From NCBI GenBank assembly GCA_024654125.1, contig JANLIC010000317.1:1-45112 (forward strand): a DNA stretch of 45,112 nucleotides, given 5' to 3'. Positions 1 through 45,112 of this stretch are shown here, piece after piece. The notes under the pieces are model-generated. The model was given only the letters and a program-made list of their open reading frames with translations. It ran no database searches and had not been told where the DNA came from. The DNA comes from Sulfuricaulis sp. (GTDB lineage: Bacteria; Pseudomonadota; Gammaproteobacteria; Acidiferrobacterales; Sulfurifustaceae). The stretch's first letter is position 1, and the number at the start of each line of letters is the position of its first letter. The position numbers and the translations under genes were made by a program.

Positions 1-3000
1 GCGCACGCGCTCGTGCAAGCGTTCGGCAAATGCCTCGGCCAGACGATCGGCCAGCGCCTTGGCCATGATGGAATTGTAGTCATCGTGCGCCTTCTCGAAT
101 ACTTTCGACAGCTCATCGGCACCATGAATTCCGACGGCAAAACCACCGATATAGTCCTGCAACCCGGAAACTTTCGGCGCAACGAAATCCGCCAGCGCCC
201 GATTCGGCCGCCCCGGGGGTTTTTCGTCCTGCTGACGCAGGCTGTGCAATACCATCAATGCCTTCTTGCGTGACTCGTCGGAGTACACCTCGATATCGTC
301 TTCGTTCACACTGTTGGCCGGGAACAGGCCGATCACGCCCTTCGCGATAAAAAGTTTTTCCTGAATGATGCGCTTGAGCAACGTCTGGGCGTCGTTGAAA
401 AGCTTGGTGGCCTCCACGCCGGTTTTTTCATCCTTGAGAATGGCCGGGTACCGGCCTTTCATTTCCCAAGTAATGAAGAACGGTGTCCAGTCGATGTAGC
501 GCGTCAGCTCATCGAGCGGGTAATCGTCGAATACCGTAACACCCGGTTTGCGCGGCACCATCGGGACATAGCCCTTCCATTCGATTCCCGTCTTGTTCGC
601 GCGCGCATCGGCGAGCGTGAGCATGCGCGCCCCGGCCTTCTTACCTTTGTGGCGCGCGCGTACTTCCTCGTATTCGGCATGGACTTTCGCGACAAAATCA
701 GTCTTCAGGTCGTCGCTCAGGAGATTGGAGGCCACGCCGACGCCACGCGAGGCGTCCTTGACCCAAATCACAGGATGCGGATAGTTCGGCGCGATTTTCA
801 CCGCGGTGTGCACGCGCGAGGTGGTGGCGCCACCGATCAGCAGCGGGACCGTGAACCCCTCGCGCTGCATTTCCTTGGCGACATGCGCCATTTCATCGAG
901 CGAGGGCGTGATCAGACCGGACAGGCCGATGATGTCGACCTTTTCCTTTTTCGCGGTTTCGAGGATCTTTGCGGCTGGCACCATGACGCCGAGGTCGATG
1001 ACCTCGTAGTTGTTGCAGGCCAGCACCACGCCCACGATATTCTTGCCGATGTCGTGCACATCGCCTTTGACCGTCGCCATGAGGATCTTGCCCTTGGCGC
1101 GGCTTTCGGCGGTCTTCTCCTTCTCGATGAAGGGGATGAGCCAGGCCACGGCCTTTTTCATGACGCGCGCGCTCTTGACCACTTGCGGCAGGAACATCTT
1201 GCCGGCGCCGAACAGATCGCCGACGACGTTCATGCCATCCATGAGCGGGCCTTCAATGACCTGAATCGGGCGCGGGAACTGCTTGCGCGCCTCTTCGGTA
1301 TCCTGTTCGACATAGAGATCAATGCCGTGTACCAGCGCATGTGTCAGACGCTCGGTCACCGGCGCCTCACGCCAGGAAAGATCCTCAGCCTTGGCTTTGC
1401 CGCCTTCACCGGCGAACTTCGCGGCGGTTTCGAGCAGGCGCTCGGTGGCGTCAGGACGGCGGTTAAGAATTACATCTTCGACGCGTTCGCGCAATTCCTC
1501 CGGGATGTCCGCGTACACCGCGAGCTGACCGGCGTTCACAATGCCCATGGTCATGCCGGCCTTGATGGCGTGGTACAGGAAAACGGAATGGATCGCCTCG
1601 CGCACCGCATTGTTGCCGCGGAATGAAAATGACACGTTGGACACGCCACCTGAGATATGCGCGTGCGCCAGGCGTTGCCGGATCTCTTGTGTGGCTTCGA
1701 TGTAATCCACCGCGTAGTTGTTATGCTCCTCGATGCCGGTCGCAATCGCGAAAATATTCGGGTCGAAGATGATGTCCTGCGGCGGCAAGCCGACCTTCTC
1801 GGTGAGCACCTTATATGAGCGCGCGCAGATCTCTATCTTGCGTTGGCGCGTGTCGGCCTGGCCCTTCTCGTCGAAGGCCATTACCACCACGGCCGCGCCG
1901 TAGCGGCGGCAGGCGCGCGCCTGCTCGATGAATTTCTCCTCGCCCTCCTTGAGGCTGATGGAGTTCACCACCGGCTTGCCCTGTACGCATTTCAGCCCGG
2001 CCTCGAGCACGGTCCACTTCGAGGAATCGATCATGACCGGCACCCGCGAAATTTCCGGCTCGGAGGCGATGAGATGCAGGAAGGTCGACATGGCCTTCTC
2101 CCCCTCCAGCATGGCCTCGTCCATATTGACGTCGATCATCTGCGCGCCGTTTTGCACCTGCTGGCGCGCGACGTCGAGGGCCTTGTCGTATTCGTTATTC
2201 AAAATGAGTTTCTTGAACACGGCCGAGCCGGTGACATTGGTGCGCTCGCCCACGTTCACGAACAGGCTGTCCGGGCCGATATTGAGCGGCTCCAGACCCG
2301 CGAGACGGCAATGCGGTGCGATCTTCGGCAGCGTGCGCGGACGCACCGTCCGTACGGCGTCGGCAATAGCCTTGATATGTGGTGGTGTGGTGCCGCAGCA
2401 GCCACCGATGATATTCAGGAAGCTCGACTCGGCCCACTCCTTTATTTGTCTGGCCATGAATTCAGGCGTGTCGTCATAGCCGCCGAACTCATTTGGCAGG
2501 CCGGCGTTAGGATGGCTGCTGACGTGCACGTTGGTGACGCGCGCCATTTCTTCGATGTACTGGCGCAATTGCGTTGTGCCGAGCGCGCAGTTCAGCCCCA
2601 CGCTTAGCGGTTGCGCATGCGCGATGGAATTCCAGAACGCCTCGGTGGTCTGCCCGGAAAGCGTGCGCCCGCTGGCATCGGTGATAGTGCCCGAAATCAT
2701 GATCGGCACGCGGATTCCGTGCTCTTCAAAATACCGGTCGATGGCGTATAGCGCGGCCTTGCAATTGAGCGTGTCGAACACGGTTTCGACCAGCAGCAGA
2801 TCGGCGCCGCCTTCGAGCAGCCCGCGCGTGCATTCGGTGTAGGCGGCGACCAGCTCGTCATAATTGGTGTTGCGGAAGCCTGGGTTGTTCACATCCGGAG
2901 ACAGTGAAGCGGTGCGGTTGGTTGGCCCGAGCACGCCGGCCACGAAACGCGGGCGTGCCGGATCTTTGCGTTCGTATTCGTCGGCCGTGGCCCGTGCCAG

Positions 3001-3363
3001 GCGCGCGCCTTCACGGTTCAGTTCATAAGCCAGCTCCTCCATCTTGTAATCCGCCATGGAGATGGATTGCGAGTTGAAGGTGTTGGTTTCGAGAATGTCG
3101 GTGCCGGCGTCGAGATAAGCGGCGTGTATGTCGTGAATGATTTTAGGCTGCGTCAGCGTGAGGAGGTCGTTATTGCCCTTCAGCTCATGCGCCCAGCTCG
3201 CAAAGCGTTCGCCGCGATAGTCTTTTTCGCCCAGCTTGTAGCGCTGGATCATGGTGCCCATGGCACCGTCCAGGATCAGGATTCGCTCTTGGAGGAGGTT
3301 CTCAAGCCGGGACAGGCGTTCACGACGGGCGCCGTCAGGGACGACGTAGGGACGCTGGGACAT
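1..3363 (-). CDS. metH: Methionine synthase, cobalamin-dependent (5' portion, truncated by window edge)
   Basis: Minus-strand reading from CAT at 3361-3363 gives [44 protein letters not shown]...; contains [25 protein letters not shown], the B12-binding [10 protein letters not shown] motif and [11 protein letters not shown] of the activation domain. Open at the left edge. Confidence 0.97.
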
Positions 3364-3450
3364 TCTTCTTCAGGTTCTGGCTCATGTTAAGAGCTGACGG
3401 AGTTTAGCGGAAAGCCGCGGTGAATGCATGAAACGACAACCCCGCTTGTA

Positions 3451-3614
3451 GCGCCCATTGCCCGAGGCGAACGGGCGACTCCCTTCCGAGGCGAAGCTCC
3501 TTCGAAGGGAGTCCGCCGGGTCGCCACAAAGAACTGCGTTCCTTGAGTCGCCTGGTCGCCACCGCCGAAAGAGCTATCGCCTCGAGCGGTGGCGACCCCT
3601 TCGGCAATGGGCGC
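3451..3614 (-). repeat. Multi-hairpin inverted-repeat element upstream of metH
   Basis: Outer perfect 12-bp inverted repeat gcgcccattgcc (3451-3462) / ggcaatgggcgc (3603-3614) enclosing gactcccttc (3477-3486)/gaagggagtc (3504-3513) and ggtcgccaccgc (3554-3565)/gcggtggcgacc (3586-3597), plus an imperfect gtcgcca-caaagaac / gttccttg-agtcgcc hairpin. Confidence 0.8.
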
Positions 3615-3733
3615 AGTAGCCGCAATGATCTCTGTTTTTTAGGGCGCCGCTGCTGCCGTCTTGAAGAGGCCGCTCGGGACACGGCGGTTAGCGGGGTTGT
3701 CGGACATCCAGCGGTTGAAGAAATGATCCGCCG

Positions 3734-4192
3734 CTATGCCGCCTGGTTTGCGTATTTCGCCTTGGCCTGGCGTGCGGCCTTGGCCTCCTCGGGGGAGTAG
3801 GCACTGCCGGACCAGAGCATGGTGTAGGCGATCTCTTCATTACCGTTCTCGCACAGCTCGAGCACTTTCTTGAACAGCGGCTGGAAGGTCTCGCTGCGAT
3901 GTGACGCTTCATGCTCCTCAAACGTGCGCCAGAAGGTGACGATCAGCGCCTCCTTTTCCTTGAGCGGGCTTTTGACTGCCTGGCCGATGGTCGAACCTTC
4001 GTTGGAAATGGCGCCACTGTTGAGGGACACGAAGCCGCCCACGAAACCAGTTTCGGAGTGATAGGTCTTCACGTTTTCGCACAGCATGGCGACACGTTCC
4101 TGCAGGTCATCCACGGTGTACCCGGTTTTGAGCAAGACGCGGTTAACCGTCACCACGCCGTCTGATGGAAAGCCGTTAATTAGCTGAGTCAT
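3734..4192 (-). CDS. Conserved hypothetical protein, probable dimeric alpha/beta-barrel (ABM-like) fold; possible sulfur oxygenase reductase-like relative
   Basis: ORF 3734..4243; likely start MTQLINGFPSDG at 4192. GFVGGFVSLNSG and TFWRTFEEHEASHRSETFQPLF resemble ABM-type proteins. Confidence 0.7.
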   Translation of the reverse strand: MTQLINGFPSDGVVTVNRVLLKTGYTVDDLQERVAMLCENVKTYHSETGFVGGFVSLNSGAISNEGSTIGQAVKSPLKEKEALIVTFWRTFEEHEASHRSETFQPLFKKVLELCENGNEEIAYTMLWSGSAYSPEEAKAARQAKAKYANQAA

Positions 4193-4269
4193 CGCAAAGC
4201 ACCTTCTTAAATCTCTGATTACAGGGTTCCCACACATCGGCAAAAGACAGAATATTAGAGAATGTTAAT

Positions 4270-4304
4270 ATAATATCTATAGCTTACTAAATTAGTCAAC
4301 TAAT
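4270..4304 (-). promoter_or_regulatory. Putative promoter (TTGACT-N18-TATTAT) overlapped by palindrome ATTAGT-CA-ACTAAT
   Basis: On the minus strand, TTGACT (4299-4294), 18-nt spacer, TATTAT (4275-4270); perfect 14-bp palindrome attagtcaactaat at 4291-4304 covers the -35 hexamer; strongly AT-rich against a GC-rich background. Confidence 0.55.
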
Positions 4305-4395
4305 GGGACAATAATTCAAGGATTCAAGATACGCAAGACGCAGGCCAGAGAAGACTTGGTAAGAGTGCGGCAGGAAAAAGCCGCGGCCCTGGAGG

Positions 4396-5415
4396 CTACT
4401 CGCTGGTCCGGTAAGTCGTACCCAGTTGGATAAGGCGTTGAATGAAGTCGTCATAGCTCATCCCGGCCTTGATGGCGGAATGCGTGCAGTCCTCATCGCG
4501 GGCAATACCGGGATTGGGATTGGCTTCAATCACGTAGATTTCGCCGTCAGCCGTGAGACGCAGGTCGACTCTCCCGTAGCCGTTCATGTCGAGCAGGTGG
4601 TAGACGCGCTTGCACAGGTGCTGGATGCGCTCCTCCATGCCGTTCGGCAGGGTGCGGGCGAACTGGTATTCGATACCCCAGCGTTCGCGGTACTTGTCGT
4701 CCCATTTAACCGCGTAGGTTGCCATCCTGGGCGTTCCCGGCTCGACGTTGTCGAATACCAGCTCGCGGATAGGCAGGACCTCGAGTTTGGCGTTTCCGAG
4801 GACCGTGACATACAGCTCGCGTCCGTCGATGTATTGCTCGGCGATGGCATCGCCATGAAGTTTGTCGTGGATCAGCGCCACGCGTTCGCGCAGCTGGTCC
4901 TCGTTCTCCACGTAAGACGCCTGGGCGATGCCGACCGAGCCTTCCTCGGTCAATGACTTGACGATCAGGGGAAAGACGAATTTTCGCCGTCGGCTGATCT
5001 TGCGGCCGAGCCGGAAGACGTAAAAGTCCGGAACACTGATGCGATGGTACGTGAGGATCATCTTGGTCAGCGCTTTGTCGCGCGCCAGCAGCAAACCGCG
5101 CGGATTGCAGCCGGTGTAGGGGATGCGCATCATCTCGAAATAACTGACAACGTAATAATCGAAGGCGCTGTTGCCGGCGAAGTCTTCCAGAAGATTGAAT
5201 GCGATGTGGGGCTTGAATTCCTCGTTCATCTTGCGAATCGGCATGAGATCGTCGTAAACGCCCACGACTTGGACTTCATGCCCGAGATTGATCAACGCGT
5301 TTTTGACGTCGTACTCGGTGCGGAACTTCTCCATGCGCGGATCATTTTTATCTTTCAAATCATCCGGTGGCACCAGCGTGTAGTGTACCACCATCATGAC
5401 GCGCAGTTTTTTCAT
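4396..5415 (-). CDS. ATP-grasp protein, D-alanine-D-alanine ligase-like
   Basis: 339 aa; FPLIVKSLTEEGSVGIAQAS, GRELYVTVLGN, GRVDLRLTADGEIYVIEANPNPGI and AGMSYDDFIQRLIQLG are typical of the D-Ala-D-Ala ligase type ATP-grasp fold. Confidence 0.88.
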   Translation of the reverse strand: MKKLRVMMVVHYTLVPPDDLKDKNDPRMEKFRTEYDVKNALINLGHEVQVVGVYDDLMPIRKMNEEFKPHIAFNLLEDFAGNSAFDYYVVSYFEMMRIPYTGCNPRGLLLARDKALTKMILTYHRISVPDFYVFRLGRKISRRRKFVFPLIVKSLTEEGSVGIAQASYVENEDQLRERVALIHDKLHGDAIAEQYIDGRELYVTVLGNAKLEVLPIRELVFDNVEPGTPRMATYAVKWDDKYRERWGIEYQFARTLPNGMEERIQHLCKRVYHLLDMNGYGRVDLRLTADGEIYVIEANPNPGIARDEDCTHSAIKAGMSYDDFIQRLIQLGTTYRTSE

Positions 5416-5428
5416 GATGCTGTCTCAA

Positions 5429-5620
5429 TACCCCCTCTCCCTTGAGGGAGAGGGCGGGGGTGAGGGTGATGAGGTATGCCATATCGCGGCGTCTCACCCC
5501 TCACCCTGGTTGTTCCCGCCGGGGTGCCATAAAACTCCATGGCACCCGTTCGGTGGCGTGAACACACGTTAAGTGTGTTCACGAAAACCCCACCTCACCT
5601 CCCCTGAGGGGAGAGGGGTA
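5429..5620 (+). repeat. Dispersed structured intergenic repeat, copy A
   Basis: Outer taccccctctccc...gggagaggggta; inner hairpins gggtgccat (5522-5530)/atggcaccc (5539-5547) and cgtgaacacac (5557-5567)/gtgtgttcacg (5573-5583). Shares linkers with copies at 7799-8045 and 28535-28666. Confidence 0.85.
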
Positions 5621-5631
5621 ATGAAATCTGT

Positions 5632-6717
5632 TCATATGGCGAGGCGCGACATCCCGCTGCGCAGCGAGCCCATGTAGAGCATCACGAGCGAAGCGATGAG
5701 CGCGGTCTTGGTTTCTTCCTTGTCGCGTGAGGCGTGAAGATTCATTTCCTCACAGCGGTGGATCATGTCCTCGATGGTCAGGTTGATACGATAGCGAGAT
5801 TCGGAGGTCCAGCGGGCGACGCTGTTGATGGCCTCGCGCCGCATTTTCCGGACGAAATGCGCGGCGCGCTCATTCTTGTGGCTGACCGAGGCGGGGAAGA
5901 TCTGCCGCAACTGCTGCTCGTGAAAGCATGGCAGATCCTGTTGCAGGCGCGTTTGCTTCTCCGCGAAATATTCGCGCAGCGTGATCCGCAGCGTGTTGAC
6001 CGAATCGACCTGCTTCTTGCTGCGCACCGGCGGCGTGTGGCCGACGATCTCCTTCATCAACGTGTCCACGTAATTGAGTTTCTTGATAGCCGGCCAGTCA
6101 CGGTATTTCTCACGCCAGCGCGAGCCCGGGTCGAGCCATACGGCGAAGGTCTCGGCCCAGTCCTCGGCGGGATGGCTCTGCGCGTACCAGTTGTCGAGGT
6201 GCAGCACGTAATTGCGGCTGTAGGGCCGCGGCAGGTAGCTTTCGGGATAGGTCTTGCTGTTGCGCCCGAAGCGGCGGCGCCAGCTTTGCTTCAGGTGCAG
6301 GCGATAGGCGTTGGCCAGCGCATGCGCGGTTTCGTGCCGCAGCAGCTTCATGCGTGACTCCAGCGTGGTGCCGTCGAATTCGAGCATGTGCGCTTTTTCC
6401 AGGCGCATGAGCCGCGGGTGCACGAGGAAGAACGGGATGGCAATTCCGGGCACGCCGTCCGGGCAAAACCAGCAGTCCGAAAGCCAGCAATGCGGGCGGA
6501 ACGCGAAGCCGCGGTTGGCGAGGTCATGCCACAGCAGCCTGACCTCTTTCTGGATCTTGCTGCCGTCGAGCGTAAGCCCCAGGTCGCACAGCCGGGTGTC
6601 CAGTAGGTTCTCATCGGATAAACGCGTCCAGGAGACTGCCGCCGGGCGCCGCGAGGTTTTCTTCCGGCTTTTCTTCCGGCGCAGTTTCTTGCGTTTTTTT
6701 ATTTTTTTGGAAGGGAT
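5632..6717 (-). CDS. Putative zinc-binding metallopeptidase (HExxH), probable non-canonical ATC start
   Basis: Frame open upstream of the listed ORF (5632..6453): ...SKKIKKRKKLRRKKSRKKTSRRPAAVSWTRLSDENLLDTRLCDLGL...GFAFRPHCWLSDCWFCPDGVPGIAIPFFLVHPRLMRLEK...LLRHETAHALANAY...AEDWAETFAVWLD. AAGGAG at 6724-6729, six bases before ATC (6717-6715); no ATG/GTG/TTG in frame before 6453. Confidence 0.7.
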   Translation of the reverse strand: MPSKKIKKRKKLRRKKSRKKTSRRPAAVSWTRLSDENLLDTRLCDLGLTLDGSKIQKEVRLLWHDLANRGFAFRPHCWLSDCWFCPDGVPGIAIPFFLVHPRLMRLEKAHMLEFDGTTLESRMKLLRHETAHALANAYRLHLKQSWRRRFGRNSKTYPESYLPRPYSRNYVLHLDNWYAQSHPAEDWAETFAVWLDPGSRWREKYRDWPAIKKLNYVDTLMKEIVGHTPPVRSKKQVDSVNTLRITLREYFAEKQTRLQQDLPCFHEQQLRQIFPASVSHKNERAAHFVRKMRREAINSVARWTSESRYRINLTIEDMIHRCEEMNLHASRDKEETKTALIASLVMLYMGSLRSGMSRLAI

Positions 6718-6746
6718 GTCCGTCTCCTTAAAGATTTTTCAGTAAA

Positions 6747-7712
6747 TTAATAGACCACGGTAACACGATACCCGGCTTTCTCAAGCCGGTACAACAGGCC
6801 AGTTTCGCCCGGCAGGTGCGCCGCGCCCACGGCGATGAAGGCACCGCCCTGTTTGAGAATCGGTTTTAAGCGCTCGACCATGCGCAGATTGCGTTGCGCC
6901 AGTAACCGGTCCATGACTTCGTCATAGAGTCGCGCATCGCCCGGTTTGTTCTTTTCAGTGATGGCCACGATGGCGCCCAGGTCGCGCGCGAGATAAGCCT
7001 TATGCAGCGCCTCGAATTCCTTTTCAGACTCTTTTTGTGTATCCACGGTATCCTGTAACAGCGCCACCTGATCGGGCAGCGGCAGGTCGTCGAACACCGC
7101 CAATTGTTCCGCGACGGTTTCGAGCCCGGACACGGGTTTGTTTTGTTGCGTGGCGCGCGCCTGCAGCATGAGATCGAGGTATTCGCCGGTCTTGAGAGTC
7201 GGCATGGACAGCGCCATCATGACCGCCCAGGGTTTTTGCTTCTCGATGCCCAGCGTTGGCACGCCGCGAGCGGTCATTGCCATTTTGGTTTCCAGGTACA
7301 GTTTCTCGCCGATGACCTGTTCCAGCGTGCGCCCGTCGTTGAAAAACATGGCCTCGGCCATTTGCACCAGGGCTTCGCCACTGACAATGGCCTCCATGAC
7401 GAAGTGGCTGGAGTTGCCCAGCGAGCGTGCGACGGGCTCTGGCAGAACATTAACGCGCGCATCGTCGGAGTGGATCGTGCCGAACAGAAAACTTGTCGTA
7501 GCGCTCGGCGATTCGATTTTCCACAGCAGGCCCTTGGTGTAGCGCGAAGCGGATTCGGAAACGGCGCTGACGCTGCTTTTTGCCGCGGAAGTTGTTGCTG
7601 AGGCTTCACCCGTCCAGAGTGGCAGGGCAAATAGGACGGCAAGTAGAATTCTGGAAAAGAGGCGGAAATCGGTTTTGGACAACGCTGTGTGGGCGGCGGA
7701 ATGTCGACGCAT
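6747..7712 (-). CDS. TraB/GumN family protein
   Basis: 321 aa with signal-like N-terminus; SFLFGTIHSDD, C-terminal GGAFIAVGAAHLPGETGLLYRLEKAGYRV typical of the TraB/GumN family. Confidence 0.9.
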   Translation of the reverse strand: MRRHSAAHTALSKTDFRLFSRILLAVLFALPLWTGEASATTSAAKSSVSAVSESASRYTKGLLWKIESPSATTSFLFGTIHSDDARVNVLPEPVARSLGNSSHFVMEAIVSGEALVQMAEAMFFNDGRTLEQVIGEKLYLETKMAMTARGVPTLGIEKQKPWAVMMALSMPTLKTGEYLDLMLQARATQQNKPVSGLETVAEQLAVFDDLPLPDQVALLQDTVDTQKESEKEFEALHKAYLARDLGAIVAITEKNKPGDARLYDEVMDRLLAQRNLRMVERLKPILKQGGAFIAVGAAHLPGETGLLYRLEKAGYRVTVVY

Positions 7713-7798
7713 TGAACGATTGGCTTCAGGAAAGGATTCTACAAATGTGCCACGATCGCGGATGGCGACCCGGAATCGGAGTTGCTTTCATTCACATG

Positions 7799-8045
7799 CC
7801 CCTCACCCTTTGCCCCAATCGAAATAAAGATGCTCACTGACTCCCCTCTCCCTCCGGGAGAGGGCAAAGGGTGAGGGGGATCACCCCTCGTCCCCATCGT
7901 TTCCTGCCGGGGTGCGCGTACATCATGCGCACCCGCTCGATGGCGCGGATGTCCACCGGACATCCGCGACACCTCCATCTCGCCTCCCGCCAGGGGAGAA
8001 GGTACCCTCACCCCGACCCCTCTCCCGCAAGCGAGAGAGGGGAGT
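7799..8045 (+). repeat. Dispersed structured intergenic repeat, copy B
   Basis: 5' inverted repeat cccctcaccctttgcc (7799-7814)/ggcaaagggtgagggg (7863-7878); inner hairpins gggtgcgc (7910-7917)/gcgcaccc (7927-7934) and cgcggatgtcc (7944-7954)/ggacatccgcg (7958-7968); terminal ccctctcccgcaagcgagagagggg. Confidence 0.85.
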
Positions 8046-8164
8046 TCTGTAAGATCGGAGCCGTGGCGCGCTGGCGCACGCACCTCTTCACTCTGGGGGA
8101 GTTTGTTCGCTGACGCGCTTTTTCGGTTGGGCCCGATTACCATGTATCCAAGAATATATTAGGA

Positions 8165-8968
8165 ATGCCGATGCGCCAAATAGTAATTCCTTCTTTAGTC
8201 GCGTTGTGCCTGTTCGCGCCGGCGGCGCGTGCTGAGGACTTGCCGCGCTGGGAGCTGGGGCTGGGCCTAGCCGGCTTGAGCATCCCCGATTACCGGGGTT
8301 CCGATGAAAAACGCGGATACCTTCTGCCCTTGCCCTACATCCAGTACCGGGGCGAAATATTTCAGGTCGATCGCGAGGGCGCGCATGGCAAGCTGTTTAC
8401 CTCGGAGCGCGTCCGGCTCGAGCTGAGCGTGAGTGCGGGGCCCCCGGCCCGGAGCGATGACAACGAGGCCCGCCGCGGCATGCCGGACATCGACCCGACC
8501 GCGGAGGTCGGCCCGTCGCTGGAGATTTATTTATCGCAAGATCGAGCGTGGTCACTCCGACTGCCTTGGCGTGCGGTCGTCGCGACCGATCTTTCGCACG
8601 TGAATGGGATCGGCTGGGTCTTTGCGCCCAATCTGAATTATGAGGCGCGCCACAATGGCGGCTGGGGCTTCGGGGCGGCGGTCGGGCCGTTATACGCCTC
8701 GGAGAAATATCACGACTACTACTACGAAGTTTTGCCGGCCCACGCCACGGCCACGCGTCCGGCCTACGATGCGCCGGGTGGTTACAGCGGCAGCCGCGTG
8801 ACCTTCACGGCGAGCCGGCGCTTCCCGGATTTCTGGGTCGTGGCGTTCGCGCGCTATGATCGTCTTTCCGGCGCGGCCTTCGAGGACAGCCCGCTAGTGA
8901 AGAAAAATTCCTCATTCATGGCGGGCGTGGGTATTGCCTGGGTGCTGGCGGAAGCGAAGCACCCTTGA
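8165..8968 (+). CDS. MipA/OmpV family outer membrane protein
   Basis: 267 aa; signal peptide ending ARAED; WELGLGLAGLSIPDYRGSDEKRGYLLPLPYIQYRGEIFQVDREGAHGKLF is characteristic of MipA/OmpV. Confidence 0.9.
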   Translation: MPMRQIVIPSLVALCLFAPAARAEDLPRWELGLGLAGLSIPDYRGSDEKRGYLLPLPYIQYRGEIFQVDREGAHGKLFTSERVRLELSVSAGPPARSDDNEARRGMPDIDPTAEVGPSLEIYLSQDRAWSLRLPWRAVVATDLSHVNGIGWVFAPNLNYEARHNGGWGFGAAVGPLYASEKYHDYYYEVLPAHATATRPAYDAPGGYSGSRVTFTASRRFPDFWVVAFARYDRLSGAAFEDSPLVKKNSSFMAGVGIAWVLAEAKHP

Positions 8969-9003
8969 TGTTCCATGGGAGCTGTCTTAAAAAGAAATTT
9001 CCT

Positions 9004-9076
9004 GAAACCACAGATGTACACAGATGAACGCCGATTGAAATAAAGAGATTATTAATCTGTGTTAATCCGTGGTTCC
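9004..9076. repeat. Short dispersed inverted repeat of the 'accacagat..acacagat' type
   Basis: gaaaccacagatgtacacagat (9004-9025) pairs imperfectly with aatctgtgttaatccgtggttcc (9054-9076). Confidence 0.65.
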
Positions 9077-9106
9077 ATATTTCATGAATTCTTACTTTTG
9101 GCTACC

Positions 9107-9421
9107 ATGACACCAAGAGCGCGCGACGAATTTCTGGACCTGGTGGACCAGCTGATCTTCGAAATCGAGGAGGTCCTGATGTGTGCCGGGGACGAGGATG
9201 ACCCGGAGGATTCCGAGTTTTCCGATCTGTTGCCGCTCTACGAGCAGCTGTCAGTGGAGCTCAAGAAACTGCACGCCGAGGTGACGCAGGGCAAGCATGC
9301 CTTCGGCGCGGACCAGGACCTGCCTTTCATGCCGCTCGTTAACAAATGGAAGGAGCGGCTTCCTTTCTACAGTCTGTTCACGACGCTCAACATCGCGAAC
9401 AAGCAAGGTCTGACCGGGTAA
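9107..9421 (+). CDS. Hypothetical acidic protein
   Basis: ORF upstream of aroC; likely start ATG at 9107 (MTPRARDEFLDLVDQLIFEIEEVL...). Confidence 0.65.
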   Translation: MTPRARDEFLDLVDQLIFEIEEVLMCAGDEDDPEDSEFSDLLPLYEQLSVELKKLHAEVTQGKHAFGADQDLPFMPLVNKWKERLPFYSLFTTLNIANKQGLTG

Positions 9422-9460
9422 CGGTTTGTGACTTCGCTGGTTTGCCGGTAACATTCCGCC

Positions 9461-10558
9461 ATGTCCGGTAACACCATTGGCAAGCTCTTTACCGTCACCA
9501 CCGCGGGTGAATCCCACGGCCCCGCCTATGTCGGCATCATCGATGGCTGTCCGCCCGGCATGGCGCTGACGGAAGCCGATCTCCAGCCGGACCTCGACCG
9601 GCGCAAGCCCGGCCAGTCGCGTCACACCACGCAACGGCGCGAGTCGGACGAGGTAAAAATTCTTTCGGGCGTGTTCGAAGGCAAGACCACCGGCACGCCG
9701 ATCGGCCTGATGATCCAGAATACCGACCAGCGCCCGCAGGATTATTCCAAGATTATGGATAGATTCCGCCCGGGCCATGCCGATTACACCTACATGCAGA
9801 AATACGGCCTGCGCGACTACCGCGGCGGTGGACGTTCATCCGCGCGCGAAACGGCGATGCGCGTGGCGGCCGGGGCCGTTGCCAAAAAATATCTGCGCGA
9901 ACGTTACAAGATGATGGTTCGTGGCTATCTCGCGCGACTGGGACCGATCAAGCTGGATCTCAAGGATTGGAACGAAGTCGAGAACAATGACTTCTTTTGT
10001 CCGGATGCCTCCAAGGTGGCGGAACTGGAGGCCTATATGGACGCGTTGCGCAAGGAAGGCAATTCCATCGGCGCGCGCATTAATATAGTTGCCAGCCACA
10101 TGCCGGTGGGTCTCGGCGAACCGATATTCGGGCGGCTGGACGCTGACATCGCCTACGCCATGATGGGCATCAACGCCGTGAAAGGCGTCGAGATCGGCGC
10201 AGGCTTTCGCTGTGTCGAGCAGAAGGGCACCGAGCACCGCGATGAAATCACGCCCAATGGTTTTCTTTCCAACCACGCCGGTGGCACGCTCGGCGGGATA
10301 TCTTCCGGGCAAGACATCGTCGTGAGCATCGCGCTCAAGCCGACTTCCAGCATCCGCCTGCCGGGGAAAACCGTGAACGTGAAGGGCGAGGCAGTCGAGG
10401 TCGCCACCACCGGGCGTCACGATCCCTGTGTCGGCATTCGCGCCACGCCCATCGCCGAGGCCATGCTGGCTATCGTGCTGATGGACCACGCGCTGCGCCA
10501 CCGTGCTCAGAATTCCGACGTCCACAGTCCCACGCCGGTGATTCCGGGACAGGCATAA
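9461..10558 (+). CDS. aroC: Chorismate synthase
   Basis: [34 protein letters not shown]..., [44 protein letters not shown]. Confidence 0.98.
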
Positions 10559-10589
10559 AAAGACGTTGCCACATAACGGAGGAGTCGCT

Positions 10590-11000
10590 ATGAACGTCAA
10601 GCGCTGGTTGTATGCAAGTCTGGCAGTGCTGATCGTCATCTTCGCGCTGGAGTTGGTCATCAACAGCTTCCTGCTCATGGGCATTTATGAGCAAACGGCC
10701 TCCATCTGGCGCCCGTTCCCGGAAATCGAGCGGATGACCTGGGTATTCTGGCTGGGCTACCTGGTCTTTGCCCCGTTTTTCGCTCTGATTTACACCAAGG
10801 GCTACGAACCGGGCAAAGCCGGTCTCGGTCAGGGTTTGCGCTATGGCCTGTACTTGGGCGTGCTGTTGTCCGTGTTGCCGAATCTCGTCTGGTATGCGGT
10901 GTTGCCGATTCCGTTCGAGCTGGCGTTCTACTGGTTCCTCGGCGGCATGGCCGAGTCGATCGCTGCCGGCGCGGCCGTGGGGATGATCTACAAAAACTGA
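10590..11000 (+). CDS. Conserved hypothetical membrane protein
   Basis: ATG at 10590 with GGAGG upstream; 136 aa with several hydrophobic segments. Confidence 0.7.
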   Translation: MNVKRWLYASLAVLIVIFALELVINSFLLMGIYEQTASIWRPFPEIERMTWVFWLGYLVFAPFFALIYTKGYEPGKAGLGQGLRYGLYLGVLLSVLPNLVWYAVLPIPFELAFYWFLGGMAESIAAGAAVGMIYKN

Positions 11001-11043
11001 AATCCCCCTGGCGGGGGCATGAATGCGGCTCTGCTAATTCAAG

Positions 11044-12177
11044 ATGCCCTACTGGCGCCTTTCCGGTTTTTATTTCTTATACTTCGCCACCCTCGGCGTG
11101 CTGGTGCCGTACTGGGGTTTGTATCTCCAGTCCGTCGGGTTCAGTCCGGTGGACATCGGGCATCTCATCGCGATTCTCATGTTCTCGCGCATCGTCGCGC
11201 CGGTGGTGTGGGGCTGGATCGCGGATCATCGTGAGCAGCGCATGGCGGTGGTGCGGCTGGCTTCGTTCCTGACGGTCGTGGCATTCAGCGGAGTTTTCTT
11301 CGGTACATCGTTCTGGTGGCTGGCGGCGGTCATGCTGCTGTTCAGTTTTTTCTGGAATGCCTCGTTGCCGCTGCTCGAAGTGTTTGTCATGCAACACACG
11401 GCGGCGCGACCGGGCGCCTATGGGCGTGTGCGTCTGTGGGGTTCGATTGGATTCATCATATTGGTTCTGGCACTTGGTCCGGTGATCGACGCGCACGGAC
11501 CGTGGTGGATATTGCCATCGCTGTTGTCGTTGATGGTGGGTATCTGGCTGTTCAGTCAGACCTTGCCGGAATCGGAGATGAAATGCGCTGTCGAACCGGC
11601 GGGGCGGTTCCGCGATGCGTTGCGGCAACCGGGGGTGTTCGCTTTCCTGTTGGCCTGTCTGCTGATGCAGATCAGTCATGGCCCGTACTACACCTTCTAT
11701 TCCATTTATCTGGAGAGTTACGGTTATTCGAAGACCGTGATCGGCATGCTGTGGGCGTTTGCCGTGGTGTGCGAGATCGGCGTGTTCCTGTTGATGCAGC
11801 GCCTGCTCACGCGCGTATCGTTGCGCGCGGTGTTGATCGCGAGTTTCTTTCTTGCAGCGGTACGTTGGCTGCTGATCGGCCACTTTCCTGAAAATCTGTC
11901 CGTACTGGTGGCGGCGCAGGCGCTGCACGCTGCGACCTTCGGGAGCTTTCACGCCACAGCGATTCAGCTCGTGCATCGTTTTTTCACGGGCAAACATCAG
12001 CATCGCGGACAGGCAATCTATGGAAGCCTGAGCTTCGGGATCGGTGGGGCGGTGGGAAGCTTTTACAGCGGTCATACCTGGGCCACGCTGGGTCCAACCG
12101 TAACCTTCAATATTGCTGCCGCCGCCGCAGGACTGGCGTTTCTGGTAGCTTTGCTGCTGATCAGGCCGAAGACTTGA
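11044..12177 (+). CDS. MFS transporter, HcaT/3-phenylpropionate permease-like
   Basis: 377 aa, ~12 hydrophobic segments; MPYWRLSGFYFLYFATLGVLVPYWGLYLQSVGFS and YGRVRLWGSIGFI typical of the MFS_1-like group. Confidence 0.85.
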   Translation: MPYWRLSGFYFLYFATLGVLVPYWGLYLQSVGFSPVDIGHLIAILMFSRIVAPVVWGWIADHREQRMAVVRLASFLTVVAFSGVFFGTSFWWLAAVMLLFSFFWNASLPLLEVFVMQHTAARPGAYGRVRLWGSIGFIILVLALGPVIDAHGPWWILPSLLSLMVGIWLFSQTLPESEMKCAVEPAGRFRDALRQPGVFAFLLACLLMQISHGPYYTFYSIYLESYGYSKTVIGMLWAFAVVCEIGVFLLMQRLLTRVSLRAVLIASFFLAAVRWLLIGHFPENLSVLVAAQALHAATFGSFHATAIQLVHRFFTGKHQHRGQAIYGSLSFGIGGAVGSFYSGHTWATLGPTVTFNIAAAAAGLAFLVALLLIRPKT

Positions 12178-12580
12178 GCCGGCGCAGGTGGCGGTAGGCG
12201 GAGAGGGGAATGATCTCGGCGGTACGCCGGATCGCCGGTGCGACCACCTTGATGACGGGTTTGCTTTCAGAAAAGATTTTGCCCAGCGCGGCGCCAAGCT
12301 CGTCGAGCACGCGGTAGAGATCCACGTCTGTGTGGGCGGCGCGAAGGACTTCCTGGCGGATCGGCGTAAGCGCCAGCAGGGTTCTGTCCAGATTCACCGG
12401 ATCGGTCAGGCGACGGCAGGCGTTCGAGACAAAAATCGCGCGCACCAGACGCGTCATGATGTCGTGGTGCAGTGGGCTGCCCTCGAACACGTCTTTGATA
12501 TTGGTCGCTGCGGGGTTCACCGGAAATTGGTGATAACCCATGCGTTCTTCCAGCTGTTCCAGTAACTCTTTAAAATTCAT
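12161..12580 (-). CDS. Hypothetical protein
   Basis: 139-aa ORF convergent with and overlapping the MFS gene by 17 nt; plausible coding composition. Confidence 0.6.
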   Translation of the reverse strand: MNFKELLEQLEERMGYHQFPVNPAATNIKDVFEGSPLHHDIMTRLVRAIFVSNACRRLTDPVNLDRTLLALTPIRQEVLRAAHTDVDLYRVLDELGAALGKIFSESKPVIKVVAPAIRRTAEIIPLSAYRHLRRLKSSA

Positions 12581-12624
12581 TTTGCTGTCGCTTCCTTTGT
12601 GTCGGGGAAAATTAATACCCCATT

Positions 12625-12690
12625 CTGTCAGCGACCTGCGTCAATTCGCCGGTCGCATCCCCACTTCGTGGGGGCCCTGCTCAGCGGCTC
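12625..12690 (-). repeat. Short dispersed stop-codon-associated repeat, copy R1
   Basis: Reverse complement gagccgctgagcagggcccccacgaagtggggatgcgaccggcgaattgacgcaggtcgctgacag nearly matches 40776-40845. Confidence 0.85.
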
Positions 12691-13562
12691 ATGCCGCTAC
12701 TTTCCCGAATTATTCGTATCATGGCCTGTCCGGCATTGGAGAGAGTGCGTTTCTCGTGAGTGACAATTCCCAGCTCACGTTTTATCTCCCCCTTTTCAAT
12801 CTGGACCACATTGAGCCCTCCGTCAATCATAGTCCGTGGCAAGGCACTCCACCCGAGACCGATCGCCGCGAGCATTTTCAGCACTTCGAGATAATTGGTG
12901 GCCATGCCGACCTGGAGGCGGTCGCGCATCGGACCGAAGGCGTTCAGGATGATTTCGCGGGTATAAGTGCCGGGACCGGGCAGAATCGCCGGGTATTCCA
13001 GCAACCGGGCAAGTTTCACGCGCTTTTCCCGCGCCAGCGGGTGGCCGGGGCTGACGACGATATCCAGCGGGTCGTCCCAGATCTTCTCGACTTTCAGTGG
13101 CGCGGCGGCCTTGGGCGGCAGTGTGACCACCGCCAGTTCCAGATTGCCGCGCGCCACCGCCTGGCAGGCCTTCTCGGAGTCCATGAATTGCAGATTCAGG
13201 CGCACTTGCGTGTAGGTTTCGTGGAATTGCTTGAGCAACTCCGGCAGCCGGTGCAGGCCGATGTGATGGCTGGTGGCGAACAGTAATTCCCCGGTAATGG
13301 CGCCGGAAAGATTGGTAATGCCGCGCTTCACGTCCTCGAGCTCCTTCAGCACGGCGCGGGCGCGGGTGAGCAGGGCCTCGCCGGCCGGCGTGAGGTGAAT
13401 GCCGCGGCCGATGCGGTCGAACAGTCGGGCGCCGATGTCTTTTTCGAGCGCGGCGATGCGCTTGCTGACGGCCGGCTGGGTCAGGTAGATCCGTTCCGCC
13501 GCGCGTGAAAATGACCCGGATTCGGCCACGGCCAGGAAGGCTTGCAAGGCGGATATGTCCAT
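12681..13562 (-). CDS. LysR family transcriptional regulator
   Basis: MDISALQAFLAVAESGSFSRAAERIYLTQPAVSKRIAALEKDIGARLFDR HTH; divergent from leuC. Confidence 0.95.
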   Translation of the reverse strand: MDISALQAFLAVAESGSFSRAAERIYLTQPAVSKRIAALEKDIGARLFDRIGRGIHLTPAGEALLTRARAVLKELEDVKRGITNLSGAITGELLFATSHHIGLHRLPELLKQFHETYTQVRLNLQFMDSEKACQAVARGNLELAVVTLPPKAAAPLKVEKIWDDPLDIVVSPGHPLAREKRVKLARLLEYPAILPGPGTYTREIILNAFGPMRDRLQVGMATNYLEVLKMLAAIGLGWSALPRTMIDGGLNVVQIEKGEIKRELGIVTHEKRTLSNAGQAMIRIIRESSGMSR

Positions 13563-13576
13563 AACTTAATAGAATA

Positions 13577-13591
13577 GTTTATATGATAAAC
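13577..13591. promoter_or_regulatory. Palindrome GTTTAT-ATG-ATAAAC in lysR-leuC divergent intergenic region
   Basis: gtttatatgataaac, perfect 6-bp arms around 3 nt, within an AT-rich divergent promoter region. Confidence 0.4.
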
Positions 13592-13656
13592 ATGAATTTG
13601 TGTTATTTATAGATCCTGCCTAAAATTTGCGCAAGTATTCAACCGCGGTGGCAGGC

Positions 13657-15063
13657 ATGGCCGGAAACACCCTTTACGACAAGCTCTGGGAATCGCACGT
13701 GGTGCGTCAGAACGATGACGGCACCAGCCTGCTCTATGTCGACCGCCACTTGGTGCACGAAGTCACCAGCCCGCAGGCCTTCGAGGGGCTGCGTCTCGCC
13801 GGCCGCAAGCTCTGGCGCGTGGACGCCAATCTCGCCACCGCCGATCACAATGTCCCGACCACGGACCGTGCGCGCGGCATTGCCGATCCGGTGTCGCGTT
13901 TGCAGGTGGAAACCCTCGACCGGAATTGCCACGACTATGGCATCACCGAGTTCGCCATGAACGATGCGCGCCAGGGGATCGTGCACGTGATCGGCCCGGA
14001 ACAGGGCGCAACCCTGCCCGGCATGACCGTCGTTTGTGGCGATTCGCATACTTCGACCCACGGCGCCTTCGGCGCGCTCGCCTTCGGCATCGGCACTTCG
14101 GAGGTCGAGCATGTACTCGCGACGCAATGCCTGATCTTGAAGAAAGCCAAGAACATGCGCGTGCGCGTCGAGGGGAAAATTCCCGCGGGCATCACCGCTA
14201 AGGATATTGTACTCGCGATCATTGGCAAAATCGGCACCGCCGGCGGTAACGGCCATGCCATCGAGTTTGCCGGCGACGCGATCAAAGAACTTTCCGTCGA
14301 AGGCCGCATGACGGTGTGCAACATGGCCATCGAAGCCGGCGCGCGCGCTGGCATGATCGCCGTGGATGACAAGACGATTGAATATTTTCGCGGTCGGCCT
14401 TATGCGCCGAAAGGCGAAATGTGGGACAAGGCCGCGATCGCGTGGCGCGGCATGACGAGCGATGCGCAGGCGAAGTTCGACAAGGACGTGGTGCTCCAGG
14501 CCGCCGACATCAAGCCGCAGGTTACCTGGGGTACATCGCCCGAGATGGTGGTGCCGGTGGACGGTGCGGTGCCCGACCCGGACAAGGAAAGCGATTCCAT
14601 CAAACGCGGCAGCATGCAACGGGCGCTCCAGTACATGGGTCTCAAACCGGGAACAGCGATGCGCGACATTGCGCTCGACAAGATTTTTATCGGCTCCTGC
14701 ACCAACTCGCGGATAGAAGATCTTCGCGCCGCAGCGGCAGTGGTGAAAGGCAAGAAGGTCGCCAACAACATCAAGCTCGCGCTGGTGGTGCCGGGCTCCG
14801 GTCTGGTGAAAACTCAGGCCGAAAAAGAAGGCTTGGACAAAATTTTCCGCGCCGCCGGTTTTGAGTGGCGCGAGCCGGGATGCTCCATGTGCCTCGCCAT
14901 GAATGCCGACCGGCTTGAACCGGGCGAGCGTTGCGCTTCAACATCGAACCGCAACTTCGAGGGTCGCCAGGGCGCCGGCGGGCGCTCCCATCTCGTGAGT
15001 CCGGCCATGGCTGCCGCGGCCGCTATCGCCGGGCATTTCGTAGACGTGCGTGAGGTTCGCTGA
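13657..15063 (+). CDS. leuC: 3-isopropylmalate dehydratase large subunit
   Basis: [16 protein letters not shown]..., [48 protein letters not shown]. Confidence 0.97.
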
Positions 15064-15704
15064 TGCAAAAGTTTGAAAAACTGACGGGCCTCGTCATGCC
15101 GCTGGATCGTGGTAATGTCGATACCGACGCGATCATTGCCAAGCAGTATTTGAAATCGATACATCGCACCGGCTTCGGGCCGAACCTGTTCGACGACTGG
15201 CGCTACCTCGATCCGGGTGAGCCGGGTATGGACCACAGCCAGCGCCGTATCAACCCGGACTTCGTGCTGAATCAGCCACGCTACCAGGGCGCGCAGGTAA
15301 TGCTGGCGCGTGATAATTTCGGTTGCGGTTCCTCGCGCGAACATGCGCCATGGTCGTTAATGGATTACGGTTTCCGCGCGATCATCGCGCCAAGTTATGC
15401 CGATATTTTTTACAACAACAGTATCAAGAATGGTTTACTGCCGATCGTGCTTGATAGCGCTGCCATGGATCAGCTGTTCCGGGAAACCGAGGAGACGCCG
15501 GGCTATCGGCTGACGGTGGATCTTGCGGCGCAGACTGTAACAACACCCGCGGGCAAGGTACTCAAGTTTGAGATCGATGCCTTCCGCAAGCACTGCTTGT
15601 TGAACGGGCTCGATGAAATCGGTCTCACGCTCCAGCATGTGGATGAGATCAAGACTTTCGAAGCACGACGTCGTAAAGAGGCGCCGTGGCTGTTCGCGAA
15701 GTAA
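15063..15704 (+). CDS. leuD: 3-isopropylmalate dehydratase small subunit
   Basis: [67 protein letters not shown]; start overlaps leuC stop. Confidence 0.97.
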
Positions 15705-15715
15705 AGGTACGAACG

Positions 15716-16789
15716 ATGACCAAGAAAATTGCGATATTGCCTGGCGATGGTATCGGACCCGAAGTAATGGCCGAGGCGGTCAAGCTGCTTGAGCGCCTGC
15801 GCAAGGATTTCGGCCTCAAAATCGAGACCGAAACGGCCCCCGTGGGCGGTACGGCGTACGAGGCGCACAAGCACCCGCTGCCGGACGCGACGCTGAAACT
15901 GGCGCAACAAGCGGATGCCGTGTTACTTGGGGCCGTGGGCGGCGCCCAGTGGGATACGCTGCCGCGCGAGCTGCGCCCGGAAAAGGCCCTGCTGAGATTG
16001 CGCTCGGAGCTCAAGCTGTTCGCCAACCTGCGTCCCGCTATTCTCTATCCGCAATTGGCCGCGGCCTCGACGCTTAAACCCGAAATTGTGGCGGGGCTCG
16101 ACCTGCTGATCGTGCGCGAGCTGACGGGCGATATCTATTTCGGTGAACCGCGTGGCGTGCGCACGCTTGAGAGTGGCGAGCGCCAGGGATACAACACCAT
16201 GGTGTATGCCGAGCACGAAGTGGAGCGCGTGGCGCGGGTGGCGTTCGATGCCGCGCGCAAGCGCCGCAAGAAACTCTGCTCGGTGGAGAAGGCGAATGTA
16301 CTGGAAACCTCCGGCCTGTGGCGCGAGGTAGTGCTGCGCGTGGCCAAGGATTATTCCGACGTGGAATTGAGCCATATGTACGTGGACAACGCCGCGATGC
16401 AGCTGGTGCGGGCGCCGAAGCAATTTGACGTGATCGTGACCGGCAATATCTTCGGCGATATCCTGTCGGACGAGGCGGCCATGCTGACGGGTTCCATCGG
16501 TATGTTGCCATCGGCCTCGCTCGACGCCGCCAACAAGGGCATGTACGAACCGATTCACGGTTCCGCCCCGGACATCGCCGGCAAGGGCGTGGCCAATCCG
16601 TTGGCTACGATACTGTCCGTGGCCATGATGTTGCGCTACACACTGAACGAACCGCCGTTAGCCGGAAAAATTGAAAAGGCGGTTTCCAGCGTGCTCGATC
16701 AGGGATTGCGCACCGGCGATATTTACACCGACGGAACCAAGAAAGTCGGCACAGCTGAAATGGGTAATGCTGTGGTAGCGGCTCTATAA
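15716..16789 (+). CDS. leuB: 3-isopropylmalate dehydrogenase
   Basis: [25 protein letters not shown]..., [29 protein letters not shown]. Confidence 0.97.
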
Positions 16790-16796
16790 GGTTATT

Positions 16797-16875
16797 CACC
16801 GCAAAGACGCAGAGAACGCAAAGAAAATATTTTTAAACTTCTTTAAATCTTTGCGACTTTTTCGCCTTTGCGGTA
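16797..16875. repeat. Short dispersed inverted repeat of the 'caccgcaaagacgcagagaacgcaaag' type
   Basis: caccgcaaagacgcagagaacgcaaagaaa pairs imperfectly with tttaaatctttgcgactttttcgcctttgcggt. Confidence 0.7.
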
Positions 16876-16906
16876 AGAACTCATAGTTTTTTTAAGAGGT
16901 GAAGCA

Positions 16907-18022
16907 ATGAAGCGGGTAGGACTGGTGGGTTGGCGCGGCATGGTGGGCTCGGTGCTCATGGGCCGCATGCAGGCGGAAAAGGATTTCGATCACACCGAGC
17001 CGGTGTTCTTTACCACGTCGAATGTCGGTGGCAAGGGCCCCGCCATCGGCAAAGATGTGCCACCGCTCAAAGATGCAAAAAATATCAACGAGCTGAAGGC
17101 GATGGATGTCATCATCACCTGTCAGGGCGGTGACTACACCTCTGAAATATTTCCCAAACTGCGCACGGCCGGCTGGAAGGGTTACTGGATTGACGCGGCC
17201 TCCAGCCTGCGCATGGACAAGGACGCCATCATCATTCTCGATCCGGTCAATATTGAGGTTATCAGGGCGGGGATCAAGAACGGCGTGATGAACTACATCG
17301 GCGGCAACTGCACGGTGTCGCTTATGCTCATGGCGCTCGGCGGGTTGTTCAAGGCCAATCTTATCGAGTGGATGACCTCAATGACCTATCAGGCCGCTTC
17401 GGGCGCGGGCGCCAACAACATGCGCGAGCTGGTGAAGCAGATGGGCAGCGTCCATGCCGTGGTGAAGGCCAAGCTCGATGACCCGGCTTCGGCGATTCTG
17501 GACATCGACCGCGCGGTGGCCGATCACATCCGCAGCGACAAGTACCCGAAGGAATTTTTTGGCGTTCCGCTGGCGGGTTCGATCATCCCTTATATCGACA
17601 AGCAGCTCGACAGCGGTCAGTCGAAAGAGGAATGGAAAGGTCAGGCCGAGACCAACAAGATCCTCGGTCGTTCCGAGCAGCCGATTCCGATCGATGGCAT
17701 CTGCGTGCGTGTCGGCGCCATGCGTTGCCACAGCCAGGCATTCACCATCAAACTCAAGCAGGATGTCCCGCTGGACGAGATCAATTCCATGCTGGCGGCG
17801 CACAATGCGTGGATAAAGATCGTTCCGAACGAACGCGACAAGAGCATGCGCGAACTTACTCCGGCAGCGGTAACGGGCACGCTCACAGTGCCCGTGGGAC
17901 GCCTGCGCAAACTGAACATGGGCAAGGATTATTTGGGCGCCTTTACGGTCGGCGATCAGCTTCTCTGGGGAGCGGCCGAACCCTTGCGGCGCATGTTGCG
18001 CATCCTCCTGGAACACCGTTAA
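16907..18022 (+). CDS. asd: Aspartate-semialdehyde dehydrogenase
   Basis: [45 protein letters not shown]..., [17 protein letters not shown]. Confidence 0.97.
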
Positions 18023-18364
18023 TTTCCTGAAATACCGGTTTTCCCCCTTGAAACATGGGTTCGCCGGCACATTGATGTCGGGCGGGCGCACGACTATATA
18101 AAAATAGGAAGCTGAAAATACGCCAGATCTGGCCGTATCCAGACGGGCGCGGTTCTGGCGGCCATGCCGGTGACTGGCCTCATTAAATCAGCCAAATTCA
18201 GGGGCGTGCGAGCGTTTGCCGGTAACGGGATGTCTGGTAAATAATCTTCTGTACGCTATAGTTAGTTGAGGTTTGTAAAGAATATTGCTATTTAATTGTC
18301 TAACTCCCGGTCTTATAAGGCCTTTGGACAAGGAAGCCCGTTGACTACAACAGGGGTGAACAGG

Positions 18365-21235
18365 ATGTTTGAAATCAGGAGGGGACTCGCGCTCATTTCT
18401 CGATGGATGCTCGTCGGCATCCTGGCGTTGTTCCCACTGACCGGTCATGCGCTGGCATTGGGCAAGCTCAAAGTTCTTTCCGCCCTGAATGAACCGCTCA
18501 ATGCCGAGATTGAATTCACATCCATCACTGACAAGGAACTGAAAGGGCTGGCTGTTTCGCTGGCTTCGCGCACCGACTTTGACGCCGCGGGTATTGAGCG
18601 TCTACCGTTCCTGTCCCAGGTCAAATTCGTCGTCGATCGGAAATCCGATGGGCGTCATTTCCTGCTCCTGCGCACCGAGCAACAGATTAACGAACCATTT
18701 CTGCATTTATTGTTGCAAATCGAATGGCCGGGCGGGCGTCTCGTGCGCGAATACACCGCGCTAATTGATCCTCCCTACCGAATCACCGGCAAGGCCGCTC
18801 CCGTCGAAACACCTGTTGTGACGCCTCCGGCACCAGCACCGATGCCGGAAGTACAACCGCTGGCGCCACCAGCACCCGTGGCTGAAGCGCCACCGGCGGA
18901 AATGACGAAAGAAGAAATCCCGCCCGTCGCCACCAAACCGGAAGAACTGAAATCAGAAGCGGTACCCCCCCAGGAAGAAGTTATAAAGAAAATTCCGCCC
19001 GCGGAAGCGATCGCGGCAGAGAGAAAATTCGGTCCGCCGGACATTGCACAAGGAGTGGCTCCGTCAGAATCTGACACGCCAACGGTGGAGCCTCTGGAAG
19101 CCGCCCCGAAGATCGAGGTGGCTCAGGCACCAGAGGGGCAGCGGCCCGCTGAACCCGGAGTGAAGCCGGCACCGGTTCTCGCGGACATGTCGAAATATAA
19201 TGTCAAACGCGGTGACACGCTTTGGCACATCGCCGAGAAGGCGCGTACCGATGGCCGGGACGTGAGCATCGAGCAGATGATCCTGGCGATTTATCGAACC
19301 AACAAAGATGCCTTTTTCAGCAATAACGTCAACAATCTGAAGGCGGGCAAGATACTGAAAATTCCCGAGCGTGTGGAAGCAGAATCCGTCACACAATCCG
19401 ATGCACGGCGCGAGTTTCGCGCGCAATACGATGCGTGGCAGGAATACAAGTTGAAACTGGCAAGCGCCAGTGGTGCCGTCAAGATAGCGGAAGCTCCCGC
19501 GGTGGCGCCACCGGCCGCGCCGGAGAAACCCGCGATACCTGAGAAGCCCGCCGTGGCCTCGGAGCCCAAGAAAGAACCGGCAAAACCTGCGAAGCCGGCC
19601 CCGACCGTGACTGACAAGGGCAAGCAGGATGAACTGCTAAAGATTGTGCGCAACACTTTGCAGCAGGAAAAGAGCACGCCGGACAAGGCCGTTTCCGAGA
19701 AAGAATCCGCCAAGGAATCGACCACCCGCGAGCAACAGGCGCTGGCGGAACGTGCCGCCACGCTGGAAGAGTCCCTCGAATCCCGGCGGCTCGAAAACAA
19801 GGACCTCAGCGACAAAGTCGGGCTGGTGCGTTCGCAGCTCAAGAAAGAATCGCGTCTGATCGAACTGGAAAGCCAGAGTTTGGCGCAGCAGAAAAAGCCA
19901 CCGGAAACCAAGCCGACAGAACCCGTCGCCAAGCCGGTGGAGCCGCCCCCTCCGCCCGCCGCGGTGGAAAAGCCCAAGGTTGAACCCCTCCCCCCGCCGG
20001 TCGCCAAGCCCGCGCCTGACGCGCCGAAGAAGCGTGTGCCGCCACCGCCACCGCCGGAGGAAAAGGACTTCCTGGCCACGATCATGGAGGCGGTACAAGG
20101 CGATCTGTTGATGCCGGCCCTGATTGGCTTTGTGGTGTTGCTGAGCGGTGGGATCGCGCTCGTCTATTTCCGTCGCCGTCAGAAGTCCATTGCCGAATTC
20201 GAGGAGAGCATTCTCTCGGCCGATGCCATCAGTACCGACCAGCCTGCGACCACCGGCAACGTTGTGGGCCAACAGCCGTCGGCCGCCACTACCGGGGGCG
20301 ACACGTCGTTCCTGAGCGACTTCAGTCAGGGCGGTATGGGCAACATACACACCGATGAAGTGGATCCGATAGCCGAAGCCGAAGTTTATCTGGCCTACGG
20401 ACGCGATGAAACGGCCGAGGAGATTCTCAAAGAGGCCATGGTCAAGAATCCGGATCGCCAGGAAATCAAGCTCAAGCTCCTGGAGATCTATCACCAGCGC
20501 AATGATGTATCCGCGTTTGAAACGCTGGCGGAGGAACTCTACGCCGCGCAGGGAGGCCGCGCGGGCAAGCACTGGGGCAAAGTGGAAGAAATGGGGCGCA
20601 AGCTCAATCCGGACAACCCGATGTTCCGTGGCGGTGCCCCGGGCAAGACCCCCGCGGCGCCGCCAGCCAAGCCCGTACCGGTTCCCCGGGTGGAGTCCGC
20701 CGCGACGACGGCGCCGGCAGTGTCAGGAATCGATTTCAAGGTATCCCAAGCCGATGCAGGAAAGGTGGAAACCGCCGGTGACTTCGATTTTGACATCGAG
20801 ACACCCGCTGCGCAGGAGGCCAAGCACGGGTCGGATGACTTCTCGGTTGTCATGCCAGAGACAACCCGCAAGTCCAAGGAAGAGCCGAATCTCGATTCCC
20901 TCGATTTTGGCGGGGCGACAGACAGCGCTGACATTTTTCATTTGGGCGCCGAAGCGCCCGCCGCCCCCGCGGTCAATAAAATCAAATGGGAACCGGAAAC
21001 GGCGGAACCGTTTACCGCTGGGTCGGAAGTTGATCTGGAGGTGGGTGCCACACCCGCCGGAGAAGGTGAGGTCTCCGGGCAGTGGGACGAGGCGGCGACG
21101 AAACTGGATCTGGCCAAGGCCTACATCGACATGGGCGATGCCGAAGGGGCACGCAGCATTTTGCAGGAAGTGATGACCGAAGGCAGCGACGCGCAAAAGA
21201 AACAAGCGCAGGAACTGTCGTCCCAAATCGCCTGA
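18365..21235 (+). CDS. fimV: FimV-like pilus assembly / polar organising protein
   Basis: LALGKLKVLSALNEPLNAEIEFTSI N-terminal domain, LysM YNVKRGDTLWHIAEKAR, Pro-rich linker, one TM, C-terminal DLAKAYIDMGDAEGARSILQEVMTEGSDAQKKQAQEL. Confidence 0.93.
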   Translation: MFEIRRGLALISRWMLVGILALFPLTGHALALGKLKVLSALNEPLNAEIEFTSITDKELKGLAVSLASRTDFDAAGIERLPFLSQVKFVVDRKSDGRHFLLLRTEQQINEPFLHLLLQIEWPGGRLVREYTALIDPPYRITGKAAPVETPVVTPPAPAPMPEVQPLAPPAPVAEAPPAEMTKEEIPPVATKPEELKSEAVPPQEEVIKKIPPAEAIAAERKFGPPDIAQGVAPSESDTPTVEPLEAAPKIEVAQAPEGQRPAEPGVKPAPVLADMSKYNVKRGDTLWHIAEKARTDGRDVSIEQMILAIYRTNKDAFFSNNVNNLKAGKILKIPERVEAESVTQSDARREFRAQYDAWQEYKLKLASASGAVKIAEAPAVAPPAAPEKPAIPEKPAVASEPKKEPAKPAKPAPTVTDKGKQDELLKIVRNTLQQEKSTPDKAVSEKESAKESTTREQQALAERAATLEESLESRRLENKDLSDKVGLVRSQLKKESRLIELESQSLAQQKKPPETKPTEPVAKPVEPPPPPAAVEKPKVEPLPPPVAKPAPDAPKKRVPPPPPPEEKDFLATIMEAVQGDLLMPALIGFVVLLSGGIALVYFRRRQKSIAEFEESILSADAISTDQPATTGNVVGQQPSAATTGGDTSFLSDFSQGGMGNIHTDEVDPIAEAEVYLAYGRDETAEEILKEAMVKNPDRQEIKLKLLEIYHQRNDVSAFETLAEELYAAQGGRAGKHWGKVEEMGRKLNPDNPMFRGGAPGKTPAAPPAKPVPVPRVESAATTAPAVSGIDFKVSQADAGKVETAGDFDFDIETPAAQEAKHGSDDFSVVMPETTRKSKEEPNLDSLDFGGATDSADIFHLGAEAPAAPAVNKIKWEPETAEPFTAGSEVDLEVGATPAGEGEVSGQWDEAATKLDLAKAYIDMGDAEGARSILQEVMTEGSDAQKKQAQELSSQIA

Positions 21236-21245
21236 TATTTTTTAC

Positions 21246-21929
21246 TCAGAATCTCCGCTTAAAATAAATCTCACCGCCACGGACGAGTCCTGATCGGGCC
21301 TCGATGCCGATATAACCGTCTGTCTCCACATTCAGGTCAAGACCGATAAACCCCCCGGACATTGCGCCTCGTTCGAAGGACAGCGTGTGATTGATTGAAC
21401 CGCTGGCGCGTTCTTCGCCGTCGATTTTGCCGTAGGATCCTCCACCGTAAAAGCGCCAATGCGGGGCCAGTTTTGCTATGACGCCGATTTCCGCTCGAGG
21501 CAGTGCCCAATCTATCACGACCGTCTGTGAGTCGTTTTTATGATCCACCTTCTGATAGATATATTCGATGGAGCTGTAAAGGGAGAGGCGTTGGCTTTCC
21601 ATCAAGAGTGCATGCAGGGAAAATCCCGCATGATAACCCTCGAGTTCTATTCCGGCCGTGACGGGATTGTTTGTCTGGGTGAGAAAGGCATAACCGCCGT
21701 ACATTCCCAGCGTCACGCGTTGGCCGGCCTTTTCGCGCAGGCTCACACCGAGCCAGCGGCTGGTGCTGTCCTGGGTGCGGTTGGCATAATCGAGCGGAAT
21801 TTTGTGGCGGGCGAATCGCATGGAAAAATCCAGCGTCGAGCCATGGCGCTCTGGCGGCGTTAACGGTCCGGCCGCCTCGACCAGGACGGGCAGGAACAGC
21901 ATCAACAGCAAGCCACCACGGACCATCAT
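21246..21929 (-). CDS. Putative outer-membrane beta-barrel protein
   Basis: 227 aa with signal peptide, alternating amphipathic strands and C-terminal aromatic residue (EIYFKRRF); overlaps the folA stop. Confidence 0.65.
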   Translation of the reverse strand: MMVRGGLLLMLFLPVLVEAAGPLTPPERHGSTLDFSMRFARHKIPLDYANRTQDSTSRWLGVSLREKAGQRVTLGMYGGYAFLTQTNNPVTAGIELEGYHAGFSLHALLMESQRLSLYSSIEYIYQKVDHKNDSQTVVIDWALPRAEIGVIAKLAPHWRFYGGGSYGKIDGEERASGSINHTLSFERGAMSGGFIGLDLNVETDGYIGIEARSGLVRGGEIYFKRRF

Positions 21930-22432
21930 TTATTTTTCCTCCTGTCGTAAGTCACGAAACTGTAGGCATAGGGATTCTTTTCATCGGCCGTGTGGTGAAC
22001 ACGGCTGACCTCCTGCCAGTCGCCCCGGTCGAATTCGGGAAAATAAGTGTCGCCGTCGATTTCGGCATGCACCAGGGTTAGATAAATCCGGTCGGCGCTA
22101 CCGATGGACTGACGGTAGATTTCCGCACCGCCAATGATAAATATTTCAGATTTGTCCTGGATCTCCCGAAGTGCTTCTTCGAGTGAATTCTTAACCTGGC
22201 AACCTGGTGCGCGAAACGCCGGGTTGCGCGTGACGACGATATTGGCGCGGTCGGGAAGTGGCTTGCCAATGGACTCGTAATTGCGCCGTCCCATGATTAC
22301 AGGGTGGCCGGTGGTGAGCTGGCGGAAGTGTCGGAGATCGGCCGGCAAATGCCACGGCAATTTGTTGTTAACGCCTATCACGCGGTTCTCCGCCATGGCG
22401 GCAATGAGGGAAACGCGCCTTTCGCGTGACAC
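21926..22432 (-). CDS. folA: Dihydrofolate reductase
   Basis: RVSLIAAMAENRVIGVNNKLPWHLPADLRHFRQLTTGHPVIMGRRNYESIGKPLP. Confidence 0.97.
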   Translation of the reverse strand: MSRERRVSLIAAMAENRVIGVNNKLPWHLPADLRHFRQLTTGHPVIMGRRNYESIGKPLPDRANIVVTRNPAFRAPGCQVKNSLEEALREIQDKSEIFIIGGAEIYRQSIGSADRIYLTLVHAEIDGDTYFPEFDRGDWQEVSRVHHTADEKNPYAYSFVTYDRRKNK

Positions 22433-22437
22433 AGCGT

Positions 22438-23232
22438 TTACACCGCGACGGGCGCCTTGATGGAAGGGTGAGGGTCGTAATTCAGCAGCTCAAAATCATC
22501 GTAATCGAAATCGAATAATGAGGTTATTTCCGGGTTGAGACGCATCGAGGGTAGCGATCGCGGTTCACGGGCGAGTTGTGTTTGAACCTGGTCGAGATGG
22601 TTCAGGTAAAGATGAGCATCGCCCAGCGTATGGATAAATTCACCGGGCTTGAGTCCGGTAATCTGAGTGATCATCAGGGTGAGCAAAGCGTAAGACGCGA
22701 TGTTGAATGGCACACCGAGGAAGATATCGGCGCTGCGCTGGTACAGCTGGCACGATAATTTTCCCTCCGCCACGTAGAACTGGAACAGCAGATGACAGGG
22801 GGGCAGCGCCATGCGTTCGATTTCGGCCACGTTCCAGGCGCTGACGATCAACCGGCGCGAGTCCGGATTCTGGCGGATGTCTCGCACCACTTGGCTGATC
22901 TGGTCGATCTGCCGACCGTCCGCCGCGGGCCAGGAGCGCCACTGGGAGCCGTAGACCGGACCGAGGTTGCCGTTTTCATCGGCCCAATCATCCCAGATGC
23001 TGACGCCGTGCTCCTTCAGATAGCGGGTGTTGGTGTCGCCACGCAGGAACCACAGCAATTCGTAAATGATTGACTTGGTGTGAAGCTTCTTGGTGGTGAC
23101 GAGGGGGAACCCCTGGGCCAGGTCGAAGCGCATCTGATGGCCGAAAACGGAGAGCGTCCCGGTGCCGGTGCGGTCGGCTTTGTGTGCCCCATGCTGTATC
23201 ACGTGGCGCATCAAGTCAAGGTACTGCCGCAT
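22438..23232 (-). CDS. thyA: Thymidylate synthase
   Basis: [36 protein letters not shown]..., [43 protein letters not shown]. Confidence 0.98.
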
Positions 23233-23320
23233 GCATTGGTCTCCCTTGTCACGACGTTACAGGGCATCAGACGGATCGTAAGTATATCCGCTCGCCGTGT
23301 CGGACGCAGCCGCCGTCCGA

Positions 23321-24016
23321 CTAATGTCGCGATGGCGCGAACAGGCGCACGTGGCGATATTTGAACAGCGGTAACAGCATCATGCCCGCGATGAAACCGC
23401 CGATGTGCGCGCCGAAGGCCACACCGCCCTGGCCGGGGTCGGCAAGGGCGGAATTGACCAGTTGCAGCACGAACCAGAAACCCAGCACCACCATGGCCGG
23501 CAGGTACATGGTGCGGGTTATAAATCCCAGGGGGACCAGTACCAGCACATGCGCGCGTGGGAACAGCAGCAAGTAGGCCCCGAGCACGCCGGAGATAGCG
23601 CCGCTGGCGCCAATCATCGGGATGGTGGAATCCATGTTGGGCAGAGCCTGCGCGAACACGGCGGCGATTCCGCACAGCAGGTAAAACACCACGAAGCGCA
23701 CGTGACCCATGGCATCCTCGATATTGTTGCCGAATATCCAGAGGTACAGCATGTTACCGATAAGGTGCATCCAGCCGCCATGCATGAACATGGAGGTGAA
23801 CACCGTCAGCGTCGGCGGGACCATGGCCAGTTCCGGCGGGAGGATTTTGTCGCCGAGGAGCGCGGCCGGGATCACGCCGAGACCATACACCGCCATCTCG
23901 AAACCGCGCGCGCCCAGCGACAACTGCCACAGGAAAACCAGCGAACTAGCCGCGATAAAAGCGATCGTCAGGAACGGCTTGATCGTCGTGGGATTGTCAT
24001 CGTGCAGCGGAATCAC
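23321..24016 (-). CDS. Rhomboid family intramembrane serine protease
   Basis: MFMHGGWMHLIGNMLYLWIFGNNIED, IGASGAISGVLGAYLLLFP, FGAHIGGFIAGM. Confidence 0.95.
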   Translation of the reverse strand: MIPLHDDNPTTIKPFLTIAFIAASSLVFLWQLSLGARGFEMAVYGLGVIPAALLGDKILPPELAMVPPTLTVFTSMFMHGGWMHLIGNMLYLWIFGNNIEDAMGHVRFVVFYLLCGIAAVFAQALPNMDSTIPMIGASGAISGVLGAYLLLFPRAHVLVLVPLGFITRTMYLPAMVVLGFWFVLQLVNSALADPGQGGVAFGAHIGGFIAGMMLLPLFKYRHVRLFAPSRH

Positions 24017-24837
24017 GATTTTGTCCTGTGAATCACGCTGTCGGGGTCCTGACGATAGAAGCGTTGCAGGTGGTCATATACCGCCGAAAAATCTTCCCGG
24101 ACGTAATGAGGCGCGGTGAAGAATGTTTCGCTGAGAACGGCAAAGAATTCCGCGGGATCTTCCGCGGCATAGGGATCGAGTCGATAGCGGTCGCGGGAAT
24201 CCAGTGCGGTGCACAGCCGCCGGTAGGCATCATGGAAATCGCGTGCCCAGGCGCGCGCATCCATTCCGGAATGCAAGGGCGGGAAACCGTTGGCAGCGCC
24301 ATTCAGCATATCCAGCTTGTGTGCGCATTCGTGTATCACCAGATCATGGTCTGCCGGCGCTACCGCTTCCTCCCGGATGGCCTCCCAAGACAACACGATC
24401 GGACCCTGGGACAGAGACTGGCCGCACAAATCCATTATCTCCGGGTGCACGACGCCATACTCATCCATGTGCTCATCCTGCACGCGGAAATCGCCCGGGT
24501 AGATCACGATGGAGATCCAATCATCATAGTATTCCAATCCGAGATTGAGCACAGGGAGGCTGGCGTGCAGCGCGATGCGGACACGCATTGATTTGTTGAT
24601 GGAGAATCCGTTCGCCCCCTCGAAGGATTTTGTCCGGAGAAAGCGTGCGGTGAGCCGGCGCAAACGTTGCTGGTCTTTCCTCGGCAACGCCTGTGCATAG
24701 GATGAAGAGCGCATCGATTTCAACCACAGCGATTCGGACAGAGGTTCATGTACGTGGCGCCAGCGGCGGTAAAGTTTTTTAACCCTGCCTGCCGCACGCC
24801 CGACACGCCGCGGCGCTGTTTGGCGGCTAGCGACCAC
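24013..24837 (-). CDS. mtfA: MtfA-like zinc-dependent peptidase (M90)
   Basis: LVIHECAHKLDMLNGAANGFPPLHSGMDARAW and DPAEFFAVLSETFFTAP typical of MtfA. Confidence 0.9.
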   Translation of the reverse strand: MVASRQTAPRRVGRAAGRVKKLYRRWRHVHEPLSESLWLKSMRSSSYAQALPRKDQQRLRRLTARFLRTKSFEGANGFSINKSMRVRIALHASLPVLNLGLEYYDDWISIVIYPGDFRVQDEHMDEYGVVHPEIMDLCGQSLSQGPIVLSWEAIREEAVAPADHDLVIHECAHKLDMLNGAANGFPPLHSGMDARAWARDFHDAYRRLCTALDSRDRYRLDPYAAEDPAEFFAVLSETFFTAPHYVREDFSAVYDHLQRFYRQDPDSVIHRTKS

Positions 24838-26197
24838 CGCTGAGATTCTGGATGGCCAATTTTTTGCCTTTCTCCACGGCGGGTTGGTCCAGTGGATTAA
24901 TACCGTACAACAGACCGGCGTATACCGTGGTGCGCTGGTAGAGATCGATCAGCTGGCCCAGCACGTGGGCATCGAGCCTGGGCAAACGCAAGGTCATGTT
25001 CGGGTGGCCGGTCTCGGAGATTACCTGAACGGTGGCACGGAACTCGGCCTCGAGAACATCCAGCATGCGCTTGCCTTCCAGATAGGGAAAATGTTTTTTG
25101 TCAGCGCTGGAAACCGGGATGGGAAGATTCGTTCCCCAGTCGTCGACGGCCATGAAGGTGAAAATTTTGTCGTGCCGCGATTCGAGATACATCTGCAACT
25201 GGCTGTGTTGGTCCACCGCGCCCATGGCGCGCACCGGCAGCGTTCCCGCCGGGGGTTTGTCAGGCAGGGTCTCCATCCGCTTGCCGAGGGATTCGGCCCA
25301 GAGCTGGCGGTACCAGTCGCCGAAAAGTTGCAATGGGTCGGCGTAAGGCATCATGATTGAGACGCGCTTGTTGTGTTTGATATCGAGCAGGTAAAATAGT
25401 ACGGCCATTTCCAGCGCCGGGTTTTCCCGGAGATCGTCGGACGCACAACGCGCGGCATTGGCGGCGCTGCCGGCGAGCAGTCGGCGAATATCCACCCCGG
25501 TGATAGCCAGCGGTAACAGCCCCACTGCCGTGAGTACCGAGAAACGACCGCCCACCCGGGGAGGCACCGGCAGCGACGAAATCCCCTCGCGTCGGGCCAG
25601 TTCCCGCAGCCATCCCTGCACCGGATCGGTGATCAGCCACTGGTGATAACGCGCCTCGTCCGACCCGAGTTGCTTCTCGAGCCACGCACGCACGATCAAC
25701 AGCTGGATGACTGTTTCAATGGTCCCGCCGGATTTGCTGATGGCGATGACGGCCGTTTTTTCAGCGGTCCAGTTTCGCAGCAACCTGTCCAGACGGCGAG
25801 GATCGATGTTTTCCAGAAAATGCAGCCGGGGAAGCGAGGAGTCCTGTGAATCGAGTGCCTGATGCACGGCCTTGGCGCCGAGACTGGAACCGCCGATACC
25901 GATGAAAGCGATATTCTCGAATCCACGAATCGGCTCCGCCATGGCCTCGATCTGGGCCAGGGAATCCGGCATGGTGTCATGCAGCGTCAGGCAGGCGTAC
26001 TCGGCCTCCAACCCGCCGGCGGATCCTTCAATCAGTGTTTGATGAACGCTCCGGAGTTGGGGCAGGAGGGCCTCGATTTCGGACTGGCCCACGCCTTCCA
26101 CGCCGATGGCGTCCCGGTACAGACGGGCGGTATCGATAGACAGCCGTGATGAGGCGGAGGCGATGTTGGCAGGGGAATTATTGCTGGGTTGCGCCAC
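24827..26197 (-). CDS. pgi: Glucose-6-phosphate isomerase
   Basis: FIGIGGSSLGAKAVHQAL, AISKSGGTIETVIQLLIVRAWLEK, GRFSVLTAVGLLPLAITGVD. Confidence 0.93.
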   Translation of the reverse strand: MAQPSNNSPANIASASSRLSIDTARLYRDAIGVEGVGQSEIEALLPQLRSVHQTLIEGSAGGLEAEYACLTLHDTMPDSLAQIEAMAEPIRGFENIAFIGIGGSSLGAKAVHQALDSQDSSLPRLHFLENIDPRRLDRLLRNWTAEKTAVIAISKSGGTIETVIQLLIVRAWLEKQLGSDEARYHQWLITDPVQGWLRELARREGISSLPVPPRVGGRFSVLTAVGLLPLAITGVDIRRLLAGSAANAARCASDDLRENPALEMAVLFYLLDIKHNKRVSIMMPYADPLQLFGDWYRQLWAESLGKRMETLPDKPPAGTLPVRAMGAVDQHSQLQMYLESRHDKIFTFMAVDDWGTNLPIPVSSADKKHFPYLEGKRMLDVLEAEFRATVQVISETGHPNMTLRLPRLDAHVLGQLIDLYQRTTVYAGLLYGINPLDQPAVEKGKKLAIQNLSGGR

Positions 26198-26242
26198 GGA
26201 TTATCTCTTCGGCATCGGGGCTTGTTGCAATACTACCATTCT

Positions 26243-27097
26243 TTACTTTTCTCGATATCCCGCGGCATCCAGTGTATTGGACAGCAAGGTGGCCACGGTC
26301 ATGGGACCGACACCACCCGGCACCGGTGTGATCCACCCCGCGCGTTTTTTGGCCGCCTCGAAATCTACATCGCCGACCAGTTTGCCGTCGGGAAGCCGGT
26401 TGATCCCGACGTCGATGACGATGGCGCCGGGTTTGATCCAGTCTCCCTTGATCATCCCGGGTTTTCCCACGGCGACTACCAGCACGTCGGCACGGGCGGC
26501 ATGGCCGGGAAGGTCTTGCGTGTAGCGGTGACAGGTGGTGACGGTACAGCCGGCGAGCAGGAGTTCGAGCGACATCGGACGTCCGACAATGTTCGAGGCT
26601 CCTATCACGACAGCTTCCTTGCCTTCCAGTGAATCGCCGGTGTGCTTGAGCAGCCGCATGACGCCGAAGGGTGTGCACGGACGCAAACGTGGCATTCGCT
26701 GCGCCAGTCGCCCGATATTGTAAGGATGAAACCCGTCCACGTCCTTGTCCGGATGGATGCGTTCAATAATGACGGTCTGGTCGACATGTGGGGGGAGTGG
26801 CAGTTGCACCAGGATGCCGTCCACATCCGGATTCGTATTCAACTGGTCGATGTGGGACAGGATTTTCTCCTGGGAAACTTCCGCCGGCAGATCGAAATCG
26901 AACGAAAAGAAACCGACCTCGGCACAGGCCTCGCGCTTGTGGCGCACGTATACTGCCGAGGCGGCGTCAGCGCCCACCTTGATGACCGCGAGCCCGGGCG
27001 GTCGTTTGCCCGAGGCGGTACGGCGGTCGACCCGCTGTTTAATCTCAGCGCGAAATGCTTGTGCGATTTTCTTTCCGTCGAGGATGCGTGCGCTCAT
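26243..27097 (-). CDS. folD: Bifunctional methylenetetrahydrofolate dehydrogenase/cyclohydrolase
   Basis: [84 protein letters not shown]. Confidence 0.97.
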
Positions 27098-27188
27098 GAT
27101 TATTGAGGCGGAATGAATCAACTTGAAAATATCCGTTGGTCTATTATTGCCCTATCGCTATCAAGGTTGCCTTGCCGCCTCAATAATC
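27098..27188 (-). promoter_or_regulatory. Putative folD leader hairpin (14-bp perfect inverted repeat abutting start codon)
   Basis: gattattgaggcgg (27098-27111) / ccgcctcaataatc (27175-27188); the proximal arm ends at the base before the folD ATG. Confidence 0.5.
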
Positions 27189-27206
27189 GGAAATCATTTA
27201 TAACTT

Positions 27207-27303
27207 TTGATATTGACCCGACATATTCGTGTGTTTACCAAGACTGAGAAATGCCCATCGCCGCAATCTTCGTTCAAGTGCAATCGTGCCGGGTCAGTAT
27301 CAA
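27207..27303. repeat. Inverted-repeat element 1 (TTGATATTGACCCG...CGGGTCAGTATCAA)
   Basis: ttgatattgacccg (27207-27220) and cgggtcagtatcaa (27290-27303), 13/14 complementary plus one G-U on the + strand. Confidence 0.65.
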
Positions 27304-27386
27304 ACCGCTGCGCGCAAGGAGACGCCCGGCGCATCATCGCATGCGTCGTGGCGGCGAGCCAAGCATCGGTAGCGTGATTTTGGCCT

Positions 27387-27478
27387 GCTATTGACCCGGC
27401 CGACGATTTTTGATCGAAAATCAACCACGTCAGTGTTTCTCGGTGCCTGCCATGGCAGAGACGTGCCGGGCCAATAGC
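27387..27478. repeat. Inverted-repeat element 2 (GCTATTGACCCGGC...GCCGGGCCAATAGC)
   Basis: gctattgacccggc (27387-27400) and gccgggccaatagc (27465-27478), 13/14 complementary; inner hairpins gatttt/aaaatc and ctgccatggcag. Confidence 0.65.
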
Positions 27479-27604
27479 GAAAATTATTATGGATTTTCGA
27501 TTATGGCGGCGACTTGACGGCACTCAATCTTGGACTATCCAAGTATTGGCTCATTAGGATGATTGCTGCGGGTTTATGCCGCCGCAATAACCGGGCACGC
27601 CAGA

Positions 27605-27633
27605 TTGACGGTCCCGGAGGCGGTGCGTATAGT
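27605..27633 (+). promoter_or_regulatory. Sigma-70-like promoter for tRNA cluster
   Basis: TTGACG (27605-27610) - N17 - TATAGT (27628-27633), upstream of tRNA-Pro at 27722. Confidence 0.6.
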
Positions 27634-27721
27634 TCCGGCCTCGTTCCGCCGGGTAATACCGCTTTTTCATCCGTGTTCGCCAAAATGGGTTGCCATTGCG
27701 GCGCCTGGCGTAAGTACTGAA

Positions 27722-27798
<77 letters not shown>

Positions 27799-27852
27799 TT
27801 TTCAATTGCGCATGGGTGATGCTTGGGATGTAATGTGCGGGCGTTTCTCCAG

Positions 27853-27928
27853 GCGCCCGTAGCTCAACGGATAGAGCACCAGCCTTCTAAGCTGGGGGTC
27901 GCAGGTTCGATTCCTGCCGGGCGCGCCA
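27853..27928 (+). tRNA. tRNA-Arg (TCT)
   Basis: gcgcccgtagctcaacggatagagcaccagccttctaagctgggggtcgcaggttcgattcctgccgggcgcgcca; loop ttctaag. Confidence 0.97.
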
Positions 27929-28010
27929 TACACGCTATACATGCCGTCCATGGCGGGACAGGGTAGATTCATCGCAGGTATAATATCCGGTGACTTGATC
28001 ATCAGTTCAC

Positions 28011-28088
28011 GGTGGGCGTAGCTCAGCTGGTTAGAGTCCCGGATTGTGATTCCGGTTGTCGTGGGTTCGAATCCCATCGCTCACCCCA
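28011..28088 (+). tRNA. tRNA-His (GTG)
   Basis: ggtgggcgtagctcagctggttagagtcccggattgtgattccggttgtcgtgggttcgaatcccatcgctcacccca; anticodon GTG and G-1/C73; TATAAT at 27979-27984 upstream. Confidence 0.96.
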
Positions 28089-28206
28089 ATTTTTAACCCG
28101 GGCCGGACTTCGGGCGAGGCAGGCAAGCGCAGCGACAAGTCCGGGCCGGTGTTCAGAATCGCTATGCCGCCGCGCCAGAGATGGCAGGCAAGTTAAGATA
28201 AAATTT

Positions 28207-28282
<76 letters not shown>

Positions 28283-28426
28283 TATTTTTGCAGCGCCGGG
28301 CGTTTTAATACGAGCGAAGGCCACTTCCCTCCCGGCGATGTCGCCTGCCTTCATCCCCCGGTCTTGCGGTGCGGCCTGTCCTGCCGAAGTCAGGCAGCTT
28401 GGCGCTATACTGTGCCCGGTATTACT

Positions 28427-28511
<85 letters not shown>

Positions 28512-28534
28512 AACCGAAAGAAAGGACTCTCGCC

Positions 28535-28666
28535 AACTCCCCCTTTCCCGCGAAGGCGGGAGGTGAGACGGGGCTGTCACGAATGCACTTAACGTGCATT
28601 CGTGCCGTCGAACGGGTGCGCAAGATTCTCGCGCACCCTGGCGGGAATCCAATGGGGAGAGGGTCG
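28535..28666 (-). repeat. Dispersed structured intergenic repeat, copy C (inverted relative to A and B)
   Basis: Hairpins cacgaatgcac (28578-28588)/gtgcattcgtg (28594-28604) and gggtgcgc (28614-28621)/gcgcaccc (28631-28638); its reverse complement aligns to copies A and B. Confidence 0.85.
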
Positions 28667-28772
28667 TAAACCATGGCAAGACGGCTAACATTGTTGGCCT
28701 GCTCGCGGCGAATCGGTATGATTCCTGTATAAAATTCAGCAGTTCATTATTTAATGATTGTGGAGTTGTCCC

Positions 28773-30062
28773 ATGCAAGTTTCGGTTGAAACCTTCGGCA
28801 CGCTCGGGAGGCGGTTAAAAGTGGCCGTGTCGGCGGATCAGGTGGAAAAAGAATTCAATGCCAGGCTCCAACGTCTTTCAAAGCAGGTCAAGATGCCCGG
28901 CTTTCGCCCCGGTAAGGTGCCGCTCAAAATGGTGGAAGCCCAGTATGGCGTGCGACTGATGGACGAGGTGGCGGGAGAGTTGATACAGACTTCCATGTTC
29001 GAAGCCATCGGAAGCCAGGGATTGCGGCCGGCCGGTGACCCGCAAATTCAACGCAAGCCGGTGGTGCGGGGTGAGCAGCTAGAATATACCGTCGAGTTCG
29101 AAATCTTCCCGGAAGTCAAACGCTTCGATCTTGCTGGCACGCGCATTGAGCGTCCGGTGGTCACGGTGGCCGATGAGGATGTGAACCGTACGCTGGAGAC
29201 AATACGGAAACAACGTGTCACCTGGAATCCGGTCGAGCGCGGGGCCCGTCTGGGTGACCGGGTAACGGTTGATTTTGTGGGTCGTTTGGATGGCAAGGAA
29301 TTCGAAGGCGGTAAGGCCAATGGTTTTCACGTGGTGCTTGGCAGTGGTTCGCTGATCGAGGACATGGAACAGGGGATTGTCGGGGCGAAAAGCGGCGATA
29401 CGCGGGATATTCCTGCCAAATTTCCATCCAACTATCGGCATTCCCCGTTGGCGGGGCAGAATGTGGCTTTCGAGGTAAAAATCATCGCCGTCGATGAGGC
29501 AAATTTGCCCGAGCTGAATGAAGCGTTTGCCAGTGAAATGGGAGTCAAGGAAGGAGGCCTCGATAAGCTGAAAGCCGATGTGAGGTCCAATCTGGAGCAT
29601 GAGGCGGCTAATCGCGCCCGTGCTGTCGTGAGGGCGCGGGCGCTTAAGTTATTGCTGGACGCCAATCCCATCGAAGTACCCCAGAATCTGGTGGAGGCGG
29701 AAATTCGGCGCCTGAAAAACAGTGACGCCTCGACGGGTATGAAGATAAGCGACGAAAATACCTACCGAAAACAATCGCGCCGCCGGGTAGCGCTGGGGCT
29801 TATACTGGGCGAAATCATTCGCAGCCGGGGGCTCGTTACCGATCCGGCCAAGGTGCGCACGAGGCTTGAGGAAATGGCGGCCGATTACGAATCTCCATCG
29901 GAATTTATCCAATGGCACTACCAGAAACCGGAGCGCCTGGCGGAAATCGAAAGCCTCGTCATGGAGGAACAGGTGGTGGAGGAACTCCTGAAATCGGCAG
30001 AAATCACTGATCAGCCGATAGGTTTTCGGGATTTGTTGAAGATTGAGACTGCTGCTCAATGA
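28773..30062 (+). CDS. tig: Trigger factor
   Basis: MQVSVETFGTLGRRLKVAVSADQVEKEFNARLQRLSKQVKMPGFRPGKVPLKMVEAQYG; upstream of clpP-clpX-lon. Confidence 0.96.
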   Translation: MQVSVETFGTLGRRLKVAVSADQVEKEFNARLQRLSKQVKMPGFRPGKVPLKMVEAQYGVRLMDEVAGELIQTSMFEAIGSQGLRPAGDPQIQRKPVVRGEQLEYTVEFEIFPEVKRFDLAGTRIERPVVTVADEDVNRTLETIRKQRVTWNPVERGARLGDRVTVDFVGRLDGKEFEGGKANGFHVVLGSGSLIEDMEQGIVGAKSGDTRDIPAKFPSNYRHSPLAGQNVAFEVKIIAVDEANLPELNEAFASEMGVKEGGLDKLKADVRSNLEHEAANRARAVVRARALKLLLDANPIEVPQNLVEAEIRRLKNSDASTGMKISDENTYRKQSRRRVALGLILGEIIRSRGLVTDPAKVRTRLEEMAADYESPSEFIQWHYQKPERLAEIESLVMEEQVVEELLKSAEITDQPIGFRDLLKIETAAQ

Positions 30063-30127
30063 GCTACAGTGGATATATAACCATGACAATCACGGCGCCG
30101 TTTTCGGCGTATTCAAGGAACTGAATA

Positions 30128-30757
30128 ATGAAAGATACTGATCCACAGGATGGCGCGCTGAATCCCCGGGCCCTGGGCCTGATTCCCATGGTCATCGAGA
30201 CCACGGGTCGAGGCGAGCGCGCCTACGACATTTATTCGCGGATGCTCAAGGAGCGCGTGGTATTTCTCGTGGGGCCAGTGGAAGATCATATGGCCAACCT
30301 CGTGGTGGCGCAGCTTCTGTTCCTGGAGTCCGAAAACCCGGACAAGGATATTCATCTCTACATCAATTCACCAGGCGGCGCGGTCAATGCCGGTCTGGCC
30401 ATTTACGACACCATGCAATTCATCAAGCCGGATGTCAGCACCGTGTGCATTGGCCAAGCGGCCAGCATGGGGGCGCTGATACTTTCAGGCGGCGGAAAAG
30501 GGAAACGTTTTGCGTTGCCGCACTCGCGCATGATGGTGCATCAACCCATGGGCGGTTTTCAGGGGCAGGCGACGGATATTGATATTCACGCCCGGGAGAT
30601 TCTGCGTGTACGTGAACGGCTGAATCAGATCCTGGTCAAACATACCGGTCGTACTCTCGATCAAATCAAGGATGATACCGACCGCGATTATTTTTTGGAC
30701 GGTGAAGAGGCAAAAAGTTTTGGCCTGATCGATTCGGTTATCGATAAACGCAGCTAA
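30128..30757 (+). CDS. clpP: ATP-dependent Clp protease proteolytic subunit
   Basis: [72 protein letters not shown]. Confidence 0.98.
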
Positions 30758-30894
30758 AAAAGGTGCACATTCCACGAGATATGCTATAGATTTAAGGTAT
30801 AATGTTGTTAAGTATGGCTGTTTTGCTTGCAAATAATCGCGAAAACCCGCATTCTTTGCGGCAAAAGATCCTTAATTGACTGTGAGGTTTAAGG

Positions 30895-32196
30895 ATGGCG
30901 GACAGTAACCATACGGGCAGGGGCGATGGTAAGGGCGAAAAGCTCCTGTACTGTTCTTTCTGCGGCAAGAGCCAGCACGAGGTGCGTAAGCTGATTGCCG
31001 GCCCTTCCGTGTTCGTCTGCGACGAATGCGTCGAGCTGTGCAACGACATCATTCGCGAGGAAGTCCAGGAAGAGAAAAACGCCGCCAACGCCAAAAAGAA
31101 ATTCCCCACCCCGCGCGAAATTCTCCAGATACTCGATGAGTACGTCATCGGACAGACCGATGCCAAGAAGGTGCTCTCGGTCGCGGTCTACAACCATTAC
31201 AAGCGAATTGAAAACGAAGGTAAGATCGGCGAGGTCGAGCTTTCCAAGAGCAATATCCTGCTGATCGGGCCGACGGGTTCCGGCAAGACGCTGCTGGCCG
31301 AGACGCTGGCGCGATTGCTCAATGTCCCTTTCACTATTGCCGATGCCACGACGCTCACTGAGGCCGGATACGTCGGCGAGGACGTCGAGAACATCATCCA
31401 GAAGCTGCTGCAAAAGTGCGACTACGATGTCGAGAAGGCACAGAAGGGCATCGTCTACATCGACGAAATCGACAAGATTTCGCGTAAGTCCGAAAATCCC
31501 TCGATCACGCGCGATGTTTCGGGTGAAGGCGTGCAGCAGGCCCTGCTCAAGCTGATCGAAGGAACCATCGCTTCGGTGCCGCCCCAAGGTGGGCGCAAGC
31601 ATCCACAGCAGGAATTCCTGCAGGTGGATACTCGCAACATTTTATTTATCTGCGGCGGCGCGTTCTCGGGCCTGGAAAAGGTGATCCAGAGCCGCACGGA
31701 GCGAACCGGCATCGGTTTTCACGCGGAGATTCGCAGCAAGGAAAACGCGAAGCAAACGGGCGAGATCCTGCGCGCGGTGGAACCTGAAGACCTTATCAAG
31801 TACGGGCTAATTCCGGAGTTTGTCGGCCGTCTTCCGGTCATTGCCATTCTTGACGAACTCGATGAACGGGCGCTGATCCAGATCCTGACGGAACCCAAGA
31901 ATGCCCTGGCCAAGCAATACCACAAACTGCTCAAGCTGGAAGGGGTTGAACTTGAAATTAAAGAGGATGCCTTGCAGGCCGTGGCTAAGCGCGCCATGGA
32001 TCGCAAAACCGGTGCGCGTGGATTGCGATCCATTCTTGAGCGCGCCTTGTTGGACGTGATGTTCGATTTGCCATCCACGGAAAACGTGAAGAAGGTGATC
32101 ATCGAGTCGGGCGTGATTACGGAGGGCAGCAAACCGCTGGTAATTTATGTAGACAACGATGAACAGGAGAAGCGGCGGGCATCGGTTAACCAGTAA
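30895..32196 (+). CDS. clpX: ATP-dependent Clp protease ATP-binding subunit ClpX
   Basis: Zinc finger [30 protein letters not shown]; Walker [16 protein letters not shown]. Confidence 0.98.
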
Positions 32197-32218
32197 GTGA
32201 AACACCGGGCTTACAAGA

Positions 32219-32250
32219 AGAACCCCGCCGAGCGCGGGGTTTCTTTTTTC
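32219..32250 (+). terminator. Rho-independent terminator after clpX
   Basis: gaaccccgc-cgag-cgcggggtttc followed by ttttttc. Confidence 0.85.
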
Positions 32251-32404
32251 TCCGGGCAGCAGTTTGTAAGGTCATATCCGCCATTTGTCGCGTGCTCGAT
32301 AGAAGCATGTGTAAATTGAAAAATATCTTCGGTGAATCATTGAAATCAGGGCATTTAGCCCCCAAACTTGAAGATATCCACCCACAATATTGATTAAAGC
32401 GCAA

Positions 32405-34837
32405 ATGCCAGAAACCAAGCGAGCTGTGGTCGTGTCAGGATCGGAAACGAACATTCCGGTTCTTCCGTTGCGCGACGTCGTCGTGTTCCCGCACATGGTC
32501 ATCCCTCTGTTCGTGGGTCGGCGCAAGTCCATTCGCGCCCTGGAACAGGCCATGGAGTCCGGCAAGCAAATCATGCTGGTGGCGCAGAAGAGCGCCTCAG
32601 ACGATGATCCGACGACGGACAACATTCACACCATCGGCACCATTGCCACCATTCTGCAATTGCTCAAATTGCCCGACGGCACCGTCAAGGTGCTGGTGGA
32701 GGGGGAACGCCGCGCGGTGCTGCAAAAATATCAGGAGACGGAGGAATACTTCTCCGCCCAGGTGGCGCTGCTCGAGGCGCTCCCGCTCACGGACAAGGAA
32801 GGCGAGGCGCTCATGCGCTCCGTCTTGAATGAGTTTGACCAGTACGTCAAGCTCAACATGAAGATTCCCCCCGAGATTCTCACCTCGCTGGCGGGCATCG
32901 ATGACCCCAGTCGCCTAGCCGACACGGTGGCGGCACATCTGTCCCTTAAGATCGAGGACAAGCAGCAGATACTTGAAGTCCAGGATGTGCGTGAGCGCCT
33001 GGAAAAAATACTCGGCGTGCTCGAGAGCGAAATCGACCTGTTGCAGGTTGAGAAACGCATCCGTGGACGCGTCAAACGCCAGATGGAGAAGAGCCAGCGC
33101 GAGTATTATCTCAATGAACAGATGAAGGCCATCCAGAAGGAGCTGGGTGAGCTTGAAGATGGGCCGAACGAGGCCGAGGAGCTGGCGAAGAAGATTGAAA
33201 AGGCGGGCATGAGCAAGGAAGCTCGCGAAAAGGCTGAGTCCGAATTGAAGAAGCTGAGAATGATGTCGCCGATGTCGGCCGAGGCCACCGTCGTGCGCAA
33301 CTACATCGATTGGCTCTTGAACGTGCCGTGGAAAAAGCGGAGCAAGATTGAGAAGGACCTCAGCAAAGCCGAGGAAATATTGGAAGCAGATCACTACGGT
33401 CTCGAAAAGGTCAAAGAACGTATTCTTGAATACCTCGCGGTGCAGCAGCGCGTGGTCAAGCTCAAAGGTCCCATCCTGTGCTTGGTCGGTCCGCCGGGTG
33501 TCGGCAAAACTTCACTGGGGCAGTCGATCGCGCGCTCCACGAACCGCAAGTTCGTGCGCATGTCGCTGGGAGGAGTGCGTGACGAGGCCGAAATCCGCGG
33601 CCACCGCCGTACCTATATTGGTTCGCTGCCGGGCAAAATCATTCAGAATCTTTCCAAGGTGAAGGTGCGTAACCCGCTGTTCATGCTGGATGAGGTGGAC
33701 AAAATGGCCATGGATTTTCGCGGCGATCCTTCTTCCGCGTTGCTGGAGGTTCTGGACCCTGAACAGAACCATGCGTTCAACGATCATTATCTTGAGGTCG
33801 ATTACGATCTGTCGGATGTTATGTTCGTGGCCACCGCCAACACGCTGAATATTCCGCCCCCCTTGCTGGATCGCATGGAGGTCATTCGTCTTTCGGGTTA
33901 TACCGAGGACGAGAAGGTAAATATTGCCGTTCGCTACCTCGTTCCCAAGCAGTTCAAGAACAACGGGCTCAAGAATAAGGAGCTGCATCTGTCGGAAAAG
34001 ACGATCCGTGACATCGTCCGCTATTACACGCGCGAAGCGGGGGTACGCAATCTTGAGCGCGAGATCTCCAAGATTTGCCGCAAGGTCACCAAGGCCCTGC
34101 TGCTCCATAAGGGCAAGGCGGATAAAACGATTTCCGTTACCCCCAAGGGCCTGGAAAAATACCTGGGTGTACGACGTTTCCGGTATGGCACCGCCGAGCA
34201 GAGCAATCAGGTTGGCCAGGTGACGGGTCTGGCATGGACCGAAGTCGGCGGAGAATTGCTCACCATCGAAGCCACGATCGTCCCCGGCAAGGGCAAGCTG
34301 ACCATTACCGGCAAGCTCGGGGATGTGATGCAGGAATCCATCCAGGCGGCCATGAGCGTGGTGCGCGCGCGCGCGGCCAAGCTGGGAATCATGCCGGATT
34401 TCTACCAAAAGCATGATTTTCACGTGCACGTACCCGAGGGCGCCACGCCCAAGGACGGTCCGAGCGCGGGCATTGCGATGTGCACGGCCATGGTCTCGGC
34501 ACTGAGCAAGATTCCGGTACGCGCTGAGGTGGCCATGACCGGAGAGATCACATTGCGCGGAGAGGTTCTTCCCATCGGTGGTCTCAAGGAAAAACTGCTC
34601 GCGGCCCATCGCGGCCATCTCAAGGTGGTGCTGATCCCGGAGGAGAACCGCAAGGACCTCACGGAGATCCCGAAGAACATTCGTGACAGCCTGGATATCC
34701 GTCCTGTAAGATGGATCGATCAGGTTTTGGAAGCGGCGCTCGAACATCTTCCCGAGCCGCTGGACGAGTCGAAACTCGCGGAGGCTGCCAAGCCTCCCGA
34801 ACCGCACGACGCCGACAAGCCGGTTCGGACACACTGA
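32405..34837 (+). CDS. lon: ATP-dependent protease Lon
   Basis: [43 protein letters not shown], catalytic [10 protein letters not shown]. Confidence 0.98.
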
Positions 34838-35063
34838 CGGCGAGACGGTGATGATTTCCCTCATCAGGGGGAGATGGCTTTTTCGTCTCTGATGTGCACC
34901 GCGCGGTGTTTCGATAAACCGCGCCACGCATATCTTTCTTGACAAGGTTTTCCCACGCTTGTATAAAACCTGCGACGCGCCTTGGTTTTTTTCGACGCGC
35001 CGTTTGGTCTCAGCAGCATTGGCTTTTCGGGTAGCTGTTCACCACAACATGCAAGGAGCTAAC

Positions 35064-35336
35064 GTGAATAAAACCGATTTGATCGATAGAGTTGCTGTAT
35101 CTACTGAACTCAACAAGGCCTCCGCCGCGCGCGCCGTTGAGGCGGTACTGGATACCATCGCCAATACGTTGCGCGGTGGTGATTCCGTGACGCTTTCCGG
35201 TTTTGGAACATTTTCCGTCAGCAACCGGTCGGCCCGCACCGGACGCAATCCGCGCACCGGTGAGTTGATCACGATCCCGGCCTCGAAGGCGCCCAAATTC
35301 AAATCTGGCAAAGGCCTGAAGGATGCCTTAAACTAA
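35064..35336 (+). CDS. hupB: DNA-binding protein HU
   Basis: GTG start at 35064; MNKTDLIDRVAVSTELNKASAARAVEAVLDTIANTLRGGDSVTLSGFGTFSV...RTGRNPRTGELITIPASKAPKFKSGKGLKDALN (90 aa). Confidence 0.96.
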   Translation: MNKTDLIDRVAVSTELNKASAARAVEAVLDTIANTLRGGDSVTLSGFGTFSVSNRSARTGRNPRTGELITIPASKAPKFKSGKGLKDALN

Positions 35337-35365
35337 TCCCCCATTTTGGGGATCGTATCGCCTCC

Positions 35366-35441
35366 GGGTGCTTAGCTCAGTTGGTAGAGCGTCGCCCTTA
35401 CAAGGCGAATGTCGGGGGTTCGAGCCCCTCAGCACCCACCA
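35366..35441 (+). tRNA. tRNA-Val (TAC)
   Basis: gggtgcttagctcagttggtagagcgtcgcccttacaaggcgaatgtcgggggttcgagcccctcagcacccacca; loop cttacaa. Confidence 0.97.
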
Positions 35442-35449
35442 AGAGACCG

Positions 35450-35526
35450 GGAGCGGTAGTTCAGTTGGTTAGAATACCGGCCTGTCACGCCGGGGGTCGC
35501 GGGTTCGAGTCCCGTCCGCTCCGCCA
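35450..35526 (+). tRNA. tRNA-Asp (GTC)
   Basis: ggagcggtagttcagttggttagaataccggcctgtcacgccgggggtcgcgggttcgagtcccgtccgctccgcca; anticodon GTC. Confidence 0.97.
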
Positions 35527-35540
35527 GTACTATGCATGCC

Positions 35541-35578
35541 GGGCGAGGTTTATTCCTCGCCCTTCCGTTTTCGGTTTT
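35541..35578 (+). terminator. Terminator after tRNA-Asp
   Basis: gggcgagg-tttatt-cctcgccc followed by T-rich ttccgttttcggtttt. Confidence 0.65.
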
Positions 35579-35631
35579 CTCGTATAACGGATTTGATGTT
35601 CCGAAAAAAGCCCCGATAAAGTAGCCGCCTC

Positions 35632-37518
35632 ATGCTTTCTGCCATCCGCGAAAAAACCCAAGGGATCATCGCCACTTTCATTGTCGCGCTGATAGCCATT
35701 CCGTTTGCGCTATGGGGCGTCAATTCCTATTTCGATTCCGGGGGGCAGATCAATGTCGCCAAGGTAAATGGCATAGACATCACCCAGAATGAATACCGCA
35801 ACGAAATCGACCGGTTGCGTGGACGGGTGGAGCCTAAAACCCTCGATAATCCGCAATTCAAACTGTCCCTTCTGAACAATCTGATTGACCACACGCTGAT
35901 TATTCGGGATGCCGAGCATCAGGGCTACCGTGTCGGCAATGCACAGCTGGCTGAAATCATACGGAATCAGTCCAATTTTCAGCGTGACGGAAAATTCGAC
36001 GCGGGCTTGTATGAGTCCTTGCTGCGCCGCGAAGGCATGAATCCGAAGCAATTTGAAGCCAGGGTGCGCGATGAAATACTCGTCACCCATCTCCAGGCCG
36101 GCATCAGTGAAAGCCGGGTTATCACCCGCTCCGAGATGGCTGAAATCGCCCGCCTGTTGTCACAGATGCGGGAAGTTGCTTACGTCGTGATCGGCACGGA
36201 GTCGCTCATCGCGAGGGTAACGGTCACCCCGGAGGACATCGAACAGTACTATTCGGAGCATTCCGAAATGTTCCTGATCCCCGAACAAGTGCGTGTCGAG
36301 TATCTGCGCCTTTCCGCCGCCGACCACAATCAGAGCTATCGCCCCACGGAAGAAGAGCTTAACAGGGCCTACGCCGAAGAGGCGGCACGCTACGTGACTC
36401 CTGAGAAACACCGCGCCAGCCATATCCTGATTATCCTGCCCGCGCAGGCTGGCGAAGAAAAGACCAAAGAGGCGCTCGCCAGAATTCAGGGAATCGCCAA
36501 ACAGGCCCGAAGCGGTTCTGATTTCACCGGCCTGGCCAAGAAACTTTCCGAAGACACCACTACGGCTTCACAGGGCGGTGATTTGGGCGAAATCCGCCGC
36601 GGCGTGTTGCCCAAAGAGCTCGAAGACGCGGTGTACGCGTTGAAGCCCGGGGAAGTCAGTCAACCTGTGCGCAGTACCTACGGCTATCATCTGGTCAAGC
36701 TGACCAAGCACGCACCGGAAAAACGTAAACCGCTTGCCGATGTACGCCAGGAGCTTGTCGAAATCATACGTCGCCGGAAGGGCGAGGAAGTGTTTTTCGG
36801 CAAATCAGAGAGATTGCGCAATCTTGTCTACGAGCAGCCGGACAGTCTGATCCCGGCCGCCAAGGCGCTCGGTCTCGATATCCAGAAAAGCGACTGGTTT
36901 ACTCATGCGGGCGGGAGCGGAATCGCCGCGAACCCTAAGGTGGTGCAGGCCGCTTTCGAACCGGAGGTGCTGAGTCAGGCGCGCAACAGCGATGCCATCG
37001 ATATCAGTGCCGATACGCTGGTGGCCATCCGCGTGACCGACCGTCGTCCAGCCGGTCGCAAACCGATCTTGGAAGTGCGTCCGCAGATCGAGCGTCTGCT
37101 GAAACAGGAGCGAGCGTTGCAGCAGTCCCGCGAGATCGGTGAAGGTGTATTGCGCGAAGTCCGTGACGGCGGCTCGCTCAGCACCATTGCCGCCAAACAT
37201 GGTTTGAAATTCAAACCACCCATAACGATTTCACGCGAACAAACCGATGGGGTGGATTCGCGCATCGTTGAACACGCCTTCCGTGTACCTCGTCCCGCCG
37301 GCGATAAACCGGTTTACGATCTGGTTGACCTGAATAAAGAGGGCTATGCGCTGTTGGCGGTGAATCACGTGCGTGACGCCGCCTCCAAAGGCGTCGTTGA
37401 CGCGCAGAAAAAAATCCGCGCGATGCTTGAAGTGCGCCGTGGTGGTGATTATTTTAACAATTACCGGTCAGGGCTGCGGCAGAAGGCAGATATCAAGATT
37501 CATTCCGATCAGCTCTGA
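35632..37518 (+). CDS. ppiD: Periplasmic folding chaperone / peptidyl-prolyl isomerase PpiD
   Basis: MLSAIREKTQGIIATFIVALIAIPFALWGVNSYF TM anchor, SurA_N-like region, parvulin domain ASHILIILPAQAG...GGDLGEIRRGVLPKELEDAVYALKPGEVSQPVRSTYGYHLVKL. Confidence 0.95.
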   Translation: MLSAIREKTQGIIATFIVALIAIPFALWGVNSYFDSGGQINVAKVNGIDITQNEYRNEIDRLRGRVEPKTLDNPQFKLSLLNNLIDHTLIIRDAEHQGYRVGNAQLAEIIRNQSNFQRDGKFDAGLYESLLRREGMNPKQFEARVRDEILVTHLQAGISESRVITRSEMAEIARLLSQMREVAYVVIGTESLIARVTVTPEDIEQYYSEHSEMFLIPEQVRVEYLRLSAADHNQSYRPTEEELNRAYAEEAARYVTPEKHRASHILIILPAQAGEEKTKEALARIQGIAKQARSGSDFTGLAKKLSEDTTTASQGGDLGEIRRGVLPKELEDAVYALKPGEVSQPVRSTYGYHLVKLTKHAPEKRKPLADVRQELVEIIRRRKGEEVFFGKSERLRNLVYEQPDSLIPAAKALGLDIQKSDWFTHAGGSGIAANPKVVQAAFEPEVLSQARNSDAIDISADTLVAIRVTDRRPAGRKPILEVRPQIERLLKQERALQQSREIGEGVLREVRDGGSLSTIAAKHGLKFKPPITISREQTDGVDSRIVEHAFRVPRPAGDKPVYDLVDLNKEGYALLAVNHVRDAASKGVVDAQKKIRAMLEVRRGGDYFNNYRSGLRQKADIKIHSDQL

Positions 37519-37524
37519 TCGGGA

Positions 37525-38325
37525 TTATTCCAGCAGTTTAGCGTAGTCGAGGCCGATGGCCACGGTGTTAAAGCCACCATCCACGTAGGTGATCTCGCCG
37601 GTCACTCCGGAAGCAAGATCCGAGCACAGAAACGCCGCCACGTTCCCCACCTCATCTATGGTTACACCGCGCCCGAGCGGTGCCATCTTGTCGTTGTAGT
37701 CCAGCAGCTTCTTGAAGTCGCTGATGCCGGCGGCGGCCAGTGTACGGATCGGACCGGCGGAGATCGCATTGACGCGGATTCCCTCCGGACCAAGGGCCTG
37801 CGCCAGGGAGCGCACGTTGGCTTCCAAGCTGGCCTTCGCGAGACCCATGACGTTGTAATTCGGCACGGAACGATCCGCACCGATGTAAGTCAGTGTCAGC
37901 AGCGCGCCCTGGCGTCCCTGCATCATGGATCGGCCGGCCTTGGCCAGCGCGGTGAGACTGTAGGAGCTGATCTCGTGCGCGACACGGAACCCCTCGCGCG
38001 TTGTGACTTCCACGAAATTGCCTGCCAGTTGCTCGCGCAGCGCGAAGGCAACGGAGTGCACGATGATATCCAGTCCATCCCAGAAATCATCGAGGTGGGA
38101 GAACACGGCCTCAATTTGCTCGTCGCTCGATACATCACAGGGAATCAGGATGTCGGACTTGGTCTGGGCCGCGAGCTTCGCGACGCGTTCCCTCAATTTG
38201 TCGTTCTGATAGGTATAGGCGATCTCGGCGCCTTCCCGGTGCATGGCCTTGGCAATGCCCCAGGCAATGGACCGGTCACCCGCCACGCCCACGATCAGCG
38301 CCCGCTTGCCTGTCAGAAAGCCCAT
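37525..38325 (-). CDS. fabI: Enoyl-[acyl-carrier-protein] reductase (NADH)
   Basis: [44 protein letters not shown]..., [47 protein letters not shown]. Confidence 0.97.
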
Positions 38326-38602
38326 GAATGTAGCCCTGCTCGCTGCGCTCGCTCGTTTTGCCGTATTAAACGTAGCCCTGCTTTGCTCGTCTTGTTATTC
38401 ATAAGGTTCTCCACCGGCTTATTGGTTTAAATCGGGACGTGGCCTGTCATATCGAGTGCATCCCGAAACTATTTGTCGCTACAGTAGCGAAAATTCACGT
38501 TCGCGGGAAGAGGGACGCAACGGTGTAATTTGGTATATTGACGGCGCAAACGGCACATTCATCCGGCACAACGGACATGGTTGGAGAACGGAATCAGAAA
38601 GC

Positions 38603-40777
38603 ATGAAACGCCCCGGCGCGACGCGCTATGCCTTGTTGGCGATTTCCCTGATTTTCTCCGCCGGTGCGGCGGCTTCCTGGAACAATCCCTATCCGGCGGC
38701 GGAGGCAAAAAGCAACATCCTCTATTCCGCCTTCCGCGAGCGTCCCAAGACCTTCGATCCCGCGCGCGCCTACAGCTCCAATGAGTATCTCTTCATCGCG
38801 CAGATCTACGAACCGCCGTTCCAGTATCACTATCTCAAGCGTCCGTATGCGCTGACGCCGCTTACGGCGGTATCGGTGCCAACGCCCGTCTATTTCGATA
38901 AGCACGGGCGGCGCCTGCCGCATAACACTCCGGCCGCGGCGATTGCCTACAGCGTGTATGAAATCCATATTCGCCCCGGCATCTACTATCAGCCGCACCC
39001 GGCCTTTGCGCGCGACGCCGACGGCCGGTATTTGTACCATGCTCTGAGCACGCACGATCTTGCCGGCATATATGCCATCGGTGATTTCCCCCGGACTGGC
39101 ACGCGTGAGCTGGCGGCGGCCGACTACGTGTACCAGATCAAGCGACTCGCGCATCCCAAGCTGCATTCGCCGATTCTGAGCGTCATGAATGAATACATCG
39201 TGGGGCTTCGGGATTACGCCGACACGCTGAAAAAAGAGTACGAAAAAATCGCCGGCGGCCGCGACACCGGTGTGTTTCTGAATCTCGCGAAATTCCCGCT
39301 CGCCGGCGTCGAGGAAGTGGATCGTTATACCTACCGCGTGAAGCTTCACGGCAAGTATCCGCAACTGCTTTACTGGATGGCCATGCCCTTTTTTGCCCCG
39401 ATGCCGCCCGAGGCCGACCGGTTTTTCTCGCAACCGGGCATGGCGGAAAAGAATCTCACGCTCGACTGGTTCCCCGTCGGCAGCGGTGCCTACATGCTCA
39501 CGGTCAACAATCCCAACCGTCAAATGGTGCTCGAACGCAACCCAAACTATCACGAGGAACTTTACCCCGCCGAAGGCGAACCGGAGGATGGCGCTGCCGG
39601 ATTGCTGGACGACGCCGGCAAGCCGATGCCTTTCATCGACAAGGTGGTTTTCAGTCTCGACAAGGAAAGCATCCCGCGCTGGAACAAATTTCTGCAAGGC
39701 TATTACGACCGCTCCGCGGTGTTGACGGAGGGCTTCGACCAGGCGATCCGTTTCACCGGCGAAGGCGACACGGAAGTCAGCGATACGATGAAGCAGAAAG
39801 GCATAAATCTGCGGACCAGCGTCGCCGCCTCGACCTATTACCTCGGTTTTAACATGCTCGATCCGGTGGTCGGTGGTAATACCGAACGCGGACGCAAGCT
39901 GCGCCAGGCCATTTCCATCGCCATTGATTTCGAGGAACAGATCTCTATTTTCGAAAACGGTCGCGGCATCGCGGCGCAGGGTCCGCTGGCACCGGGAATT
40001 TTCGGTTACCGCGAAGGACAGGCTGGCATCAACCCTTATGTCTATGACTGGGTTGACGGTAAACCCCGGCGCAAGCCGCTTGAATACGCACGACAACTGC
40101 TGGTGGAGGCGGGTTACCGGGGCGGCGTGGATCCCGCGTCGGGCAAACCGCTGTCGATCAATTATGAAACCCCGGCGATCGGACCGGAAAGAAAGGCCCA
40201 GCTCGATTGGATGCTCAAGCAGTTCAGCAAGCTCGGCATCCAGCTGGTGGTGCGCGCCACCGACTACAACCGCTTCCAGGAAAAGATACGCAAGGGCGAT
40301 GCGCAGATTTACGACTGGGGCTGGAACGCGGATTACCCCGATCCGGAAAATTTCCTGTTCCTGCTCTACGGGCCGAACAAGAAGGTGGGCCACGATGGCG
40401 AGAACGCCTCGAACTACGACAACCCGGAGTTCAACCGCCTGTTCGAGCGCATGAAGAACATGGAGAACACGCCCGAGCGGGCGGAAATTATCCATCGGAT
40501 GCTGGAGATTGCGCGGCGCGACTCCCCCTGGATTTGGGGCATGCACCCCAAGAATTTTCTGCTCGAACACTCGTGGATGTACAACGCCAAGCTGAATCAG
40601 ATGGCGAACAACACGCTCAAATACAGCCGACTCGATCCGGACAAGCGCGCGGAACGGCGCGTGGCCTGGAATCGCCCCGTGGTCTGGCCCATCGTGGCAG
40701 TACTAGGAGTGCTGGTGGTGGGCGCGGTCCCGGCCGTCGTGACGTACCGAAGAAGAGAGCGTGAGGGGGCGGTATGA
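38603..40777 (+). CDS. ABC transporter substrate-binding protein, family 5 (peptide/oligopeptide)
   Basis: Start likely MKRPGATRYALLAISLIFSAGAAASW at 38603; SAFRERPKTFDPARAYSSNEYLFIAQIYEPPFQY, RKLRQAISIAIDFEEQISIF. Confidence 0.92.
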   Translation: MKRPGATRYALLAISLIFSAGAAASWNNPYPAAEAKSNILYSAFRERPKTFDPARAYSSNEYLFIAQIYEPPFQYHYLKRPYALTPLTAVSVPTPVYFDKHGRRLPHNTPAAAIAYSVYEIHIRPGIYYQPHPAFARDADGRYLYHALSTHDLAGIYAIGDFPRTGTRELAAADYVYQIKRLAHPKLHSPILSVMNEYIVGLRDYADTLKKEYEKIAGGRDTGVFLNLAKFPLAGVEEVDRYTYRVKLHGKYPQLLYWMAMPFFAPMPPEADRFFSQPGMAEKNLTLDWFPVGSGAYMLTVNNPNRQMVLERNPNYHEELYPAEGEPEDGAAGLLDDAGKPMPFIDKVVFSLDKESIPRWNKFLQGYYDRSAVLTEGFDQAIRFTGEGDTEVSDTMKQKGINLRTSVAASTYYLGFNMLDPVVGGNTERGRKLRQAISIAIDFEEQISIFENGRGIAAQGPLAPGIFGYREGQAGINPYVYDWVDGKPRRKPLEYARQLLVEAGYRGGVDPASGKPLSINYETPAIGPERKAQLDWMLKQFSKLGIQLVVRATDYNRFQEKIRKGDAQIYDWGWNADYPDPENFLFLLYGPNKKVGHDGENASNYDNPEFNRLFERMKNMENTPERAEIIHRMLEIARRDSPWIWGMHPKNFLLEHSWMYNAKLNQMANNTLKYSRLDPDKRAERRVAWNRPVVWPIVAVLGVLVVGAVPAVVTYRRREREGAV

Positions 40778-40845
40778 GCCGCGGAGCAGGGGCCCCACGT
40801 TACACATGGGGATGCGACCGGCGAATTGACGCAGGCCGCCGACAA
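40776..40845 (+). repeat. Short dispersed stop-codon-associated repeat, copy R2
   Basis: gagccgcggagcaggggccccacgttacacatggggatgcgaccggcgaattgacgcaggccgccgacaa; near-identical to the reverse complement of 12625-12690. Confidence 0.85.
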
Positions 40846-40886
40846 GGCGGCGCAAGTATTTTGCATGATAATTCGGAGGCGGTGCA

Positions 40887-41864
40887 GTGATCGGATACAT
40901 CATTCGCCGGCTGTTGTACGCCATCCCGATTCTGATCGGGGTAAACCTGCTCACTTTCACGCTGTTTTTCTTCGTCAACAGCCCGGATGACATGGCGCGC
41001 ATTCATCTGGGCGGCAAGCGCGTGACGCCCGAAGCCATTGTTAAGTGGAAAGACGATCATGGTTACAACAAGCCGTTGTTGTATAACAGCGGCAGGCCTG
41101 GTACGGGAAAAATCACGGACACTATTTTTTACCGTTATTCAGTAAGACTTTTCGTTTTTGATTTTGGCAGCTCCGACCAGGGTCGGGATATTCGAAACGA
41201 TATTTCCCAGCGCATGTGGCCGAGTCTGGCTATCGCCTTGCCGGTTTTTCTAGTCGGTATTCTGGTGCACATTACCTTTGCTATGCTGCTGGCGTTTTTC
41301 CGTGGAAGTTATCTCGACACTTCCGGTGTGGTGCTGTGCGTCATCATGATGTCTATATCCAGTTTGTTTTATGTCATCGGCGGACAATACCTCATCAGCA
41401 TGCTGCTGCGCCTGGTGCCGATCTCGGGCTATGACCTCGGATTCGAGGCCGTCAAATTCCTGATCCTTCCCATCATTGTCGGCGTGGTGGGCGGCATCGG
41501 CGCAAGCACGCGGCTTTATCGCACGTTTTTCCTGGAGGAAATCAACAAGGACTACGTGCGTACCGCGCGCGCCAAGGGTTTGTCCGAGTTGCGCGTGCTG
41601 TTTCGCCACGTGCTCAAGAATGCCATGATCCCGATTCTGACCGGCGTAGTGGTGGTGATCCCGCTGCTTTTTACCGGCAGCCTGATTCTGGAGTCGTTCT
41701 TCGCCATTCCCGGTCTCGGCAGCTACACCATCGACGCCATCCACTCGCAGGACTTCGCCATCGTGCGCGCCATGGTGTTTCTGGGATCGGTGCTGTACAT
41801 CACCGGTCTGATTCTGACCGACATCACCTATACGCTGGTCGACCCGCGCGTGCGGCTTGAATGA
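40887..41864 (+). CDS. ABC transporter permease (DppB/YejB-like)
   Basis: GTG start; IGYIIRRLLYAIPILIGVNLLTFTLFFFV..., EEINKDYVRTARAKGLSELRVLFRHVLKNAMIPILTGV. Confidence 0.94.
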   Translation: MIGYIIRRLLYAIPILIGVNLLTFTLFFFVNSPDDMARIHLGGKRVTPEAIVKWKDDHGYNKPLLYNSGRPGTGKITDTIFYRYSVRLFVFDFGSSDQGRDIRNDISQRMWPSLAIALPVFLVGILVHITFAMLLAFFRGSYLDTSGVVLCVIMMSISSLFYVIGGQYLISMLLRLVPISGYDLGFEAVKFLILPIIVGVVGGIGASTRLYRTFFLEEINKDYVRTARAKGLSELRVLFRHVLKNAMIPILTGVVVVIPLLFTGSLILESFFAIPGLGSYTIDAIHSQDFAIVRAMVFLGSVLYITGLILTDITYTLVDPRVRLE

Positions 41865-43270
41865 ACTCCATGCCATTTCAGCCTGAAATATTGTGGACTG
41901 ACTTTCTGATCTTTGTGTTGATCGGATCCTTTCTGGTGTTCATCGTCTATACCTTGCGTCACGAGCATCTGCGTGTGCCCTGGCGCCAGGTGGCGCGCCG
42001 GCCGATGGCTATGGCTTCCATGGTTATCCTGCTGGCCTATGTGGCCGTGGGGCTGATGGATTCCATTCATTTCCGTCCCTTGCAGGAAGGACAGAATCCG
42101 GAGGCGCCGGTTTATTCCAACGAGGTGTTGAGCCTGCTGGACAAGGCCGCGATGCCTTTGCGGGCGCGCACGGAGAAAACCTATTCTGCGCCGTTTGCCA
42201 TGCAAGCCTATTCAAAAGAAACCGTGGAATACCCTGACGGTGGGCACGCGCGTGAAAACCCGCGATTACTTTATGGCGGCGCGCATTTGCAGGATCCCAG
42301 CGAGCGTGCCGCGGATATCGTCCGGCGTGCCGGGACCGCCACGCTGGCGGCGTTGGGACTGTGGTCGCTGTTGGTGGTGGGTTTCCTGTTGTCCTGGCGT
42401 CAATCGCACGAGCCCTTGATGCAGACTGTACGCAGACTGGTGCGTGGCAAGGGTGAGTTTCCGTGGCGTGCCGTTTTGATCACGTCCGGCATTCTTATAA
42501 TTCTGGTGTTGAATGCCGTTTACCTGTCGCTCTACTACCACATTTTCGGCACCGATCAGGTGGGCCAGGATGTGTTCTACAAATCCCTGAAGAGCATTCG
42601 CACCGGGCTGGTGATCGGCACGCTCACCACGCTGGTCATGCTGCCGTTCGCGGCGCTGTTCGGCATCATGGCCGGGTATTTCCGCGGCTGGGTGGATGAT
42701 GTAATTCAATACGTCTACACCACTCTGAGTTCAATCCCCAGCGTGCTCCTGATTGCCGCTGCCATCCTGACTCTGCAAGCGTATATCGCGACCCATCCGG
42801 AATCGTTCACCAGCGCCACCGAGCGTGCTGACATCCGGCTGTTGTTTTTGTGCCTGATCCTCGGCGTCACCAGCTGGACCAGCCTGTGCCGGCTGTTGCG
42901 CGGCGAGACGCTCAAGCTGCGCGAGGTGGACTATATCCAGGCCGCCCGCGCTTTGGGAGCGAGTCACCTGTCGGTCATGGCGCGCCATATTCTTCCCAAC
43001 GTCATGCATATCATCCTCATTGCCGTGGTGCTGGATTTCAGTGGCTTGGTGCTGGCGGAGGCAGTCCTGTCTTATGTCGGCGTTGGCGTCGATCCGACCA
43101 TGGACAGCTGGGGCAACATGATCGTCAGCGCACGCCTGGAAATGGCGCGCGAGCCGCTGGTGTGGTGGAGCCTGGCCGCCGCGTTCGTGTTCATGTTCAG
43201 TCTGGTGCTGGCGGCCAATCTGTTCTCCGACGCCGTGCGGGATGCGTTTGATCCGAGGTTACGGAAGTGA
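41861..43270 (+). CDS. ABC transporter permease (DppC/YejE-like) with extended N-terminal region
   Basis: 469 aa; LREVDYIQAARALGASHLSVMARHILPNVMHIILIAVVLDFSGLVLAEAVLSYVGVGVDPTMDSWGNMI; overlaps the upstream stop by 4 nt. Confidence 0.93.
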   Translation: MNSMPFQPEILWTDFLIFVLIGSFLVFIVYTLRHEHLRVPWRQVARRPMAMASMVILLAYVAVGLMDSIHFRPLQEGQNPEAPVYSNEVLSLLDKAAMPLRARTEKTYSAPFAMQAYSKETVEYPDGGHARENPRLLYGGAHLQDPSERAADIVRRAGTATLAALGLWSLLVVGFLLSWRQSHEPLMQTVRRLVRGKGEFPWRAVLITSGILIILVLNAVYLSLYYHIFGTDQVGQDVFYKSLKSIRTGLVIGTLTTLVMLPFAALFGIMAGYFRGWVDDVIQYVYTTLSSIPSVLLIAAAILTLQAYIATHPESFTSATERADIRLLFLCLILGVTSWTSLCRLLRGETLKLREVDYIQAARALGASHLSVMARHILPNVMHIILIAVVLDFSGLVLAEAVLSYVGVGVDPTMDSWGNMIVSARLEMAREPLVWWSLAAAFVFMFSLVLAANLFSDAVRDAFDPRLRK

Positions 43271-43325
43271 CGCGTTCTACTGATTTTTATTTGCCGAACG
43301 GGATGCGCCCTTGCGCTAGGTTTTG

Positions 43326-43510
43326 TGTCGCCTGCGGCGACGCATACTTGTGGGTGGCTGACCCACGGCAGGTGACTTTTCTTTGGACAGACAAGGAAAA
43401 GTCACTAAAAGAAATCCGCCCCAGTCGCTTCGCCGCGCAAACACCACGCGGTGCCCTGCGTGCCTCGCTGCGGCCGGGCGCTCACTTAACTCGCCGGGCG
43501 CCCACAACGC
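43326..43510. repeat. Multi-hairpin intergenic repeat between permease and ATPase genes
   Basis: Hairpins gtcgcc-tgc-ggcgac, gtgggt-ggctg-acccac, gtgacttttctttg (43372-43385)/caaggaaaagtcac (43392-43405), and duplicated gccgggcgc. Confidence 0.65.
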
Positions 43511-43661
43511 GCCTCGGGCTCGATCAAAAGTCTCGCGACGACTCCCGGCCTAGCTCGGTGCTCGGCTCGCTCCGACGGGGATTTGAGCAGCCCACCTCAG
43601 TCCGTTACTTGGAGGTGTTTTCAAAATCCTCTATGGTCCAGCCGACTCTCGGGGGCGTTTG

Positions 43662-45112
43662 ATGAGTACTAAAGAAAAACTGCTCCAGGTCGAAAACCTC
43701 AAAACCTGGTTCGACACGCCGGAAGGCATCGTGCGCGCAGTGGACGGGATCGATTTCGATATCGCGCCCGGTGAGACCCTGGCCTTGCTCGGCGAATCCG
43801 GCTGCGGAAAATCCATCTCCGCGTTGTCGCTGCTGCAGCTGGTGCCGGAGCCTGCCGGGAGGATTGTCTCCGGACAGGCGCGACTGTATGGAAAGGACGT
43901 ATTGGCACTGCCTGAGCGCGACATGCGTGCCATCCGTGGGCGGCGCATGGCCATGATTTTCCAGGAACCGCAGACCTCGCTTAACCCGGTGTTGACGGTG
44001 GGCGAACAAATCAGCGAAGCGATCCCGGAGGCTGACAGGCTCAGTCGTAGACAAAAGCGGGACAAGGTGGCCGAGCTGCTCAAGGCCGTTGGCATTGCCG
44101 ATGTCGCGCGGCGCTACGACGAATATCCGTTTCAGCTTTCCGGCGGCATGAAACAGCGCGTCATGATTGCCATGGCGCTCGCGTCCGAGCCCGACTTGCT
44201 GATTGCCGACGAGCCGACCACGGCGCTCGACGTCACCATCCAGGCGCAGATCCTGGCCTTGCTCAGGGAACTGCAAAAGAAAACGGGCATGGCCATCTTG
44301 CTCATCACGCACGATCTCGGGGTTGTGGCCGAAATGGCGGACCGGGTAGCGGTCATGTACGCCGGGCAAATTGTGGAGCTTGCGCCGCAAAAAAAGTTTT
44401 TTTCATCGCCGCAACATCCCTATTCGCAAAAGCTGTTCCGCTCCATTCCCGGGCGGATACAGCGCGGCAACGCGCTTGAGGTCATCCGTGGCAGCGTCCC
44501 CTCGCTGAAGCAGGAATTCCGTGGTTGCCGGTTTGTCGAGCGTTGCGATCATGCCTGGGAACTCTGCCACAAGAAAATCCCCGTCTGGATCGACGAGGAT
44601 GGACGGGGGGTCCGATGCCATCTCTATGATGCGTCGGTGTCGGCACCGGCTTCACCGCTGCCACGGAATACACGCAAAGCCCCGACCAAACCGCCCGCTA
44701 AGCTTGGGGAATCACTGTTGCAGGTACGCGATCTCAAGGTGCACTTCCCGATCCGTCAGGGCATCTTTCAGCAAGTCGTGGGTCACGTAAAAGCGGTTGA
44801 CGGCGTTTCATTGGATATCGCGCGAGGGCGCACGCTGGCGCTGGTGGGTGAATCCGGTTGCGGCAAGACCACTGTCGGAAAGGGCATCCTTCAACTGATA
44901 CCGCCTACATCAGGAAGCGTCGTGTATAACCGGCGCGAGCTGACACAGCTCAAAGGCGAGGAATTGCGCGCCTTGCGGCGGCATTTCCAGATCATTTTCC
45001 AGGACCCCTACGCCTCGCTCAATCCGCGCATGCTGGTGGGCGAAATTCTGGAGGAGGGCTTGCACGCCCAGGAAATCGGCGGTAGCCGGCCGGCACGGCA
45101 GGCGCGGGTGGC
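43662..45112 (+). CDS. ABC transporter ATP-binding protein, two fused nucleotide-binding domains (YejF-like), truncated by window edge
   Basis: [51 protein letters not shown]..., [31 protein letters not shown]; second domain [51 protein letters not shown]; open at 45112. Confidence 0.95.

Follow-up and report, generated by a model that had tools for sequence, protein, structure and literature searches.

The window analysed here, a stretch of 45,112 nucleotides from Sulfuricaulis sp. (contig JANLIC010000317.1), carries three copies of an intergenic repeat, and all three, with both perfect stems in each, are present as the original prediction described them. A covariance model (R1), derived from 19 of the copies in this genome and comprising 82 positions and 25 pairs, places the cores of these copies at 5515-5599 (+), 7903-7984 (+) and 28562-28645 (-), with genome-wide E values of 4e-18 to 4e-16. 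Core 1 (86.5 bits) lies in a composite insertion at 5416-5635 (+), which consists of a CCCTCTCCC-type host palindrome pair and the core and is flanked by a TTCAT direct repeat (5411-5415 and 5631-5635). Within this core, hairpin 1 is formed by GGGTGCCAT (5522-5530) and ATGGCACCC (5539-5547), a linker stem by GGTGG (5552-5556) and CCACC (5590-5594), and hairpin 2 by CGTGAACACAC (5557-5567) and GTGTGTTCACG (5573-5583), and the 3' end is CTCAC at 5594-5598. Core 2, the best match of the genome (95.2 bits), belongs to a composite insertion at 7733-8130 (+) and combines hairpin 1 GGGTGCGC/GCGCACCC, the linker stem GATGG/CCATC, hairpin 2 CGCGGATGTCC/GGACATCCGCG and the tip TCCACCGGA. Core 3 (87.8 bits), located between a tRNA gene (28427-28508) and an ORF starting at 28758, has hairpin 1 GGGTGCGC/GCGCACCC, the linker stem GACGG/CCGTC, hairpin 2 CACGAATGCAC/GTGCATTCGTG and the tip CACGTTAAGTG. 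The window holds seven tRNA genes (27722-28508 and 35366-35523), five of them clustered next to copy 3. The insertion at site 1 (5411-5635) parts two minus-strand ORFs that abut in congeners, and therefore sits within a probable operon junction.

The consensus of the element is about 84 nt long and reads 5' TT-S-C-N-GCC, hairpin 1, GTTCGSYGG, hairpin 2, CCRSCTCRC 3'; it occurs alone or inside larger multi-hairpin forms. The linkers had been taken as constant and by implication unpaired, but in each window copy they pair with the 3' flank in the linker stems given above. The GGYGG of the linker pairs with the 3' CCRCC and this pairing covaries between copies, as do the GT/AC and GC/GC pairs one step further out. 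Hairpin 2 is therefore longer than the 11 bp first noted, with a bulge on its 3' side. Since the linker is half of a stem, the core consists of hairpin 1 (9 bp) followed by a long bulged hairpin 2. The outer GC-rich hairpin, formerly counted as part of the element, proved to be a separate CCCTCTCCC/GGGAGAGGG palindrome, which is also present without the core and lies outside the core proper. Among 192 collected copies, the tip of hairpin 2 is TCCACYGGA-like in 119 and CACGTTAAGTG-like in 52, so that two classes account for 171. The linkers are near-constant and the tips far more constant than the stems, which drift in matched Watson-Crick pairs.

The three window repeats are members of a large family of short DNA elements, each with two hairpins. 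The R1 search finds 43 copies in the genome of origin (2.43 Mb in 346 contigs), and 24 of the 60 genomes searched, this one included, carry matches, with 1-53 copies each; other members of the genus have from 1 to 51 copies, and 53 is the highest number anywhere. In a class-wide draw of 274 genomes, 15 match at E <= 1e-6, the genome of origin and its sister G004 among them. An exact pattern scan of named genomes gave a patchy distribution in which clear members are mixed with chance coding matches; clear members among the matches listed come from Candidatus Muproteobacteria, Sulfuricaulis, Halomonas, Billgrantia, Lysobacteraceae, Rhodobacteraceae and scattered others. A search for plasmid carriage returned a single short match to the window composite, lying outside the core, and zero matches to the Halomonas-type copy.

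In the comparison with congeners the copies behave as insertions. Site 1 is uninserted in seven of them (G001, G002, G003, G005, G006, G007 and G008), with CAT|ATGGC or CAT|ATCGC; the flanks of site 2 are adjacent in G006, G004 and G001; and at site 3, in the gap between the tRNA gene and the ORF, the element is absent from G001, G004, G005 and G007. Thus the empty sites in relatives that the original prediction proposed to look for exist, in several congeners, for all three window copies. The sister genome G004, for which the statements made here cover 2.4 of 2.86 Mb, has at site 1 an orthologous composite with identical flanks and a different core. Hairpin 1, hairpin 2 and the outer stem (GGGTGAGGG/CCCTCACCC against GGGAGAGGG/CCCTCTCCC) all differ between the two composites and each is still paired. 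Since the G004 core also aligns well with other copies of G000 (L054 and L058), it is likely that cores were replaced or inserted independently. Site 2 holds the host palindrome without a core in G007, and the host with a core in G008, where a further element lies inside hairpin 2, between GCGCGGA and CACCGGACATCCGCG. A second orthologous pair, with and without a core in the host palindrome, is provided by L033 and G004; at these two host-only sites the gain or loss of the core is unpolarised. Most of the 19 sites compared with G004 are empty there or hold a different palindrome, and intergenic slots seem to exchange palindromes. The G004 orthologues of L037, L040, L051, L053 and L054 have a different palindrome in the same intergenic slot. 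As regards the short target duplication and terminal inverted repeats that characterise MITE or DDE-type elements, the whole composite at site 1 is bracketed by the 5-bp TTCAT repeat, no clear repeat was seen at the other sites, and the larger forms carry inverted cores at both ends. Taken together, these sequence comparisons support a probable mobility of the element.

The right end of the element follows a concrete rule. CTCRCC is followed by C in 159 of the 192 collected copies, and the joint therefore reads CTCRC^CC. These copies show a precise 3' end, with CTCRC joined to a target ^CC where a hairpin loop ends on its 3' side. The hairpin loops that serve as targets belong to other palindromes, to the element's own hairpins, in which it nests, and to tRNA and 5S genes. 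The left ends are less sharply defined than the right ones, and as a rule the target lacks a few bases. In G004 one core occurs in four palindrome families (GCCAAGACGCC, ACAGGATTAACAGG, CGGCGAAAGCCGG and CCCTCTCCC), and what follows the joint is the 3' arm from one of three unrelated genome repeats (CCTTGGCGTCTTGGCGG, CCTGTTAATCCTGT and CCGGCTTTCGCCGG). Uninterrupted palindromes in the same genome number 29 for GCCAAGACGCC, 65 for ACAGGATTAACAGG and 2 for the third (3' arm CCGGCTTTCGCCGG), as counted by a simple search in which overlapping matches may count twice. Outer-stem complementarity across the core is 7.24, compared with 5.97 for swapped flanks (standard deviation of means 0.08). The copies in the CCCTCTCCC host (group A), which include all window copies, join at ^CTCCC within the 5' arm of the host; the window copies therefore fit the loop rule least, and the rule was inferred mainly from other hosts. 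A position of group A copies in the loop of the host hairpin was considered and rejected in favour of one inside the 5' arm beside the loop. The CAGG and the CCTG of the ACAGGATT palindrome enclose two-ended forms, about 230 bp long, that carry inverted cores. Inverted cores also bound multi-hairpin forms, some 190-230 bp in length, in G004 (180658-180919, 1666-1667 kb, 1675 kb, 2067 kb and 753 kb) and in L045 (490-690).

The right flank is directly repeated upstream in 19 of 172 copies and inverted in 8, compared with 0 and 0 in the control. Repeats from the T loop start at GAAT^CC or AAAT^CC (tRNA-Arg, tRNA-Pro in two genomes, and tRNA-Ser), those from the D loop, read on the antisense strand, at CTAT^CC or CTA^CC (tRNA-Arg, -Thr and -Lys), and those from the anticodon arm at GAGT^CCCC, also antisense (tRNA-Met), all with tRNA genes called by ARAGORN; an insertion in a 5S rRNA loop, identified by sequence recognition, is found at GGGGTCT^CCCC. 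At the tRNA and 5S insertions the end of the gene is duplicated. In L385 (G211) the element lies within the 5S rRNA gene, the 3' end of which is duplicated in tandem, and three loci of G075 (L386, L392 and L396) hold tandem arrays of element plus tRNA fragment, of about 145 or 200 bp per unit, that adjoin tRNA-Met and tRNA-Arg. The element thereby ties intergenic palindromes to insertions in tRNA and 5S genes, and the joining of CTCRC to ^CC at the 3' loop edge offers a concrete rule for the spread and nesting of some small bacterial palindromes.

The pairing of the stems is not a matter of chance. It is kept in 96.8% of cells in the 19 copies from the genome of origin and in about 95-97% across sets, the linker pairs of the A4 copies being fixed by sampling, since these copies were picked by exact linker pattern. 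In the 19 copies, 81 two-sided changes, spread over 15 of the 25 pairs, were observed against 25.5 +/- 3.8 in shuffles, and the covariation score of 0.478 (0.190 +/- 0.016 in shuffles) was reached by none of 500 shuffles, with slid structures scoring at most 0.145. The covariance model and covariation test that had been proposed for the element thus gave covariation far above shuffles, in a genome with 43 copies; the stems are paired in most copies, and no catalogued family was matched. A structured non-coding RNA family, whose stems would covary under selection at the RNA level, could account for covariation this strong and for the conservation of unpaired tips and linkers, but it meets the mismatch counts badly. 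Among 3355 cells of 139 distinct copies, 3211 are Watson-Crick, 47 G-T and 51 A-C, while 44 tRNAs of G004 gave 55 G-T and 0 A-C with a tRNA finder that hardly permits A-C. Selection acting on an RNA from either strand should make one mismatch type the commoner; neither is favoured and both are equally rare, which argues for pairing at the DNA level and disfavours an RNA motif. Moreover, the copies are insertional, nested and found within tRNA and 5S genes, and Rfam matches only the tRNAs in the window, its best hit over a core being a weak one to BjrC80 (24.8 bits against a cut-off of 80). An RNA gene or riboswitch was rejected on the wobble counts together with the absent Rfam match, and the broader reading as an RNA family is very improbable. 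Strong covariation without an RNA signature is a warning for covariation-based RNA discovery. As to the structure-based selection suggested by the original prediction, the structural constraint is supported by the covariation and its RNA option is disfavoured. Selection on a DNA hairpin and copying from arm to arm are both compatible with the paired changes. Taken to its extreme, the latter would make the element a pure mutational by-product, in which template switching during replication makes and re-perfects palindromes without any enzyme or selected function. Paired changes without intermediates in young multi-hairpin copies (hairpin 2 arms TAC/GTA, CAC/GTG and CCC/GGG) agree with this, as does the fact that all right-hand hairpin 2 differences of young two-ended copies are paired, and the CC shared at the junction could be microhomology. 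Among the nearest core pairs (<=6 differences), 4 double and 14 single changes were counted in about 350 pairs; the double changes exceed chance (about 0.1 expected if arms change independently), yet the single ones are commoner, and the impression from the 19-copy set that one-sided changes are nearly absent was too strong. Hairpin-generating copying, as originally proposed, may thus contribute. As the whole explanation it is improbable, given tips and linkers far more constant than the stems, a precise 3' junction across hosts and a core that recurs across taxa.

Among explanations that invoke a known type of mobile DNA, miniature integrative elements derived from tyrosine-recombinase islands at tRNA genes, and spread later, would explain why the repeats (mostly 16-43 bp) start at the loops of the T, D and anticodon arms, include the end of the tRNA and so resemble integrase attachment sites, and why tandem units in G075 contain tRNA fragments. 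In tRNA-gene integrative elements, the crossover lies at the anticodon or T loop. The insertion into such loops and the duplication of the tRNA end are likewise shared, and target duplication at tRNA genes also fits site-specific recombination of the integrase type. However, only about one copy in ten has such repeats, a single family makes use of many different tRNAs, and the same 3' end joins REP, GCCAAGACGCC, ACAGGATT, self hairpins and 5S, many targets thus not being tRNA genes. The direct repeats are spaced 131-437 bp apart, too short for an integrase gene, and none lies within the element, which leaves this origin unlikely, though the least so of the alternatives weighed here. Short intergenic palindromes at tens of copies per genome also recall ordinary REP/BIME or REPIN-type repeats moved by a RAYT (Y1 HUH) transposase, particularly since REP dimers nested in palindromes are on record (CGTC-1 in H. 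neapolitanus and GTAG-15 in A. variabilis; PMC3733652) and G004, G008 and G020 have Y1 genes whose size would suit a RAYT. Unlike REPs of the GTAG and CGTC superfamilies (PMC3733652), the element has no unpaired GTAG or CGTC (TGTC/CCTC) tag at the hairpin foot, its copies showing TTSCNGCC and GTTCG as 5' feet and CTCRC as 3' end, and its linkers and tips are constant while the stems vary. The original prediction had already drawn this distinction, and it holds: copies of one genome share no common stem sequence, and their paired columns vary with compensation. Its further suggestion of a TnpA-REP/Y1 HUH association was not borne out, as the element is absent within about 1.5 kb of 20 Y1 loci (best loci only), none of which has a RAYT gene flanked by the element above background. 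Nor does the presence of Y1 track the element: the genome of origin has one weak Y1 match, and no match was found in the element-bearing G001, G012, G014, G015, G017 and G038, some of these assemblies being incomplete. Movement by a RAYT is therefore scarcely probable.

Other systems share single traits with the element. IS1397 and ISPpu9-type insertion sequences also insert into palindromes, there REP (PMC1525189, PMC8450116), and are full insertion sequences with a transposase gene, whereas here a gene-less unit of 84 nt enters RNA genes as well as palindromes of unrelated families. Rickettsia palindromic elements and Neisseria dRS3 (CGTC REPs) are likewise interspersed bacterial palindromes, some within genes; the present element differs in its consensus, its two-hairpin core and its target rule CTCRC^CC. 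The repetitive hairpin and double-hairpin elements of mitochondria, together with the fungal double-hairpin elements and yeast GC clusters cited with them (PMC2800124), resemble it in mobile-looking single or double hairpins, tandem multi-hairpin forms and presence in RNA genes, but in the sponge mitochondrial elements the stems are conserved and the loops vary, the reverse of the bacterial case.

We consider it probable that the copies represent a non-autonomous, loop-targeted palindromic mobile element. Its functional form would be a folded DNA strand or a cruciform, whose tips and linkers may be read by an enzyme supplied in trans, and this enzyme would join the 3' end of the element (CTCRC) to hairpin loops at their 3' edge. 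Complementarity alone would be required of the stems, which could thus drift by compensatory change, possibly aided by template switches in which one arm is copied from its partner. The idea of a single-stranded DNA transposition substrate, contained in the original prediction, survives insofar as a DNA hairpin fits best, and is weakened by the lack of a Y1/HUH link and of strand bias: no mobilising protein was found where Y1/HUH association was examined, and whereas IS200/IS605-type transposition would favour the lagging strand, a closed genome, over 2.4 Mb, has 13 leading against 18 lagging copies (p = 0.47) and so no replication-strand bias, in a comparison of weak power that includes some copies in inverted pairs. 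The open-access literature, searched by element sequence and keywords, yielded no description of the element, nor one of constant linkers and tips with variable stems and loop-edge joints across palindromes and RNA genes. Beyond mobility itself, it is conceivable, though we hold it with some doubt, that the element stands for a class of bacterial mobile DNA not previously described, which targets the DNA hairpin loop as such. An enzyme of this kind would take a folded donor with two hairpins and join it to any stem-loop at the 3' edge of the loop, so that palindromes, tRNA T, D and anticodon arms, a 5S loop and the element's own hairpins could all serve, with nested palindromes as the result. 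As a loop-directed DNA-joining activity, such an enzyme would merit interest. On viral contigs (L089-L109), many cores of the hairpin 2 type resemble those in Rhodobacteraceae genomes, and some appear to be situated inside coding sequence or at its end.
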